Source: Mycolicibacterium sp. MU0053 (GTDB lineage Bacteria > Actinomycetota > Actinomycetes > Mycobacteriales > Mycobacteriaceae). From it: 64,000 nt of DNA. Shown here piece by piece: positions 1 through 64,000 of the stretch. A program made the translations under genes and the position numbers. The notes below the pieces were generated by a model. That model did no database searches, was not told the origin of the DNA, and was given only the letters and a program-made list of their open reading frames with translations. How positions within the stretch are numbered: position 1 is the first letter of the stretch; each line of letters starts with the position of its first letter. The stretch spans positions 3,286,001 through 3,350,000 of the forward strand of contig NZ_OY726397.1 of NCBI RefSeq assembly GCF_963378095.1, given 5' to 3'.

Positions 1-419
1 CCGACATCACCGGCAAGGATTCGCTGGAGAACAACAAGGTGCTGTGCTCGGTCACCGGTTCGACCCCCGCGCAGAAGATCAAGGACGAGTTCCCCGGTGT
101 GCAATTGCAGCAGTACGACACCTACTCGGCCTGCGTGGAGGCGTTGAAGAACAAGGCCGTCGACGCGCTGACCACCGACGAGGTGATCCTGGCCGGCTAC
201 GCCGCGCAGACTCCGGGGGCGTTCAAGATCGTCGGCGAACCGTTCTCCGAGGAGCGCTACGGGGTCGGCCTGAAGAAGGGCGACGCGGAACTGCGGGACC
301 AGATCAACGACGCGCTGGAGCAGATGCAGGCCGACGGAGCCTGGGCCGCCGCGTTCGAGCAGAACCTGGGTCCGGCCGGCATCGCCACCCCGACGCCGCC
401 CGCGGTCGACCGGTCCTGA
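1..419 (+). CDS. gluB: Glutamate ABC transporter substrate-binding protein, C-terminal part
   Basis: The window opens inside this gene, in the frame starting at base 3; about 138 C-terminal residues are visible. They form the second lobe of a family-3 periplasmic solute-binding protein: a TGSTPA ligand-loop segment, then a YDTYSACVEALKNKAVDALTTD stretch typical of amino-acid binders, where polar ligands contact the Asp. The protein would be a lipoprotein outside the membrane, but the signal peptide lies outside the window. Two permease genes follow within 30 bases, which fits a GluABCD-type glutamate importer. Glutamate as the ligand is inferred from the family and the mycobacterial neighbourhood. 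Confidence 0.85.
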   Translation, partial: DITGKDSLENNKVLCSVTGSTPAQKIKDEFPGVQLQQYDTYSACVEALKNKAVDALTTDEVILAGYAAQTPGAFKIVGEPFSEERYGVGLKKGDAELRDQINDALEQMQADGAWAAAFEQNLGPAGIATPTPPAVDRS

Positions 420-444
420 GACCGCGCACGGGACCGGGTAGCCA

Positions 445-1125
445 GTGGAGGTTCTGACCGAATACCGCGAGCAGGTGCTCGCGGCGTTCCTGGTGACCAT
501 CAAGCTGACGCTGTACTCGGGCCTGGGCGCGTTGGTACTCGGGACGGCGCTGGCCGCGATGCGGCTGGCGCCGGTACCGGTCCTCAACTGGATCGGCACC
601 AGCTACGTCAACGTGGTGCGCAATACCCCGTTGACGTTGATCCTGCTGTTCTGCTCCTTCGGCGTGTCCCAGACGCTGGGGTTCACGCTGGTCGAGGCGG
701 GCTCGCCAACCTCGGTCGCCGACAGCAACTTTCGCCTGGCGGTGTTGGGCCTGGCCGTCTACACGGCCTCGTTCGTGTGTGAGACGGTCCGATCGGGCGT
801 CAACACCGTGCCGCTCGGCCAGGCCGAGGCGGCCCGCTCCCTCGGTTTCACCTTCAGCCAGAACCTGCGAATAGTGTTGCTGCCACAGGCGTTCCGCGCG
901 GTGATCATTCCGTTGGGGTCGGTGCTGATCGCGTTGACCAAGAACACCACGATCGCCTCGGCGATCGGGGTGGCCGAGGCGGCGCTGCTGATGAAGGAAA
1001 TGATCGAGAACACCGCGGCGCTGGTGGCGGTCGGCACCATCTTCGCGATCGGCTTCGTGGTGCTGACGCTGCCGATGGGGTTGTTCTTCGGCTGGCTCAG
1101 CAAGCGGATGGCGGTGGCGCGATGA
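445..1125 (+). CDS. gluC: Glutamate/polar amino-acid ABC transporter permease
   Basis: This 226-residue inner-membrane permease belongs to the HisM/GlnP family. It has about five hydrophobic segments and the permease EAA loop near residues 128-150 (GQAEAARSLGFTF then LLPQAFRAVIIPL), which docks on the ATPase. The start is GTG at 445, 25 bases after the binding-protein gene. The stop overlaps the ATG of the second permease in an ATGA junction, so the two are probably translationally coupled. The pair would form a heterodimeric channel. No ATPase gene is visible; it should lie upstream of the window. Confidence 0.9.
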   Translation: MEVLTEYREQVLAAFLVTIKLTLYSGLGALVLGTALAAMRLAPVPVLNWIGTSYVNVVRNTPLTLILLFCSFGVSQTLGFTLVEAGSPTSVADSNFRLAVLGLAVYTASFVCETVRSGVNTVPLGQAEAARSLGFTFSQNLRIVLLPQAFRAVIIPLGSVLIALTKNTTIASAIGVAEAALLMKEMIENTAALVAVGTIFAIGFVVLTLPMGLFFGWLSKRMAVAR

Positions 1126-1988
1126 GCGGCGCGACGGTCCTGTTCGACGCCCCGGGCCCGCGGGCGCGGGTCCGCAACCACATCGCGACCGCGGTCACCG
1201 TCGCGGTGTTGGCGCTGATCGCCTGGGTCGGCTATGCCGCACTCGCGGACAAGGGCCAGTTGACGGCCGAGAAGTGGCAGCCGTTCCTGACCGGCAACCT
1301 GTGGCGGACCTACGTGCTGCCCGGCATCCAGGGCACGCTGACGGCCGCCGCGATCTCGATTGTGCTGGCGCTGGTACTGGGCCTGGTGCTCGGCGTGGGC
1401 CGGCTGGCCCCGAATGCCGCGGTGCGGTGGGTCTGTTCGGTGCTCGTGGAGTTCTTCCGCGCGGTGCCCGTGCTGATCATGATGATCTTCGCGTACTTCC
1501 TGTACGCGCAGTACGGGCTGTTTCCGTCGCAGCAGGTGGCGCTGGCCGGGGTGATCACCGGACTCACGCTCTACAACGGTGCGGTGATCGCCGAGATCGT
1601 GCGCGCGGGGGTGCACTCGCTGCCGCGGGGGCAGGCCGAGGCGGCCGCGTCGTTGGGCCTGACCTGGGGTCAGACCATGCGTTCCATCCAGTTGCCGCAG
1701 GCGATCACCGCGATGCTGCCGGTCTTGATCTCGCAGTTGGTGGTGGTGCTCAAGGACACCGCGATCGGCTACCAGATCACGTTCGTCGAGATGGTCCGAC
1801 AGGGCACCGTGGTCGGTTCCGCATACGGCAACTACATTCCGGCGCTCATCGTGATCGCGGTGTTGATGATCGCAGTCAACTTTGCGCTGTCCGCACTCGC
1901 AGTGCGGGTCGAGCGCCGGCTACGGCAGTCCCGCCGGGCCCCCGAGCCGATGGCCGCCGAGCAGCGCACCGAACAGCCCGGGGATTGA
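1122..1988 (+). CDS. gluD: Glutamate/polar amino-acid ABC transporter permease
   Basis: This 288-residue permease is the partner of the preceding gene and overlaps it by four bases. The hydrophilic N-terminus (about 30 residues, Arg-rich) is followed by several membrane spans and an EAA loop (RGQAEAAASLGLTWGQTMRSI then LPQAITAMLP, roughly residues 168-198). The C-terminal 25 residues are charged and probably cytoplasmic. It closes the importer operon. recX ends only nine bases away on the other strand, so the two transcripts converge. Confidence 0.9.
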   Translation: MSGATVLFDAPGPRARVRNHIATAVTVAVLALIAWVGYAALADKGQLTAEKWQPFLTGNLWRTYVLPGIQGTLTAAAISIVLALVLGLVLGVGRLAPNAAVRWVCSVLVEFFRAVPVLIMMIFAYFLYAQYGLFPSQQVALAGVITGLTLYNGAVIAEIVRAGVHSLPRGQAEAAASLGLTWGQTMRSIQLPQAITAMLPVLISQLVVVLKDTAIGYQITFVEMVRQGTVVGSAYGNYIPALIVIAVLMIAVNFALSALAVRVERRLRQSRRAPEPMAAEQRTEQPGD

Positions 1989-1997
1989 CCGGGAGCA

Positions 1998-2579
1998 CTA
2001 GACCCGGCGTCGGTCCCGTTCGGCCGCCAGTTCCGCGGTGACCACGTCGAAGGCCATGCCCTGCTGATAACCGCGGCGGGTCAGCATCGCGACGAGCCGG
2101 CGGGTGATCTTGGGATCGTCGCCCTCGGCCAACCGGTCGCGGCGCAACTTGGCCCGCACCAACTCCTCGGCACGTTGGCGTTCGGCGCCGGCATCGATGT
2201 CGGCCAGCGCCGCGCTGATCACCTCGTCGTCGACGCCCTTGGTGCGAAGTTCGGCCGCCAGCGCGCGTTTGCCCTTGCCGGCGTTGATCCGGCGCGAGCG
2301 CACCCACTGCTCGGCGAAGTCGGCGTCATCGATCAGGCCCACCTCGGCCAGCCGGTTCAACACCGCCCCGCTGATCTCGTCGGGATACCCGCGCTTGCTC
2401 AGTTGTTCGGTGAGTTCGGCGCGGGTGCGAGCCCGCACGGTGAGCAGGCGCAGACAGACTGCTCGCGCCTGCTCCGCGCGCTTGACCGGGTCGGCCTGTT
2501 CGGCCGACTCGGCCTCGGCGGGATCAGAAGTCGACGGGGGCGGGCAGGACGTCACCGGTTGAGCCAACGCTCGCATCAT
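1998..2579 (-). CDS. recX: RecA regulator RecX
   Basis: RecX binds RecA filaments and inhibits recombinase activity. The 193-residue protein shows the family's repeated three-helix units, including [21 protein letters not shown] near residue 50 and [18 protein letters not shown] near residue 84. The chosen ATG lies inside the end of recA, giving a 56-base overlap; a second ATG directly follows. Such an overlap is known in mycobacteria and implies co-transcription and coupling with recA, hence induction with the SOS response. The N-terminal 35 residues are low-complexity, so a later start is possible. Confidence 0.92.
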
Positions 2580-3585
2580 CGGTCAGCACGGCGCCGATGC
2601 CGAGCTTCTCCTTGATCTTCTTCTCGATCTCCACGGCCGCGTCCGGGTTGTTCAGCAGGAAGTTGCGCGCATTCTCCTTGCCCTGCCCCAGCTGCTCGCC
2701 CTCGTAGGTGAACCACGATCCGGACTTGCGGATGAAGCCGTGCTCGACACCCATGTCGATGAGCGAGCCCTCCTTGGAGATGCCCTTGCCGTAGAGGATG
2801 TCGAACTCGGCCTGCTTGAACGGCGGCGCAACCTTGTTCTTGACGATCTTGGCGCGGGTGCGGTTACCCACCGCGTCGGTGCCGTCCTTGAGGGTCTCGA
2901 TCCGTCGGACGTCGATGCGCACCGAGGCGTAGAACTTCAAAGCCTTTCCGCCCGTTGTCGTTTCCGGGCTGCCGAACATCACCCCGATTTTCTCGCGCAG
3001 CTGGTTGATGAAGATCGCGGTGGTGCCTGAATTGCTCAGCGCGCCGGTGAGCTTCCGGAGCGCCTGGCTCATCAGGCGGGCCTGCAGGCCGACGTGGCTG
3101 TCGCCCATCTCGCCCTCGATCTCGGCGCGCGGGACCAACGCGGCCACCGAGTCGATGACCAGGATGTCCAGCGCACCGGAACGGATCAGCATGTCGGCGA
3201 TCTCCAGGGCCTGCTCGCCGGTGTCGGGCTGGGACACCAACAGCGCATCGGTATCCACACCGAGCGCCTTGGCGTACTCGGGGTCCAGTGCGTGCTCGGC
3301 GTCGATGAACGCCGCGATTCCGCCGGCGGCCTGCGCGTTGGCGACCGCGTGCAGTGCCACGGTGGTCTTACCCGAGGATTCCGGGCCGTAGATCTCGACC
3401 ACGCGACCACGCGGTAGGCCGCCGATACCCAGCGCGACATCCAGCGCGATGGATCCGGTGGGGATCACCGAGATCGGCTGGCGCGTTTCGTCGCCGAGCC
3501 GCATCACCGAGCCCTTGCCGTGACTCTTCTCAATTTGCGCGAGAGCAAGCTCGAGGGCCTTCTCGCGATCGGGGGCCTGCGCCAT
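2524..3585 (-). CDS. recA: Recombinase RecA (no intein)
   Basis: This DNA-dependent ATPase promotes strand exchange and stimulates LexA self-cleavage. The 353-residue sequence has the Walker A motif GPESSGKT at 67-74, the [17 protein letters not shown] and [15 protein letters not shown] signatures, and a flexible acidic C-terminus. The reading frame is continuous, without the intein found in M. tuberculosis RecA. A GGAGGAA-type ribosome site precedes the ATG. An SOS box lies about 105 bases upstream and recX overlaps the 3' end. Identity is certain from overall similarity. Confidence 0.99.
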
Positions 3586-3689
3586 GATGTTCCTCCGGTA
3601 GTCGTTTCGGTGACCGGTGTTCGGTCGGTTGGCAGTGACGCTAGATCAGCCCTCCGACAAATCTCGTCGGCCGAACATTCACCACAATA

Positions 3690-3705
3690 ACGAACAGGTG
3701 TTCGA
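3690..3705 (-). promoter_or_regulatory. LexA SOS box upstream of recA
   Basis: Read on the gene strand the site is TCGAACACCTGTTCGT. It matches the mycobacterial LexA palindrome TCGAAC-N4-GTTCGA at 11 of 12 specified positions. It sits about 105 bases upstream of the recA ATG, in the 145-base gap behind the hydrolase gene, where the damage-inducible recA promoter is known in mycobacteria. Confidence 0.85.
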
Positions 3706-3730
3706 GTGCAAGTTAGGCGCGCCGCGCGTG

Positions 3731-4417
3731 TCAGGCGAGGCCGTCGAGGACGCCGGCGAGCTCGGCGGGTCGCGACAAGAACGGCGAGTGACCGCCCCCA
3801 AGCTCGATGACCGCGGCACCCAACCGGTCCGGCGCCACCCGTCGTGACCAGTCCGGATTCACAATCCGGTCCTCGGCGCAGACGATGTAGGTCGACGCCC
3901 CGGCGGGCAGCGGATCGTCCGTCCACACCTGCCGGGCCGGCCCGTAGGCCTGCGGGCGCAGCCGCGCCAGGGCGGCGGCCGCGATGTCCGGCTCGCAGTC
4001 CTGGTAGAGCAGCGTGCGGGCCAGTTCGTGGTCGCTCCAGGTGGTGCAGCCGTCCGCCCGGCTCAGTCCGCGCAGATATGCCGGATCGGTCAAGCCGCCG
4101 TCGCGCTCCTGATCGGCCTGGCTGCGCCCGGCCTCGGGCAGCATCGCGCACAGGTACACCGCGTGGCGCACCGTCCGGCGCTGCGCCACCAGCGGCACCA
4201 CGTGGCCGCTCAGCGAATGCCCGACCACGATGTGGTCGTCGTCGGGACCCATGGCCGCGATCACCGCGTCGGCGTAGTCGGCGAAGGTCGCCGTGGGGAC
4301 GTCGATCGGCAGGTCGGGGGCCACCACCCGGTGCCCGCGTCGCTGCAGTTCCGGCGTCAGCCGCTCCCAGCACCACGCGCCGTGCCAGGCGCCGTGCACC
4401 AGGACAACGGTGCTCAT
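3731..4417 (-). CDS. Alpha/beta-fold hydrolase
   Basis: This 228-residue protein has the fold's N-terminal VLVHGAWHGAWCWERL oxyanion segment, a nucleophile elbow GHSLSG with Ser68, an acid in CAEDRIV near residue 185, and a His in GGGHSPF near residue 213. It resembles the salicylate/methyl-ester esterase-like branch (MSTVVLVHG start). The frame stays open upstream, but MSTVVLVHG is where homologues begin, and the ATG is four bases after the DUF3046 stop. It lies last in a minus-strand group with that gene and a glycosyltransferase, just upstream of the recA control region. The substrate is unknown. Confidence 0.8.
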   Translation of the reverse strand: MSTVVLVHGAWHGAWCWERLTPELQRRGHRVVAPDLPIDVPTATFADYADAVIAAMGPDDDHIVVGHSLSGHVVPLVAQRRTVRHAVYLCAMLPEAGRSQADQERDGGLTDPAYLRGLSRADGCTTWSDHELARTLLYQDCEPDIAAAALARLRPQAYGPARQVWTDDPLPAGASTYIVCAEDRIVNPDWSRRVAPDRLGAAVIELGGGHSPFLSRPAELAGVLDGLA

Positions 4418-4421
4418 GTTT

Positions 4422-4616
4422 TCACCACTGGTCGCGGGGCACGTCGAAGTCGGCACACAACGCGCGCCAGACCTCGCGTGGTTCGACCCCGTCCTCGATG
4501 GCTTGCGCGGCGGTTCGCCCACCCACGCCGGTCAGGACGTGGTCGACGAGCAGCGAGGCACCCCGCACCTCGCCGAATTGGTCGGTGACAAGGACGTGGA
4601 ACTCGGTCAACCGCAC
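4422..4616 (-). CDS. DUF3046 family protein
   Basis: This 64-residue protein begins MRLTEFHVLVTDQFG and ends CADFDVPRDQW, the conserved block of DUF3046, a small actinobacterial family habitually found beside recA (Rv2738c in M. tuberculosis). It has no transmembrane segment or known catalytic motif. It is separated by nine bases from the glycosyltransferase upstream and by four from the hydrolase downstream, so all three are likely one transcript. The function is unknown; the constant recA neighbourhood suggests, but does not show, a link to DNA repair. Confidence 0.85.
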   Translation of the reverse strand: MRLTEFHVLVTDQFGEVRGASLLVDHVLTGVGGRTAAQAIEDGVEPREVWRALCADFDVPRDQW

Positions 4617-4625
4617 GCGACGAAT

Positions 4626-5789
4626 CTACCGAACTACTTCCTGGCACACCCGTACCGGATCGGCGACCTCGGCAGCCGAGGCACCGGCGGCGCGGGCGGC
4701 CTCGGCGTAGCGCGGGGCGGCCAGCACTTCCCGGACGGCCGCCACCAGCGCCTCGGCGGTCAACGGCCGGACCAGCTGCGCACTGCCCTGGCGCACAACG
4801 CGATTGGCCATCTCCCATTGATCGCCGCCACCCGGAACCACCACCATGGGTACCCCGGCCAGCAGGGTCTTGGCCACGATGCCGTGTCCGCCACCGCAGA
4901 TCATCAGGTTCGCACCGGTCAGCAACCGGTCCTGGCGTCCCAGCCCGACCACGGCCCACGGCGGGACCTCGAGATCCGCTCCCCCGAGCCGCGACACCGC
5001 CACCCGGGTCCCGGCGGGCAGGCCGTCCCCGGGGACCAGGCACTGCAGGGCCAGCTCGGCCATCCCGGTGGTCCCGGTGGTCGCCGTCGACGGCGCGACC
5101 ACGATCAGCGGCCCGTCCCCGGCCGGCGGGGTGAGCACCTGCGAGGTCGGCTCGAAGTGCAGCGGACCCACCACCACCGCCTCCGCGGGCCAGTCCGGCC
5201 GCGGCACCTCCAACGCCGGCAGGGTCGCGATCAGCCGACGCAGCGGACCCGGATCGCGGGCGGGCAGACCGATACTCACCCGCGCCGCCGAGCGCTGCGC
5301 CAGACCCGCCTGCCAGGACCGCGCGGTCAGCTTGCGCATGACCGCATCGCGCAACCGGCCCCGCAACCCGGTGCCCGGGGCCAGCCCGCTGCCGATCGGC
5401 GGCAACCCCTTCGACGGCAGGTAGAGCGGGTGCGGGTTGAGTTCCACCCACGGAATGCCGAGCAGTTCCGCGGCCATCCCGCCGCAGGCGGTGATGACAT
5501 CGGAGACCACCAGATCCGGTGCGAGCTCCGCGAGCTGTGGCGCATTGAGCACCGCCATCCGGGCGGCCCGGCGGTGGATCTTCTGCCCCGCGTCGGTGTC
5601 GTCGTCCTCCTCGGTGGGATCGAGTCCCAGCAACTCGGTCGCCGCGAGGCCGGCCGTGCGCGCGGTCTCGAGCCACTCGACGCCGGTGAACAACGTGGGA
5701 TCGGCGCCGGCGGCCTGCAATTTGAGGCACAGCGCGATGGCTGGGAAGGAATGACCGGGATCGGGGCCGGCGACCACGGCTACGCGCAT
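4626..5789 (-). CDS. Glycosyltransferase, MGT/GT1-like
   Basis: This 387-residue protein is related to the macrolide/UDP-glucuronosyl transferase family. The N-terminal acceptor domain starts MRVAVVAGPDPGHSFPA. The C-terminal nucleotide-sugar domain carries LMICGGGHGIVAKTLLAGVPMVVVPGGGDQWEMANRV (about residues 290-325), which holds the donor-binding His and the closing Gln-rich turn of the family. An open frame continues 60 codons upstream, but that part is Arg-rich and out of character, so the ATG at 5789 is preferred. The orthologous position in M. tuberculosis is Rv2739c. Donor and acceptor are not known. Confidence 0.85.
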   Translation of the reverse strand: MRVAVVAGPDPGHSFPAIALCLKLQAAGADPTLFTGVEWLETARTAGLAATELLGLDPTEEDDDTDAGQKIHRRAARMAVLNAPQLAELAPDLVVSDVITACGGMAAELLGIPWVELNPHPLYLPSKGLPPIGSGLAPGTGLRGRLRDAVMRKLTARSWQAGLAQRSAARVSIGLPARDPGPLRRLIATLPALEVPRPDWPAEAVVVGPLHFEPTSQVLTPPAGDGPLIVVAPSTATTGTTGMAELALQCLVPGDGLPAGTRVAVSRLGGADLEVPPWAVVGLGRQDRLLTGANLMICGGGHGIVAKTLLAGVPMVVVPGGGDQWEMANRVVRQGSAQLVRPLTAEALVAAVREVLAAPRYAEAARAAGASAAEVADPVRVCQEVVR

Positions 5790-5824
5790 CGCCACAGCCT
5801 GCCACAGCGCACTAAGCTGACCCC

Positions 5825-6265
5825 ATGACGGAGCAGAGCACCGATCTGGAAGCCGAAGCCAACATCGCCATCGTGGAGAAGTTCTTCTCTGCACTCCGCG
5901 ACAAGGACCTCGACACCGCCGATTCACTGCTGGCCGACGGGCTGGTCTATCAGAACGTCGGACTCCCAACGATTCACGGTCGCCGGCGTGCCATCAAATT
6001 GTTCGCCGGCATGCAGCGACCCAGCATGGGCTTCGACGTCAAGATCCACCGCAGCGCGGCCGACGGGCCCACCGTGCTCAACGAACGCACCGACGCGATC
6101 ACCGTCGGCCCGGTCCGGGCGCAGTTCTGGGTATGTGGCGTCTTCGAGGTCCACGACGGCCGGATCACGCTGTGGCGCGACTACTTCGACTTCTTCGATA
6201 TCACCAAGGGCCTACTGCGCGGCCTGCTGGGCGTGGTCATCCCGGCGCTGCGGACCACGCTGTGA
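5825..6265 (+). CDS. ephG: Limonene-1,2-epoxide hydrolase family protein EphG
   Basis: This 146-residue protein has the small cone-shaped SnoaL/NTF2-like fold. The Arg and two Asp residues that activate water in limonene epoxide hydrolase are present as Arg88, Asp90 (NERTD) and Asp119 (WRDYFD). It corresponds to Rv2740 (EphG), an epoxide hydrolase with sterol- or fatty-epoxide-like substrates proposed. It diverges from the glycosyltransferase gene with a 35-base gap, so the promoters must be back to back. The C-terminus (KGLLRGLLGVVIPALRTTL) is hydrophobic and may help bind lipid substrates. Confidence 0.9.
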   Translation: MTEQSTDLEAEANIAIVEKFFSALRDKDLDTADSLLADGLVYQNVGLPTIHGRRRAIKLFAGMQRPSMGFDVKIHRSAADGPTVLNERTDAITVGPVRAQFWVCGVFEVHDGRITLWRDYFDFFDITKGLLRGLLGVVIPALRTTL

Positions 6266-6285
6266 CGGATCGCACGTCGCACGCG

Positions 6286-6307
6286 GTTGTAACATTGTTG
6301 TAACATT
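6286..6307 (+). promoter_or_regulatory. Tandem 11-bp direct repeat GTTGTAACATT
   Basis: Two exact copies of GTTGTAACATT lie head to tail (6286-6296 and 6297-6307), ending 11 bases before the ATG of the DUF5313 gene. An 11-bp period is typical of OmpR/PhoB-family regulator sites, and the GTAACA core resembles motifs reported for mycobacterial MtrA. The second copy contains TAACAT, which would serve as a -10 element for a nearly leaderless transcript. Confidence 0.5.
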
Positions 6308-6318
6308 TGGTTAAGACC

Positions 6319-6738
6319 ATGACTGATAACAACGCCGCGCCGACCAAGCCGAATCCCTTGCAATACGTCCGATATTGCTACGGCGGTCGGCTGCCCAACT
6401 CGATGCGCGACTGGGTGCGCCACGACCTGGCGGGCAAGGGCGCCACCCGTCGCATGATGGTTCGGATGTTCATCCCGGCGGTGCTGATCCTCGCGCCGTT
6501 CTGGCTCATCCCCACCACGCTGTACGTGCACCTGGGCATGACGCTGCCGATCCTGATTCCGTTCGTGTACTTCTCGCACGCCTTGAACAAGGTGTGGCGG
6601 CGGCACATGTTGCGCACGCACGGCCTGAACCCCGGGTTGGTCGACGAGATCTCCCGCCAGAAGAAGGCGCACGTGCACCAGGCGTACGCGGACAAGTACG
6701 GCCCGCGCATCGGACCGCCGTCCAGCCACGACGTGTGA
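6319..6738 (+). CDS. DUF5313 family membrane protein
   Basis: This 139-residue protein begins MTDNNAAPTKPNPLQYVRYCYGGRLP, the hallmark of mycobacterial DUF5313 proteins. Two hydrophobic spans follow at about residues 52-72 and 76-95 (MFIPAVLILAPFWLIPTTLYV, then LPILIPFVYF). The C-terminal tail is charged and cytoplasm-like. An in-frame TTG four codons upstream is ignored because it overlaps the direct repeats. It sits convergent to pspM, with four bases between stops, where M. tuberculosis has other genes. The function is unknown. Confidence 0.75.
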   Translation: MTDNNAAPTKPNPLQYVRYCYGGRLPNSMRDWVRHDLAGKGATRRMMVRMFIPAVLILAPFWLIPTTLYVHLGMTLPILIPFVYFSHALNKVWRRHMLRTHGLNPGLVDEISRQKKAHVHQAYADKYGPRIGPPSSHDV

Positions 6739-6742
6739 GCTG

Positions 6743-7564
6743 TCAGGCCTGGCGCAGCTGACCTAGTTCGTCGAACGCCTGCGCCCAGCCGAGCAGCCGG
6801 TCGGTCGCGTCGGTCAATTCGCTGCGATAGCGGTGCTGCGAGGCCAGCAGTTGCGGTGACGGCGCCCCGCCCCCGTTGGCCGCCGATACCAATTGCGCTG
6901 CGGCGGTGACCATCTCGTTGTACTGACGGACACCGATGCCCAGTTGCGCGGTGTAGGCGTTGATGGTCGGCGCGAGGTAGGCCCGGGAGTTGGGCGCGGT
7001 GGTGGCCGCCTGCTCCATCGACACCACCTGCGCCGCGGTGGCCGCCATCGCGGTCGCGGTCTGGTTGGCCACCGCGGTCAGATCCTGCACCTCACCGACC
7101 GGCAACAGATTGCCGCGTTCCATCACGCTCAGCAGCGAGAACAGGCCGCGCTCCGAGGCGCCCAGGGCGTACATCGCCGGGCGCGCGGCCGAACCGTGCG
7201 GCGGCAGCCGCCGAGTGGCGGCCGGCCGCTTCGGCGGCAACGGCGTCGAGCGCAGCCACCGGTATCGCAGGAACGCCAGCGTGGCCGGGAACGCCGCGCC
7301 GGCGGCCAGCAGTCCGGGGATCAGCAGCGCCCAGGCGGGCGTGCTCCAGGTTGCCAGCAGCACCGTCACCAGAATGCAGAACAGGGTCGCGAAGGTGAAC
7401 AGCAGTCCGATCCGCAGCGCCCATTTGCGCTTACGCAGCAACCGGGCGCGCGGGTCGGCGGCCAAGCTGAGTTTGTGGGCGACCAGGTCGGCGGCCTCGC
7501 TGGCGCCGTCGATCCCCCGTTGCAGCACCGCTCGCCATTGCTTGGTTAGAGGCTTGACCGCCAT
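6743..7564 (-). CDS. pspM: PspM-like membrane protein of the Psp envelope-stress system
   Basis: This 273-residue protein has a basic N-terminus and two adjacent membrane spans at about residues 50-71 and 76-99. An Ala/Gln-rich, probably helical cytoplasmic domain follows, ending LGWAQAFDELGQLRQA. It corresponds to Rv2743c (PspM), which in M. tuberculosis binds PspA and helps hold it at the membrane. It follows pspA by 32 bases in the clgR-pspA-pspM order. No PspN (Rv2742c) counterpart is present downstream; a convergent DUF5313 gene occupies that place. Confidence 0.85.
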   Translation of the reverse strand: MAVKPLTKQWRAVLQRGIDGASEAADLVAHKLSLAADPRARLLRKRKWALRIGLLFTFATLFCILVTVLLATWSTPAWALLIPGLLAAGAAFPATLAFLRYRWLRSTPLPPKRPAATRRLPPHGSAARPAMYALGASERGLFSLLSVMERGNLLPVGEVQDLTAVANQTATAMAATAAQVVSMEQAATTAPNSRAYLAPTINAYTAQLGIGVRQYNEMVTAAAQLVSAANGGGAPSPQLLASQHRYRSELTDATDRLLGWAQAFDELGQLRQA

Positions 7565-7596
7565 CGTTCTACCTTCATTCGCACTGGCCAGCTCAG

Positions 7597-8421
7597 CTAC
7601 TGACTGAGCGGCTTATCGGGGGCGGCCTCAGCGGCCGGTGTCGCGGGGGATGCCTGCGGGGTGCCGGACGTGGTCCCGGTCGTCCCCGAGGTCAATGACT
7701 CGCCGCGCATGGAGGCCCGGATCTGCTCGAGCCGCGAGTGCCCGGCCATCTCCACGCTGGCCTGCTGCACCTCGAGCATGCGGCCCTGCACCGAATTCTG
7801 TGCCAGTTCGGCCTCACCCATGGCGTTGGCGTAGCGGCGTTCGATCTTGTCGCGGACCTCATCGAGGCTCGGCGTGTTGCCCGGCGCGGCGATCTCGGTC
7901 ATCGACCGCAGCGACGCGCTGACCTGCTCCTGCATCTTGGCCTGCTCGAGCTGGCTGAGCAGCTTGGTCCGCTCGCTGATCTTCTGCTGCAGCACCATCG
8001 CGTTCTGCTCGACGGCCTTCTTGGCCTGACCGGCGGCCTGCAGCGCCTGATCGTGCAGCGCCTTGAGATCCTCGACGCTCTGCTCGGCGGTCACCAACTG
8101 CGCCGCGAACGCCTCGGCGGCGTTGTTGTACTCGTTGGCCTTGGTGGCGTCGCCGTTCCCGACTGCCTGGTCGGCGAGCGTGATCGCCTGCCGGACGTTG
8201 GCCTGCAGCTTCTCGATGTCGGCGAGCTGCCGGTTGAGGCGCATCTCGAGCTGACGCTGATTGCCGATCACCTGGGCGGCCTGCTGGGACAGGGCCTGAT
8301 GCTGACGCTGAGCCTCCTCGATGGCCTGCTGAATCTGGACCTTCGGATCGGCATGCTCGTCAATCTTCGAATTGAACAGCGCCATCAGGTAGCGCCATGC
8401 CTTAACGAACGGATTGGCCAT
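7597..8421 (-). CDS. pspA: Phage-shock protein A homologue PspA (35-kDa antigen)
   Basis: This is a PspA/IM30 (ESCRT-III-like) protein of 274 residues that supports stressed membranes. It starts [23 protein letters not shown], with the amphipathic N-terminal helix. Long Gln/Ala/Glu-rich coiled-coil helices continue to about residue 220, followed by a Ser/Thr/Pro-rich disordered tail. The start was chosen by the known M. tuberculosis N-terminus; MTLM three codons upstream is the alternative. A 120-base gap to clgR, with TAAATT (8481-8486) as a candidate -10, suggests an internal promoter besides read-through from clgR. Confidence 0.95.
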
Positions 8422-8541
8422 GAGTGTCATGCCGCCTAACGTTGTCGGTGGTGTCTGGTGTGACTCGACCTGCGCAGACCAATTTATCGGTTCGGCGGCG
8501 TTCGCCACACTCCCCTACTCGAAAATCGAACGTGGCGCCGA

Positions 8542-8874
8542 TCAGGCCACTGCCATCGCGACCGGCTTGACCGGCGGGATGACGACCTTGGTGCTGGCGT
8601 CGATGCGCGCGGCGCCACCGGCGCCGGGTTCGGCGTGTTCGTGGTGGGCCATCTGCTCGCCGGCGTCGGTCAACACCAGCGACAGCGGAATGTCCAGCGC
8701 CGAGCAGATCGCGCTGAGTAGCTCGCTGGAGGCCTCCTTGCGGCCCCGTTCGACCTCAGAGAGGTAGCCGAGGCTGACTCGGGCGGAGTCAGACACCTCG
8801 CGCAGGGTGCGGCCCTGGGCCGTACGGGCACGACGCAGCACGTCTCCAACGACCTCCCGCAGCAACAACGTCAT
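8542..8874 (-). CDS. clgR: Transcriptional regulator ClgR
   Basis: This 110-residue XRE-family activator controls clp protease genes and the psp genes. The helix-turn-helix spans about residues 6-60 ([41 protein letters not shown]). The tail ends in small hydrophobic residues (VKPVAMAVA), a ClpP-degradation type of C-terminus as known for ClgR. The ATG at 8874 is preceded by AAAGGAG, while the frame upstream lacks family similarity. A sequence resembling a SigE promoter lies about 80 bases upstream, at the end of pgsA3. Confidence 0.95.
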
Positions 8875-8955
8875 CGTGTCTCCTTTGCTCCGCGGGGACG
8901 GCGCGTCGACAGGGACGGCGCGCCCAGCGCGGACTTCGTCGGGCTCTGTGGTGAT

Positions 8956-8985
8956 CAACGTCTACGACGTCGCGTTTGGTTCCCG
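8956..8985 (-). promoter_or_regulatory. SigE-like promoter of clgR
   Basis: On the minus strand GGGAACC (8979-8985) is followed after 18 bases by GTTG (8956-8959). These resemble the -35 and -10 elements of mycobacterial SigE promoters, though the spacing is one to three bases longer than usually given. It lies across the pgsA3 stop codon, about 80 bases before the clgR ATG. clgR is known to be SigE-dependent in M. tuberculosis. Confidence 0.5.
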
Positions 8986-9630
8986 GGGAGCCCGGCGAAA
9001 ATCCCGGATCGCCGAGACCAGATAGTCGATGCCGGTCCACACCGTGAGCAAGATCGCCAGCCCCATCACGACCGAGGCCGTGGTGTGCCAAACCGTGGGC
9101 CAGGCGTCCAGCGGTAGCACGAACAGTCCGATACCGACGGCCTGCACCAAGGCCTTGAGCTTGCCGCCGCGGCTGGCCGGGATCACGCCGCGGCGCAGCA
9201 CCGCGAATCGCAGCACCGTGATGCCGATCTCGCGCACCAGGATGACCACCGTCACCCACCAGGGCAGGTCGCCCAGCATCGACAGCCCGATCAGCGCCGA
9301 ACCGATCAGCAGCTTGTCGGCGATCGGATCGGCGAGCATGCCGAACTCGGTCACCATGTTGTATTTGCGGGCCAGCTGACCGTCGAGCCGGTCGGTAATC
9401 ACGGCGACCGTGAAGATCGCGAAAGCCGCGATGCGGTTCGCGAATTCGTGACCGTCGCCGGCGAAGAGCACCAGCAGGAAGACCGGAACCAGCACGAGCC
9501 GCAGTGCGGTCAACAAGTTAGCGGCATTGACCACGGAAGGGCGCCGGGCCGCCGGTTCAATTTCAGGGTGCCCCGACACCGCAATAGAATATCGGTGGCG
9601 TCTAAGAGCCCGGCACCCGATACTGTCCAC
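8962..9630 (-). CDS. pgsA3: CDP-alcohol phosphatidyltransferase (PgsA3-type)
   Basis: This 222-residue integral membrane enzyme transfers a phosphatidyl group from CDP-diacylglycerol, by family to glycerol 3-phosphate. The catalytic D-x2-D-G-x2-A-R-x8-G-x3-D-x3-D motif is complete (DRLDGQLAR then GMLADPIAD, about residues 81-106), with about five membrane spans. The GTG at 9630 keeps an N-terminus similar to M. tuberculosis PgsA3 (RYSIAVSGHPE) but lies only two bases from the divergent argA start. The GTG at 9579 is the alternative. The gene precedes clgR on the same strand. Confidence 0.88.
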   Translation of the reverse strand: MDSIGCRALRRHRYSIAVSGHPEIEPAARRPSVVNAANLLTALRLVLVPVFLLVLFAGDGHEFANRIAAFAIFTVAVITDRLDGQLARKYNMVTEFGMLADPIADKLLIGSALIGLSMLGDLPWWVTVVILVREIGITVLRFAVLRRGVIPASRGGKLKALVQAVGIGLFVLPLDAWPTVWHTTASVVMGLAILLTVWTGIDYLVSAIRDFRRAPREPNATS

Positions 9631-9632
9631 CC

Positions 9633-10145
9633 GTGAACGAGCCGCAATCCACCGCCCCGACAGTGCGTCGCGCCCGCACCTCCGACGTGCCGGCGATGAA
9701 GCGTCTCGTGGACACCTACGCGGGCAAGATCCTGCTGGAAAAGAACCTGGTCACGCTGTACGAAGCGATCCAGGAATTCTGGGTCGCCGAGCTCGACGGC
9801 GAGATCGTCGGCTGCGGCGCGCTGCACGTGATGTGGTCGGACCTGGGTGAGGTCCGCACGGTGGCCGTCGATCCCAAGGTCAAGGGCCGCGGGGTGGGCC
9901 ACGCGATCGTGGCGAAGCTGCTCGAGGTCGCCCGCGAGCTGCAGCTCGAGCGGCTGTTCGTGCTCACCTTCGAGACCCGGTTCTTCAGCGCGCACGGCTT
10001 CCGCGAGATCGACGGCACCCCGGTGACCGCCGAGGTGTACGAGGAGATGTGCCGGTCCTACGACATCGGCGTCGCCGAGTTCCTGGACCTGAGCTACGTC
10101 AAGCCCAACATCCTGGGCAACACCCGGATGCTGCTGATCCTGTAG
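9633..10145 (+). CDS. argA: N-acetylglutamate synthase (GNAT-type ArgA)
   Basis: This 170-residue single-domain GNAT acetyltransferase matches Rv2747, which makes N-acetylglutamate from glutamate and acetyl-CoA, the first step of arginine synthesis. The acetyl-CoA binding loop is VDPKVKGRGVGHAIV (about residues 79-93). The C-terminus YDIGVAEFLDLSYVKPNILGNTRMLLIL is conserved in this family. Translation starts at GTG. It stands alone, with pgsA3 diverging and ftsK ending 62 bases downstream on the other strand. Confidence 0.92.
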   Translation: MNEPQSTAPTVRRARTSDVPAMKRLVDTYAGKILLEKNLVTLYEAIQEFWVAELDGEIVGCGALHVMWSDLGEVRTVAVDPKVKGRGVGHAIVAKLLEVARELQLERLFVLTFETRFFSAHGFREIDGTPVTAEVYEEMCRSYDIGVAEFLDLSYVKPNILGNTRMLLIL

Positions 10146-10207
10146 CCGAAACTCACCCTTGGGCCGGAAAGTCCGAATGGATTCCGGCATTTCGCCGATC
10201 TCGGTAC

Positions 10208-12784
10208 CTAAAACTCCGGCTCGTCGTCGGTGTCGGAGTCCTCGGCCGCGCGGCCGCTGTCGCCGCGGATCAGCGCCAGCGTCGAGGCCAGCTCGTCGGG
10301 CTTGACCAGCACCTCGCGTGCCTTGGACCCCTCGGACGGCCCGACGATGTCGCGTGTCTCCATCAGGTCCATCAGCCGGCCCGCCTTGGCGAACCCGACC
10401 CGCAGCTTGCGCTGCAGCATCGAGGTGGAGCCGAACTGCGAGGACACCACCAGCTCGACGGCCTGCAGCAGCACGTCCAGGTCGTCACCGATGTCGGGGT
10501 CGACGTCCTTGCGCTCGCCGCCGGGCTTGGCGGCGGTCACGCCGTCGGTGTAGTCGGGCTCGGCCTGGTCCTTGCAGGCCTCGACGACGGCCTGGATCTC
10601 CTCGTCGGTGATGAACGCGCCCTGCAGCCGGATGGGCTTGTTGGCGCCCATCGGGAGAAACAGGCCGTCGCCCATGCCGATCAGCTTCTCCGCGCCCTGC
10701 TGATCGAGGATGACGCGGCTGTCGGTCAGCGACGACGTCGCAAACGCCAGCCGCGACGGCACGTTCGTCTTGATCAGCCCGGTCACGACGTCCACCGAGG
10801 GGCGCTGGGTGGCCAGCACCAGGTGGATGCCGGCCGCACGGGCCTTCTGGGTGATCCGCACGATGGCGTCCTCGACGTCGCGGGGCGCGGTCATCATCAG
10901 ATCGGCGAGCTCGTCGACGATGGCCAGGATGTACGGGTAGGGCTTGTATTCCCGCTTGCTGCCCAGCGGGGCCGTGATCTCGCCGGAGCGCACCTTCTCG
11001 TTGAACACGTCGATGTGACGCACCCGGGAGGCCTGCATGTCCTGGTAGCGCTGCTCCATCTCCTCGACCAACCAGGCCAACGCCGCCGCGGCCTTCTTCG
11101 GCTCGGTGATGATGGGGGTGATGAGGTGCGGGATGCCCTCATACGGCGTCAGTTCCACCATCTTCGGGTCGATCAGGATCATCCTGACCTCCTCGGGGGT
11201 GGCCCGCGCCAGCAGCGAGACCAGCATCGAGTTGACGAAGCTGGACTTACCGGAACCGGTGGATCCGGCCACCAGCAGGTGCGGCATCTTGGCCAGGTTG
11301 GCCGAGATGAAGTCGCCCTCGATGTCCTTGCCGAGTCCTATCACCAGCGGATGGTGGTCGCGCCGGGTGCTGGGCGCGGTCAGTACATCCGCGAGCCGGA
11401 CCATCTCGCGGTCGGTGTTGGGGACCTCGATACCCACCGCGGACTTGCCCGGGATGGGCGCGAGCATGCGCACGCTCTCGGTGGCCACCGCATAGGCGAT
11501 GTTGCGGTGCAGCGCGGTGATCTTCTCCACCTTGACGCCGGGGCCGAGTTCCACCTCGTAGCGGGTGACGGTGGGTCCGCGGGTGCAGCCGGTGACGGCG
11601 GCGTCGACCTTGAACTGCTGCAGCACCGAGGAAATCGACTCGACCATCGCGTCGTTGGCCGCGCTGCGCCGCTTCGGCGGATCGCCGGCAATCAACAGAT
11701 CCAGCGGCGGCAGCACATACGGGCCCTCCACCACGCGGTCCACCACCGCGACCGCGGCCGGTTCGGGGGCGGTCTTGGCGGCCGGCTTGCGCTTGCGCGG
11801 CTTGGCGGCCACCGCGGGCTCCGGAATGGTCGGCGGGTCGTCGAGGCCCACGGCGGTCTCGTCGTTCAACGGGTAGTTGTCGTACGGCGTTCCGCCCGGC
11901 CACCTCTGTGGCTCATCCTGATACGCCGCGGGGTCGTCGTAATAGCCGTCGGAGAAGTCTTCGGTATCGCGCTGTCCCGCTTCATCTTCGGCGTACTCGT
12001 CGTACTCATCGTCGTAGTAGTCGTCGTACTCGCGGTTGAAGCGGGTGCTGAACATGTGGTGCAGCGTGGCGGGCACCTCGCGGATGGTGGTGCCGGTCAG
12101 CAGCAGTAGCCCGAAGACCACGCCGATGAACAGCAGCGGTGCGGCGATCCAGACCGTCAACCCGTCCGACAACGGTCCGCCGATCGCGAAGCCGAAGAAC
12201 CCCGCCGCACCCTGGCGGGCGCTCGGGTCCTCTGGTGAACCGGACCACAGATGCCACAGTCCCAGGGCCGGCAACGCCACCATCGCCACGCCGAGGATCA
12301 GCCGGGGCCGCGCCTCCGGATCGGGCGCGGTGCGCATCAGCGCGATCGCGACGGTCGCGACGGCGATCGGCAGCAGCATCACCGACGAGCCGACCATGGT
12401 GCGCAGCACCTCGTCGATCCACGCCCCCACCGGCCGCGCCGCGTCGAACCACGAACTGGCAGCGATGACACCGGCGATCCCCAGAAGGGCCAGCGCGATG
12501 CCGTCGCGCCGGTGGCCCGGTTCGATATCACGGGCCCGGCCCACCGACCGCGCGGTACTGCCGGCACCCCGCGCCAGCATCAACCAGGTGGCCCGCGACG
12601 CCCGCCCGACGGCGACACCGGCCGCCGCCACCGGCGACGGGCCGTGTTGGGGCCGACGCGCCGGCGCCTTCTTACGTGGCGGGGCGGGCCGCTTGGACCG
12701 CGCGGCCGACTTCGAACCGGCCCCCGACCGCGCCCCTGACCTGCCCGTTTTCGCGCCGGAACGCGCAGCGGTCTTACTTGCCAT
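10208..12784 (-). CDS. ftsK: DNA translocase FtsK
   Basis: This 858-residue protein couples chromosome segregation to septation. It has a very basic Ala/Arg/Lys-rich N-terminus, four membrane spans within about residues 100-270, and an acidic Asp/Glu/Tyr linker at about 285-340. The RecA-like motor carries Walker A GSTGSGKS near residue 505 and a DPK/VELTPY segment. A C-terminal gamma domain ([38 protein letters not shown]) reads KOPS sites. The ATG at 12784 ([10 protein letters not shown]) fits family starts; the open frame 69 codons upstream does not. It is similar in length to M. tuberculosis FtsK. Confidence 0.97.
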
Positions 12785-13014
12785 GGGCCCAAGCCTAGTC
12801 GCAACTACCTCATCAGCACCATCCGCCACACTGGTCACGAACGGGTGTCCGCGAGGTCGCTGCGCACCCTGAACCCGGTCTGTGGCCGAATCGTTATCGG
12901 CTCGTGGCCGTCCTGGGCCGCGTCCACCCCCGCACCGGCTGCACCCATCCGCGCCGGAGTGCCGCCGCCCGGTTAGGGTGTGGGACGTCACATCACCTCA
13001 TCGAGGAGACCCGC

Positions 13015-13329
13015 ATGCCCGTTGTTGTCGTCGCCACCATGACCGCCAAGCCCGAGTCGGTGGACGCCGTCCGGACCGCGTGCACCGAGGCGATCGCGGC
13101 GGTCCACGACGAACCCGGTTGCCAGTTGTATGCGCTGCACGAGACCGACCGCACCTTCGTGTTCATCGAACAGTGGGCGGACGCCGAGGCGCTCAAGACG
13201 CACAGCACCGCACCGGCGGTGGCCAAGATGTTCGGCGCGATCGGCGAGCATCTCGACGGCGCACCCGACATCAAGATGCTGACGCCGGTCGTGGCCGGTG
13301 ATCCCGCCAAGGGCCAACTGCGCGCCTGA
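13015..13329 (+). CDS. Antibiotic-biosynthesis-monooxygenase-fold protein
   Basis: This 104-residue ABM-domain protein (ferredoxin-like fold, usually dimeric) is the counterpart of Rv2749. The family pattern is seen in [46 protein letters not shown] and the closing [14 protein letters not shown]. The ATG has GAGGAGA nine bases upstream. Its TGA shares a base with the ATG of the following dehydrogenase, so the two are coupled. Family members act as cofactor-free oxygenases, but the reaction here is not known. The 230-base gap before it holds no other recognisable feature. Confidence 0.85.
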
Positions 13330-14150
13330 TGGGCACCAGTCTCAGCGGTAAGACCGCGTTCATCACCGGCGCCGCCCGCGGGCAGGGCCGGGCGCACGCG
13401 GTCAAGCTGGCCTCCGAGGGCGCCGACATCATCGCCGTCGACCTGTGCGGCCAGATCGAGTCGGTGCCCTATCCGTTGGCCACCCCCGACGACTTGGCCG
13501 CCACGGTCAAACTGGTCGAGGAGACCGGGGCGCGGATCGTGGCGGTCGAGGCCGACGTCCGCGACCGCGACGCCCTCAAAGCAGCACTGCGCACCGGCAC
13601 CGCCGAACTCGGCGACCGCCTGGACATCGTGATCGCCAATGCCGGCATCGCACCGATGGCCGCCGAGGGCGCCTGGCAGGACGTCATCGACGTCAACCTG
13701 ACCGGGGTCTATCACACGGTCGACGTGGTGATGAAGCCGATGATCAAGTTCGGCAACGGCGGGTCCATCGTGCTGACCAGCTCGGTGGCCGGCCTGGTTG
13801 GCCTGGGTTCCCCGGTAGCGGGCTCCGTCGGGTACGCCGCCGCCAAGCACGGCATCGTCGGACTGATGCGTGTATACGCCAATGTCCTTGCGCCCTACCG
13901 GATTCGGGTCAACTCCGTGCACCCGGCCGGGGTGGACACCCCGATGATCGACAACGACTTCACCCGGTCCTGGCTCTCCGGCCTGGCGCAGCAGAGCGAG
14001 GGCGGTCCGGATATGGGCAACGCGCTACCGGTGCAGACGCTCGACGTCGAGGACATCGCCAACGCGGCGTACTACCTCGTCTCCGATGCCGGCCGCTATG
14101 TCACCGGCGTGGCGCTGCCCGTCGACGCCGGGTATGTGAACAAGCGCTGA
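13329..14150 (+). CDS. Mycofactocin-coupled SDR oxidoreductase
   Basis: This 273-residue short-chain dehydrogenase has the TGAARGQGR nucleotide loop (residues 10-18) and the long insertion after the second strand ([21 protein letters not shown]). That insertion marks the group whose tightly held NAD is recycled through mycofactocin. The catalytic residues are present: Ser in TSSVAGL, and Tyr and Lys in YAAAKHG. It is coupled to the ABM gene and followed after 12 bases by a methyltransferase, as in Rv2749-Rv2751. It should oxidise an alcohol whose identity is not visible. A second paralogue lies at 32515-33348. Confidence 0.9.
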
Positions 14151-14162
14151 GAGACTGCTCCG

Positions 14163-15035
14163 GTGCCCCGAAACGCTCCAGCACAGACGGCCTTTGGCCC
14201 GATGGCACTCGCGGCGGTCGAGCACCACGAGCCGGTCGATCGGCGCCTCCTCGATGATGATCTGGCGGCCTCCTTCCTGCCCGCCCATCTGCGGGCGATC
14301 GTCGCGGCGACCCGAGCCACCCCGCTGCGTAACGCGCTGATCCGAAGTTCGGAGCGCAAAGCCCCCGGGATGTGGGCCAGCATGATGTGCCGCAAGCGGT
14401 TCATCGACGACCGGTTGTCCGACCCGCTCAACGAGTTCGACGCCGCGGTGATCCTCGGTGCCGGCCTCGACACCCGGGCCTACCGGATCGCCCGGCACAG
14501 CAATCTGCCGGTCTTCGAAGTCGATCAGCAGGTCAACATCGACCGCAAGCGGGTCGCGGTCAACCGCACGCTGGGCGCCATGCCGCCGTCGGTGCGGCTG
14601 GTCGCGGCCGACTTCGAACACGACGACGTCATGGGCGCGCTGTCCGCCCACGGTTACAACGCCGCCCAGCGCACCTTCTTTGTCTGTGAGGGCGTGACGC
14701 AGTACCTGCACCCGCACACGGTTACCGCGCTGTTCGAGCAGCTTCGCGCCGCAGCGACCGGCAGCCGGCTGATCTTCAGCTATGTGCGACAGGATTTCAT
14801 CGACGGCACCAACTACTATGGTGCCCAGGCCTTGCACAAGAAATTCCTGGGATCACAACCGTTGTGGCACACCGGGTTCAAGCCCGAACTCCTGCACGAG
14901 TATCTCGGCGAGCACGGTTGGCGACTCATCGAGCAGGCCGGACCGAGCTACTACCGCGACATCTACATCCGCCCCGCCGGACGTGATCAGGTGGCTTCGA
15001 CAATCGAATGGACGGCCCACGCCGAGTTGCCCTAG
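14163..15035 (+). CDS. Class I SAM-dependent methyltransferase (leucine carboxyl methyltransferase-like)
   Basis: This 290-residue member of the large mycobacterial methyltransferase family corresponds to Rv2751. Motif I for AdoMet binding is AVILGAGLDTRAYR (about residues 95-108), followed by the FEVDQ acid strand and FFVCEGVTQYL. The start is GTG, 12 bases after the dehydrogenase stop, suggesting one operon. Substrates of this family are largely unknown; similarity to LCMT suggests O-methylation. Confidence 0.88.
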   Translation: MPRNAPAQTAFGPMALAAVEHHEPVDRRLLDDDLAASFLPAHLRAIVAATRATPLRNALIRSSERKAPGMWASMMCRKRFIDDRLSDPLNEFDAAVILGAGLDTRAYRIARHSNLPVFEVDQQVNIDRKRVAVNRTLGAMPPSVRLVAADFEHDDVMGALSAHGYNAAQRTFFVCEGVTQYLHPHTVTALFEQLRAAATGSRLIFSYVRQDFIDGTNYYGAQALHKKFLGSQPLWHTGFKPELLHEYLGEHGWRLIEQAGPSYYRDIYIRPAGRDQVASTIEWTAHAELP

Positions 15036-15123
15036 CGACGGGTGAAGCTACTACCACCTGGGTACACCTTCGTTACAGGTTGCAAATTCGGCTACGAGGC
15101 AGGGGTGCAGAAGTGGCGGCGCG

Positions 15124-16194
15124 GTGCAGACGCTGACGGTAGGTTTGGTCGCCGATCCCGGTTTGTCCACCACGATCGTCGACTCGCTGGCCGCGGAGCT
15201 ACCAAGGAAATTCGCCGAGCAGATCAGCGACCGTATCCACTGGAAGGTCGAAACCCACACCCGCGCCCTGCCGCTGGACGAGCAGGGCAACGTCGAGGTG
15301 TGGGAGCACAGCGACCGCTTGATGCGTCAGCAAGGTTGGGATCTGTTCGTCTCCGTGACGGAGCTGACCCGGCGGTGGGGCGAGACGCTGGTGGCTTCCG
15401 ATACCAACAAGACCTACCGCGCCGCGGTGATATCACTTCCCGCCCTGGGGCCGATCCGGTTGCGGCACCACGTCACGAAGTCGATCGTGCGAGTTGTGCA
15501 CGTCCTGTTCGATTCGGAGGGCTCGAACACGTACCGGCCAGGCCGCTCGCGGCCCTCCCCCTTGCACCCGACCCGCGAAGAGGTCGCCGACGACAGCAGC
15601 GGCCGAAATGTGGTGGTGGAGCTCAGTCCGGTACGTGGTCGACTCCGGCTGGTGCTGGGCATGGTCCGGGTCAATCGTCCGTGGCGACTGTTGCCGAGCC
15701 TGTCGAGCGCCATCGCGGCCGCGGTGGCTGCCGCCGCATTCGGCGTGTTCTACTCCAGCATCTGGAACATGGCCGATTCGATGAGTGGGACGCGATTGGC
15801 CATCATCAGCGTGGTGGCGATCATGTCCATGATGCTGTGGCTGATGCTCTACAACGGGCTGTGGGAGCGTCCCCGCGACCTCGATCAACGCAGCAACGCC
15901 GCGCTGTACAACACCGCCACGGTGCTGACGTTGGCAGCGGGGGTGACAAGCATGTACGTCCTGCTTTTCACGGTCGTGCTGCTGGGCTCGCTGATCATCG
16001 TTCCGCCGGACTACCTGGAGTCGGTCCTGGCTCACCCGGCGAGCTGGCGCGATTACACCGAACTCGCATTGTTGGCAAGCTCGTTGGGGACGTTCGCCGG
16101 GGCACTGGGATCCAGTTTCGAAAGCGACCGCGCCGTCCGCAGTGCCATGTACGGGAAACGGGAGCAGGAGCGGCACGCCAGGACGACGCGCTGA
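15124..16194 (+). CDS. Uncharacterised protein with four membrane spans
   Basis: This 356-residue protein is not recognised. The first 185 residues are soluble and mixed alpha/beta (QTLTVGLVADPGLSTTIVDS resembles a nucleotide- or ligand-binding strand-loop but has no P-loop). Four hydrophobic segments follow at about 189-213, 224-246, 264-293 and 311-331, and the C-terminus is basic. The start is a GTG; the preceding 88 bases hold no clear promoter. An overlapping longer frame from 15042 is Arg-rich and was discarded. M. tuberculosis has nothing equivalent between Rv2751 and Rv2752c. Confidence 0.7.
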   Translation: MQTLTVGLVADPGLSTTIVDSLAAELPRKFAEQISDRIHWKVETHTRALPLDEQGNVEVWEHSDRLMRQQGWDLFVSVTELTRRWGETLVASDTNKTYRAAVISLPALGPIRLRHHVTKSIVRVVHVLFDSEGSNTYRPGRSRPSPLHPTREEVADDSSGRNVVVELSPVRGRLRLVLGMVRVNRPWRLLPSLSSAIAAAVAAAAFGVFYSSIWNMADSMSGTRLAIISVVAIMSMMLWLMLYNGLWERPRDLDQRSNAALYNTATVLTLAAGVTSMYVLLFTVVLLGSLIIVPPDYLESVLAHPASWRDYTELALLASSLGTFAGALGSSFESDRAVRSAMYGKREQERHARTTR

Positions 16195-16262
16195 ATTGGC
16201 GGCTTAGGTCGCGACGACTATGGGAATAGCTCCCTGCAGAAGCCACCGAGCCGGGAGGACTC

Positions 16263-16514
16263 ATGACGATCTCGCCCACCGATGTGCGGCGGTTACTCGC
16301 TGCGCCGGACACCGACGCGCTGCTGGTCTTGATAGAGGGGCGCACCGAGGTCATCCCCGCCGCCGCGCTGGACTCCGACGAATTTCGGGGTGCCTTGACC
16401 GTGACGTCCCGGACGGAATTGATCGACCGCGTCGGCTCCGCCGACCCGACCGAACATGAGGTGAGCGAACAGGCGGCGAGCCTGGACGCCGAGATCGCGA
16501 ACCTCGGCGCCTGA
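16263..16514 (+). CDS. Small conserved-looking hypothetical protein
   Basis: This 83-residue acidic protein (MTISPTDVRRLLAAPDTDALLVLIEGRTEVIPAAAL...) is preceded by a good GGGAGGAC ribosome site. It has no membrane span, Cys pair or known domain. Its composition, with Asp/Glu-rich amphipathic segments, suggests a small soluble alpha/beta protein. It follows the membrane protein by 68 bases and converges on a smaller gene on the other strand. The function is unknown. Confidence 0.6.
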   Translation: MTISPTDVRRLLAAPDTDALLVLIEGRTEVIPAAALDSDEFRGALTVTSRTELIDRVGSADPTEHEVSEQAASLDAEIANLGA

Positions 16515-16521
16515 TCACGCG

Positions 16522-16659
16522 TCAATTCGTCTCGCCGGTCTCCGCCGAGTCGTCGGCGCCTTCCGCTTGATCCGGTTGCGGTGCGGCCCGCTGCTGCAGC
16601 ATTTCCGGATCCCCGTCCGGGTCGTCGTGCTCCTCACCGCGTCGGTGTTTGCCGGCCAT
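16522..16659 (-). CDS. Possible small hydrophilic protein, 45 residues
   Basis: The frame starts MAGKHRRGEEHDDPDGDPEM and ends AETGETN, a strongly charged and probably disordered peptide. An AAAGGTGG element about 10 bases upstream of the ATG could be a ribosome site. The stop lies seven bases from the convergent 83-residue gene. No family is recognised. It could be a false frame in GC-rich DNA, but its Asp/Glu/Gln-rich, Arg-poor composition differs from the Arg-rich shadow frames around it. Confidence 0.4.
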   Translation of the reverse strand: MAGKHRRGEEHDDPDGDPEMLQQRAAPQPDQAEGADDSAETGETN

Positions 16660-16764
16660 GCCACCGCCACCTTTCGGGCTCGCGCGTCGGGTTGTCGCGT
16701 CCTCCGGGATTGCCCTCCGCGAAGACGCCTCAAACGCTGCAGGGCCGGCCGGCCGCGGGTAGCC

Positions 16765-16799
16765 CAGATGAGAACGCTCTCATCTGAGTCTCACCTGGG
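16765..16799 (+). promoter_or_regulatory. Inverted and tandem repeats upstream of the two-component operon
   Basis: A perfect 9-bp inverted repeat CAGATGAGA-ACGC-TCTCATCTG (16765-16786) runs into two 11-bp direct repeats, TCTCATCTGAG (16778-16788) and TCTCACCTGGG (16789-16799). The 11-bp spacing is that of tandem sites for OmpR/PhoB-type regulators. The repeats end 29 bases before the Asp-rich protein gene and could be the binding site of the response regulator encoded at 18677. Confidence 0.55.
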
Positions 16800-16828
16800 T
16801 TCCACGGCGCACCAGCACTGTGGGCATC

Positions 16829-17173
16829 ATGCGCGTTCTACTGATGTGTCTGGTGGCGCTGGCCGTGGTGGCCGGCGCCGGTGTCGCGGTGGTCTCGTTG
16901 CAGCCGAGTGCCGCCGAAGAGCCGCTGCGGCCCATCCGGGTGCAAGCCCCGCACCAGCCGGACCCCTCGGGCGCCGACGCCCCGCCCACCGCGGCCACCC
17001 CGGTCCCCCGGCCGCGGCACGCCCATGCCGGTCCCCCGGATGTGCCGCCGCCCCCGCCGGCCATCCAGACGATCAACCCGCCCGCGCCGGCGACCGGCGG
17101 TCCGCCGCACCACGACTGGGCCGACGACGATGATGATGATTGGGACGACGACGATTGGGACGACGACGACTGA
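16829..17173 (+). CDS. Exported proline-rich protein with Asp/Trp tail
   Basis: This 114-residue protein starts MRVLLMCLVALAVVAGAGVAVV, a signal peptide or single membrane anchor. A Pro/His/Ala-rich region follows (about 25-95), and the C-terminus alternates runs of Asp with Trp (about residues 97-114, WADDDDDD then WDDDDWDDDD). It carries no domain. The tail should bind divalent or heavy cations outside the membrane. It sits 49 bases before a histidine kinase gene and behind repeats that look like a regulator site, so it may be a target or accessory sensor of that system. Both roles are inference. Confidence 0.7.
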   Translation: MRVLLMCLVALAVVAGAGVAVVSLQPSAAEEPLRPIRVQAPHQPDPSGADAPPTAATPVPRPRHAHAGPPDVPPPPPAIQTINPPAPATGGPPHHDWADDDDDDWDDDDWDDDD

Positions 17174-17222
17174 GACGACTGATCCGGTGGCCGCGGCACC
17201 CCGGGCGGGCAAGATGGCCACC

Positions 17223-18692
17223 ATGAGCCAGGCCCCCAGCACATCGAGGTGGAGTCGGATCCTGCCGAGCGCAGCCCGGACCCGCATCATCGCCTGGGTC
17301 CTGCTGCTGGTGATGGCGGCGCTGGGCATCGTGACGCTGGCCACCTGGCTGCTGCTGAAATCGAGCATCAACGCGCGGATGGACGAGGCGCTGCGCGTCG
17401 AGGTCGAGGAGTTCGGCGAACTCAGCGCGCCGGGGGTCAACCCACGTACCGGCGAACCGTTCGCCAGCATCGACGAGGTGATCCACGAGGCCATCGCCTA
17501 CAACATCGCGCGACCCAACGAGAAGTTCCTCGGCTACGTCGACGGCGTCTACCGCACCCAGAGCCGCCAGGAACCCGGCGCCACCGAAGTGCTCGCCCAG
17601 GACGAGGTGTTCGGCCGGCGAGTCGCCACGGTCACCGAACCCACGGCGGGCCTTTACGAGCACCCGAGCGCCGGCGAGGTCCGCTACCTGGCGATCCCGG
17701 TCTCGCTCGACGGCGACGACTCGCGCGGGGTGATCGTGGCGGCCTACCTCGGCGACGCCGAACGCGAGGCCGCCGACAACGCCGCCCGGATGCTGCTGCT
17801 GGTCGGATCGGTGACGATGGTGGGCGCCGCCGCGGGCGCCTGGCTGCTGGCCGGGCGCGTCCTGCATCCGCTGCGCGACGTCGTCGCCACCGCGCACACC
17901 ATCACCGACACCGACATGTCGCAGCGCATCCCGATGCGCCGCGGCGGCGAACGCGACGAGATCAACGAACTGGTGGCCACGCTCAACGGCATGCTCGACC
18001 GCATCGAGGCCGGCATCGCGGTGCAACGGCGTTTCATCGACGACGTCGGCCACGAGTTGCGGACCCCGATCACGATCGTCCGCGGCCACCTCGAGGTGCT
18101 CGACCCCACCGACGCCGAGGACATCGCCGCGACCGTCGCGCTCGTCGACGACGAGCTGACCCGGATGAACCGGATGGTCTCCGACCTACTGGTCCTCGCG
18201 CACTCCGAGCAGCCGTCGTTCCTGCAACCGGAGCACACCGACGTCGCCGTGCTCACCGAGGACGCCTTCATCAAGGTCTCCCGGCTGGCCGAGCGCAACT
18301 TCGTCCTGGAAACCACCGCGGACGTGACGGCGGTCTTGGATCCGCAGCGCATCACCCAGGCCCTGGTTGCGTTGGCCGACAACGCAACTCGGTTCACCGC
18401 ACCCGGTGCACGGATCGGGGTGGGGTCACAGTTGTCCGGCGGCTGGCTGCGATTCTGGGTCTCCGACTCCGGCCCCGGGGTCAGCCCGGCCGATCAGGCC
18501 CGCATCTTTGACCGGTTCGCACGCGGCAACGGCCGGCACTCCGGCGACGGGGCCGGGCTGGGCCTGTCGATCGTGCGGGCGATCGCCGTCGCGCACGGCG
18601 GCGACGTCCTGCTCGACAGCGTGCAGGGGCGCGGTGCCACGTTCAGCATCACCATTCCCGCAGTCCTGGAGGACCGATGGCCCGCATCCTGA
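17223..18692 (+). CDS. HAMP-domain sensor histidine kinase
   Basis: This 489-residue membrane kinase has a span at about 22-45, an extracytoplasmic domain of about 140 residues, a second span at about 188-210 and a HAMP linker at 211-265. The dimerisation H-box is FIDDVGHELRTPITIVRGHL, with phospho-acceptor His277. The ATPase domain has N-box LADNATRFT, G1 SDSGPGVSP and G2 GAGLGLSIV. The start was taken at ATG 17223; ATG 17214 is equally in frame. Its end overlaps the response regulator gene by 16 bases. The ligand is unknown; the Asp-rich partner gene hints at metal or envelope sensing. Confidence 0.93.
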   Translation: MSQAPSTSRWSRILPSAARTRIIAWVLLLVMAALGIVTLATWLLLKSSINARMDEALRVEVEEFGELSAPGVNPRTGEPFASIDEVIHEAIAYNIARPNEKFLGYVDGVYRTQSRQEPGATEVLAQDEVFGRRVATVTEPTAGLYEHPSAGEVRYLAIPVSLDGDDSRGVIVAAYLGDAEREAADNAARMLLLVGSVTMVGAAAGAWLLAGRVLHPLRDVVATAHTITDTDMSQRIPMRRGGERDEINELVATLNGMLDRIEAGIAVQRRFIDDVGHELRTPITIVRGHLEVLDPTDAEDIAATVALVDDELTRMNRMVSDLLVLAHSEQPSFLQPEHTDVAVLTEDAFIKVSRLAERNFVLETTADVTAVLDPQRITQALVALADNATRFTAPGARIGVGSQLSGGWLRFWVSDSGPGVSPADQARIFDRFARGNGRHSGDGAGLGLSIVRAIAVAHGGDVLLDSVQGRGATFSITIPAVLEDRWPAS

Positions 18693-19342
18693 TCGCCGAA
18701 GACGAGCCCAGAATCTCGTCGTTCATCCGAAAGGGGCTGACCGCGAACGGCTTCACCGTCACCGAGGTCACCGATGGAGCGTCTGCCTACGATTACGCCC
18801 GCACCGGCGAGTTCGATCTGATGGTGCTCGACATCGGACTGCCGACCATGGACGGTTTCGAGGTGCTGCGCAGGTTGCGTGCCGAAGCCAATCAGCTTCC
18901 GGTGGTGATGTTGACCGCGCGCACCAGCGTCGCCGACACCGTTGCGGGCCTCGAGGGTGGCGCCGACGACTACATGCCCAAACCGTTCCGCTTCGAGGAA
19001 CTGCTGGCCCGGATACGGCTGCGGCTGTCCACCGAACGGGTCAGCGAACTGACGGTGTTGTCCTACGGTGGACTGAGCCTGGATCTGCGCACCCGCCGCG
19101 CCCGGGTGGACGGGCGCACGATCGACCTCTCGGCGCGCGAATTCGCGCTTGCCGAAACGTTCCTACGCCACCCCGGGCAGGTGTTGTCCCGCGAACAGCT
19201 GCTGAGCCAGGTGTGGGGTTACGACTACGACCCGGGCTCCAACGTGGTGGACGTCTACGTCCGGTATCTGCGGCGCAAACTCGGACCGGAGCGCTTTGTC
19301 ACGTTGCGCGGCATGGGTTATCGCCTCGACGCGTTGCCGTGA
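18677..19342 (+). CDS. OmpR-family response regulator
   Basis: This 221-residue regulator starts MARILIAEDEPRISSFIRKGL. The receiver has acidic pocket residues Glu8 and Asp9, phospho-acceptor Asp52 (MVLDIGLP) and Lys in YMPKPF. A winged-helix DNA-binding domain follows from about residue 125 ([43 protein letters not shown]). The overlap with the kinase gene shows they form a cognate pair. Direct repeats at 16778-16799 are a likely autoregulatory site. It ends six bases from the convergent RNase J gene. Confidence 0.95.
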   Translation: MARILIAEDEPRISSFIRKGLTANGFTVTEVTDGASAYDYARTGEFDLMVLDIGLPTMDGFEVLRRLRAEANQLPVVMLTARTSVADTVAGLEGGADDYMPKPFRFEELLARIRLRLSTERVSELTVLSYGGLSLDLRTRRARVDGRTIDLSAREFALAETFLRHPGQVLSREQLLSQVWGYDYDPGSNVVDVYVRYLRRKLGPERFVTLRGMGYRLDALP

Positions 19343-19348
19343 CGCGCG

Positions 19349-21025
19349 CTAGATCTCCAACACGGTCGGCACGATCATGGGTTGGCGCCGATAGGTTTCA
19401 CCCACCCACTTGCCGACCGCACGCCGCACCGCCTGGGCGACCCGTCCGGAATCCGTGACGCCCTCGGCCGCCAACTTCTCCAATTCGGCTGCCACCTTCA
19501 GGGTGGCCGGTTCCAGCGCCTTGGGATCCTCGGAGAAGCCGCGCGCGTGCAGATGCGGGGTCGCCGCGGGCTTGCCGGTGCCGCGGTGCACCACCACCGT
19601 GATGGCGATGAATCCCGAGGACAGGATCAGCCGCTCGCCGAGGGTGGCATCGCCGACATCCCCGGTGATCAGACCGTCGACGAACATCTTGCCGACCGGT
19701 ACCGCGCCGGCAATGGAGGCGACCCCCTTGACCAGGTCGACGCTGACCCCGTTCTCGGCCAGCATGATGTTCTCTTCGGGCACCCCGGTGCTGACCGCGA
19801 GCTTGGCGTTGGCCCGGAGGTGCCGCCAGGTGCCGTGCACCGGCATCACGTTGCGGGGCCGCACACCGTTGTACAGGAACAGCAACTCGCCGGCGTAGGC
19901 GTGGCCGGAAACGTGTACGCGCGCTTGGCTGTTGGTGACGACACGGGCGCCGATCTTGGCCAGCGCGTCGATCACGCCGTATACCGCTTCCTCATTACCG
20001 GGTATCAGCGAACTGGACAGCACGATCAGATCGCCGTCGGTCAAGGTGATGCTGCGGTGCTCGCCGCGCGACATCCTCGACAGTGCGGCCATCGGCTCGC
20101 CCTGGGTGCCGGTGGTCACCAACACCACCCGGTCCGGCGGCAGTTCCTCGGCGGCGCCGATGTCGATGACGTTGTCGTCGGCCACGGTCAGGAACCCGAG
20201 CTCCTTGGCGATGCCCATGTTGCGGACCATCGAGCGGCCGACGAAGGACACCTTGCGCCCCAATGCGACTGCGGCATCGACGATCTGCTGCACGCGGTCG
20301 ACGTTGGAGGCGAAACACGCGACGATCACCCGGCCGTCGGCGCCCCGGATGAGGCGGTGCAGGGTGGGCCCGATCTCGCTCTCGGACGGACCGACCCCCG
20401 GATGCTCGGCATTGGTGGAGTCGCACAGGAACAGATCGACCCCCGCATCGCCGAGCCGCGACATGCCGGGCAGGTCGGTGGGCCGACCGTCCAGCGGTTG
20501 TTGGTCGAGTTTGATGTCGCCGGTGTGCAGGACCGTCCCGGCGCCGGTGTGCACGGCGATCGCCAGCGCATCCGGGATCGAGTGGTTGACCGCGAAGTAC
20601 TGGCATTCGAAGACCCCGTGCGTGCTGCGCTGCCCCTCGGCCACTTCGACGAAGATCGGCTTGATGCGGTGTTCGCGACATTTGGCGGCCACCAACGCCA
20701 GCGTGAACTTCGAGCCGACGACGGGGATGTCGGAGCGCAGCTTGAGCAGGAACGGGATGGCCCCGATGTGGTCCTCGTGGGCGTGCGTGAGCACCAGCGC
20801 CTCGATGTCGTCGAGACGGTCTTCGATGTGGCGCAGGTCGGGCAGGATCAGGTCGACACCCGGCTCGTCGTGGCCCGGGAACAGCACACCGCAGTCGAGG
20901 ATCAACAACCGGCCGAGGTGTTCGAACACCGCCATGTTGCGGCCGATTTCACCGATGCCGCCGAGCGCCGTTATCCGCAGCCCGCCGGCCGCCAGGGGTC
21001 CGGGCGGTGCCAAATCCGTATTCAT
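19349..21025 (-). CDS. rnj: Ribonuclease J
   Basis: This 558-residue metallo-beta-lactamase/beta-CASP nuclease works in RNA maturation and decay (Rv2752c). The zinc site is HAHEDHIG (residues 81-88), with a His in HTGDIKLD and an Asp in LCDSTNAEHPG. The beta-CASP motifs include STNAE and VHVSGHAYAGE, and the C-terminal domain ends MIVPTVLEI. The ATG lies seven bases after the dapA stop, matching the conserved thyX-dapA-rnj order. In mycobacteria it also acts with RNase E on ribosomal RNA. Confidence 0.97.
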   Translation of the reverse strand: MNTDLAPPGPLAAGGLRITALGGIGEIGRNMAVFEHLGRLLILDCGVLFPGHDEPGVDLILPDLRHIEDRLDDIEALVLTHAHEDHIGAIPFLLKLRSDIPVVGSKFTLALVAAKCREHRIKPIFVEVAEGQRSTHGVFECQYFAVNHSIPDALAIAVHTGAGTVLHTGDIKLDQQPLDGRPTDLPGMSRLGDAGVDLFLCDSTNAEHPGVGPSESEIGPTLHRLIRGADGRVIVACFASNVDRVQQIVDAAVALGRKVSFVGRSMVRNMGIAKELGFLTVADDNVIDIGAAEELPPDRVVLVTTGTQGEPMAALSRMSRGEHRSITLTDGDLIVLSSSLIPGNEEAVYGVIDALAKIGARVVTNSQARVHVSGHAYAGELLFLYNGVRPRNVMPVHGTWRHLRANAKLAVSTGVPEENIMLAENGVSVDLVKGVASIAGAVPVGKMFVDGLITGDVGDATLGERLILSSGFIAITVVVHRGTGKPAATPHLHARGFSEDPKALEPATLKVAAELEKLAAEGVTDSGRVAQAVRRAVGKWVGETYRRQPMIVPTVLEI

Positions 21026-21032
21026 GGTGTTC

Positions 21033-21968
<936 letters not shown>

Positions 21969-22718
21969 TCACGCCTCGGTCCCCAACGGGCTGGTGGCCA
22001 CTTCGGTGCCGTCGGCCTGGGTATGGATGGTGAAATCGGCGAACGCCTGCGGCGCGACAGCTACCAATTGCCGCAAGCATTCGATGGCCAGCCGACGGAT
22101 CTCCACGTCGGCTTGTTCGCTGGCACGCATCGCGATGAAATGCCGCCACGCCCGGTAGTTGCCCGTCACCACGATGCGGGTCTCGGTGGCGTTGGGCAGG
22201 ACCGCACGCGCGGCCTGGCGCGCCTGTTTGCGCCGCACGGTGCCGGCCGCGCCGGCCAGTTTCTCGTCGAGTTTGGTCAACAACTCGGTGTAAGCCGCGC
22301 GACTGGCATCGGTCGCGGCCAGGAACAACCGTTCGAGTTCCGGGTCGCCGTCGATCCCGGGCGGCAGCACCACCTGCGAATCGTTTTCGGGCACATACCG
22401 CTGCGACAGCTGCGAGTAGGAGAAGTGCCGATGCCGGATCAGTTCGTGCGTGCAGGATCGCGAGATTCCGGTGATGTAGAAGCTGACCGAGGCGTGTTCG
22501 AGCACCGAGAGGTGGCCGACATCGATGATGTGCTTGAGGTAGGCGGCGTTGGTCGCGGTGCGCGGATTCGGCTTGTCCCAGCTCTGGTAGCACGCCCGCC
22601 CGGCGAACTCGAGCAGCGCGGGTCCGCCGTCGGCGTCGGTGCTCCACGGCACGTCCGGCGGCGCGGTGAACTCCGTCTGGGCGATCAGCTGCACGCGCAG
22701 CGGTGCGGTCTCGGCCAC
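21969..22718 (-). CDS. thyX: Flavin-dependent thymidylate synthase ThyX
   Basis: This 249-residue FAD- and NADPH-dependent enzyme makes dTMP from dUMP with methylene-tetrahydrofolate as carbon donor. The signature RHR-x2-S-x4-S-x-R is seen as [13 protein letters not shown] starting at residue 95. The C-terminal SPLGTEA segment is typical. The ATG at 22718 is used. It lies 33 bases upstream of dapA. The genome also has thyA within 2 kb, a redundancy known in mycobacteria. Confidence 0.97.
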
Positions 22719-22792
22719 GCGGTGAGCCTAACGCGGCGGGTCGCCGGGTTGCCGGAGGTGTGATCGGAGGATCCGCCCGGTCGCGGCGGCGG

Positions 22793-24001
22793 TCAGGCCG
22801 ATACCCGTCGGCTCAGCTCCCCCGCCAGGTCCCCGCGGTCACCGACCCGCACCGAACCCAGGTCCAGCCAGCCGGCCATCGCGTGTAGCTCGGGGGCCAG
22901 GGCGGCGGCCACCCGGGCGCGGTCCTGGCCGTCCTCGCTGAACGCGCCGAGCACGTGCAGGGCGTTGGCGGCCCGGTCGGCTTTCAGATCCACCCGGCCG
23001 ACGAGTTTCCCGTCGAGCAGGAACGGCCACACGTAGTAGCCGTAGCGGCGCTTGGCCGCCGGTGTGTAGATCTCGATGCGATAGTGAAAGCCGAACAGCC
23101 GTTCGACCCGCGGGCGGAAGAACACCAGCGGGTCGAACGGGCACAGCAGCGCCGTCCCGCGGTCGGTACGCGGAATCTTCTGTCCCACACGCAGATACGC
23201 CGGCGCCCCGTCGATGTCGACCCGTTCCAGCTCGCCGCTGGCGGCCAGCTCCGCCAGCGCGGGTTTGACCTGGGCGGCGCCGAGGCGGAAGTAGTCGCGG
23301 ATGTCGGCTTCGGTGCCCACCCCCAGCGCGGTGGCAGCGCGCAGGGTCAGCTCGCGCACCGCGTCGGCGTCGTCGACCTCGCGGGCCAGGACGTCGGCGG
23401 GCAGCACCCGTTCGACCAGGTCGTAGTGCCGGGCGAAGCCGACCCGGGTGGCCGTCGTCAAGACCCCCGCCGACCACAGTGCCTCGGCAACCCACTTGGT
23501 GTCGCTGCGATCCCACCAGGGTCCGCGTTGTCCGCGCGGTTCGGCCTTCAGATGCGCCTCGATCTGCCCGGCGGTCGACGGGCCGATCTCGGCCACCGCG
23601 GCCACGATGTCCTCGGCCAATTGCCGGTTCTTGCGGACGATCTCGGTACCCCAGCGGCCGTGGGTGTATTCGCGCATCCGCCAGCGCAGTAACGGCCAAT
23701 CGTCGACCGACATCAGCGCGGCCTCGTGCGCCCAGTACTCGACCAGCAGCCGGGGCGACCGGGCGCTGTGGCTCCACGCCGCCCGGTCCAGCAGCGCGCG
23801 GTCATACGGTCCCCACCGGCTGAACACGGGCGCATAATGCGCGCGTACCGCCACCGACACCGAATCCAGTTGCAACACCTGGATACGCGAGATCAGCCGG
23901 CGCAGATGAGCGCGGGTGACGGCGCCGCCGGGCCGGGGCTCGTGAAATCCCTGCGCGGCGACGGCAATCCGACGCGCTTGGGCAAGACTGAGTCGCGCCA
24001 T
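22793..24001 (-). CDS. HTH_42 winged-helix protein, YcaQ/AlkX-like DNA glycosylase candidate
   Basis: This 402-residue protein starts [19 protein letters not shown] and has the tandem winged-helix architecture of the AlkZ/YcaQ superfamily, whose members unhook DNA interstrand crosslinks or bulky alkylated bases. A Q-x-D motif, Gln44-Leu45-Asp46 in IQVLQLDSVSV, matches the catalytic motif of YcaQ (AlkX) rather than the QxQ of AlkZ. The C-terminal part (RVGDRGDLAGELSRRVSA) is variable. Its ATG overlaps the dfrA stop by one base, so it is co-transcribed with dfrA and thyA. Glycosylase activity is inferred. Confidence 0.75.
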   Translation of the reverse strand: MARLSLAQARRIAVAAQGFHEPRPGGAVTRAHLRRLISRIQVLQLDSVSVAVRAHYAPVFSRWGPYDRALLDRAAWSHSARSPRLLVEYWAHEAALMSVDDWPLLRWRMREYTHGRWGTEIVRKNRQLAEDIVAAVAEIGPSTAGQIEAHLKAEPRGQRGPWWDRSDTKWVAEALWSAGVLTTATRVGFARHYDLVERVLPADVLAREVDDADAVRELTLRAATALGVGTEADIRDYFRLGAAQVKPALAELAASGELERVDIDGAPAYLRVGQKIPRTDRGTALLCPFDPLVFFRPRVERLFGFHYRIEIYTPAAKRRYGYYVWPFLLDGKLVGRVDLKADRAANALHVLGAFSEDGQDRARVAAALAPELHAMAGWLDLGSVRVGDRGDLAGELSRRVSA

Positions 24002-24477
24002 CAGCGCCAGTAACTGGCAAACCGGTACCGCAGCCCCGTCGAACTGGTCAGCCAGTCCTCGGTTGCTCCCTGCCAACTCTCGTCGAGCAGCGGAGCCACC
24101 GCGTCGTCGTCGTTGCGCGGCAGGTCGATCTCGATCTCGGTGACCTCGCACCGCGACGCCAGCGGCAGCGTCAGGGCGTAGATCTGCGCGCCGCCGATCA
24201 CCCAGGTGTCCTCGATCGGCACCTGCTCCAGATCAGTGACCACCTCGGCGCCCTCGGCCGCGTAATCGGAGCTTCTGGTGAGTACGAGATTGCGGCGGCC
24301 CGGCAGTGGACGAACCTTGGCCGGCAGCGACTCCCAGGTCAGCCGGCCCATCAGCACGGTGTGGCCCAGCGTCAACTCCTTGAAGCGGGCCTGGTCTTCG
24401 GGCAGCCGCCACGGGATGGTGTTGGCGCGGCCGATCACACCCGAGGTGGACTGCGCCCAGATCAGGTTCAATGCCAT
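24001..24477 (-). CDS. dfrA: Dihydrofolate reductase
   Basis: This 158-residue enzyme reduces dihydrofolate with NADPH and is the target of trimethoprim-type inhibitors. The N-terminal strand and Met20-like loop read [31 protein letters not shown], with the substrate-binding acid Asp28. [12 protein letters not shown] and [13 protein letters not shown] bind the cofactor. The ATG is four bases downstream of the thyA stop, and the end overlaps the next gene. thyA-dfrA pairing regenerates the folate consumed by ThyA. Confidence 0.96.
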
Positions 24478-24481
24478 GGGC

Positions 24482-25282
24482 TCACACCGCCACCGGCGCC
24501 TTGATCGCCGGATGCGGATCGTAATTCTTGATCACGACATCCTCGTAGGCGTAGTCGAACAACGAGTCCCGGTGAGCCAGAACAAGTTCCGGGTAGGGTC
24601 GCGGGTCACGCGACAGCTGCTCGGTGACCTGGTCGACGTGGTTGTCGTAGATGTGGCAGTCGCCGCCGGTCCAGATGAACTCCCCTACATCCAGGCCCGC
24701 CTGAGCCGCCATCATGTGGGTCAGCAGCGCGTAGCTGGCGATGTTGAACGGCACTCCGAGGAACAGGTCGGCGCTGCGCTGATAGAGCTGACAACTGAGT
24801 CGCCCCTCGGCCACGTAGAACTGAAAGAACGCGTGGCACGGCGGCAGCGCCATCTGCGGGATCTCCCCCACATTCCACGCCGAGACGATGTTGCGGCGCG
24901 AGTCCGGATCGCTCTTCAACAGCGCGAGCGCGGCACTGATCTGGTCGATGTGCTCCCCGGACGGCGTCGGCCAGGACCGCCACTGGACGCCGTACACGGG
25001 ACCGAGATCGCCTGCCGGACCGGCCCATTCGTCCCAGATGGTGACGCCGTGCTCCTGCAGCCAACGCACGTTGGAGTCACCGCGCAGGAACCACAACAGT
25101 TCATAGACCACCGACTTGAGGTGCACCTTCTTGGTGGTGATCAACGGGAAACCGGCGCTGAGGTCGTAGCGCAACTGATGACCGAACAAGCTGCGGGTGC
25201 CCGTGCCGGTGCGATCGGATTTCGGGATCCCGGTCTCGAGCACCAGCCGCAACAGATCCTCGTAAGGCGTAGCGATCGGCAT
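24482..25282 (-). CDS. thyA: Thymidylate synthase ThyA
   Basis: This 266-residue classical thymidylate synthase methylates dUMP and releases dihydrofolate. The nucleophile is Cys149 in [14 protein letters not shown]. The N-terminal [17 protein letters not shown] and the later [18 protein letters not shown] and [14 protein letters not shown] segments complete the active site. It heads the thyA-dfrA operon, with the divergent dienelactone hydrolase gene 109 bases away. Confidence 0.97.
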
Positions 25283-25391
25283 CTGGTCAGCCTACCGCCG
25301 CTGGTTCCGAGTTCGGCCGGTACACACTCCGGTGGGCGGCATTCGGTACCGCTCGGCCACCTCGGTGCGGACGGCACGGTAGAACAGAGGC

Positions 25392-26138
25392 ATGCCCCTC
25401 ATCAAAGACACCGTGACCACTGCCGACGGCACCTGCGCCGTCACCTTCGCCACCCCCGAGGGGGACGGCCCCTGGCCTGGCGTCGTGATGTATCCCGACG
25501 CCGGCGGTCCGCGGCAGACCTTCGACGAGATGGCCGCCCAACTGGCCGCCGCCGGGTATGCCGTGCTGGTACCCGACATCTACTACCGCCACCCGGACTG
25601 GGCGCCGTTCGACATGGCGACCGTGTTCGGTGACGCCAAGGAACGCGGCCGGCTCTTCGCGATGATCGGCAAGGTCACCCCGGACATCATGGCCGCCGAT
25701 GCCGCCGCGCTGTTCGACTACCTGGCGGCCCGGCCCGAGGTGCGCGGCGCGGCGTTCGGCACCACCGGCTACTGCATGGGCGGGCGCACCTCGTTGGTGG
25801 TTGCCGGCCGGCTACCCGACCGGGTGGCGGCCGCGCTGTCGTTCCACGGCGGCGGGCTGGCCTCCGACGATCCGGGCAGTCCGCACCTGCTGGCCGGCGC
25901 CATGCGCGCGCCGGTGTATGTCGGTGGCGCCAAGAACGACGCGTCGTTCACCGCGGCGCAGGCCGAAACGCTGGACAAGGCGTTGACGGCCGCCGGTGTC
26001 TCACACACCATCGAGTTCTACGAGGCCGGGCACGGCTTCGCGGTGCCGGACAACGCGCCCTACGACGAGGCGGCCGCGGCCCGGCACTGGACGGCCATCA
26101 CGGAGTTCTTGGGTCAGCACCTGCAAAATCAGACGTAG
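25392..26138 (+). CDS. Dienelactone hydrolase family protein
   Basis: This 248-residue alpha/beta hydrolase corresponds to Rv2765. The Cys nucleophile sits in GTTGYCMGGRTS (Cys near residue 128), the acid is likely Asp in KNDASF (near 182) and the His is in YEAGHGFAVPD (near 214), which is the Cys-Asp-His triad of dienelactone hydrolases. These open lactone rings in chloroaromatic breakdown or act as broader esterases; the substrate here is not known. Its stop overlaps the convergent MFS gene by ten bases. Confidence 0.88.
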   Translation: MPLIKDTVTTADGTCAVTFATPEGDGPWPGVVMYPDAGGPRQTFDEMAAQLAAAGYAVLVPDIYYRHPDWAPFDMATVFGDAKERGRLFAMIGKVTPDIMAADAAALFDYLAARPEVRGAAFGTTGYCMGGRTSLVVAGRLPDRVAAALSFHGGGLASDDPGSPHLLAGAMRAPVYVGGAKNDASFTAAQAETLDKALTAAGVSHTIEFYEAGHGFAVPDNAPYDEAAAARHWTAITEFLGQHLQNQT

Positions 26139-27385
26139 CGGTTGCGGCCCGCCGCCGCGCCCGCAACCATCTGCACCGCGTACACCGCCAGCGCCATGAT
26201 CCACGGCGCGGTCCAGCCGCCGGTCAGGTCGTGGAGCAGTCCGAACAGCAACGGGCCCAGGCCGGCCAGCAGATAACCGAAGCCCTGCACCATGCCCGAC
26301 AGCTGGGCGGTGTCCTCGGGGGTGCGGGCGCGCAGCGCGATGACGGCCAGCGCCAACGAGAACACCGACATCCCGAAGCCGACCAGGATGCTCCACAGCA
26401 GCGGCGCGGCCCCCGGGTCGACCGCCAACCCGATCATGCCGACGAAGCCGACGACGCCGAGTCCGACGATCCATCCACTCTGATGGCGCTGCCGGGCGGC
26501 CAACGGCGTGATGAACAGGCTGATCGGCACGGCCAGCAGCGAAACCAGGCCGACCAGCAGCCCGGCGCTGCGCTGGCTCACCCCGTGGTCAATGAAGACC
26601 TCGGCCAGCCACCCCATCACGATGTAGGCCAACAACGACTGACAGCCGAAGAACAGCGTGATGGTCCAGGCGAGCCGGTTGCGCAGCAGCGAACGCGTGG
26701 GTGCGGCGGGCGCCGCGGTCTGCGGGGTGACCCGGCCGAGCCCGCGGGCCCCCACCAGCCACAGCAGCAACGCGAGCAGCGCCAGCACCGCCCAGCTGCC
26801 CAGCGCACCCCGCCAGCCGCCCAGCGCGTCCCCGAGCAGCGGCGTCGCGGCCGAGCCCAGGGCACCGCCGCCCTGCAGGGCGGCGGTGTAGACGCCCGTC
26901 ATCAGGCCGATGCGCGCTGGGAACGATCCCTTGATGACGACCGGGATCAGGACGTTGGCCAACGCGATTCCCGCGGTGGCCACCAACGTTCCGCCGATCA
27001 CGACATAGGGGCCGTCGAGTACCCGCACGCCCAGCCCGATCGTCAGCACCGCCAGCGCCAGGGCGATGGCGCGCCCCACCCCGAGACGGCGCGACAGCCA
27101 CGGTGCCGTCAGGCCGGCCGCGGCGAAACACAATCCCGGCAGGGTGGTGAGCACGCCCGCCCAGGTCGCCGACACGCCCAGGGCCTCGCGCATGTCACCG
27201 AGCAGCGGGCCGACGCTGGTGATCGCCGGGCGCAGGTTCAGCGCGGTCAGGATAACCGCGGCCACCAGCAGCGCACCCCCGGCCACCATCACCGGGGGCC
27301 GGATCTCTACGGCACCGTCGAGTTCGAGTTCGAGCTCGTGCTCGTATTCGACTCGGAAGTGGGCGCGGCCCTTGTCGTTCACCAC
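26129..27385 (-). CDS. MFS transporter, CynX/NimT family
   Basis: This 418-residue transporter has twelve predicted spans. The family signature LNLRPAITSVGPLLGDMREALG is near residue 50, followed by the A-motif-like LSRRLGVGRA loop. CynX/NimT members handle cyanate, nitroimidazole or small anions. The N-terminal 30 residues are Glu/Arg-rich and cytoplasmic; an internal Met at residue 33 is a possible alternative start. It overlaps the convergent dienelactone hydrolase gene by ten bases, so the two mRNAs are complementary at their ends. Confidence 0.85.
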   Translation of the reverse strand: MVNDKGRAHFRVEYEHELELELDGAVEIRPPVMVAGGALLVAAVILTALNLRPAITSVGPLLGDMREALGVSATWAGVLTTLPGLCFAAAGLTAPWLSRRLGVGRAIALALAVLTIGLGVRVLDGPYVVIGGTLVATAGIALANVLIPVVIKGSFPARIGLMTGVYTAALQGGGALGSAATPLLGDALGGWRGALGSWAVLALLALLLWLVGARGLGRVTPQTAAPAAPTRSLLRNRLAWTITLFFGCQSLLAYIVMGWLAEVFIDHGVSQRSAGLLVGLVSLLAVPISLFITPLAARQRHQSGWIVGLGVVGFVGMIGLAVDPGAAPLLWSILVGFGMSVFSLALAVIALRARTPEDTAQLSGMVQGFGYLLAGLGPLLFGLLHDLTGGWTAPWIMALAVYAVQMVAGAAAGRNRYV

Positions 27386-27430
27386 GCCATGGTGCCCTAT
27401 GCCGCGATCACCGCCGCGGCCGCGGCGTCC

Positions 27431-27883
27431 TCAGCGCCGGCGTGCGTGCATGAAAGTCGCGACGCTGCGGAAGATTCCGCGCGCAGCGTAGATCGCCGCG
27501 ACGACCGACAACCCGATGAGGACGATGAACATCACCATCCAGTTGGTGCGGCTGTGGCTCACGTTCCACCACACCACGGTGAACAGCACCGCGCAGATGA
27601 AGACCACGATGTCGCGCCAGTTGCCGCTGTAGCTCGCCGCCAGCGCGCGGATCTCCCGGTTCCTCTCGACCGCGGTGACGATGTCATCGATGCGGATGTC
27701 GATGGATCGCTGCAAGGCTTCGCGACGCTCGGTCTGCTCCGGCGGAATCCGCTCGAGCAGTTCCATATCCGCCTTGATCGCACCGCGCAGGTCCGGGCCC
27801 TTGATGTTGCCTGCCACCAATCCCAGCAATGCACCCCCGGCAATCGGTGCGGCGCCCAACGCGAGTTCAGCCATTCCGGGCAT
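27431..27883 (-). CDS. Hypothetical membrane protein
   Basis: This 150-residue protein is not assigned to a family. A hydrophobic, Gly/Ala-rich N-terminal stretch (residues 4-25) is followed by a charged helix (about 28-78, possibly coiled coil). Two membrane spans come next at about 91-107 and 114-135, and the tail is basic (MHARRR). MAEL three codons in is an alternative start. It is transcribed toward the MFS gene, with a 45-base gap to the MFS start. The function is unknown. Confidence 0.65.
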   Translation of the reverse strand: MPGMAELALGAAPIAGGALLGLVAGNIKGPDLRGAIKADMELLERIPPEQTERREALQRSIDIRIDDIVTAVERNREIRALAASYSGNWRDIVVFICAVLFTVVWWNVSHSRTNWMVMFIVLIGLSVVAAIYAARGIFRSVATFMHARRR

Positions 27884-27927
27884 GGCGGTGACGCTACCCG
27901 AGTGCGCAGCGGATGTTCTGCGGTATG

Positions 27928-28431
27928 TCAGCGCCCGTACCTGGAGTTCCCGCCGATGACGAAGTCCGGAAGAGTGTCGCCCTGACGCTTGATCGCGTCG
28001 ATGTAGAGCTGACGGGTGACCGCGGCGTCGACGTGGCCGACGTAGTTGCCCTGCTCGTCGTAGTTGAGGAAGGCGCCATAGATGATGAACAGCGCCTCGG
28101 TGTCCTCGGTGTTGCTTGCCGGAGCCTCCAACGTGTGGGTCGAACCGGCCGGCTCATAGATGTAGGTGCCCGCTACGTTGAGGGATTCTCGGCCGTATTC
28201 CCGGTAGAACCAGCTGCCGGAGGTGGTGTAGCCGTGCACTGCACCGGTATGCAGATGCGTGGGAATCACCGTGCCGGGCGCGAATCGGATATTGGCCACC
28301 GTGAGACCGGCCTCCACATCGGCTACGAGGAGTTGGGCGGACATTCCCGGCGCCAGGACATCAATCGCCCACGGCACGTCCTTGGTCTGCATGGTGAGCG
28401 CGATCGGGGGGGTGATATCGGTGACGGTCAT
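27928..28431 (-). CDS. Cupin dioxygenase, 2,4'-dihydroxyacetophenone dioxygenase-like
   Basis: This 167-residue single cupin has the metal-binding region PTHLHTGAVHGYTTSGSWFYREYG (about residues 55-78), with His and Glu ligands, and a second motif around EPAGSTHTLEAP. The pattern follows ChrR-like cupins such as 2,4'-dihydroxyacetophenone dioxygenase, an iron enzyme that splits a carbon-carbon bond next to a ketone. The ATG at 28431 (MTVTDITPP) is preceded by AAGGAG. It diverges from an AraC-type regulator across a 113-base AT-rich gap, so it is probably that regulator's target. The substrate is inferred only by family. Confidence 0.75.
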   Translation of the reverse strand: MTVTDITPPIALTMQTKDVPWAIDVLAPGMSAQLLVADVEAGLTVANIRFAPGTVIPTHLHTGAVHGYTTSGSWFYREYGRESLNVAGTYIYEPAGSTHTLEAPASNTEDTEALFIIYGAFLNYDEQGNYVGHVDAAVTRQLYIDAIKRQGDTLPDFVIGGNSRYGR

Positions 28432-28544
28432 CGTGACTCCTTGGCTGTGATGTATTGCCCGACGAACAGGGCCTGTGTCCATCATGACCACTTATCCACC
28501 CGATTCCTTGTCATTTCACGACTTATATTTTACATTTGACGACT

Positions 28545-29567
28545 ATGGCGGATCTGGTGCGCGCGTCGTCACTGGTCCATGTGCCGGAGTTGATCACCGA
28601 GCATGGCGGCGATCCGCAGCGCTTCCTCACCGAGGCGGGTATCGATCCGGAGGTCCTGGGCGATTTCAATCGCTACATCCGTTACACGGCCCTGACCACA
28701 CTCGTCGGCAATGCGGCCCAGGAGCTGGCCGTACCGGACTTCGGGCTCAGACTGTCCAAGCTGCAAGACCTCGAAATGCTGGGCCCCATCGCAGTGCTGG
28801 CTCGCAACGCCGCGACTGTGCAGGCCGCGCTCGTCGGGGTGGCCAAGTATCTGCACACCTACTCCCCGGCGATCAAGGCCGATCTGAATGTGGGCGAGAA
28901 CATGGCTCGCGTTGAGTTCGCGATCACACTGGCCAGGGTTCCGCACCGGGCCCAGATGATCGAGGTGGCACTCGGCGTCATCAGGGGCATGTTCGCGATG
29001 CTCTCCGACTCGGACTTCCGGCCGCACCGGATCACCTTCCGCCATGCCCGGATATCGCCGACCGAGGTGTACCTCGATGCGTTCCGGTGTCCGGTCGAGT
29101 TCAACGCGCAGGCGAACGCTCTGTTCTTTCCCCGTTCCCTGCTCGCACAACGCATTGCCGGCGGCGACTCGCAGTCGTACGCATTGGCAGCTCGTTATCT
29201 GACCGGCCGGCGGCAACACCGGAATGTGGAAGAACACGTGGTGGAGTTGATCGACAAGCTGATGCCACTGGGACAGGCATCCCTCAACGACGTCGCCCGC
29301 ACCCTCACGCTGCATCCGCGGGTCTTGCAGCGACGTCTGGCCGAGGCTGGTACCAGCTTCGGGCAACTCCTCGACGACCGGCGTCGAGAGAGCGTCACGG
29401 AATTGCTTGCGGTTCCCGACCTGCCGCTGTCCTCGGTGGCCACCCAACTCGGCTACACCGAACAAAGCTCCCTGACCAGGAGCTGTCGTCGCTGGTTCGG
29501 CGCAGCACCACTGGCGGTTCGGCGCACGCGGGCCGGCCGAAGCGTTCATTCTCGTCTCGAAGTGTGA
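28545..29567 (+). CDS. AraC-family transcriptional regulator
   Basis: This 340-residue regulator has an N-terminal Arabinose_bd-type domain (to about residue 200) and a C-terminal AraC DNA-binding domain. The two helix-turn-helices are LNDVARTLTLHPRVLQRRL and LSSVATQLGYTEQSSLTRSCRRWFG. A TTG nine bases upstream is in frame, but ATG at 28545 fits family starts. The architecture resembles OruR/ArgR-like activators of catabolic genes. It diverges from the cupin dioxygenase gene, its likely target. Confidence 0.9.
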   Translation: MADLVRASSLVHVPELITEHGGDPQRFLTEAGIDPEVLGDFNRYIRYTALTTLVGNAAQELAVPDFGLRLSKLQDLEMLGPIAVLARNAATVQAALVGVAKYLHTYSPAIKADLNVGENMARVEFAITLARVPHRAQMIEVALGVIRGMFAMLSDSDFRPHRITFRHARISPTEVYLDAFRCPVEFNAQANALFFPRSLLAQRIAGGDSQSYALAARYLTGRRQHRNVEEHVVELIDKLMPLGQASLNDVARTLTLHPRVLQRRLAEAGTSFGQLLDDRRRESVTELLAVPDLPLSSVATQLGYTEQSSLTRSCRRWFGAAPLAVRRTRAGRSVHSRLEV

Positions 29568-29582
29568 GCAGTTCCTCAGAAA

Positions 29583-29609
29583 GTTTCGACCAAGGCCGGT
29601 CGTGGGCAT
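29583..29609 (+). promoter_or_regulatory. SigF-like promoter of the CsbD gene
   Basis: GTTT (29583-29586) followed after 17 bases by GGGCAT (29604-29609) fits the mycobacterial SigF promoter GTTT-N15-17-GGGTAT with one mismatch. It lies about 55 bases before the CsbD-family ATG. CsbD of Bacillus is a general-stress (SigB) gene, so control by the related SigF is biologically consistent. Confidence 0.55.
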
Positions 29610-29664
29610 ACAGAGCACAGGCCCGACGGGATTGCGTCGGGCACAATCGAGGAGTTGAACGAGC

Positions 29665-29835
29665 ATGAGCGGTATGGATAAGGCGAAGAACAAGCTCGAT
29701 GATCTCGGCGGCAAGGCCAAGGAAGCCACCGGCAAGGCCACCGACGACAAGAGCACCGAGAACGAGGGCAAGCTCGACCAGGTCAAGTCCAATCTCAAGG
29801 ACGCCGGCGAGAAGGTGAAGGACGCCTTCAAGTAG
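29665..29835 (+). CDS. CsbD family stress protein
   Basis: This 56-residue, very hydrophilic protein reads MSGMDKAKNKLDDLGGKAKE at its start and NLKDAGEKVKDAFK at its end. The Lys/Asp/Gly-rich amphipathic repeats define the CsbD-like family of general-stress proteins. GAGGAG (29649-29654) is a ribosome site, and a SigF-like promoter lies further upstream. It is followed by a hairpin at 29851-29887. The molecular role of CsbD proteins is not known; desiccation or osmotic protection is often proposed. Confidence 0.88.
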   Translation: MSGMDKAKNKLDDLGGKAKEATGKATDDKSTENEGKLDQVKSNLKDAGEKVKDAFK

Positions 29836-29850
29836 GCCCCACGCCCTCCC

Positions 29851-29887
29851 ATCGGCCCGTCATCGACATCCTCGGTGGCGGGCCGAT
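29851..29887. terminator. Hairpin between convergent genes
   Basis: ATCGGCCCG (29851-29859) and CGGGCCGAT (29879-29887) form a perfect 9-bp stem with a 19-base loop, placed between the CsbD gene and the convergent flavodoxin-like gene. There is no T-run, as is common in mycobacteria, so it may act as a two-way terminator or only as an mRNA end. Confidence 0.5.
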
Positions 29888-29894
29888 TCGCGTG

Positions 29895-30359
29895 CTAGCC
29901 CATGAGCGCGGCGGCTACCGTCGCGCCGAGGTTCCAGCACGCCTCGAGGTCATCCTTCGTCGGCTTGCCGGAAACGATGACCGTCTCGGCGGCGCGCTCC
30001 CAGCCCAGCCCGGCGGTGATGCCGTCGAGCGCACGCACGGCGCCCTCGGTGCCTTCGTTGCCGTGCAGCCACACCCCGAACGGTCGCCCCCGGGTGGAAT
30101 CCAGCAGTTGGTAGTAGGACTGATCGAACGCGTGCTTGAGCGCACCCGAGATGTAGCCGAGGTTGGCCGGCGTGCCCACCAGGTAGCCATCGGCCTCGAG
30201 CCAGTCCACGGCCGACACCGTCAGCGCCGGTCGCCGGATCACCTCCACCCCCTCGATCTCGGGGTCGGTGGCACCGGATACGACGGCCTCGAACATCTCG
30301 TGGCAGTGCGGCGACGGGGTGTGGTGGACGATCAACAGCCGCGCCGTCAGGGTGGTCAC
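29895..30359 (-). CDS. Flavodoxin-like / NAD(P)H-dependent FMN protein
   Basis: This 154-residue single-domain protein has a flavodoxin fold: strand one is ARLLIVHHTPSPHCHEMFEAV, and the FMN-binding loop is YLVGTPANLGYISGALKHAFDQSYY (about residues 59-83). It is typical of NAD(P)H:quinone reductase or flavodoxin-family proteins of unknown partner. It converges with the CsbD gene across the hairpin. The ATG at 30359 lies at the edge of a 222-base regulatory gap before the SDR gene on the other strand. Confidence 0.8.
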   Translation of the reverse strand: MTTLTARLLIVHHTPSPHCHEMFEAVVSGATDPEIEGVEVIRRPALTVSAVDWLEADGYLVGTPANLGYISGALKHAFDQSYYQLLDSTRGRPFGVWLHGNEGTEGAVRALDGITAGLGWERAAETVIVSGKPTKDDLEACWNLGATVAAALMG

Positions 30360-30458
30360 GTCGCTCGCTTCCTGCTCGGGTCGGGTGGCCCTACCCGGAC
30401 GCTATCAGCGCTCCGACTCTAAGAAGGTCACGACCGCGACACGCCGTACACCCAATCG

Positions 30459-30516
30459 TTGCCTTAGATTTGCCTTATTTTTCTTAGTTTTCGGTGTATG
30501 GTCGTTACGCATAACG
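30459..30516 (+). promoter_or_regulatory. Phased direct repeats and palindrome upstream of the SDR gene
   Basis: TTGCCTTA occurs at 30459-30466 and 30469-30476, with a weaker third copy TTTTCTTA at 30479-30486, all 10 bases apart and so on one face of the helix. TATGGT (30497-30502) could be a -10 element. A short palindrome CGTTA-CGCA-TAACG follows at 30503-30516. The block is AT-rich against the surrounding DNA and lies 65-123 bases upstream of the SDR ATG. Confidence 0.45.
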
Positions 30517-30581
30517 GTAATGGCGTCGCCCCGCGGGCACGGCCATCCGACCCACTGTTGGCAGCCAGGGAAGGAGCCAGC

Positions 30582-31286
30582 ATGCAATCAGACACATCCC
30601 GGCGGGTCGCACTCGTCACGGGTGCATCCCGAGGAATCGGCGCCGAAGTCGCCCGGCACCTCGCCGACGCCGACACCCACGTCGTCGTCAACTACCGGCA
30701 CAACGCCGCCGGTGCCGACGCGGTCGCCCAGGACATCCGCAGCGCGGGCGGCCACGCCTCCACGGTCGCCGCCGACGTGTCCGACGACGCGGCCACCACC
30801 GCGATGATCAACGATGTCGCCCACCGGTTCGGTCGGTTGGATGCGTTGGTGCTCAACGCATCCGGCGGACTGGAACCGGACTCACAACCCAACCACGCCA
30901 TGCGCGTCAACCACGACGCGCAGCGACGGCTGGCCCGGCTCGCGCTGCCACTGATGCCGGCCGGTGGCCATCTGGTGTTCGCCACCAGCCACCAGGCGCA
31001 CTTCTATCCGTTGAAGGCGGTGCCGAAGGGCTACGCCACCGTCGCGGCCAGCAAACGGGGCGGGGAGACCGCCCTCTACGCCATGCGCTCGCAGTTCGAC
31101 CATCGCGACATCCACTTCACGGTGGTCTCCGGCGACATGATCGACGGGAACAGCTTCGGCAATCTCGGCGACCGGCCCGAGTTCACGGCGTTCGCCGCGG
31201 CGATCGCGCGCGCGGCGACCGCACCCAAGCCCACGGGAATCGTCTACGTCGGCGGCCCGGACCATCTCGCGCGGATGTCCGCCTAG
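30582..31286 (+). CDS. Atypical short-chain dehydrogenase/reductase
   Basis: This 234-residue SDR has an intact cofactor loop TGASRGIG (residues 13-20), a DVSDDA element and LNASGG in place of NNAG. The active site is altered. In a normal family member Tyr stands four residues before Lys; here the segment is Tyr151-ATVAAS-Lys158, so Val occupies the Tyr position unless the loop is shifted. Ser136 may still serve. The ATG with GGGAAGGAG upstream is preferred to an open extension from 30498. It is monocistronic. It may bind NADP(H) without classical catalysis, or act through a displaced Tyr. Confidence 0.8.
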   Translation: MQSDTSRRVALVTGASRGIGAEVARHLADADTHVVVNYRHNAAGADAVAQDIRSAGGHASTVAADVSDDAATTAMINDVAHRFGRLDALVLNASGGLEPDSQPNHAMRVNHDAQRRLARLALPLMPAGGHLVFATSHQAHFYPLKAVPKGYATVAASKRGGETALYAMRSQFDHRDIHFTVVSGDMIDGNSFGNLGDRPEFTAFAAAIARAATAPKPTGIVYVGGPDHLARMSA

Positions 31287-31306
31287 GGCCCTGAACGGCT
31301 CGCCCG

Positions 31307-31758
31307 CTACCGCTGCTCCTGCAGTTCGACGGCCTTCTTCATGGCCGCGCGCGCCCTGGTGCGGTCGCCGGCGTAGTCGTAGGCGCGGGCCACTCGATAC
31401 CAGCGCACCCAATTGTCCGGGTCGGCGTCGAGTTCCGCCCGCACGGTGTCGAACAACGCATCGGCGGCGCCGCGCTCAATGCGTCCGCTCGCGCGCCGGG
31501 GCAGCGTGCTGACATCGAGTTCCAGCCCCTGCTCGGCGGCCAACCGGGCCAATCGCTGATGCGCGAATCCCGCTCTGAGGGTGGCGATCATCGCCCACAA
31601 TCCGATGAACGGCAGGATCAGCAGCGCCAGCCCCAGACCAACCGGGGCGGCGCGGCCGTCGCCGATCAGCGCCACGGCGATGCGCCCGAGCAGCACGAAG
31701 TACACGACCAGGGCCACGCACAGGAAGCCGATCAGCACCTGGGTACGCAGGACGTGCA

Positions 31759-31759
<1 letters not shown>
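31307..31759 (-). CDS. Membrane protein with TPR-like tail (Rv2772c-like)
   Basis: This 150-residue protein has two hydrophobic spans (residues 8-32 and 40-62). A cytoplasmic tail follows whose last part, DPDNWVRWYRVARAYDYAGDRTRARAAMKKAVELQE, reads as one tetratricopeptide-like helix pair. It overlaps the dapB stop by one base and is therefore co-transcribed with dapB, as in M. tuberculosis (Rv2773c-Rv2772c). A scaffold role is possible; nothing specific is known. Confidence 0.75.
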
Positions 31760-32505
<746 letters not shown>

Positions 32506-32514
32506 CTACTGCCC

Positions 32515-33348
32515 CTACTTGACCGTCAATCCGGCATCTACCGGCAGGGTGACGCCGGTGATGTAGCGCCCGGAGTCCGAACACAGGTAGACCATCGCCT
32601 CGGTCACATCGCGGCATTCGACCATCGGGGTGGGTAGCAGATTCGTCAGGACCGCGGCGAATTCGGGGTGCTCGCCGAGGTACTGGGCAACCTCGGCGTT
32701 CTCGATCATCGGGGTCGCGACACCGGTCGGATGCACCGAGTTGACCCGGATGCTGTGCTCGGCGAGTGTCGTTGCGTAGTAGCGCATCAGCCCGACCACC
32801 CCGTGCTTGGCGGCCGTGTAACCGGCTCCGCCGTGGCTCTTCGTGGCGAAGCCCGGCCCCACGGATTTGAGCCCGGCCGCCGAACTCGTGATCACGATGG
32901 CACCGCCGCCACCGTGCCCGAGCAGTGCCGGCAGCGCCGCCTCGATGGTGAAGTACACGCCGTTGAGCATCACGTCGATCGAGTCCCGATAGGCGGACAG
33001 CTGCTGGGACGGCGCACCGAACACCGGACCGATACCGGCGTTGGCCAGCACATAATCGATACGACCCAACCGGCCGACCGCATTGTCCAGCACGTCGCTC
33101 AGCTGTTCGAGGTCCCGGACGTCGGCCTGCTCGGCGATGATTCTGCGGCCCGCCTTCGCCACGAGCTCGGCGGTTTCGTCCAAATCCGCCGGCGTACCCA
33201 TCGGGTAGGCGACGCTGCCGAGTTGGGCGCATAGGTCCACCGCGATGATGTCGGCGCCCTCCTCGGCGAACCGCACCGCATGCGCGCGGCCCTGCCCTCG
33301 GGCAGCGCCGGTGATGAATGCCACCTTGCCCTCGAATCGTGCCGCCAT
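32515..33348 (-). CDS. Mycofactocin-coupled SDR oxidoreductase
   Basis: This 277-residue paralogue of the gene at 13329 has the same TGAARGQGR loop and mycofactocin-type insertion (AVDLCAQLGSVAYPMGTPADL), with catalytic YTAAKHG and a Ser in ITSSAAGL. The ATG at 33348 (MAARFEGKVAFITG) is the family start; the frame stays open far upstream in antisense DNA of the crotonase gene. It diverges from the crotonase-hydrolase-monooxygenase operon, with 186 bases between starts, and may share its regulation and substrate. Confidence 0.9.
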   Translation of the reverse strand: MAARFEGKVAFITGAARGQGRAHAVRFAEEGADIIAVDLCAQLGSVAYPMGTPADLDETAELVAKAGRRIIAEQADVRDLEQLSDVLDNAVGRLGRIDYVLANAGIGPVFGAPSQQLSAYRDSIDVMLNGVYFTIEAALPALLGHGGGGAIVITSSAAGLKSVGPGFATKSHGGAGYTAAKHGVVGLMRYYATTLAEHSIRVNSVHPTGVATPMIENAEVAQYLGEHPEFAAVLTNLLPTPMVECRDVTEAMVYLCSDSGRYITGVTLPVDAGLTVK

Positions 33349-33534
33349 CTGCTGCCTCTCGTCGTGGATCAGACTGGCCAGGAATGCAACTGACCGGTGT
33401 TGTGCCTGATAATGACCGCCGGGATCGGGTGCGGCAGGGCCTATCGCGCTCCTCGCGGAGACTGCACAATGCGGATCGTCATCTCTGTGCAGCACGCCAT
33501 GGCCCGCCGCCGGAAACGGCGCTTGACTACCACC

Positions 33535-34317
33535 ATGTCTGCTATCCGGATTGATCGCGACGGTCGTGTCGCGCACTTGGTGCTGGCCCGCCCGCAACGG
33601 CGCAACGCGCTCGACGAGGAACTCATCGCCGACCTGAACGACGCCGTTGCCGAGCTCGAGTCGGCCGTCGACGTCGGCTGCGTGGTGGTGCGCGGCGAGG
33701 GGCCCGGCTTCAGCTCCGGTATCGACGCCGCGACGCTGGAGCGCCTCGCCACCCCGGACGGACTCCGCCGCATCCGCGGTGCGTTCGTGGCGGCCTACGA
33801 CCGGCTCGAGGCGCTGCCGATACCGACCGTCGCGAGCGTGCACGGCTGGGCTATCGGCGCCGGATTCGAACTGGCGCTGGCGTGCGACCTGCGGGTGATC
33901 GCCGGCGACGCCACGCTGGGCCTGCCGGAGACCCGGATGGGCGTGGTGCCCGACGTCGGGGGTGCCGCACGGCTGGCGGCGCTGATCGGGACGGGCCGGG
34001 CCAAGGAACTGATCCTCACCTCCGCGATGATCGACGGGACCCGGGCCGGGCGGCTGGGCATCGCCAACCGGGTCGCCCCGGCGGCGCGGCTGGCGGCCGC
34101 GACGGCGACCCTGACCGACGAGTTGCTGGCCTGTTCGACGACCGCCAACGGGCTGGCCAAACGCATCATCGACCGCGCCGCCCGGCCGCTGTGGTCCGAA
34201 ACCCTCGACGCGGAACTCGACGCCCAACTGCAGTGCATCGCGACACCGGAGTTCGCCCTCGCCTACCGGCGGTTCCTGGCCGCGCCGGGCGCCAACACCC
34301 CGCAAGCCCGCCGATGA
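33535..34317 (+). CDS. Enoyl-CoA hydratase/isomerase family protein
   Basis: This 260-residue crotonase-fold protein has oxyanion-hole elements in PGFSSGIDAATLE (about residues 60-72) and GWAIGAGFELALACDLRV (about 104-121). The catalytic-Glu region GLPETRMGVVPDVGGAARL follows, with Asp replacing the usual Gly before VGG. It is the first gene of a tight operon: its stop overlaps the hydrolase ATG (ATGA). The ATG at 33535 was chosen by family length. The CoA substrate is unknown. Confidence 0.85.
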   Translation: MSAIRIDRDGRVAHLVLARPQRRNALDEELIADLNDAVAELESAVDVGCVVVRGEGPGFSSGIDAATLERLATPDGLRRIRGAFVAAYDRLEALPIPTVASVHGWAIGAGFELALACDLRVIAGDATLGLPETRMGVVPDVGGAARLAALIGTGRAKELILTSAMIDGTRAGRLGIANRVAPAARLAAATATLTDELLACSTTANGLAKRIIDRAARPLWSETLDAELDAQLQCIATPEFALAYRRFLAAPGANTPQARR

Positions 34318-35216
34318 CTCGGCGCGAGCTCCGCATTCCGGCCGGCGACACCACGATCGCGGCCTGGCACTATGCGGCCGCCGGCCCGGGCCGGCGGCCG
34401 TGCGTGGTGATGGCCCATGGCTTCTGCGGCACCCGGGACGCCGGGCTGGTGGGCTTCGGTGAGCGCTTCGCCGCCGCCGGGATCGACGCGCTGTGCTTCG
34501 ACTACCGCGGTTTCGGCGCCTCCGGCGGACAACCCCGCCAGATCATCGATTTCGCCGCACAGTGTCAGGACTACCACGCGGCGCTCACCGCCGCCCACCG
34601 CCTGGAAAACGTTGCCGGCGTGGCTATCTGGGGCACCTCACTATCCGGTGGCCACGTGTTCTCGGTCGCTGCGCAGCGGCACGACCTGCTCGGGGCCATC
34701 GCCCTGACCCCGATTGCCGACGGGCTGACGACGTTACTGCGGATGCGGCACACGATCACCGCCGGCATCGCGGTCCGGCTCTGCTTCGCCGCGGTGCGGG
34801 ATGCGATCGGCGCGCGCCTCGGGCGTCCCCCGGTGCTGCTGCCCGCGGTCGGCGCCGCGCACACCGTCGCGATGCTCACCACACCGGACGCCCTGCCGGG
34901 CTATCTGGCAGCGGCCCGGCATGCGCCGCTGTGGCGCAACGAGTTCGCCGCCCGCATGCTGCTCCACGTGCCGCGGTATCGGCCCGGCCGGCACGCCCAC
35001 CGCATCAGCTGCCCGATGCTGGTGCAGATCGGCACCGCGGATCTCAACGCCCCCGCGGACCTGGCCCGAGCCGCGGCCCGACGGGCCAACGCCGACGTCC
35101 GTGAGTATGCCGAGACCGGGCATTTCGATGTGTATGACTGCGGACCGGCCTTCGATGCCGTTGTCGGCGAGCAGATTTCGTTCCTGTTGTCACTGTCGGA
35201 AAGGACAGCTTCATGA
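34314..35216 (+). CDS. Alpha/beta-fold hydrolase
   Basis: This 300-residue hydrolase has the oxyanion segment VVMAHGFCGTRDAGL near residue 40, the nucleophile elbow WGTSLSGGH (Ser near 108), an Asp in QIGTADLNAPADL and a His in AETGHFDVYD near residue 276. The sequence resembles the acetyl xylan esterase/S9-like branch (FDYRGFGASGG). It overlaps the crotonase gene and the monooxygenase gene by ATGA junctions on both sides, so all three work together. An ester- or lactone-opening step after flavin oxygenation is plausible. Confidence 0.82.
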   Translation: MTRRELRIPAGDTTIAAWHYAAAGPGRRPCVVMAHGFCGTRDAGLVGFGERFAAAGIDALCFDYRGFGASGGQPRQIIDFAAQCQDYHAALTAAHRLENVAGVAIWGTSLSGGHVFSVAAQRHDLLGAIALTPIADGLTTLLRMRHTITAGIAVRLCFAAVRDAIGARLGRPPVLLPAVGAAHTVAMLTTPDALPGYLAAARHAPLWRNEFAARMLLHVPRYRPGRHAHRISCPMLVQIGTADLNAPADLARAAARRANADVREYAETGHFDVYDCGPAFDAVVGEQISFLLSLSERTAS

Positions 35217-36619
35217 CTGCCACCAGAATTCCCCGGGCCTGCGTGATCGGCGCCGGATCGGCGGGGCTGGCCGCCTGCGCCGGGCTGAAGAACGCCGGCA
35301 TTGCGTTCGACTGCTACGAGAAGAGCGACCGGGTGGGCGGCCTGTGGGTCTTCGACAACCCGAGCGGGGTCGCCGCCGCATATCGCACGTTGAGTTCCAA
35401 CGCGCCGAAGGCCTACATGGGCTACCGCGACTTCCCGATGCCCGACGACCTGCCGGCGTATCCGAGCCACTGGGATTTCGCCCGCTACTTCGATGACTAC
35501 GCGCGGCACCACGGCCTCCACGATCACATTCAGTTCCAGACCGAGGTCACCCGGGTCACGCCGCTCGACGGCGGCGGCTTCGAGGTGCGACTGGCCGACG
35601 GCCGCGTCCAGCTCTACGACCAGGTGCTCGTCGCCAACGGTCACCATTGGGACGCCCGCATGCCGGAGCCGATGTTCCCGGGCGACTTCGCCGGCACCGT
35701 GATGCATTCCCGAGACTACCGAGACGCCGCGTTCATGGCCGGAAAGCAGGTGGTGGTGGTCGGAATCGGCAACAGCGCGGTCGATATCGCCTGCGAGGCC
35801 GCACATCTGGCCGACAAGACCTATCTTTCGGTGCGACGCGGTGCCCACATCATGCCGAAGTACGTGTTCGGGATGGCACCGCCGAACTGGTTGCTGAACT
35901 CGGCGTCACACAAGCCCGGGCGCGTGCTCCTGGGGGCACTGATGCGGTTGGTGAACGGTCGCGCTCAGGACTACGGACTGCCGGCGCCGGATCACTCCTT
36001 CGGCGACGCCCATCCCACCATGTCGGCCGGCCTGATGGATGAACTGCGGCTGGGCCGCATCACGCCCAAACCACCGATCGCGGAGCTGCTCGGCGACCGG
36101 GTCCGGTTCGCCGACGGCAGCATCGAAGCCGTCGACGTGATCGTCTGCGCCACCGGCTACCGGATCACCTTTCCGTTCTTCGACCAGGCCTACGTCTCGG
36201 CCCCCGACAACCAGATCGCGCTCTACCACCGCGTGGTCGACCCGGACCGGCCCGGATTGTTCTTCGTCGGGCTGTGCCAACCGCTGGGGGCCATCCAGCC
36301 GTTGGCCGAGTTGCAGGGCAAATGGATCGGAGAGCTGCTTGCCGGCCGCTGCGCGCTGCCCACCGCCGAGCTCATGCGCCGCGCCATCGACGCCGATCAG
36401 CGTTGGCTGCGCAAGCGATTCATCGACTCCACCCGCCACACCGTCCAGGTCGACCACAACCACTACCTGAAGACGCTGCGCCGCGAGATCCGCGCGGGGC
36501 GACGACGGGCGCGCCGCCTCGGACCGAACCCCGTGGGCCCGCACACCGGGTCGCCCCGATTGGTATCCTCGGCAACCGGTTTGACCGATACTGACCTGCC
36601 GCAACGTCCGGCCCAGTAA
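35213..36619 (+). CDS. Flavin-containing monooxygenase
   Basis: This 468-residue FAD/NADPH enzyme has two Rossmann motifs, GAGSAGLAACAGL (residues 9-21) and GIGNSAVDIACEAA (about 182-195). The identifying FxGxxxHxxxY motif is FAGTVMHSRDY (about 161-171). The family oxygenates amines or sulfides, or inserts oxygen beside ketones. The operon context with a hydrolase, crotonase, acyl-CoA ligase and mycofactocin SDR favours a Baeyer-Villiger-like ketone reaction, but this is inference. The C-terminal 60 residues are basic. Confidence 0.87.
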   Translation: MTATRIPRACVIGAGSAGLAACAGLKNAGIAFDCYEKSDRVGGLWVFDNPSGVAAAYRTLSSNAPKAYMGYRDFPMPDDLPAYPSHWDFARYFDDYARHHGLHDHIQFQTEVTRVTPLDGGGFEVRLADGRVQLYDQVLVANGHHWDARMPEPMFPGDFAGTVMHSRDYRDAAFMAGKQVVVVGIGNSAVDIACEAAHLADKTYLSVRRGAHIMPKYVFGMAPPNWLLNSASHKPGRVLLGALMRLVNGRAQDYGLPAPDHSFGDAHPTMSAGLMDELRLGRITPKPPIAELLGDRVRFADGSIEAVDVIVCATGYRITFPFFDQAYVSAPDNQIALYHRVVDPDRPGLFFVGLCQPLGAIQPLAELQGKWIGELLAGRCALPTAELMRRAIDADQRWLRKRFIDSTRHTVQVDHNHYLKTLRREIRAGRRRARRLGPNPVGPHTGSPRLVSSATGLTDTDLPQRPAQ

Positions 36620-36629
36620 CATCTCAGCG

Positions 36630-37883
36630 GTGGTCAGTGTGGGCACCGCCGATGACGCGATCGTCGCGTGCGCCCATGATCTCGCCGCCCGGGCCGATGA
36701 GGTCGCGGTGCAACTCAGCGAGCAGTTGGCGGGGTCGGTACCCGAATTCTTCGACGACGACGATCTGGTGCGTGAAGTCGAGGCCAGCGCGTACGGGAAT
36801 GTGGCGGCGATGCTCTCGGTGTTCCGGGCCGAGACGGTGGCCGAGCAGGTACCGATCCGGCCGGAAGTGACCGCGTTCGCCTCGACCGTCGCGCGGCGGC
36901 AATTGCCGCTCGAATCGCTGATCCAGTCCTACCGCGTGGGGCAGACGCTGTTCTCCCGGCTCTGGATGGATGTGCTCGCCGAGCGACTCACCGAACAGCA
37001 CGTGTTCATCGAGGCGTTGCACCAGAGCTTCGACGAGCTGAACATCTACCTCGATCGTGTTGTCGCCCAGTTGGTCTCCGATTACGAGCGCGAGCGCGAC
37101 CGATGGGTGCTGGGGGCGGCGGCGCGTCGCACCGCCGTGGTGGAGCGGCTGCTCCGCGGTGATCGCATCCCCGTTGAGCACGCCGGCCGCCAGCTCGATC
37201 ACGACCTGCGGGCCCCCCAGACCGCTCTGGTGGCCTGGATGCCCTCGCACGGCGAGGTGGACTTGCAGCTCGGCGCGCTGGCACGCACCCTGACCGCCCT
37301 GGCCGCCGCGGCGGGGGTGCCGCAAATGCTGATGCTGCCCGCCGGCACCTGCGCGATGTGGGCCTGGATCGCCGGCGAGCCCGATCCCGACCGACTCGCC
37401 GAATGCGCCGAGCAGCTCCCGAAGTCAGAGGTCTTGATCGCGGTCGGCCAGACCACCGCGGGCGCGGACGCGTTCCGGGTCAGTCACGAACAGGCGCAGC
37501 GGGCGCGCCGGGTCGCCGCCCGGATGCCGTCACCGCGGCGGCTGACCCTGCACGCCGACGTCGCCACGGTCGCGCTGCTCGCCGGTGAGGAGGAGGAATC
37601 CCGCCGTTTCGTGGCCCGGACCCTCGGCGAGCTCGCGGTCCGCACCACCGCGGCCGAGCAGTTGCGGGAGACATTGTGGGTCTTCCTGCAGGAGGGCGGC
37701 AACACCCGGCGGGCCAGCGAACGGCTGTTCATGCACCGCAACACCGTGCTTTACCGGCTACAGCGCATCGAGGCGCTGCTCGGCCATCCACTGCAGCGCC
37801 GGCGACTGGACCTCGAGGTGGCGTTACTGCTGACCAAGACGTTCGGCGAGGACATGCTGCCCGTCGATGCGCACTACACCTGA
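36630..37883 (+). CDS. PucR/CdaR-type transcriptional regulator
   Basis: This 417-residue regulator has a C-terminal helix-turn-helix of the PucR type (FLQEGGNTRRASERLFMHRNTVLYRLQRIEALLGHPL, about residues 348-384), preceded by a GGDEF-like regulatory domain and an N-terminal RsbRD-type helical domain. It starts at GTG ten bases after the monooxygenase gene, so it likely belongs to the same transcript and controls it. It overlaps the convergent acyl-CoA ligase gene by ten bases. Confidence 0.88.
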   Translation: MVSVGTADDAIVACAHDLAARADEVAVQLSEQLAGSVPEFFDDDDLVREVEASAYGNVAAMLSVFRAETVAEQVPIRPEVTAFASTVARRQLPLESLIQSYRVGQTLFSRLWMDVLAERLTEQHVFIEALHQSFDELNIYLDRVVAQLVSDYERERDRWVLGAAARRTAVVERLLRGDRIPVEHAGRQLDHDLRAPQTALVAWMPSHGEVDLQLGALARTLTALAAAAGVPQMLMLPAGTCAMWAWIAGEPDPDRLAECAEQLPKSEVLIAVGQTTAGADAFRVSHEQAQRARRVAARMPSPRRLTLHADVATVALLAGEEEESRRFVARTLGELAVRTTAAEQLRETLWVFLQEGGNTRRASERLFMHRNTVLYRLQRIEALLGHPLQRRRLDLEVALLLTKTFGEDMLPVDAHYT

Positions 37884-39424
37884 CGACTGCTGCTCGCCCA
37901 ATATGGCTGGCGCAGTTCGCGTTTGAGCACCTTGCCGGCCGCCGAGACAGGCAGCTGCGCCACGAAGTCGACGCTGGTCGGCGCCTTGTAGCCGGCGATG
38001 AACTGCTTGGCGTGCCGGCGGACCTCCGCCTCGGACGTGTGGGCACCAGGTCGCAGCACCACGACGGCGTGTACCCGTTCGCCCCACCGCGCGTCGGGAA
38101 TGCCGATGACCGCACACTGGGCCACCGCTGGATTGCGGGCCACCGCGCTCTCCACCTCGACCGAGTACACGTTCTCACCGCCGGTCACGATCATGTCCTT
38201 CATCCGGTCCACGACGAACACATAGCCGGCCTCATCCATGTATCCGCCGTCGCCGGTGTGCATCCACCCGTCGCGCAGCGCAGCGGCGGTTTCCGCGGGT
38301 TTGTTCCAGTAACCGAGCATGACGTTGGCGCCGCGCACCACGATCTCACCGACGGTGCCCCGCGGCGCCTCGATGCCGGTCTCGTCGACGACACGCACCT
38401 CGCAGTTGGGTGCGGCGCGGCCGGCCGAACCCAGCAGTCGGGGCTCGGCGTGGTCCTCGGGACCGAGCAGCGTTGCGATGGGCGCCAATTCGGTCATCCC
38501 GTAGGCCTGGGTGAACGATGCCTGCGGCAGTGCGGCGGCGGCACGTTCGAGCATCGCCGCCGGAATCGGTGCGGCGCCGTAGAGGACCGCGCGCACGCTG
38601 GACAGGTCGTGCGCGGACAGGTCGGGGTGGTCGATGATCGCCTGGATCATCGTCGGCACCAGGGCGACGTCGGTGACGCGCTGGGATTCGACGGCCGCGA
38701 ACACCGCGCTCGGATCGAAGCGCGGCACAATCACGTGCGTGCCGCCGAGCAGCGTGGCGGCGCCCCAGGCCGCCAGGTCCGCCAGATGAAACATCGGCGC
38801 GGCATGCAGATAGCGGGTCTGGTGGCCCGCTCGGAACAAGTGGCCGGAGGCGATGGCGCCGAGCCACGACGTCACCATCGCGGCGTGCGAGAGCATCACG
38901 CCCTTGGGGTCGCCGGTGGTCCCGCCCGTGTAGAAGATGCCGGCCAGTTCGGCGCCGCCGCGCCTGGCATCCGGCACGCCGCGCGCGCCCGCGAGCAGGT
39001 CCTCGTAGTCCACCGTCGCCTCGGGGGCCGTACCGTCTCCGCAATACACCACCGCCGTCAGGTCCGGACAGCCGCCCCGGATCGCCGCCAGCATGCCGGC
39101 ATGCGCCTCGTCGACCAGCAGTACCTTGGCGTCGGAATCCCGTAGCGCATAACCGATCTCGGCCTCGCTCCAACGGGTGTTCAGCGGGGTCAGCACCGCG
39201 TCGGCCCACGGCACCGCCAGCAAGTATTCGTGGTAGCGGTCCGAGTTCAGCGCCAGAATCGCCACCCGGTCGCCGGTCCGTACGCCCAAATCGGTTAAGC
39301 CACCGGCCAAGCGGGCGACACGGTCGGCGACCTCCCGGAAGGTCCGGACCCGCCGGCCACAGATCGTCATGTCCATCTCGGGTGTCTGTTGAACACCTCG
39401 ATGCAATCCCTGGGTCAAATACAT
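37874..39424 (-). CDS. Acyl-CoA ligase (FadD-type, AMP-binding)
   Basis: This 516-residue member of the adenylate-forming family has the P-loop-like motif YTGGTTGDPKGVMLSHAAM (about residues 168-186), QAYGMTELAP, the A8 hinge GDGGYMDEAGYVFVVDRMKDMIVTGGENVYS and the A10 lysine in PVSAAGKVLKREL. It activates a carboxylic acid to its CoA thioester. The ATG at 39424 (MYLTQGLHRG) is the family start. It converges with the PucR gene and probably activates an acid formed by the neighbouring enzymes. The chain type is unknown. Confidence 0.9.
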   Translation of the reverse strand: MYLTQGLHRGVQQTPEMDMTICGRRVRTFREVADRVARLAGGLTDLGVRTGDRVAILALNSDRYHEYLLAVPWADAVLTPLNTRWSEAEIGYALRDSDAKVLLVDEAHAGMLAAIRGGCPDLTAVVYCGDGTAPEATVDYEDLLAGARGVPDARRGGAELAGIFYTGGTTGDPKGVMLSHAAMVTSWLGAIASGHLFRAGHQTRYLHAAPMFHLADLAAWGAATLLGGTHVIVPRFDPSAVFAAVESQRVTDVALVPTMIQAIIDHPDLSAHDLSSVRAVLYGAAPIPAAMLERAAAALPQASFTQAYGMTELAPIATLLGPEDHAEPRLLGSAGRAAPNCEVRVVDETGIEAPRGTVGEIVVRGANVMLGYWNKPAETAAALRDGWMHTGDGGYMDEAGYVFVVDRMKDMIVTGGENVYSVEVESAVARNPAVAQCAVIGIPDARWGERVHAVVVLRPGAHTSEAEVRRHAKQFIAGYKAPTSVDFVAQLPVSAAGKVLKRELRQPYWASSSRQV

Positions 39425-39651
39425 TGCTGCGCCTCTAACCAGGCTCGGGGGTCCAGCAGCGGACCCTGCGAAAAACTTGTCGGCTGAGGGTAAGCAGGCC
39501 CGACGCGTCGATCCGGGCGATGTTGCAGGATGTGGACGGCCCGTCGATAGTTTGTTCGCGTGCACAATCCCCCGGCCGAATCGACGTGCCGGCGAACTCC
39601 GCACGCTCCTTCTGACCCAATTGATCGTTCCGGCGAGATTAGGGTGGGGAG

Positions 39652-40767
39652 ATGAGAGTCGGCGTCCCGATGGAGACCAAGAACAACGAGTTCCGGGTGG
39701 CGATCACCCCGGCTGGGGTGCTGGAGTTGGCCCGGCGCGGTCATGAGGTGTCCATCCAGGCGGGCGCAGGCGCGGGCTCGGCCATCTCTGATCTGGACTA
39801 TTTGGCCGTCGGCGGCAAGATCGTCGATTCCGCCGAACGGGTGTGGACCGAGGCCGACCTGATCCTCAAGGTCAAGGAACCCGTCGAGGCCGAGTACCGG
39901 CACCTGTGCCGGGATCAGACCCTGTTCACCTACCTGCATCTGGCCGCGTCCAAGCCGTGCACCCAGGCGTTGCTGGCCGCCGGCACCACCGCGATCGCCT
40001 ACGAGACGGTTCAGTTGCCGGACGGTTCGCTGCCGCTGCTGGCACCCATGAGCGAGGTCGCCGGGCGGCTGTCGGCGCAGGTCGGCGCCTATCACCTGAT
40101 GCGTTCGCACGACGGCCGCGGGGTGCTGATGGGTGGCGTACCGGGCGTCGCGCCGGCCGAGGTGGTCGTGATCGGCGGCGGCACTGCCGGTTACAACAGC
40201 GCCCGGATCGCCGCCGGCATGGGCGCCGACGTCACGATCTTCGACATCAACCTCGAGCGGTTGCGGGACATCGATGCCGAATTCGGCGGGCGGATCCGCA
40301 CCCGCTACTCGTGGACCTCCGATTTGGCGGCCGCGGTCAAGGAAGCCGACCTGGTGATCGGCGCGGTGTTGACCCCGGGCGCGCATGCGCCGATGCTGGT
40401 ATCCAATTCCCTTGTCGCCCAGATGCGGTCAGGCTCGGTACTGGTCGACATCTCGATCGACCAGGGCGGCTGCTTCGAGGACTCCCGGCCCACCACCCAC
40501 GACGATCCGACGTTCATGGTGCACGAGAGTGTTTTCTACTGTGTGTCCAACATGCCCGGCTCGGTACCGCGCTCCTCGACCTTCGCCCTCACCAACGCGA
40601 CCATGCCCTACGTACTCGAGCTGGCCGACCGGGGCTGGCGGGCGGCCTGTCAGGCCGATCCCGCGCTGGCCAGGGGGCTCTCCACCCATGCCGGCGCGCT
40701 GCTGTCCGAGCGGGTCGCCGCCGACCTGAAGCTACCGTTCACCGACCCGGCCGACCTGCTGGCGTGA
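39652..40767 (+). CDS. ald: Alanine dehydrogenase
   Basis: This 371-residue NAD-dependent enzyme interconverts alanine and pyruvate (Rv2780). It starts [23 protein letters not shown]. The catalytic Lys75 ([10 protein letters not shown]) and His96 (YLHLAAS) are present, and the cofactor loop is [19 protein letters not shown] near residue 175. GGTGGGG precedes the ATG. The 227-base gap upstream holds no clear operator. The usual divergent regulator gene aldR is missing here; an acyl-CoA ligase gene lies there instead. Confidence 0.97.
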
Positions 40768-40774
40768 TCGCCGC

Positions 40775-41179
40775 TCAGTCCAACAGGTCACCGTCGACAT
40801 AGCACCACCGGCCGGCGCGCCTGGCGAACCGCGACCGCTCGTGCAACACACCTGCTCGGTGGTGGGCGATGAACTCGACCTCGCCGCGGGCATCGCCGGG
40901 TTGTCCGGCCCCGGTGGCGAGGATCTGCAGGCCGGTCCAGTGCGGCTGATCATCAGCGGTGAGCTCACCGGGCCGGGTGCGCGGATGCCAGGTCCGCCAG
41001 ACGAAATCCAGATCGCCGGTGGCATACGCGCTGTAGCGGGCCCGCATCAGGTCCTCGGCGGTGCCGGCCTGCCGCTCCCCCACATGCAGCGGTAGGCAGC
41101 AGGAACCGAACGCATCGTCGCGGCCGCAGGGGCAGGGGTCGGTGGCACGCACGGCCCCAGTCTGCCCGGCGCCCGCCAC
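40775..41179 (-). CDS. YchJ family (UPF0225) protein
   Basis: This 134-residue protein has an N-terminal SEC-C-like Cys motif, DPCPCGRDDAFGSCCLPLH (about residues 14-32), that likely binds zinc. The YchJ middle domain follows (AEDLMRARYSAYATGDLDFVWRTWHP). The start could be ATG 41179 or GTG 41152; the later one places the Cys motif nearer the N-terminus as in relatives. It follows the nitronate monooxygenase gene by 18 bases on the same strand. The molecular function is unknown. Confidence 0.85.
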   Translation of the reverse strand: MAGAGQTGAVRATDPCPCGRDDAFGSCCLPLHVGERQAGTAEDLMRARYSAYATGDLDFVWRTWHPRTRPGELTADDQPHWTGLQILATGAGQPGDARGEVEFIAHHRAGVLHERSRFARRAGRWCYVDGDLLD

Positions 41180-41197
41180 CGGCCGGGGATCGACTCC

Positions 41198-42214
41198 CTA
41201 CGGCGTGAGGCCGGCGATCACGTCGGCGGCCGGGCGGGCGGCGGCCGCGGCGAAGTTGGTCCCCGCCCACAGATTGGTGCCGGCCGGATCGCCGGCCGCG
41301 ACGGCCGCGCGCCGGATCGGCGAGGTCATGTAGTGCACCTCGGGATATCCGGCGGGCGCGAGATCGTCGAACCGGCGCATGAAGTCGTTGCGCAGGCCGC
41401 GGGCGAAGCGGCCCGAGAACGCCCGGGTGATCGCGGTTTCGGTGAAGTCCCCGGAGATCAGCGCCGTGCGGTGGACGGGGTTGGTACCGGCCTCGTCGGC
41501 GAGCAGCAGTGCGGTGCCCACCTGCGCCGCGGCCGCTCCGGCAGCCAACACCGAGGCCACGCCCCCGGCGCCGCCCAGACCGCCGGCCGCGATGATCGGC
41601 ACGTCGACCACACCGCGGACCGCCGCCAACAACGCGGAAAGGGACTGCTCGGGAGGCCGCCCGGTGGGGTTCCAGTTGGCACGGTGCCCGCCGGCTTCCG
41701 GTCCCTGCACCACCACCGCGTCGACACCCTGTGCGACGGCCGCAGCCGCCTCGTCGGCGCTGGTGACGGTCATCATCGTGGACATGCCCAGGCCGCGAAG
41801 CCGTTGCAGCACAGCCTGTTGCGGCAGGGCGAAGGTGAAAGACACCACCTCCGGGCGCAGGTCGGCGATCACCTCGAGCTTCTCCGACCAGCCGTCGTCG
41901 TCAAAGCGGGGCGGGCCGACCTCGACGCCGAACCGCTCGGCCAGCGCGGTCAGTTCCCCGCGGTACCGGAGCAGTTTCTCGGGCGCGGCCACACTGGCTT
42001 GCGGCACAAAGAGATTGACGCCGAGGGCTTGGGTGCTGGCTGAGCGTGCCGCGTGGAGATCTGTCGCCAACCGCTGTGCCGGTAGGTATCCCGCCGCGAG
42101 GAATCCCAGCCCGCCGGCGTTGGATACCGCGGCGGCCAGTGCCGGCGTGGTGGGGCCCCCGGCCATCGGGGCGCCCACCAGGGGCACCTCGAGGTCGGCC
42201 AGGGTGAAGGTCAT
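41198..42214 (-). CDS. Nitronate monooxygenase (NPD family)
   Basis: This 338-residue FMN-dependent TIM-barrel enzyme oxidises alkyl nitronates such as propionate 3-nitronate (Rv2781c-like). It starts with VPLVGAPMAGGPTTPALAAAVSNAGGLGFLAAGY, the flavin-binding loop. QGPEAGGHRANW (about 166-177) carries the catalytic His region, and GGLGGAGGVASVLAAGAAAAQVGTALLLADE binds phosphate. Its ATG overlaps the pepR stop (ATGA), so it is coupled to pepR. Confidence 0.88.
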   Translation of the reverse strand: MTFTLADLEVPLVGAPMAGGPTTPALAAAVSNAGGLGFLAAGYLPAQRLATDLHAARSASTQALGVNLFVPQASVAAPEKLLRYRGELTALAERFGVEVGPPRFDDDGWSEKLEVIADLRPEVVSFTFALPQQAVLQRLRGLGMSTMMTVTSADEAAAAVAQGVDAVVVQGPEAGGHRANWNPTGRPPEQSLSALLAAVRGVVDVPIIAAGGLGGAGGVASVLAAGAAAAQVGTALLLADEAGTNPVHRTALISGDFTETAITRAFSGRFARGLRNDFMRRFDDLAPAGYPEVHYMTSPIRRAAVAAGDPAGTNLWAGTNFAAAAARPAADVIAGLTP

Positions 42215-43545
42215 CGGGTCCCTGCCCTCGCCCTGAGTCGGTGCGGCAGAGCACGGGTGGAGGAACACGGCCCGAGCACCGCGGCGCCGAACGGTTTGGT
42301 CAGCAGTTGGCGCGCCACGGCGTTGACCTCATCGAGGCGCACGGCGTCGATCTGCGCCAGCGTCTCATCGAGGCTGCGATGCTTGCCGTAGTTGATCTCG
42401 CTGCGGCCGATCCGGTGCATCCGCGAGGCCGAGTCCTCCAACCCGAGCACCAGTCCGCCGCGCAGCGAACCCTTGGCGATCCGGCATTCCTCTTCGGTGA
42501 TGCCGTCGGTGGCGATGTCTTCGAGGACGTCGAGGGCCACGGTGACCACCTCGTCGAACCGCTCGGGCAGGCAGCCCGCATACATCGACAAGGTGCCGGT
42601 GTCGGCGAAGGTGTCCACCATCGAGTAGACCGAGTACGCGAGCCCGCGTGACTCCCGAATCTGTTGGAACAGACGCGAACTCAGTCCGCCGCCCAGTGCA
42701 TTGTTGAGCACCGCCAGCGCCCAGCGATGCTTCCAGTTGCGGCCCGGCGCACGCACTCCGAGCATCAGATGGGTCTGCTCGGCGTCCCGGCTCACCAATT
42801 CCAGCGCCGGTAGCCCGCTCACCCGGCCGCTGCCGACCCGAGGGGCGGCAGCGTTGCGGCCCTCGACGATGCGCGCACCGAAATGCTCGCGCACCAGGGC
42901 CACCACCTCGTCGTGATCGACATTGCCGGCCACCGCGACCACCATCCGATCGGGGGTGTAGCGCCGCAGGTGGAACGAATGCAACTGGTTGCGTGTCATC
43001 GCCTCGACGGACTCCACGCTGCCGATCACCGGCCGGCCCACGGGGTGGGTGCCGAACATCGCCGAGGAGAACACGTCGCCGAGGGTGTCTTCCGGATCGT
43101 CATCGCGCATCGCGATTTCCTCGAGCACGACGTCACGTTCGACCTCGACATCCTCGGCCGCGCATCGCCCGTTGAGGACGACGTCGGCCACCAGGTCGAC
43201 GGCCAACGCCAGATCGCAGTCGAGCACATGCGCGTAATAGCACGTGTGTTCCTTGGCGGTGAACGCATTCAGTTCCCCGCCAACCGCATCCATGGCCTGG
43301 GCCATGCCGACCGCGGTGCGGGTGGGGGTCGCCTTGAACAGCAGGTGTTCGAGGAAATGTGCGGCACCGGCCACGGTGGGACCCTCGTCGCGGGAACCGA
43401 TGCCGACCCACACCCCGACTGAGGCCGAGCGTACCGACGGCACGAACTCGGTGACGACCCGCAGGCCGCCCGGTAGAGCGGTGCGGCGCACGGCCAACTG
43501 GTCGTGCGCCGCTCCGTCGGCTCTAGGCGTCGGCGGTCGCAACAT
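42211..43545 (-). CDS. pepR: M16 zinc peptidase PepR
   Basis: This 444-residue pitrilysin-like protease matches Rv2782c. The inverted zinc motif HFLEH is at residues 63-67 and the distal Glu is in the [20 protein letters not shown] region. The second half, with [13 protein letters not shown] and [23 protein letters not shown], gives the Arg/Tyr substrate pair. It overlaps the end of pnp by 23 bases and continues into the nitronate monooxygenase gene, giving a pnp-pepR-NPD operon as in other mycobacteria. Substrates are unknown. Confidence 0.93.
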
Positions 43546-45787
43546 CCGTAGACGCCGGAGTGTCCTCCGGTGCCTCCGCTGCCGCGGCGTCGTCGTCAGC
43601 GACCAAGATCAACGAGATCTTGCCGCGGTTGTCGATGTCGGCGATCTCGACGCGCAGCTTGTCGGCCACCTTCACGACATCCTCGACCTTGTTGATGCGC
43701 TTGCCGCGCCCCAACTTCGAGATGTGCACCAGGCCGTCGCGGCCCGGCAGCAGCGACACGAACGCGCCGAAGTCGGTGGTCTTGACGACCGTGCCGAGGA
43801 ACCGCTCGCCGACCTTGGGCAGCTGCGGGTTCGCGATCGCGTTGATCTTGTCGATCGCGGCCTGCGCGGCCTCACCGTTGGAGGCGCCGACGAATACCGT
43901 GCCGTCGTCCTCGATGGAGATCGACGCGCCGGTCTCCTCGGTGATCGAGTTGATCATCTTGCCCTTGGGCCCGATCACCTCGCCGATCTTGTCCACCGGC
44001 ACCTTGATGGTGGTGATCCGCGGCGCGAACGGGCTCATCTCGTCGGGCTCGTCGATGGCCTCGGCCATGACCTCGAGGATGGTCAGCCGCGCGTCCTTGG
44101 CCTGGGCCAACGCGCCCGCGAGGACCTGCGACGGGATGCCGTCGAGCTTGGTGTCCAGCTGCAGCGCCGTGACGAACTCCTTGGTGCCTGCGCACTTGAA
44201 GTCCATGTCGCCGAAGGCATCCTCGGCGCCGAGGATGTCGGTCAGCGTGACGAAGCGTCTTTCGACGCCACCACCCTCAATTTCCACGTCATCGGACACC
44301 AGGCCCATGGCGATGCCGGCCACCGGCGCCTTCAGCGGCACACCGGCATTGAGCAGCGACAGCGTGGAGGCACAGACCGAACCCATGGAGGTGGACCCGT
44401 TGGAGCTCAGCGCCTCCGAGACCTGCCGGATGGCGTACGGGAACTCCTCGACGCTCGGCAGCACCGGCATCAACGCGCGCTCGGCGAGTGCGCCGTGGCC
44501 GATCTCGCGGCGCTTGGGCGAGCCGACGCGGCCGGTCTCACCGGTCGAGTACGGCGGGAAGTTGTAGTGGTGCATGTAGCGCTTGGAGGTTTCCGGTCCC
44601 AGCGAGTCGATCTGCTGGGCCATCTTGACCATGTCGAGGGTGGTGACACCCATGATCTGGGTCTCGCCGCGCTCGAACAGGGCACTGCCGTGCGCCCGCG
44701 GGATGATCGCAACCTCGGCCGACAGCGCCCGAATGTCGGTGACGCCACGGCCGTCGATGCGGAAGTGGTCGGTCAGAATGCGCTGCCGGACAAGCTTTTT
44801 GGTCAGCGCACGGAAGGCGGCGCCGATCTCCTTCTCGCGGCCGGTGTAGGTCTCGGCGAGGCGCTCGAGCACCTCGACCTTGATCTCGTCGGTCCGGTCG
44901 TTGCGCTCGTTCTTGCCGGCGATCGCCAGCGCGGCCGACAGCTCGTCGGTGGCCACCGAGGCCACCGAGTAGTAGACGTCCTCGCCGTACTCGGGGAACA
45001 GCGGGTAGTCGGCGGTCTCTTTACCGGCGGCGTCGTGCAGTTCCTGCTGCGCCTGGCACAGCGCGGCGATGAACGGCTTGGCGGCCTCGAGGCCCTCGGC
45101 CACGACGGCCTCGGTCGGTGCGGACGCGCCGCCGGCGATCAGGTCGATGACGTTGTCGGTGGCCTCGGCCTCGACCATCATGATCGCGACGTCGTCGGCC
45201 GTCTTACGACCGGCGACGACCATGTCGAACACCGCACGTTCGAGCTGCTCGACGGTGGGGAACGCGACCCACTGGCCGTCGATGAGTGCGACCCGGACGC
45301 CGCCGACCGGGCCGGCGAACGGCAGGCCGGAGATCTGGGTCGACGCCGACGCGGCGTTGATGGCCAGCACGTCGTACAGATCCTTGGGATCCAGGCTCAG
45401 GATGGTGACCACGACCTGGATCTCGTTGCGCAGACCGCTGACGAATGTGGGCCGCAGCGGCCGGTCGATCAGCCGACAGGTCAGGATCGCATCGGTGGAC
45501 GGCCGGCCTTCGCGACGGAAGAACGAGCCGGGGATGCGGCCGGCGGCATACATCCGCTCCTCGACGTCGATCGTCAAGGGGAAGAAGTCGAAATGGTCTT
45601 TGGGAGTCTTGCTGGCGGTCGTGGCGCTCAGCAGCATGGTCTCGTCGTCGAGGTAGGCCACGACGGCGCCGGCGGCCTGTTGGGCCAGCCGGCCGGTCTC
45701 GAAACGGATGGTTCGGGTGCCGAAGCTCCCGTTGTCAATGACGGCGGTCGATTCGAACACGCCTTCGTCAATCTCAGCAACAGACAT
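43523..45787 (-). CDS. pnp: Polyribonucleotide nucleotidyltransferase (PNPase)
   Basis: This 754-residue exoribonuclease degrades RNA with phosphate and can polymerise NDPs (GpsI/Rv2783c). It has two RNase PH domains, the second with [14 protein letters not shown] and [11 protein letters not shown], and [19 protein letters not shown] carries catalytic acids. A KH domain ([21 protein letters not shown] near 585) and an S1 domain ([26 protein letters not shown]) follow. The start [14 protein letters not shown] is that of M. tuberculosis; a longer frame begins at 45835. A strong hairpin sits in the leader. Confidence 0.97.
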
Positions 45788-45874
45788 AGATGTCCGCATG
45801 CCCTCTCTGGTATTCAAACTTTTTCGCGTCGTCACGCGTCCAGTCCCCAGATGCGGCTACGGCCGTCGATCGAA

Positions 45875-45897
45875 GCTGCCGGAATTCTTCCGGCAGC
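45875..45897 (-). promoter_or_regulatory. Perfect stem-loop in the pnp leader
   Basis: A 10-bp perfect stem (GCTGCCGGAA and TTCCGGCAGC) closes a three-base loop. It ends 88 bases upstream of the pnp ATG, within the 286-base gap between lppU and pnp. PNPase genes of other bacteria are autoregulated through a 5' leader stem that RNase III cuts. Here the role is inferred from position and strength only; a terminator is less likely because no gene on this strand ends just upstream of it. Confidence 0.55.
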
Positions 45898-46024
45898 CAC
45901 TACCGAAGACCGCCCACATTGGCGACCTTTCCCACTACGGGGAGCAGTGACGCGCTGGAACGGTGCGCGCGGTCTGCGCGAACCGCACCGATGTCCGCAG
46001 GCCGAACAGACCCGGAACAGCCTT

Positions 46025-46047
46025 ACTCTACACCGCGGGGCTGTCAA
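46025..46047 (-). promoter_or_regulatory. Possible pnp promoter elements
   Basis: On the minus strand TTGACA (46042-46047) and TAGAGT (46025-46030) look like -35 and TANNNT -10 elements, but they are only 11 bases apart, so at most one belongs to a working promoter. If TAGAGT is used, the pnp leader would be about 230 bases long and would contain the stem-loop. Confidence 0.3.
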
Positions 46048-46073
46048 AACCGACAAACGCGCAGGTTAGCGCG

Positions 46074-46559
46074 TCAGCGCTGGTTCTCCACGCACACGGT
46101 GAACAGGCGTTCCTCGTAGGCGTAGCCCTGCCCGCTCAGGCACTGATCGACGTTGGCGACGCCGGTCAGGATCTGGGTGGCGCGCTGGCGATGCGGCACC
46201 GAGCGATCGGCGCAGTCCACCCGGATCGGATCGGTGTGGTGCTCGGGGTGCACGCTCATGCAGCCGCCGACCACCCAGTCGATGTCCAGGCAGACCGTGC
46301 TGACCGTGTCCGACAGCCCGCCCCGCTGGGAGTAGAACGAGTCCGCGTCGCGAGGGCATTGGTCACCGCCGGGGCCTTGGACCGTGGCGATCACCTTGTA
46401 GTTGGATTCCGCGCTCCCGCAGGCCACCTCGTGGGCCTCGGGGCGGTCGATGGCGCCGCCGACCCGAAGGCAGTCCCCCACGTCGAGATCGTTGGCTCGC
46501 GTGTTGGCCGGCGGAACCTCGGCACAGCCGGTCACCCAGGCCGCCGCGATGATCACCAC
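46074..46559 (-). CDS. lppU: Lipoprotein LppU
   Basis: This LppU family protein (Rv2784c) has a lipobox VTGC at residues 9-12 (counting from GTG 46559) and a Cys-rich exported domain (VGDCLRVGG, VACGSAESNYKVIA, TVCLDIDWVVGGCMSV, VDQCLSGQGYAYEERLFTVC). From the GTG the signal peptide lacks a positive N-region. Nine codons upstream an in-frame CTG (46586) would give MTHRRVIPA before the hydrophobic core, a much better lipoprotein signal, and would overlap the rpsO stop by four bases. The true start is therefore uncertain. Its role is unknown. Confidence 0.85.
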   Translation of the reverse strand: MVIIAAAWVTGCAEVPPANTRANDLDVGDCLRVGGAIDRPEAHEVACGSAESNYKVIATVQGPGGDQCPRDADSFYSQRGGLSDTVSTVCLDIDWVVGGCMSVHPEHHTDPIRVDCADRSVPHRQRATQILTGVANVDQCLSGQGYAYEERLFTVCVENQR

Positions 46560-46582
46560 GGCGGGGATGACGCGGCGATGAG

Positions 46583-46852
46583 TCAGCGCCGCAGACCCAG
46601 CCGCTCGATGAGCGAACGGTAGCGGGCCACGTCGACCTGGGCGATGTACTTGAGCAGGCGACGACGGCGACCGACCAGCAGCAGCAGTCCGCGCCGCGAG
46701 TGGTGGTCGTGCTTGTGCAGCTTCAGGTGCTCGGTGAGGTCGGTGATGCGCTTGGTCAGCAACGCGACCTGCGCCTCCGGCGATCCGGTGTCGGTCTCGT
46801 GCAGACCGTAGGTGCCCAGGATCTCTTTTTTCTGCTCGGCGGTAAGCGCCAC
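46583..46852 (-). CDS. rpsO: Ribosomal protein S15
   Basis: This 89-residue 30S subunit protein binds the central 16S rRNA domain. The signature [32 protein letters not shown] is complete and the end is [13 protein letters not shown]. The start is GTG ([30 protein letters not shown]), with GGAG eight bases upstream; an upstream extension of the frame is not conserved. A small hairpin (46890-46904) and a -10-like TAGACT (46951-46956) lie in the leader. Confidence 0.97.
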
Positions 46853-46889
46853 GAATTCACTCCATCTTTTCAGTCCGCGAACTTTGCAC

Positions 46890-46956
46890 ATCCCCGGCGG
46901 GGATCTGACGCGGCCACCGCGAACTGCAGCCCACGTCAACGTCGTCGCAGAGTCTA
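46890..46956 (-). promoter_or_regulatory. rpsO leader: -10-like element and small hairpin
   Basis: On the minus strand TAGACT (46951-46956) fits the TANNNT -10 consensus. ATCCCC-GGC-GGGGAT (46890-46904) forms a 6-bp hairpin about 40 bases before the rpsO GTG. S15 represses its own translation through leader structures in several bacteria; whether this small stem does so is not known. Confidence 0.4.
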
Positions 46957-47002
46957 ACAGCGCCACCCGCCCGGCCACGATTCGCCAGGCTGCGGCCCCG
47001 AA

Positions 47003-47980
47003 TCAGCCGGCGTCGCCCAGGATCGCGCGGGCCTTCTCGGTGTCGACGTGCATGGTCTTGACCAGTTCGTCCACCGAATCGAACTTCTCCTGGCCGCGGA
47101 TCCGCGCGACGAAGTCGACGGCCACATGCTGGCCGTACAGGTCGGCCGCGGTGTCCAGGACGAACGCCTCGACGGTGCGGGTGCGCCCGGAGAAAGTCGG
47201 GTTGGTGCCCACCGAGACCGCGGCCTGATACCGCTCACCCGGTATCACCGTGCCCATCACGGGGCCCTGGCCGAGCACCGTGAACCACGCGGCGTAGACG
47301 CCGTCGGCCGGGATCGCCGAGTGCATCGGCGGGGCCACGTTGGCGGTCGGGAAACCCAGCCCCTTGCCGCGACCGTCGCCGCGCACGACCACGCCCTCGA
47401 CGCGGTGCGGGCGGCCCAGTGCCTCGGTGGCCGCCGCCATGTCGCCGGCGTCGACGCACGATCGGATGTAGGTCGAGGAGAACGTCACGCCGTCGTTCTG
47501 ATCCTGCTCGGTGACCAGCGACATCGCCTGGACGGAGAACCCGAACCGCTCGCCGGCGGTGCGCAGCATCTCGACGTCGCCGGCGGCCTTGCGGCCGAAG
47601 GTGAAGTTCTCCCCCACCACGACTTCCACCACGTGCAGCCGTTCCACCAGCAATTCGTGCACGTAGCGGTCCGGGGTGAGCTTCATGAAGTCCGCGGTGA
47701 ACGGCATGACGAGAAAGACGTCGATGCCGAGTTCCTCGACCAGTTCGGCGCGCCGGGTCAAGGTGGTCAGCTGCGCGGGGTGATTACCGGGAAAGACCAC
47801 TTCCATGGGGTGCGGATCGAAGGTCATCAGCACCGCGGGCACCCCACGGGCACGGGCCGCCTTGACCGCGCGGGCGACCAACTCGGCGTGTCCGCGATGC
47901 ACCCCATCGAACACACCGATGGTCAGGACGCATCGGCCCCAGTCCGTGGGGATCTCGTCTTGTCCCCGCCACCGCTGCAC
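47003..47980 (-). CDS. ribF: Bifunctional riboflavin kinase/FAD synthetase
   Basis: This 325-residue enzyme makes FMN from riboflavin and then FAD. The N-terminal adenylyltransferase domain has LTIGVFDGVHRGHAELV (about 22-38) and FTFGRKAAGD. The C-terminal kinase domain has RPHRVEGVVVRGDGRGKGLGFPTANV (about 183-208), binding ATP and riboflavin, and the VGTNPTFSG loop. The start is GTG (VQRWRGQDEIPTDWGRC) by comparison with M. tuberculosis. The divergent sirR start is 124 bases away. Confidence 0.96.
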   Translation of the reverse strand: MQRWRGQDEIPTDWGRCVLTIGVFDGVHRGHAELVARAVKAARARGVPAVLMTFDPHPMEVVFPGNHPAQLTTLTRRAELVEELGIDVFLVMPFTADFMKLTPDRYVHELLVERLHVVEVVVGENFTFGRKAAGDVEMLRTAGERFGFSVQAMSLVTEQDQNDGVTFSSTYIRSCVDAGDMAAATEALGRPHRVEGVVVRGDGRGKGLGFPTANVAPPMHSAIPADGVYAAWFTVLGQGPVMGTVIPGERYQAAVSVGTNPTFSGRTRTVEAFVLDTAADLYGQHVAVDFVARIRGQEKFDSVDELVKTMHVDTEKARAILGDAG

Positions 47981-48104
47981 GTCGACAAGCCTACGACGCC
48001 AGGGTCCGCCGGTTCGCCCGGGTTGCCGAACCGGGCGCGCCGCGCCGACCACCGGCGGCACGCGGGACACCCGGACGCGGAGACCATTGCCTAAACTCGT
48101 CCTC

Positions 48105-48860
48105 GTGAGTCTTCCTGGTGGTCTCGACAGTGGTGCCGGCGACCTGACCACGGTCGCCCAGGACTACCTGAAGGTCATTTGGACCGCTCAGGAATGGTCG
48201 CAGGAGAAGATCAGCACCAAGTTGCTCGCCGATCGCATCGGCGTCTCGGCCAGCACGGCCTCGGAGTCCATCCGCAAGCTCGCCGGCCAGGGCCTGGTGC
48301 ACCACGAGAAGTACGGCGCGGTGACCCTGACCGAGCGGGGGCGCTCGGCCGCGTTGTCGATGGTCCGGCGGCACCGGCTGCTGGAGACCTTTCTGGTCAA
48401 CGAGCTGGGCTACAGCTGGGACGAGGTGCACGACGAGGCCGAGGTGCTCGAGCACGCGGTGTCGGACCGGATGCTCGACCGGATGGATGCCAAGCTGGGC
48501 TACCCGACCCGCGATCCGCACGGCGACCCGATCCCGGCCGCCGACGGCAAGGTTCCGACCCCGCCGGCCCGGCAGCTGTCCGATTGCGCCGACGGCGACG
48601 TCGGCACCGTGGCACGCATCTCCGATGCCGACTCGGACATGCTGCGGTACTTCGACACCGTGGGAATCAACCTCGATTCCCGGCTTCGGGTGGTGGCGCG
48701 GCGCGACTTCGCCGGGATGATCTCGGTGGCGGTCGAAAACACCGACGGCTCCACCGACCCCGACATCGCCATCGAGCTGGGAAGCCCTGCAGCCCAAGCT
48801 ATCTGGGTTGTTCCCAGCGGAACACGAGGGTCAGGCGAAGTCGGCGCGGACAGCCTCTGA
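48105..48860 (+). CDS. sirR: DtxR-family metal-dependent repressor SirR/MntR
   Basis: This 251-residue regulator corresponds to Rv2788, the manganese-responsive MntR of M. tuberculosis. The winged helix spans about 10-70 (LTTVAQDYLKVIWTAQEWSQEKISTKLLADRIGVSASTASESIRKL). The dimer/metal domain has HRLLETFLVNELGYSWDEVHDEAEVLEH, with Glu/His ligands, followed by an FeoA/SH3-like domain. The start is GTG. The C-terminus runs about 15 residues past IELGSPAAQAIWVV and overlaps the convergent CBS gene by 30 bases. TTGCCTAAA (48087-48095) just upstream resembles half of a DtxR-type operator. Confidence 0.92.
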   Translation: MSLPGGLDSGAGDLTTVAQDYLKVIWTAQEWSQEKISTKLLADRIGVSASTASESIRKLAGQGLVHHEKYGAVTLTERGRSAALSMVRRHRLLETFLVNELGYSWDEVHDEAEVLEHAVSDRMLDRMDAKLGYPTRDPHGDPIPAADGKVPTPPARQLSDCADGDVGTVARISDADSDMLRYFDTVGINLDSRLRVVARRDFAGMISVAVENTDGSTDPDIAIELGSPAAQAIWVVPSGTRGSGEVGADSL

Positions 48861-49250
48861 GGCATACACCCCGAGCAGGTCGCGGGCCGAAACGATGCTC
48901 ACCAGCTTCCCGGCGTCCTCGACCAGCAGGTGACGGATGTACTTATCGGTCATCCGCAGCGCCGCCTGTTCCACGGTGGTATCGGCCGCACACCACAACA
49001 AGGTCGTGCTGGCGATCTCGACGGCCGGGGTCGAGGCGAAATCCCGTCCGGCGGCCACGGCGCGGGCTACATCACGTTCGCTGATCAGCGCGGTCGGCCG
49101 CTGCTCGTCACCGATCACCACCACCCCGACGCCGTTGGCGACGAGCGCTTCGGCCGCCTCGAGAACACTGGCGTCGGCGGGGATGCGCACCACCGAGTCC
49201 CCGGTGATGTCTGCGATGAGGATCGATCCGGCCGCGGGAATGCTAGTCAT
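48831..49250 (-). CDS. CBS-domain protein
   Basis: This 139-residue protein is made of two CBS motifs: IADITGDSVVRIPADASVLEAAEALVANGVGVVVIGDE (first) and EIASTTLLWCAADTTVEQAALRMTDKYIRHLLVED (second). Paired CBS motifs bind adenosine nucleotides. A stand-alone protein of this kind resembles the mycobacterial Hrp1/stress-type CBS proteins. ATG 49250 (MTSIPAAG) is preferred to 49259. It overlaps sirR end-to-end by 30 bases and ends the truB-side strand switch. Confidence 0.85.
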   Translation of the reverse strand: MTSIPAAGSILIADITGDSVVRIPADASVLEAAEALVANGVGVVVIGDEQRPTALISERDVARAVAAGRDFASTPAVEIASTTLLWCAADTTVEQAALRMTDKYIRHLLVEDAGKLVSIVSARDLLGVYASEAVRADFA

Positions 49251-49312
49251 AGCCCTCATCCTGCCATTGGCGGCAGCCGCGCATCAGGGACCTACGTCGT
49301 CACCGACGGGAC

Positions 49313-50212
49313 TTACGGCAGTGTCGCGGGGCGCACCACGACCACCGATTTGGTACGGCCGCCCGAGCCGTCCTCCAGCAGCGCCATCACCCGGCCGTCC
49401 GGCGCCACGGCGGCATAGATGCCGGCGATACCGGCGGCGGGCAGCGGCCGGCCGTGGCCGGTGTCCTCGGCCTGACCCGCATCGAGTTCGCGGCGGGGAA
49501 ACGCCAGCAGGCACGCCTCGTCCAGCGAGTAGCTGAGCTCGGGCGCCTCGGCCAGCTGTTCCAAGGTGCGGGCGTGTTCCAGACCGAACCCGCCGACCCG
49601 GGTGCGCCGCAGCGCCGTCAGGTGTCCACCGACACCGAGCGCCACGCCGATATCGCGGGCCAGCGCACGGATGTAGGTGCCCGCCGAGCAATCGACGACG
49701 ACCTCGACGTCGATGCGGTCCGCGCCGCGGTGCACGGCCGTGATGTCGAAGGCGTCGATGCGCACCGCGCGGGCGGCCAGTTCGACGGTCTGCCCCTCGC
49801 GGGCGAGTTGGTAGGCGCGCTTGCCGCCGACCTTGATCGCGCTGACCGCCGACGGCACCTGTTCGATGTCGCCGCGCAGCGCGGCCACCGCCGCGCTGAT
49901 CGCCGCATCGGTGACCCCGGCCGTGGCGGCCTCGTGCAGCAGTTCGCCCTCGGCGTCGTCGGTCGAGGTGACCTGGCCCAGCCGGATGGTGGCGGTGTAG
50001 GTCTTGGACGACCCTGCCACCAGACCCAGGATCTTGGTGGCCCGTTCGATCCCGATCACCAGCACCCCGGTGGCCATCGGATCCAGGGTGCCGGCGTGGC
50101 CCACCTTGCGGGTGCCGAACAGCCGACGGCAGCGTCCGACGACATCGTGACTGGTCATCCCCCCGGGCTTGTCGACGACGACCAAACCGGGCGCGGGAAT
50201 CGGCTTGCTCAC
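49313..50212 (-). CDS. truB: tRNA pseudouridine-55 synthase
   Basis: This 299-residue enzyme makes pseudouridine 55 in the T-loop of tRNAs. The catalytic Asp44 lies in [17 protein letters not shown], followed by [35 protein letters not shown] and [17 protein letters not shown]-terminal PUA-like domain ends [14 protein letters not shown]. The start GTG overlaps the pptT stop by four bases. The gene order metallophosphoesterase-pptT-truB is conserved in mycobacteria. Confidence 0.96.
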
Positions 50213-50871
50213 AACACGATCGCCGTCAGCGCCAGCCCATCGGTGACCGACCAGCGCCCCCGCAACCGGGTCAACGGCGGCCCGAACCGCGCGGCCGGAT
50301 CGATCAGGATCTCGGAGGTGAAGGTCCCGGCGTTGCCGGCCGCGTCCACCTCGAAGGTGATGTGGGCGTCCTCGAAACCCAACCAGCGCTGGGTCAGCGG
50401 AAACCAGGCCTTGTAGGTGGCCTCCTTGGCGCAGAACAGGATCCGATCCCAGTGCAGGCCGTCGGGCAGGGCCGCCAGTTGGGCACGCTCGATGTCGAGG
50501 CTGATCGCCGGGAGCACGCCCGCGGGCAGCACATCGTGGGGTTCGGCGTCGATGCCGACCGACCGCACCACCGCGGCCGATCCCACCACCGCGCCGCGGT
50601 ACCCCTCGCAGTGCGTGAGGCTGCCGACCACACCGTCGGGCCATTGCGGTTCGCCCTTGCTGCCCTTGAGGATCGGGGCGGGCCCCAACCCGAGATCGCT
50701 CAACGCCAGGCGCGCGCAGTGCCGCACGGTGATGAACTCGTTGCGTCGCTTGGCCACCGACGAGGCGATCAGCGCCTCCTCCTCCGGCAGCGGAACCAGC
50801 CCGGGCGGGTCGTGGAACACCTCGGCCGAGGCCACCGACTCCGGCACGATCGCCGCGATGCGCTTGGTCAT
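50209..50871 (-). CDS. pptT: 4'-phosphopantetheinyl transferase PptT
   Basis: This 220-residue Sfp-type enzyme loads phosphopantetheine onto the carrier domains of mycolic-acid, siderophore and polyketide synthases; it is essential in M. tuberculosis (Rv2794c). The Mg/CoA-binding Asp-x-Glu is in [10 protein letters not shown] (near residue 115), and the helix [20 protein letters not shown] carries the second signature. The ATG at 50871 overlaps the metallophosphoesterase stop (ATGA). An open frame continues upstream but is antisense-like and Arg-rich. Confidence 0.95.
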
Positions 50872-51827
50872 GATCGCCTGCTGCGCAACCGATCTCGGAA
50901 CTTCTCCGAGGTCGCCCGCATCTCCGGGGTGATCATGAAATGCCCGCCGAACTCGTTGAGGTAACCGGGAGCGTACTGCGGGTCCGGCAGGACTTGCCGC
51001 AGCCAGCGATAGGGTTTGCGGCGCCGCCATTCGCGCGGATAACCCACCGACACCTCCTCGAAGCGCACACCGTCGTACCAGGTGGTGCGCGGAATGTGCA
51101 GGTGACCGTAAACCGAGCAGATCGCGTTGTACCGGGTGTGCCAGTCGGCGGTCTCGGTGGTCCCGCACCACAGCGAGAATTCGGGATAGAACAGCACATC
51201 GCAGGGTTCGCGGACCAACGGGAAATGGTTGACCAGCACCGTCGGCGTCATCCAGTCGAGGTCCTCGAGACGCTTGCGGGTCTGCGTGAGCCGGTCGCGG
51301 CACCAGGCGTCCTTGGTCGCGTAGGGCTCGCTGGAGAGCAGGAACTCGTCGGTGGCCACCACATTCTGTTCCCGCGCGATCGCGAGCCCCTCGGCCTTGG
51401 TGGTGGCTCCGGCCGGCAGGAACGAGTAGTCATAGAGCAGGAACATCGGCACGATGGTCGCCGGGCCGCCCTCCTCGGTCCACACCGGATACGGATGCTC
51501 GGGGGTCACGACGCCCATCTCGTCGCACATGTTGACCAGATAGTCGTAGCGGGCGCGGCCGAACACCTGCACCGGATCCTTGCCGGTGGTCCACAGTTCG
51601 TGGTTGCCCGGCACCCAGATCACCTTGGCGAAGCGTCTGCGCAGCAGATCCAGCGACCAGCGGATCTCATCGGTGCGTTCCGCGACGTCGCCGGCGACGA
51701 TCAGCCAGTCATCCGGCGAGGACGGGTACAGCGACTCGGTGACCGGCTTGTTGCCGGTGTGACCGGTGTGCAGATCGCTGACCGCCCACAGGGTCGGGCG
51801 CGATCTGCCCGCAGTCTCGTGTGTCAC
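50868..51827 (-). CDS. Metallophosphoesterase
   Basis: This 319-residue calcineurin-like phosphoesterase corresponds to Rv2795c. The metal ligands are seen in [12 protein letters not shown] (DxH), IVAGDVAER (GDx2), WVPGNHELW (GNHE), VNHFPLV and VYGHLHIPR (GHxH). It begins the truB-side operon. The intergenic gap upstream (51828-51953) carries a KstR-like palindrome about 55 bases from its ATG, which might affect it as well as the divergent gene. M. tuberculosis Rv2795c modulates PptT activity; the physiological substrate is not visible here. Confidence 0.93.
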
Positions 51828-51880
51828 GACAATCCACCCTAGTCATCTGTCTCGACCGCGGTGCGCGGCCCGTAGTGACG

Positions 51881-51900
51881 AACTAGAACAGGTTCTCGTT
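51881..51900. promoter_or_regulatory. KstR-like operator
   Basis: The 20-mer AACTAGAACAGGTTCTCGTT is palindromic except for its centre and one mismatch. It fits TnnAACnnGTTnnA, the operator of KstR (TetR repressor of the cholesterol catabolism regulon), at all positions but the last (C for A). It lies 54 bases before the ATG of the DUF3558 gene and 54 bases from the divergent metallophosphoesterase start. Confidence 0.7.
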
Positions 51901-51953
51901 TGTTCCTTGTACACTCCCCGCAAGGTCGGTTGCGCAACGAGAGTGGGGTGGTG

Positions 51954-52529
51954 ATGGTCGCCAGAATGCGGTTGTTCGCGGTATTGGGGGCGGTGCTCAC
52001 CGCGATCGTGGTCACGCTGCAGACCGCCGCGCCGCTGGTCCCGGGCCCCACCGACGTCGCGCTGCGATCCACCGACACGCCGATGACGTCGACGAGCGGC
52101 AGCAGCGTGATCAACTACACCGACCCCGAGCCGTTCAACCCGTGCACCGACATCCCGTTGGACGTCGTCAACGGGCTGGGGCTGGGATTCGGCCCGCCCG
52201 AGCAGGAGAACTCGCTGCGCTGCAAGTACGACGCGGGCCAGTATCAGATGGCGGTGGAGGCCATCGTCTGGCGGACCTACGAGAAGTCACTGCCCGCCGA
52301 TGCCGTCGAATTGGACGTCAACGGGCACCGCGCGGCCCAGTTCTGGGTGATGAAGCCCACCGACTGGAACGACCGCTGGTGGATCACCTGCATGATCACG
52401 TTCCGGACCAGCTACGGCGTCATCCAGCAGTCGCTGTTCTACTCGCCGATCTACTCACCCAGCCGCCCGGACTGCATGCAGGAGAACCTGATGCGGGCCC
52501 ACCAGCTGACCCCGCACTACAAGTTTTGA
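51954..52529 (+). CDS. Exported DUF3558-like protein (Rv2799-like)
   Basis: This 191-residue protein has an N-terminal signal or anchor (MVARMRLFAVLGAVLTAIVVTLQTAAPLV, no lipobox). The DUF3558-like domain follows, starting FNPCTDIPLDVVNGLGLGFGPPEQ and containing LRCKYD. Four Cys in the mature part (NPCTD, LRCKY, WITCMI, PDCMQ) could form two disulfides. GTG codons at 51948 and 51951 are alternative starts. The stop overlaps the TTG start of the hydrolase gene, so the pair is coupled, as in Rv2799-Rv2800. A KstR-like operator upstream suggests sterol-linked expression. Confidence 0.8.
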   Translation: MVARMRLFAVLGAVLTAIVVTLQTAAPLVPGPTDVALRSTDTPMTSTSGSSVINYTDPEPFNPCTDIPLDVVNGLGLGFGPPEQENSLRCKYDAGQYQMAVEAIVWRTYEKSLPADAVELDVNGHRAAQFWVMKPTDWNDRWWITCMITFRTSYGVIQQSLFYSPIYSPSRPDCMQENLMRAHQLTPHYKF

Positions 52530-54178
52530 GCAACCCGGTCGTCTCCCGCGGCGTGAAAAAGGCGCTCAGCAGGGCGCTGCGGGTCCCGCCGCCGCGTACC
52601 GACTTCCGCGTCGAGCGCCGGGTACCGGTCCCCATGCGCGACGGCGTGCAGTTGATCGCCGACCACTACATCCCCGAGACCGACCGGCCGGCGGGCACCC
52701 TGCTGGTGCGCGGACCCTACGGTCGGCGCTGGCCGTTCTCGGCGCTGTACGCCTCCGTCTACGCCACCCGCGGCTATCACGTGGTGCTGCAGAGCGTGCG
52801 TGGCACGTTCGGTTCCGGCGGGCACTTCGATCCGACCGTCAACGAGGTCGCCGACGGCGCCGACACCGCGGCCTGGCTGCGTTACCAACCCTGGTACACC
52901 GGATCGTTCGGCACGGTCGGGTTGTCGTATCTGGGAGCCACGCAGTGGGCGTTGCTGCAGGATCCGCCGCCGGACATGGCGGCGGCGGTCGTCGTGGTCG
53001 GCGTGCACGACTTCGCCGCCAGCAGCTGGGGCACCGGCTCGTTCTCGGGCAACGACTTCTTGGGCTGGAGCAACATGGTCAGCCACCAGGAGGATCCCGG
53101 CGTGCTGCGAACCGCGCTGCGACAGGCGCGGGCCGGCCGGGTGGTGGCGAAGGCGCTCGACCAGGTCCCGCTGGCCGAGACGGGGCGCCAACTGCTCGGC
53201 GCAGGCGCCCCGTGGTGGGAATCGTGGGTCGAGCACCCCGCCGTCGAGGATCCGTTCTGGGACCGGTACCGATTCCAGGACGCGCTGGATCGGACCCGGG
53301 TGCCGATCCTGTTGATCGGCGGCTGGCAGGACCTCTTCCTGGAGCAGACCCTCGAGCAGTACCGGCGGCTACGCGCCCGCGACGTCGACGTCGCCATGAC
53401 CATCGGGCCCTGGACGCATAGCCACATGACGGGCAAGGCCGCACCGGCGGTGCTGCGCGAGTCGCTGGGGTGGCTGGACCGGCACCTGGCCGGCCTGCCC
53501 ACGCCGCCCCGGAGCCGGGTCCGGGTCGCGGTCACCGGCGGGGGTCGATGGCACGAGCTGGCCGAATGGCCGCCGGTGACCACCGCACAGACGTGGTACC
53601 TGGAATCGGGGCGGCTGACGCGCACGCCCGCGCCCGAATCGGCGGTGGCGTCGTCGTCGTTCACCTTCGATCCGCGCCATCCCACCCCCACCGTCGGCGG
53701 CCGGTTGCTGTCGGCGGCCGGTGGGCGCCGCCGCGACGACTCGCTGGCCGCGCGCGCCGATGTGCTGGCCGTCGACAGCGACCCGCTGGCGACCGAGGTC
53801 CACGTGTACGGCGCGCCGGTGCTCGAACTCGACCACGCCTCCGACAATCCGTACGTCGACGTCTTCGTCCGGGTCAGCGAGGTCGACGCGAAGGGCCGCT
53901 CCCGCAACCTCAGCGACGGCTATCGGCGGCTGGTCTGCTGCCCGGGGGACGCTCCGGTGCGGCTGGAACTCGACGAGATCGCCCACCGCTTCGCGGCCGG
54001 TTCCCGGATCCGCGTGCTGGTGGCCGGCGGCTCGCACCCACGGTATGCGCGCAATCTGGGCACGGGTGAGCACCCCGCCCGGGGCACCGCGATGCGCCCG
54101 GCCACCCACACCATCGGGCACCGCGGTCGTTCGCGGCTGCTGCTGCCGGTCGGTGCCGCCCGACCGTCAACCGACTGA
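52526..54178 (+). CDS. CocE/NonD family hydrolase
   Basis: This 550-residue alpha/beta hydrolase of the X-Pro dipeptidyl-peptidase/cocaine-esterase type matches Rv2800. The substrate strand VPVPMRDGVQLIADHYIP begins the domain. The nucleophile is Ser134 in VGLSYLGATQW, the Asp is near GWQDLFLEQ and the His is in GPWTHSHMTG. A C-terminal jelly-roll domain (FDPRHPTPTVGG onward) follows. The start is taken as TTG 52526, overlapping the previous stop; GTG 52553 is the alternative. It acts on esters or amides; the substrate is unknown. Confidence 0.87.
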   Translation: MSNPVVSRGVKKALSRALRVPPPRTDFRVERRVPVPMRDGVQLIADHYIPETDRPAGTLLVRGPYGRRWPFSALYASVYATRGYHVVLQSVRGTFGSGGHFDPTVNEVADGADTAAWLRYQPWYTGSFGTVGLSYLGATQWALLQDPPPDMAAAVVVVGVHDFAASSWGTGSFSGNDFLGWSNMVSHQEDPGVLRTALRQARAGRVVAKALDQVPLAETGRQLLGAGAPWWESWVEHPAVEDPFWDRYRFQDALDRTRVPILLIGGWQDLFLEQTLEQYRRLRARDVDVAMTIGPWTHSHMTGKAAPAVLRESLGWLDRHLAGLPTPPRSRVRVAVTGGGRWHELAEWPPVTTAQTWYLESGRLTRTPAPESAVASSSFTFDPRHPTPTVGGRLLSAAGGRRRDDSLAARADVLAVDSDPLATEVHVYGAPVLELDHASDNPYVDVFVRVSEVDAKGRSRNLSDGYRRLVCCPGDAPVRLELDEIAHRFAAGSRIRVLVAGGSHPRYARNLGTGEHPARGTAMRPATHTIGHRGRSRLLLPVGAARPSTD

Positions 54179-54721
54179 GCTGCGCACCCGCTCGGCGATC
54201 TCGGCACCGGAGATCGAATCATGAACGGGCTCGGCCAGTTTCACGTCGTCCTCGGCCAGGGCGAGGTCCACCCAGCTCTTGCAACCCGCGTAGTCGGACA
54301 GCCGCGGCAGCCGCAGCGGTTCGATCAGGGCCCAGGTGGTGACCACCAGCACCGTCAGCCGATGCTTCGGACGGAAGTCCAGCCGGTCGGTGCGCACCGA
54401 CTCGGCGGTCCAGATGTGCAGATCCTCGATGTCGCCGAGTTGGTCGGGCCGCTGCACCTCGATCGCCGCGTCGACCTTGGCGGCGGCGCGCACCACGATC
54501 TCGGTTTCGGTGCTGTCGGCGGCCGACGGCGCCAACAGGTCGCGGTGTTCGGGGCGCATCCGCTCGGCATGACTGTGCGCGACGGTCGGAAACAACAGGA
54601 ACTCCTCGGCCGCCACGTCGAAGCGCTTCTCGTGAATGCCGCCCTTGCGCAGCAGGATCCGCTGGCGGCCGTCGAGCAGCGCGTGCACCGCCGCGCTCCA
54701 CTCCTTGAGTGCGGCGGTCAT
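54167..54721 (-). CDS. DUF1802 family protein
   Basis: This 184-residue protein starts MTAALKEWSAAVHALLDGRQRILLRKGGIHEKRFDV and has EEFLLFPTVAHSHAERMRPEHRDLL, the conserved DUF1802 pattern. It has no membrane span. The second half holds LTVLVVTTWALIEPLRLPRLSDYAGCKSWVDL. Its ATG overlaps the DUF2277 stop (ATGA), and its end overlaps the convergent hydrolase by 12 bases. The function is unknown; conserved His/Arg/Glu residues hint at a nuclease- or PUA-like site, without proof. Confidence 0.8.
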   Translation of the reverse strand: MTAALKEWSAAVHALLDGRQRILLRKGGIHEKRFDVAAEEFLLFPTVAHSHAERMRPEHRDLLAPSAADSTETEIVVRAAAKVDAAIEVQRPDQLGDIEDLHIWTAESVRTDRLDFRPKHRLTVLVVTTWALIEPLRLPRLSDYAGCKSWVDLALAEDDVKLAEPVHDSISGAEIAERVRSSVG

Positions 54722-54990
54722 GAGCCGCGGGCGGCGATGCGTGCCCGGACCTCGGGACGGCGCAGCGGCGGCTGCGTCTTGGGCGGCTGACGGCGCGGCG
54801 GCAGGTCTTCGAGCAGCCGGGCCGTGATCGCGGTGACCTCCGCGACGGCCACCTCGAACGCCTCGGCGTTGGCGTCGGAGGTGCGGGCGATCCCGCTGAC
54901 CTTGCGCACATACTGGCGGGCCGCCGCCTCGATCTCCACGGGGGTCGCCGGCGGCTGCAACCCGCGCAACTCGGTGATGTTCCGGCACAT
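54718..54990 (-). CDS. DUF2277 family protein
   Basis: This 90-residue protein begins MCRNITELRGLQPPATPVEIEAAARQYVRKVSG, the characteristic DUF2277 N-terminus with an invariant Cys2-Arg-Asn-Ile. It is helical and soluble, with an Arg/Pro-rich tail. It is coupled to the DUF1802 gene by overlap and diverges from the enoyl-CoA hydratase gene with a 47-base gap. The function is unknown. Confidence 0.85.
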   Translation of the reverse strand: MCRNITELRGLQPPATPVEIEAAARQYVRKVSGIARTSDANAEAFEVAVAEVTAITARLLEDLPPRRQPPKTQPPLRRPEVRARIAARGS

Positions 54991-55037
54991 GGACTCCAAC
55001 GTAGGCCCGTTGCGCGCCGGTGGCTACGGTGATGCTC

Positions 55038-55796
55038 ATGAGTGCCTCTGACATCCTGCTGATCGATACCACCGACCGGGTCCGGACGCTGACGTTGAAC
55101 CGGTCGAAGTCGCGCAACGCGCTGTCCACCGGGTTGCGCTCCGAACTGTTCGGGGCGCTGGCCGGGGCCCAAGCCGACGCCGACGTCGACGTGGTGATCC
55201 TGACCGGCGCCGATCCGGTGTTCTGCGCCGGTCTGGACCTCAAGGAACTCGGCGACACCACCGATCTGCCCGACATCTCCCCCAAGTGGCCCGCGATGGA
55301 CAAGCCCGTGATCGGGGCCATCAACGGCGCGGCCGTGACCGGCGGGCTGGAACTGGCGCTGTACTGCGATGTGCTGATCGCCTCCGAGAAGGCCGCCTTC
55401 GCCGACACCCACGCACGGGTCGGGCTAATGCCCACCTGGGGGCTGTCGGTCCGACTGCCGCAGAAGGTCGGGGTGGGGCTGGCTCGGCGGATGAGCCTGA
55501 CCGGCGACTACCTGTCGGCCGCCGATGCGCTGCGCGCCGGCCTGGTCACCGAGGTGGTGCCGCACGAGCAGCTGCTGGACGCAGCGCGTGCGGTGGCGGC
55601 CTCGATCGTCGGCAACAACCAGAAGGCCGTCCGCGCGCTGCTGGACTCCTACCACCGCATCGACGGCGTGCAGACCAACCCGGGGTTGTGGATGGAGGCG
55701 GAGGCCGCGCGGGCCTGGATGCGCTCGACCAGCGGTGACGACATCGCCGCCAGCCGGGCCTCGGTGATCGACCGGGGCCGCGCCCAGGTCCGCTGA
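55038..55796 (+). CDS. echA16: Enoyl-CoA hydratase (EchA16-like)
   Basis: This 252-residue crotonase resembles EchA16 (Rv2831). The oxyanion hole is formed by PVFCAGLDLKEL (about 66-77) and NGAAVTGGLELALYCDVLIA (about 97-116). The acid region is FADTHARVGLMPTWGLSVRLPQKVG, where Asp/Thr-His replace the more usual PE, so hydratase activity is not certain. ATG 55038 is used; ATG 55032 and an earlier GTG are in frame. It ends next to a repeat-rich gap. Confidence 0.85.
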   Translation: MSASDILLIDTTDRVRTLTLNRSKSRNALSTGLRSELFGALAGAQADADVDVVILTGADPVFCAGLDLKELGDTTDLPDISPKWPAMDKPVIGAINGAAVTGGLELALYCDVLIASEKAAFADTHARVGLMPTWGLSVRLPQKVGVGLARRMSLTGDYLSAADALRAGLVTEVVPHEQLLDAARAVAASIVGNNQKAVRALLDSYHRIDGVQTNPGLWMEAEAARAWMRSTSGDDIAASRASVIDRGRAQVR

Positions 55797-55800
55797 CCCG

Positions 55801-55894
55801 CCCCATCCCCCATCCCCCATTCCCCCATCCCGCGAGCGTGCGGGTCCCCGGGCGACACGCCGCTAGCTGGGCGTAGTTTGCGCACCTTCGCGGG
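55801..55894. repeat. C-rich tandem repeat and 66-bp palindromic intergenic element
   Basis: After the hydratase stop, about four degenerate CCCCCAT units fill 55801-55828. They are followed by an element bounded by imperfect inverted repeats: CCCGCGAGCGTGCG (55829-55842) against CGCACCTTCGCGGG (55881-55894), 12 of 14 positions pairing. The element separates two convergent genes. It may be a bidirectional terminator or a member of an interspersed mycobacterial palindrome family. Confidence 0.5.
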
Positions 55895-55898
55895 GGCG

Positions 55899-56984
55899 CT
55901 AAACCCGCTGCGCGGCAACCGCTCCCGCGGCATGTAGCCATCGCAGCGGATCGCCGATCGCCGCGTCGCCCGAACCCGCGAGCTCGGTCAGCGACACGGT
56001 CGGCACCGTGCACTGCGCGGCGACCTGGCCGGCGACGACGACCGCGGCCGTGCCGGCCTGTTCAGCCGCGGCCAGCACGTGCCCGACCAGCTTGCCGCCC
56101 AACGAGGTGTCGTCGAAGCGACCCTCGCCGGTCACGACGACGTCGGCGTCGGCGAGGTGTCGCGGCAACCCCGTGAGCGCGGCGATGCGCTGCGAACCGG
56201 ACGTCGTGGTCGCACCCCAGGCCAGCAGCCCGAATCCGACTCCGCCGGCCGCCCCGGCGCCGGGTTGCTCGGGGTCGGCGGCCAGCCCGGCCGCGCGCAG
56301 GGCCTGCGCCCAGCGCCGCAGACCGCTGTCCAGCCCGGCGATGTCCTCGGGGTTCGCGCCCTTCTGCGGGCCGAAGACCGCCGCGGCTCCCCGCGGACCG
56401 TACAGCGGTGCCTCGGTGTCGGCGAGCAGTTCGACGCCGCCCGGAGGCAGCGCCGCAAGTCCTTCCGCGTCGACGTGTGCCAACTCGGCCAGGCCACGCG
56501 CGCCGACGCCGATCGGGTTGCCCCCGGCGTCGAATGCCTTGAGCCCGAGTGCCATCAGCACTCCGGCGCCGCCGTCGGTGCTGGCCGATCCGCCCAGCCC
56601 CACCTGCACCGAGCGCGCGCCCGCGGCCAGTGCCGCCGCGATCACCTCGCCCAGCCCGCGACTGTCGGCGCGCCACGGGTCCAGCCGCGGCAGCAACGCG
56701 ATCCCGGAGGATTCGGCGAGTTCGGCCACCGCGCGGCCGTCGTCGTCGAGGAGCCAGCGCGCGGGCACGCGCCGACCGTCCGGGCCGTGCACCTCGAGTT
56801 GTCGCCAGTGCCACGCCCCGGCGGTCGCGATCGCCTCGAGAGTGCCCTCACCCCCGTCGGCCTGGGGCAGCAGCACGATCTCGTCGTCGCCGCGCATCGA
56901 CCGCCAGCCGTGCGCCAGGGCCGCGGCCACCTCGGCGGCCGAGGCGGAACCCTTGAAGGAGTCCGGCGCGATCAGGACCTTCAC
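55899..56984 (-). CDS. Glycerate kinase (GarK/type 2)
   Basis: This 361-residue enzyme phosphorylates glycerate with ATP (family products are 2- or 3-phosphoglycerate). The N-terminus is VKVLIAPDSFKGSASAAEVAAALAHGW. The signature VGLGGSASTDGGAGVLMALG (about 125-144), TEAPLYGPRGAAAVFGPQKGA and VVTGEGRFDDTSLGGKLVG (near 300) mark the family. The start is GTG, overlapping the sugar-isomerase-like gene by four bases. It is last in the four-gene operon and suggests that the pathway yields glycerate. Confidence 0.92.
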   Translation of the reverse strand: MKVLIAPDSFKGSASAAEVAAALAHGWRSMRGDDEIVLLPQADGGEGTLEAIATAGAWHWRQLEVHGPDGRRVPARWLLDDDGRAVAELAESSGIALLPRLDPWRADSRGLGEVIAAALAAGARSVQVGLGGSASTDGGAGVLMALGLKAFDAGGNPIGVGARGLAELAHVDAEGLAALPPGGVELLADTEAPLYGPRGAAAVFGPQKGANPEDIAGLDSGLRRWAQALRAAGLAADPEQPGAGAAGGVGFGLLAWGATTTSGSQRIAALTGLPRHLADADVVVTGEGRFDDTSLGGKLVGHVLAAAEQAGTAAVVVAGQVAAQCTVPTVSLTELAGSGDAAIGDPLRWLHAAGAVAAQRV

Positions 56985-57820
56985 AGGGCGGGCAGCACCA
57001 GATCCGAGTACCTGCGCTTCATCGTCTCGATGACCGCACGCCCCTCGGTTGCCCACACCGCCTCGTTGAAAATCTCGACCTCCACGTCGCCGTCGTAGCC
57101 CGCCGTCGCCACCAGTGTGCTGATGGCGTCGAAGTCTATGACGCCATCGCCCATCATGCCGCGCGACACCAACGGGTCGGCGGTCATCGGCACCAGCCAG
57201 TCGCATATCTGGTAGGAACTGATGCGGCCTTCGCGGCCCGCCGCGGCGATTCCGGACGCCAGGTCGGGATCCCACCACACGTGGAAGGTGTCGACGACGA
57301 CGCCGACCACGTCCGCGGGATGCGGAGCCGCCAATTCCAACGCCTGCCCCAACGTCGAGATCACCGCGCGGTCGGCGCAGAACATCGGGTGCAGCGGTTC
57401 GAGCGCGAGCCGCACATGGTGCTCTGCCGCGTACGGCGCCAGGGCGGCGATCCGGTCGGCCAGCCGAGCGCGGGCACCGGCCAGGTCGCGATCCGGGATG
57501 CCGCCGGCCACCAGCACCAGCTCGGAAGTGCCCAGGGTGGCGGCCTCCTCGATGGCGCGGCGGTTGTCCGCCAGCGCCGCCGGGCCGTTGTCGATCCCGG
57601 TGAGAAAGCCGCCCCGGCACAGGCTCGAGACTCGGAGTCCGTTGTCGTGCACCAGCTTCGCGGCCATGTCCACGCCGACCTCGGCGACCCGGTCGCGCCA
57701 GAGCCCGATCGCCGGCAGCCCCGCGTCGGCCGTGCCTTCCACCGCCTCGCGGAGTGTCCAGGACTTTGTCGTCATGGTGTTGAGCGACAACCGCGCGTAT
57801 TCCGTGCCCGCGGCCGTCAT
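56981..57820 (-). CDS. Sugar phosphate isomerase/epimerase-like TIM barrel
   Basis: This 279-residue AP-endonuclease-2-fold protein has the metal-ligand pattern of this family: Glu in LALEPLHPMF (near 148), Asp/His in VVVDTFHVWWDPDL (near 180), His/Asp in ICDWLVP and Glu in EVEIFNEAVW near the C-terminus. IolE/IolH and xylose-isomerase-like enzymes share it; all isomerise or dehydrate sugars and polyols. It overlaps the genes on both sides by four bases, so it is an integral part of this operon. The exact reaction is unknown. Confidence 0.85.
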   Translation of the reverse strand: MTAAGTEYARLSLNTMTTKSWTLREAVEGTADAGLPAIGLWRDRVAEVGVDMAAKLVHDNGLRVSSLCRGGFLTGIDNGPAALADNRRAIEEAATLGTSELVLVAGGIPDRDLAGARARLADRIAALAPYAAEHHVRLALEPLHPMFCADRAVISTLGQALELAAPHPADVVGVVVDTFHVWWDPDLASGIAAAGREGRISSYQICDWLVPMTADPLVSRGMMGDGVIDFDAISTLVATAGYDGDVEVEIFNEAVWATEGRAVIETMKRRYSDLVLPAL

Positions 57821-59025
57821 GAGCCGACACCGTGCACGGTCAGGAACATCCGCATCCGGCCCGCCGCCAGGTCCGGGTCCGACAGCAACCCGGCACGGTC
57901 GGCGAGCACGAACAGCTCGCACAGGTGGCCCACCGAGCGGCCCGAGGCAAGCCCGCCGACCATCGCGAAGCCGGGCTGCTGACCGTTGAGCCAGGACAGA
58001 AACGCGATGCCGGTCTTGTAGTAGTAGGTCGGGGCGGCGAAGATGTGTCGGCCCAATGCGCGGGTGGATTCCAGGATGTCGCGGGCGCGCTCGGTGTTGC
58101 CGCCGTCCAACTCCTGCAACGCGGTCGAGGCCGCCGGGTAGATCGCGGCGAAGATGCCCAACAGCGCATCCGAATGACCCGCGCCGTCGCCGATGATCAG
58201 TTCCGGGTAGTTGAAGTCGTCGCCGGTGTACAACCGCACCCCGACGGGCAAGGCGCGACGCAGTGCCACCTCGTGTTCCGCGTCGAGCAGCGACACCTTC
58301 ACACCGTCCACCTTGTCGGCGTGGTTTTCGATCAACTGCCCGAAGGTGGTGGTGGCCGCGGCGATATCGGTGCTGCCCCAATAGCCGCGCAGCGCGGGGT
58401 CGAACATCTCCCCCAGCCAGTGCAGGATCACGGGCTGGTCTGCCTCGGTGAGCACGGCCGCGTACACCGACAGGTAGTCGACCGGCGTGGTCGCGACGTG
58501 TGCAAGCGCCCGGGAGGCCATCAGGATCACCTGCGCGTCGGCCCCGCGCACGACGTCGATCTGGGTGCGGTAGGCGTCGGTGATCGCCGCCAGGCCGCGG
58601 GCGCCGGCAGGGACGTCGGCGATGGCGAGATGGTCGGTGCCGGCCCCGCAGGCCAGCCGACCGCCGACGGCGGCGGCCTCGCGCCCGCTGCGGGCGATCA
58701 GGTCCTTGGTGGCGGCCCAGTCCAGGCCCATCCCGCGTTGGGCGGTGTCCATCGCCTCGGCGACACCGAGCCCGTAGGACCACAGCTGATGGCGGTAGGC
58801 CAGGGTGTGGTCCCAGTCCAGGTCGGCCGGTGCGCCCGGGGTGTTGTCGGCATCCACCTTGGGGATGACATGTGCTGCGGCATAAGCGATCCGGGACGAG
58901 AGTGGCGCGTCGGGACGCCGCCATGGTCCGGGGCGGCCGAGCTCGTGGCGGCGCAACTCGCCGCCAACCGGCAGCGTGAGCCCGATGCCGGTGGCCGTGG
59001 CCGTGGCCGTGCCGGCGGCGGTCAC
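57817..59025 (-). CDS. DUF993 protein, DapA-like class I aldolase candidate
   Basis: This 402-residue DUF993 protein is related to dihydrodipicolinate synthase-type TIM barrels. A GxK element at Lys243 (DKVDGVKVSLLD) stands where DapA has its Schiff-base Lys. Residues 268-270, in LYTGDDFNYPELI, match the DapA GDD turn. The DapA Tyr motif (YDIPPR) is replaced by ILHWLGEMFD near 200. The N-terminus is Thr/Ala-rich; GTG 59025 overlaps the dehydrogenase stop by four bases. It probably cleaves or forms a 2-keto acid intermediate. That reaction is inferred, not shown. Confidence 0.82.
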   Translation of the reverse strand: MTAAGTATATATGIGLTLPVGGELRRHELGRPGPWRRPDAPLSSRIAYAAAHVIPKVDADNTPGAPADLDWDHTLAYRHQLWSYGLGVAEAMDTAQRGMGLDWAATKDLIARSGREAAAVGGRLACGAGTDHLAIADVPAGARGLAAITDAYRTQIDVVRGADAQVILMASRALAHVATTPVDYLSVYAAVLTEADQPVILHWLGEMFDPALRGYWGSTDIAAATTTFGQLIENHADKVDGVKVSLLDAEHEVALRRALPVGVRLYTGDDFNYPELIIGDGAGHSDALLGIFAAIYPAASTALQELDGGNTERARDILESTRALGRHIFAAPTYYYKTGIAFLSWLNGQQPGFAMVGGLASGRSVGHLCELFVLADRAGLLSDPDLAAGRMRMFLTVHGVGS

Positions 59026-60188
59026 AGCTCGATCTCCGGGACAACGATGCGCCGGCCCTCGGCCGAGCTGCGCAGCCCCAGCTCGGCCAACTGCACTCCG
59101 CGCGCGGCCGACAGCAGGCCGAACCGGTGCGGGCGACCCGCGACCACGTCGCGCAGGTACTCCTCCCACTGCAGTTTGAAACCGTTGTCCAAGTCGGCGT
59201 TCGCGGGCACCTCGAGCCACTGGTCGCGGAACGTCTCGGTCACTGGAAGATCGGGATTCCAAACGGGTTTGGGCGTGTGGGCGCGCTGCTGGGCGACACA
59301 GCGTCGCAGTCCGGCGACCGCGGAGCCGTGGGTGCCGTCGACCTGGAATTCGACGAGTTCGTCGCGGTACACCCGGACCGCCCACGACGAGTTGATCTGC
59401 GCGATGATGCCGCCCTCGATCTCGAAGATGCCGTAGGCCGCGTCGTCGGCGGTGGCGTCGTAGGGTCGGCCCTGCTCGTCCCAGCGGGTCGGGACGTGGG
59501 TGACGGTGCGGGCGGTCACCGCCTCGACGGCGCCGAGCAGCCCCTCCATCACGTAGTTCCAATGGCAGAACATGTCCACGGTGATGCCGCCGCCGTCCTC
59601 GGCGCGGTAGTTCCAACTCGGACGTTGGGCCGGCTGGCCGTCCCCCTCGAACACCCAGTAGCCGAATTCGCCGCGCATCGACAGGATGCGCCCGAAGAAG
59701 CCCTCGTCGACGAGCCGGCGCAGCTTGACCAAACCCGGCAGATAGAGCTTGTCGTGCACCACCCCGGCGACGACGCCGGCGTTCTCGGCCATCCGCGCGA
59801 GTTCCACTGCTTCGCTGAGTGTTTCGGCAGTCGGCTTCTCGGTGTAGACGTTCTTGCCCGCCTTGATCGCCGCGGTCAGGGCAGCCATCCGCCGAGAGGT
59901 GACCTGCGCGTCGAAGTACACCTCCACCGTCGGATCGGCGATCACCGATGCCAGGTCGGTGGTCCAGCCTTCGACGCCGTGGGCGGCGGCGATTTCGGCG
60001 AGCTTGTCGGCGTTGCGGCCGACCAGGATCGGTTCCACCTCGACCCTGCGGCCGTCCTCGAGCAGCAGTCCGGTGTCACGCAACGGCAGGATGGACCGCA
60101 GCAGATGTTGGCGGTAGCCCATCCGGCCGGTCACGCCATTCATCGCGATACGGAGTTTGGTGCGGCCGGAGCCGGGAGATGCAGACAT
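59022..60188 (-). CDS. Gfo/Idh/MocA family dehydrogenase
   Basis: This 388-residue NAD(P)-dependent sugar or polyol dehydrogenase has the N-terminal cofactor loop NGVTGRMGYRQH (about 17-28) and the family EKP motif at 117-119 (VYTEKPTAE). The substrate domain contains DGGGITVDMFCHWNYVMEGLLG, with a His as candidate catalytic residue. The glycine loop is unusual (GVTGRMG rather than GxGxxG). ATG 60188 has GAGGAA nine bases upstream. It is first in the operon and diverges from the LacI regulator; the shared operator lies 115-128 bases upstream of its ATG. Confidence 0.9.
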   Translation of the reverse strand: MSASPGSGRTKLRIAMNGVTGRMGYRQHLLRSILPLRDTGLLLEDGRRVEVEPILVGRNADKLAEIAAAHGVEGWTTDLASVIADPTVEVYFDAQVTSRRMAALTAAIKAGKNVYTEKPTAETLSEAVELARMAENAGVVAGVVHDKLYLPGLVKLRRLVDEGFFGRILSMRGEFGYWVFEGDGQPAQRPSWNYRAEDGGGITVDMFCHWNYVMEGLLGAVEAVTARTVTHVPTRWDEQGRPYDATADDAAYGIFEIEGGIIAQINSSWAVRVYRDELVEFQVDGTHGSAVAGLRRCVAQQRAHTPKPVWNPDLPVTETFRDQWLEVPANADLDNGFKLQWEEYLRDVVAGRPHRFGLLSAARGVQLAELGLRSSAEGRRIVVPEIEL

Positions 60189-60302
60189 GCGCGAATTCCT
60201 CGTCTAGTGAACCGGCGGATCGGACGCCGACAGCCAGTGCGGTCGATGGGACCTGGCGCCGCGACCATCTCGGCAACGAGTGGGCGGCGATGCGTGCACT
60301 TC

Positions 60303-60316
60303 GGAATGCGCTTTCC
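60303..60316. promoter_or_regulatory. LacI-type operator, copy 1
   Basis: GGAATGCGCTTTCC is a 14-bp near-palindrome (GGAAwGCGCwTTCC) with the central CG typical of LacI-family operators. It lies between the regulator ATG (60380) and the divergent dehydrogenase ATG (60188). TAGACT, five bases downstream of it on the plus strand (60321-60326), could be the regulator gene's -10. The reverse complement of the same 14-mer occurs at 61487. Confidence 0.75.
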
Positions 60317-60379
60317 AAGGTAGACTGCGCAGGCGTTCCGGTCAACTCCGGAACTCTCGAAAAACGAGCGGGAGCGGCG

Positions 60380-61411
60380 ATGGCGGCGGTAACCCTGCAG
60401 GACGTGGCGCAGCGGGCCGGAGTGTCCCAGGCCACCGCATCGCGCGTGCTCAACGGCTCGAGCCGGGTGCCGGGCGAGGATGTCGCGGATCGGGTCCGCA
60501 CCGCCGCGCGCGAACTCGGCTACGTCCCCAACGCCCAGGCGCAGGCACTGGCGCGGGCCTCGACGGGACTGCTGGGCCTGGTCGTCCACGACATCGCCGA
60601 CCCCTACTTTTCGTCGATCGTGCGCGGCGCGCAGGCCGCGGCGCGCGCCGCGGCCAAGCAGGTGCTGCTGGCCAGCACCGACCGGGACTTCGACATCGAA
60701 CGCGAATCGGTCAGCACCTTCATCGCCCACCGCGCCGACGCGATCGTACTGGCCGGCTCGCGCCAGAGCGGGCATTTGGACCGCGAACTGGAAGCCGAGT
60801 TCGAGCGCTACCGCGCCAACGGCGGACGGTTGGTCGTCATCGGCCAGCCATTGGCATACGGCGGCGCTGTCGAGCCCGAGAACCAGGCCGCCGCAGCGGA
60901 ATTGGCCGAGGCACTGATGGACGCCGGACATCGCCAATTCGCGGTGATCGGCGGCCCGGGCAGCATCCGCACCGCGGTCGATCGCCGCAACGGATTCGTC
61001 GAGGCCCTCTGCCGACGGGGGCTTTCCACGGTCGTGGAGGTCTCGGGCGACTTCACCCGCGACGGCGGGTACTCCGCGGCCCGTCGGCTGGCCGCCGCGC
61101 TGCAGCTCGAACCCGGCGCCGCGGCCGCGCCGGTGTGCGTCTTCGCCGTCACCGACGTGATGGCGATCGGCGCCATCGCCGCCTGGCGCGAGCTGGGCCT
61201 GCAGGTGCCGCGTGATGTGTGCATTGCCGGCTTCGACGACATCCCCACGCTGCGGGACCACACCCCGAGCCTGACGACCGTCGCGCTCCCGCTCGAGCGG
61301 ATCGGTGCGCGTGCCGTCGAGCTCGCACTTCACGGCGCCGGCGACATCGATGACCTGCGTGAACGCGTACCCGGACGGGTCCTGCTGCGGGACAGCACCC
61401 GTCTGGACTGA
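60380..61411 (+). CDS. LacI-family transcriptional regulator
   Basis: This 343-residue repressor has the helix-turn-helix VTLQDVAQRAGVSQATASRVLNG (residues 4-26), a hinge with YVPNAQAQALARA, and a periplasmic-binding-like effector domain (LLGLVVHDIADPYFSSIVRG to FDDIPTLRDHTPSLTTVALPLERIG). The ATG with GGGAG upstream is used; ATG 60290 is in frame but would put the operator inside the gene. It should repress the divergent catabolic operon, itself and the importer through the two 14-bp sites. The effector is probably a sugar-like pathway compound. Confidence 0.93.
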   Translation: MAAVTLQDVAQRAGVSQATASRVLNGSSRVPGEDVADRVRTAARELGYVPNAQAQALARASTGLLGLVVHDIADPYFSSIVRGAQAAARAAAKQVLLASTDRDFDIERESVSTFIAHRADAIVLAGSRQSGHLDRELEAEFERYRANGGRLVVIGQPLAYGGAVEPENQAAAAELAEALMDAGHRQFAVIGGPGSIRTAVDRRNGFVEALCRRGLSTVVEVSGDFTRDGGYSAARRLAAALQLEPGAAAAPVCVFAVTDVMAIGAIAAWRELGLQVPRDVCIAGFDDIPTLRDHTPSLTTVALPLERIGARAVELALHGAGDIDDLRERVPGRVLLRDSTRLD

Positions 61412-61444
61412 GGTACGCGCACCCGGGACGCACCCCCGATGCAG

Positions 61445-61473
61445 TTGACAGTGTGTGCGAGGTCACGTTATCG
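61445..61473 (+). promoter_or_regulatory. Promoter of the importer operon
   Basis: TTGACA (61445-61450) is a perfect -35 element. It is followed after 17 bases by TTATCG (61468-61473), a weak -10. The second LacI operator starts 13 bases downstream, over the expected start of transcription, where a bound repressor would block initiation. Confidence 0.55.
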
Positions 61474-61486
61474 TCGGAACCGCTTC

Positions 61487-61500
61487 GGAAAGCGCATTCC
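61487..61500. promoter_or_regulatory. LacI-type operator, copy 2
   Basis: GGAAAGCGCATTCC is the exact reverse complement of the 14-mer at 60303-60316. It lies 51 bases before the permease ATG and just downstream of the TTGACA promoter. Two identical sites flanking the LacI gene, in front of the two diverging units, indicate control by that regulator. Confidence 0.78.
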
Positions 61501-61551
61501 CAGCGGGTGAGGATCTTCGCTCCCGCGCCACTGCGACCCTTAGGAACCTCG

Positions 61552-62421
61552 ATGGCGGTAACCGCTTCGACTCGCGCCCAGACACCGGCGGGCGGCCCGG
61601 CCGCCCGGCCCGTCGCCCCACGGGCGCGGCGGACCTTCTCCCCACGCCGCACCGCGGCTTCGGTGTGGCGGCCGCTGATCCTCGTCATCGCCCTGGTGGC
61701 CGGCTGGTGGGCGGTTACCGAGGCCCAGCTGGTGGCCCCCTACATCCTGCCGTCGCCCGCCGATACCTGGAATGCCGCCGCGGACAACGTCGGCTACCTG
61801 GCACAGCACACCTGGGTGACGACGTGGGAGACGGTGGCCGGCTTCGTGATCGCCGCCGTCCTCGGCGTGTTCATGGCGGTGGTGATGGTCTACTCCACGA
61901 GCCTGGAGAAAACGGTCTACCCCCTCATCCTCTTCGCCCAGGTGATCCCCAAGATCGCCGTCGCGCCGCTGTTCATCGTGTGGTTGGGCTTCGGTCCCTC
62001 GCCGAAGATCCTGGTCGCCGTGCTCATGGCGTTCTTCCCGATCGTCATCTCGGGGCTGGCCGGGATGCGGTCGGTGGACCCGGAGATCCTGGAACTCACC
62101 TCCACGATGGGCGCCAGCCGGTTCAAGACCTTCTGCAAGGTCCGGCTGCCGGCCGCACTGCCCCAGCTGATGTCCGGGCTCAAGGTCGCCGCCACCCTCG
62201 CGGTCACCGGTGCGGTGGTCGGCGAATTCGTCGGCGCCAATGAAGGGCTCGGCTATGTCATCCTGCAGGCGAACGGAAATATCGACACCGCAATGCTTTT
62301 CGCGGCGCTGATCATCATGTCGATGCTCGGGATCCTGATGTTCGCGATCATCGAGATCGCTGAACGCCTGCTCATCCCCTGGCATTCATCGCGGCGCATC
62401 GTCAATTCCGCCGCCGTGTGA
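61552..62421 (+). CDS. ABC transporter permease (SsuC/ThiX-like)
   Basis: This 289-residue permease has six spans. The EAA loop ELTSTMGASRFKTFCKVRLPAALPQLMSGLK (about residues 180-210) contacts the ATPase, and the N-terminus is a basic, disordered 40 residues. It belongs to the nitrate/sulfonate/taurine/pyrimidine importer family (BPD_transp_1), not the sugar importer family. The ATG at 61552 (AGGA upstream) excludes an open extension covering the operator. The binding-protein gene follows after 31 bases. Confidence 0.9.
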   Translation: MAVTASTRAQTPAGGPAARPVAPRARRTFSPRRTAASVWRPLILVIALVAGWWAVTEAQLVAPYILPSPADTWNAAADNVGYLAQHTWVTTWETVAGFVIAAVLGVFMAVVMVYSTSLEKTVYPLILFAQVIPKIAVAPLFIVWLGFGPSPKILVAVLMAFFPIVISGLAGMRSVDPEILELTSTMGASRFKTFCKVRLPAALPQLMSGLKVAATLAVTGAVVGEFVGANEGLGYVILQANGNIDTAMLFAALIIMSMLGILMFAIIEIAERLLIPWHSSRRIVNSAAV

Positions 62422-62452
62422 CCATCGACCCAAACGAACCAGGAGCTGATCC

Positions 62453-63484
62453 ATGATCGTCACCCGACCCCGTCTCACGGCCGTAGCCGCGGCCGCCGCC
62501 GCGATGCTGGCGCTGGCAGGCTGCGGTAGCGGCGCCGAGAACACCGCGGCCACAGCGGGTTCCACCGCCCCGGCCACGCTGATGTTGAACTGGTATCCGT
62601 ACGGTGAGCACGCCCCGTTCTACTACGGCGTGCAGGAGGGCATCTTCGCCAAGCACGGCATCGACCTGCAGGTCGACGCCGGCCAGGGCTCCACCAAGAC
62701 CGCGCAGGCGGTGGGCTCGTCGAAGGTCGACTTCGGCTGGGCCGACGCACCCGCGGTGCTGAGCAACATCGACAAGGGCGTCGACATCAAGAGCGCGGGA
62801 GTCTTCCTGCAGACGACACCGTCGGCCGTGCAAGTGTTCGCCGACTCCGGGATCGAGACCCCGCAGGATCTTTCGGGCCGCACCATCGCGGTGTCCGCCG
62901 GCGACGCCCCGACCACCACGTTCCCGATCTATCTCGAAAAGGTCGGCGTCGCCGAGGATCAGGTGACCCAGCAGAGCCTGGACGCCGCGGGCAAGATGGC
63001 CGCCATGCTGGCCGGCCGGGTCGACGGGCTGATCGGCTTCTCCCACGACCAGGGCCCCACCGTTGCCGACAAGAGCGGCCGGGACGTGCATTACCTGCGT
63101 TACTCCGATGCGGGCCTGAACTTCTACAGCAACGGCCTGATCGCCAACACCGCCACCATCGAGGGTGACCCGGAACTGGTGCAATCGATGGTCGACGCGA
63201 CCAGCGAGGCGTTCGCCGCGGCCGTCGCCGACCCCGACGCCGCGGTCGAGGCGATGGTCGGCAAGGATCCGCAGATGCCGCCGCGCGAGGTGCTGCTCGA
63301 ACAGTGGAAACAGACCATCCCGCTGCTGTCCACCCCCGCCACCACCGATCAGGCGCCCGGCTTCAACGCCCCCGAGGACTGGACCACCACCGTCACCACC
63401 TTGACCGAGGCCGGACTGCTGGAGTCGGCGAGAGACCCCGGTGTTTACTGGGACGCGTCGTTCGCGCCCAAGGCCGAGCAGTAG
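62453..63484 (+). CDS. ABC transporter substrate-binding lipoprotein, NMT1/THI5-like
   Basis: This 343-residue lipoprotein has a signal peptide ending in LALAGC with Cys24 as the lipidation site. The domain resembles NMT1/THI5 and SsuA proteins: LMLNWYPYGEHAPFYYGVQEGIFAKHGIDL (about 43-72), then STKTAQAVGSSKVDFGWADAPAVL. Relatives bind pyrimidines, riboflavin-like compounds, sulfonates or nitrate. In this locus the ligand should be what the dehydrogenase-aldolase operon degrades, so the transporter type is unexpected for a simple sugar. Confidence 0.9.
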   Translation: MIVTRPRLTAVAAAAAAMLALAGCGSGAENTAATAGSTAPATLMLNWYPYGEHAPFYYGVQEGIFAKHGIDLQVDAGQGSTKTAQAVGSSKVDFGWADAPAVLSNIDKGVDIKSAGVFLQTTPSAVQVFADSGIETPQDLSGRTIAVSAGDAPTTTFPIYLEKVGVAEDQVTQQSLDAAGKMAAMLAGRVDGLIGFSHDQGPTVADKSGRDVHYLRYSDAGLNFYSNGLIANTATIEGDPELVQSMVDATSEAFAAAVADPDAAVEAMVGKDPQMPPREVLLEQWKQTIPLLSTPATTDQAPGFNAPEDWTTTVTTLTEAGLLESARDPGVYWDASFAPKAEQ

Positions 63485-63497
63485 GAAGGGCAACGAC

Positions 63498-64000
63498 ATG
63501 ACCGCCGCAACACTCCCCCGACCGAAGACCACTGTGACCGAAGACGCCATCGCGATCGACGACCTCAACGTCACCTTCTCCTCCAAGCGCGGCACCGTGA
63601 CCGCCCTGCAGGACATCAACCTGCGGGTGGCCGACGGCGAGTTCGTCTCCATCGCCGGACCGTCGGGCTGCGGTAAGTCGACGCTGCTCAAGGTCATCGC
63701 CGGGCTGACCGACTCGACCTCCGGCGAGGTGCGCCTGCGGGGCAACCCGGTCCGCGGACCGCAACGCGAGATCGGCTACGTGTTCCAGCGCGCCGCGCTG
63801 CTGGAATGGCGTTCGGTCCGGCGCAACGTGTTGCTGCAGGCGGAGATGCGGGGCATGCCGCGCAAGCTCGCCCAGCAACGCTGCGACTACCTGATCGAGA
63901 TGACCGGCCTCAGCGGATTCGAGAGCGCGCTGCCGCATGAGCTGTCCGGCGGTATGCAGCAACGTGTTTCGTTGTGTCGGGCACTCCTGCACGAACCGGA
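63498..64000 (+). CDS. ABC transporter ATP-binding protein, N-terminal part
   Basis: The gene starts 13 bases after the binding-protein gene, with GGAAGGG as ribosome site, and runs off the window; 167 residues are visible. Walker A is GPSGCGKST at 54-62, the Q-loop is in IGYVFQRAALLEW near residue 97, and the ABC signature is LSGGMQQRVSL at 149-159. It belongs to the SsuB/TauB type and completes the importer. Walker B lies just beyond the end. Confidence 0.93.
   Translation, partial: MTAATLPRPKTTVTEDAIAIDDLNVTFSSKRGTVTALQDINLRVADGEFVSIAGPSGCGKSTLLKVIAGLTDSTSGEVRLRGNPVRGPQREIGYVFQRAALLEWRSVRRNVLLQAEMRGMPRKLAQQRCDYLIEMTGLSGFESALPHELSGGMQQRVSLCRALLHEP

What the first reader, a model, noticed from the sequence alone, without database searches (positions are those of the whole stretch)
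55899..64000. Candidate undescribed uptake and degradation system: DUF993 aldolase, dehydrogenase, isomerase, glycerate kinase and an NMT1-type importer
Four minus-strand genes overlap by four bases each (Gfo/Idh dehydrogenase, DUF993, sugar-isomerase-like TIM barrel, glycerate kinase). They diverge from a LacI regulator followed by a complete ABC importer. The enzymes suggest oxidation, isomerisation, aldol cleavage and phosphorylation of glycerate. The importer is of the pyrimidine/sulfonate/nitrate type rather than a sugar type, so the substrate may be an unusual polyol, sulfosugar or N-containing ring compound. I know of no characterised pathway with this gene set.
Basis: partly seen in the sequence, partly recalled or inferred. 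Interest (0 to 1): 0.78.

Follow-up and report, generated by a model that had tools for sequence, protein, structure and literature searches.

The report
Uptake-and-cleavage operon for unknown sugar acid
A bacterium carries one compact gene block, marked by a DNA signal found at only two places in its whole genome, that likely takes up and would break down a still unknown sugar-like acid with the help of a protein family (DUF993) for which my searches found no described function; it matters because it gives that widespread family a small, testable pathway.

Summary
Four minus-strand genes (glycerate kinase, TIM barrel, DUF993, Gfo/Idh) overlap by 4 nt each and diverge from a LacI regulator and a three-part NMT1-type importer, whose ATPase ends 310 nt past the window. 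The unit is not chance. DUF993 lies within 3 kb of the same Gfo/Idh in 85 of 88 DUF993 genomes (296 searched). All 45 binding-protein orthologues (42% identity or more) in 298 genomes sit in DUF993 genomes, 40 within 4.8 kb. The three closest plasmid relatives, in Alphaproteobacteria, also lie beside DUF993. A new point: the near-palindrome GGAAWGCGCWTTCC occurs exactly twice in the 5.45-Mb genome, before the enzyme operon and before the importer. DUF993 has a dihydrodipicolinate-synthase fold and an invariant lysine, but lacks that family's signatures; the closest solved relatives of all three enzymes bear only generic names. The proposed route (oxidise, Schiff-base retro-aldol, isomerise, phosphorylate glycerate) fits, but the substrate is not determined; a polyhydroxylated anion is my best inference, from importer types. 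In most related loci this importer is absent, and other transporter types stand near DUF993 in some.

The parts
55899..56984 (-). glycerate kinase (PF02595, TIGR00045), last gene of the enzyme operon
   Evidence: (303.5 bits, cut-off 168.45); the only PF02595 match in this genome
56981..57820 (-). AP_endonuc_2 / xylose-isomerase-like TIM barrel; E141, D177, E247 conserved, likely metal site (that assignment is recalled)
   Evidence: (relatives 7vpf, 3qc0, 3ju2 'SMc04130')
57817..59025 (-). DUF993 (PF06187), DHDPS-like fold, invariant K243 and TGDD 267-270; predicted Schiff-base aldolase
59022..60188 (-). Gfo/Idh/MocA dehydrogenase with EKP (117-119) and D205/H209 invariant; closest solved relative 3oqb ('Oxidoreductase')
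60303..60316 (.). predicted LacI operator GGAATGCGCTTTCC between Gfo/Idh and LacI
60380..61411 (+). LacI-family regulator
61487..61500 (.). second predicted operator (reverse complement of the first), ending 51 nt before the permease ATG
61552..62421 (+). ABC permease (SsuC/TauC/SaoP-like, below their curated cut-offs)
62453..63484 (+). NMT1-type lipoprotein solute-binding protein; NWYPYGEHAPF signature
63498..64000 (+). ABC ATPase, continues past the window to position 64310

Best explanation
This is one likely catabolic unit of four overlapping enzyme genes and, divergent from them, a LacI-type regulator gene and an NMT1-type importer, with the same 14-base near-palindrome before both halves and nowhere else in the genome, that likely imports a small polyhydroxylated acid, is predicted to oxidise it to a keto acid (Gfo/Idh), would split that by Schiff-base retro-aldol cleavage (DUF993), likely rearranges a three-carbon keto product (TIM barrel) and would feed glycerate to glycolysis through glycerate kinase. 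Shown: gene order, families, the fold of the DUF993 model, invariant residues, co-occurrence, and the shared near-palindrome. Inferred: that LacI binds it, that the importer carries an anion of the sugar-acid type, and the order of the enzyme steps. The specific route I would test first: sugar acid -> 2-oxo sugar acid (Gfo/Idh) -> hydroxypyruvate + glyceraldehyde (DUF993) -> tartronate semialdehyde (TIM, hydroxypyruvate-isomerase-like) -> glycerate (reductase or aldehyde dehydrogenase encoded elsewhere) -> 2-phosphoglycerate (GK). No sugar kinase is in the unit, so the route would be non-phosphorylative until glycerate.
Against: No substrate is known for any member. Sugar-type importers stand near DUF993 in other lineages, in L084 without extra dehydrogenases of the GMC type, which suits a neutral sugar. 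TIM also matches the dehydroshikimate dehydratase QuiC as well as IolO, so the keto-acid-isomerase hint is thin. A local glycerate kinase is in 14 of 80 loci only. pAO1, Roseibium and Peteryoungia have DUF993 and GK without the TIM gene, so the TIM step is not always needed. No dehydrogenase or reductase for the three-carbon products is in the operon. Residue-level equivalence of K243 with the DHDPS lysine rests on an hhalign match of 1.3% probability plus the fold. The near-palindrome was not found in the stretches L056, L075 and L152, where the importer is present too. The GTTGE-type loop is not seen in the alignment (by eye). DUF993 also occurs in gene sets (CoA-transferase, acyl-CoA dehydrogenase, ETF) that this scheme does not explain. 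Two of 89 Gfo/Idh genomes have no DUF993 match.
Confidence: 0.4

Rival explanations
1. A 3-keto-sugar route: Gfo/Idh oxidises a neutral sugar or anhydrosugar at a ring hydroxyl, the TIM barrel isomerises or eliminates, and DUF993 cleaves the keto sugar; the importer has merely been recruited.
For: Best (sub-threshold) equivalog of the Gfo/Idh is levoglucosan dehydrogenase (67.9 bits, cut-off 650); Rbs- or Mal-type sugar importers near DUF993 in L083, L084, L099 and GMC oxidoreductases in L083, L095, L099; GMC plus gluconate 2-dehydrogenase subunit 3 plus cytochrome c in L091; a GH3 family within about 7 kb of the triad in nine Streptomyces or Kitasatospora loci.
Against: NMT1-type and TTT importers are not known to me for neutral sugars (recalled); no glycosidase in the window operon; the levoglucosan match is far below its cut-off.
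Confidence: 0.3
2. A cyclitol (inositol-like) route: Gfo/Idh makes an inosose, TIM isomerises it, DUF993 opens or cleaves the product.
For: Gfo/Idh matches inositol dehydrogenases weakly (iolG 49 bits, cut-off 355; scyllo-inositol dehydrogenase 5ya8, 63 bits); TIM matches IolO and IolI weakly.
Against: No sugar kinase, hydrolase or IolD-like gene in the unit; the NCBIfam matches are far below cut-off.
Confidence: 0.12
3. The D-xylose pathway proposed for plasmid pAO1: Gfo/Idh as xylose dehydrogenase, DUF993 acting on a 2-keto-3-deoxy acid.
For: pAO1 carries Gfo/Idh (76% identical) and DUF993 (67%) with AldH annotated 'D-xylose catabolic process' and GK; the title of a paper on a pAO1 xylose pathway was seen in a reference list.
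Against: No sugar-acid dehydratase in the window operon; pAO1 has a sugar-type importer and lacks TIM; the text of the paper is not held, so which gene was assayed is unknown to me.
Confidence: 0.08
4. The unit degrades an N-containing ring or pyrimidine-like compound, as the SBP relatives of ThiY/THI5 might suggest.
For: Closest solved SBP relative binds a formyl-aminopyrimidine (3ix1, 65 bits); an importer relative in Phyllobacterium (L115) stands near an Amidohydro_2 protein.
Against: No amidohydrolase, deaminase or oxygenase in the window unit; all its enzymes are sugar-type; the SBP and 3ix1 are only distant relatives.
Confidence: 0.04

Closest known systems
Dihydrodipicolinate synthase / class I pyruvate aldolase superfamily (PF00701: DHDPS, KDG aldolase, NanA)
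   Different: Not matched by PF00701 at E 0.001; GTTGE- and YNVP-type signatures not seen by eye; about 100 residues longer
pAO1 sugar cluster of Paenarthrobacter nicotinovorans (xylose pathway, Mihasan et al. 2013; title only seen)
   Same: Gfo/Idh, DUF993 and glycerate kinase in a row
   Different: Sugar-type importer, GMC and aldehyde dehydrogenases, GntR regulator, no TIM gene
S. meliloti chromosomal genes SMc04130 (3ju2), SMc04132 (4dnh), SMc04133
   Same: Solved homologues of TIM and DUF993; the adjacent numbers suggest the same triad (not checked on the chromosome)
   Different: Uncharacterised or hypothetical in the PDB entries; SMc04132 'uncharacterized' and SMc04133 'putative oxidoreductase' in PMC12542648 (passages)
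Inositol (Iol) and levoglucosan (Lgd) routes built of Gfo/Idh plus AP2-type TIM enzymes (recalled)
   Same: Combination of enzyme folds
   Different: No DUF993 and other importers (recalled); equivalog cut-offs not reached
SsuABC / TauABC / ThiXYZ importers
   Same: Three-part importer with an NMT1-type SBP (PF09084)
   Different: Below SsuA, SsuC, TauC and SaoP cut-offs; an orthologous group of its own, tied to DUF993

Membership tests
DUF993 (PF06187) | Pfam score above gathering cut-off | tested here: met
   593.3 bits, cut-off 24
DHDPS-type class I aldolase (PF00701) | Pfam PF00701 match | tested here: not met
   only PF06187 reported at E<=0.001; the genome's PF00701 matches are four other places
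DHDPS-type class I aldolase (PF00701) | fold | tested here: met
DHDPS-type class I aldolase (PF00701) | Schiff-base lysine at the equivalent place | tested here: inconclusive
   K243 invariant and aligned with the lysine of the genome's own DapA, but at 1.3% probability
DHDPS-type class I aldolase (PF00701) | aldol cleavage activity | not testable with these tools
   needs enzyme assay
Gfo/Idh/MocA | N- and C-terminal Pfam domains and EKP / DxxxH-type residues | tested here: met
   E117 K118 P119 D205 H209 in 81 of 81
Levoglucosan dehydrogenase (NF052479) | equivalog cut-off | tested here: not met
   67.9 bits, cut-off 650
Hydroxypyruvate isomerase (TIGR03234) / IolO (NF041099) | equivalog cut-off | tested here: not met
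   20.9 of 353.45 and 30.9 of 300 bits
Glycerate kinase (TIGR00045) | curated cut-off | tested here: met
   303.5 bits, cut-off 168.45
Aliphatic sulfonate SBP (TIGR01728 SsuA) | curated cut-off | tested here: not met
   74.9 bits, cut-off 163.5
NMT1/THI5-like SBP (PF09084) | Pfam cut-off | tested here: met
   149.2 bits, cut-off 20.5
LacI-family repressor | LacI HTH domain | tested here: met
   PF00356, 55.8 bits, cut-off 27
LacI-family repressor | conserved near-palindrome in front of the presumed target units | tested here: met
   before both units here and in L003-L013; not found in L056, L075, L152
LacI-family repressor | binding and effector | not testable with these tools
   needs gel shift

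The most novel reading that the evidence does not exclude
DUF993 founds a new class I aldolase family that cleaves an unphosphorylated 2-oxo sugar acid to hydroxypyruvate (or a like keto acid) and glyceraldehyde, in a non-phosphorylative route shared by Actinomycetota, Alphaproteobacteria and Bacillota, and the NMT1-type importer tied to it is a sugar-acid importer, a substrate class not known to me for that transporter family.
Probability: 0.22. Interest if true: 0.75.

Novelty: new variant of a known kind. Interest (0 to 1): 0.58.

Why it matters
DUF993 is widespread (88 of 296 genomes of the class, 117 of 298 of the order) and has a solved structure, yet no function that I could find in the papers searched. 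Here it is bound to one importer, one regulator gene and one DNA site that occurs exactly twice in this genome and in each of nine Mycolicibacterium/Nocardia/Rhodococcus-type relatives. So a binding assay on the lipoprotein or a regulator-effector screen could name a substrate for the family. The cross-phylum link of an NMT1-type importer with sugar enzymes would also widen what that transporter family is thought to carry.

Tried and rejected
Protein database search with DUF993 failed on time and was not repeated. Papers: DUF993, PF06187, 4dnh, 7vpf, 3oqb, 3ju2, 3qc0, SMc04130-SMc04137, some guessed S. meliloti tags, pAO1 plus xylose, and gene-set phrases gave nothing on function; the library holds open-licence papers only. 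Two pAO1 papers that mattered are not held.

Considered and rejected: that the importer is a chance neighbour (speak against it); that the enolase-superfamily gene beside L152 belongs (nearest to muconate cycloisomerases). The 462-488-aa proteins near the triad in Proteobacteria (L084, L096, L109, L113, L115) are enolase-like in three of five by Pfam and match no NCBIfam model; they have no counterpart in the window, so I did not use them for the mechanism. Second near-palindromes: in L021 and L024 one lies before an AP2-type TIM gene; three outside the loci were fetched: one stands before a pgi-zwf gene pair, one near a UbiA-family gene at a contig end, one beside a DUF6807/Gfo-Idh/sugar-ABC group, not clearly as its promoter. 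The five copies of G322 were not followed. None gave a clear substrate. Nothing was concluded from absences in the fold searches.

Limits of counts: Fisher values (1e-21, 1e-71) are not corrected for kinship. One search scores at most seven candidates per genome and does not list its weakest rows, so 45 is a lower bound. One search kept the best 80 of at least 585 loci. Gene calls in relatives are my own script's and rough. Rows dropped: L001 and the window copy left out of relative counts; L083-L085 are in the residue counts (84, 81, 81 sequences) but not in the 80; from alignment A1 (39 rows) to A2 (26 rows) the 13 plasmid rows were left out for the structure job.
Full report
WHAT IS THERE. 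The window is positions 3286001-3350000 of a 5.45-Mb single-contig genome. Its closest named relatives at this locus are Mycobacterium and Mycolicibacterium (DUF993 74-78% identical), then Nocardia and Rhodococcus (71-74%). The ATPase runs past the window and ends at 64310. To the right follow a MatE protein and a DHH-family protein. Families: PF02595, PF01261, PF06187, GFO_IDH_MocA, LacI, BPD_transp_1, NMT1. Of the four enzymes only glycerate kinase passes a curated NCBIfam cut-off.

THE ENZYME TRIAD IS A FIXED UNIT. In 80 loci from named genomes (the best 80 of at least 585 found), Gfo/Idh is beside DUF993 in 77, TIM in 78, LacI in 64, glycerate kinase in 14 and the NMT1-type SBP in 13. L043 lacks Gfo/Idh because its contig ends at DUF993; L060 and L062 lack both partners. 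In a separate sample of 296 genomes of the class, 89 have the Gfo/Idh orthologue (E 1e-100 or better) and 88 have DUF993; 87 have both, two have the dehydrogenase alone and one DUF993 alone. 85 of 88 DUF993 matches have the dehydrogenase within 3 kb. The dehydrogenase keeps E117-K118-P119, D205 and H209 in 81 of 81; TIM keeps E141 and D177 in 81 of 81 and E247 in 80 of 81 (one gap); DUF993 keeps K243 and T267-G268-D269-D270 in 84 of 84. That these are the catalytic and metal positions of the superfamilies is recalled, not tested.

THE IMPORTER BELONGS TO IT. In 298 genomes of the order, 117 have DUF993. The SBP search finds 45 matches at 42-100% identity (one of them with a stop inside) and then nothing above 32% in the listed rows. 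All 45 lie in DUF993 genomes, 40 of them within 4.8 kb of DUF993; the other five are on other contigs (Fisher 1e-21 without correction for kinship). In the other 72 DUF993 genomes no such match was found, so the importer is lineage-specific. In Micromonospora-type relatives the genes form one run PERM-SBP-ATP-GFO-DUF993-TIM-GK with LacI divergent (L152; L075, and L056 without a GK hit). Among 72,556 plasmid records the three best SBP relatives, at about 36% identity, are in two Chelatococcus plasmids and Azospirillum lipoferum, and in all three DUF993 lies within about 5 kb on the same strand. In the two loci fetched, L096 and L113, permease, SBP and ATPase (35-54% identical) stand in the same direction before GFO-DUF993-TIM, with one other gene between. 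The fourth (Rhizobium sullae, L114) has no DUF993 in the 16.8 kb fetched, and in the fifth (Phyllobacterium, L115) DUF993 is about 12 kb away.

A SHARED DNA SITE. Between Gfo/Idh and LacI lies GGAATGCGCTTTCC (60303-60316) and before the permease its reverse complement (61487-61500). GGAAWGCGCWTTCC occurs at exactly these two places in the genome, the reversed control at none; with one mismatch there is one more place (1989293), fetched but not followed up. Nine relatives with the importer (G298-G306, that is L003, L005, L006, L008-L013) have again exactly two copies each, both in this locus. Of 17 further relatives whose loci lack this importer, 11 have one copy, five have two and one has five. 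52 of the 80 loci have the site; L056, L075 and L152, which have the importer, do not. In two Arthrobacter loci (L045, L050) a second copy lies beside a permease pair of the sugar type, as if the importer had been exchanged under the same control. Binding by LacI is inferred.

HOW IT LIKELY WORKS. No kinase for a sugar is in the unit; the only kinase is for glycerate. Glycerate kinase is tied to the unit at three different places (after TIM in the window and L011, after the ATPase in Nocardia L006-L010, beside LacI in L036-L037) and is the only one in this genome. It is also near DUF993 in plasmid loci with otherwise different enzymes (L083, L085, L093, L095, L099, L108, L112). So DUF993 probably makes glycerate or its precursor. 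Importers of presumed anion type (NMT1; TTT in L091 and L109) suggest an acid. Where a sugar importer stands near DUF993, extra GMC or aldehyde dehydrogenases stand there too in L083 and L099, which could make the acid inside the cell; in L084 they do not. TIM matches keto-acid isomerases weakly, and the dehydratase QuiC about as well. From this I propose oxidation, retro-aldol cleavage of a 2-oxo acid, isomerisation of hydroxypyruvate and phosphorylation of glycerate. Each step is untested. Other contexts (CoA-transferase, acyl-CoA dehydrogenase, SDR and ETF genes in L108, L110, L112) show that DUF993 also serves in gene sets I cannot explain with this scheme.

WHAT IS KNOWN. No paper in the library searched names DUF993 or PF06187. 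The closest solved relatives of the dehydrogenase (3oqb, 461 bits) and TIM (7vpf, 3qc0, 3ju2) are named 'Oxidoreductase', 'Xylose isomerase', 'sugar isomerase' and 'uncharacterized protein SMc04130'. PMC12542648 (passages read) lists SMc04132 and SMc04133 as uncharacterised or putative proteins with negative log2 values in a PhaR table. PMC6305408 (passages read, mostly its reference list) cites a 2013 paper on an oxidative xylose pathway of pAO1, whose text is not held. Since pAO1 carries part of this gene set, that paper is the main risk to novelty.

VERDICT. New variant of a known kind: a non-phosphorylative sugar-type route with a new aldolase-like family and an unusual importer.

Noticed in passing
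L108:1279-9814, L110:1028-10645, L112:88-10737: DUF993 (with TIM, and GK or LacI in part) among CoA-transferase, acyl-CoA dehydrogenase, SDR, aldo/keto reductase and, in two of the three, ETF genes in Rhodococcus, Rhizobium and S. meliloti plasmids: a second, quite different pathway type.
   Followed up: partly
L095:542-5928, L099:3819-11463: GMC oxidoreductase, Dabb, DUF993, LacI and glycerate kinase in a row without the triad's Gfo/Idh or TIM.
   Followed up: no
L065, L066, L068-L070, L078-L081: Nine Streptomyces or Kitasatospora loci have a GH3-family gene near the triad, most of them with a second AP2-type TIM gene.
   Followed up: partly
L149:5743; L148:180: A copy of the near-palindrome lies before a pgi-zwf gene pair in Nesterenkonia halophila (G317); in an Arthrobacter (G307) another lies near a UbiA-family gene at a contig end.
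   Followed up: partly
L147:7531-11640; L029, L039, L041, L045, L048, L059: DUF6807 and Gfo/Idh proteins recur near the near-palindrome or the triad in Arthrobacter relatives.
   Followed up: no
L114:5628-7052, L115:12159-17744: Importer relatives in Rhizobium sullae and Phyllobacterium stand near similar-looking proteins, Amidohydro_2 by Pfam in L115 (the L114 one not tested).
   Followed up: partly
window genus: The locus is patchy in the window's own genus: six genomes with DUF993 (own included) and twenty listed without it, so gain or loss seems frequent.
   Followed up: no
L058:6411-18219: Leekyejoonella antrihumi: two sulfatases, SIS, ROK and PfkB proteins and a class II aldolase around the triad, in the same direction.
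   Followed up: partly
L053:582-8773: Nakamurella endophytica: a run with an epimerase, copper amine oxidase, AP2 TIM, Gfo/Idh, BadF-type ATPase and aldehyde dehydrogenase leads into the triad.
   Followed up: partly
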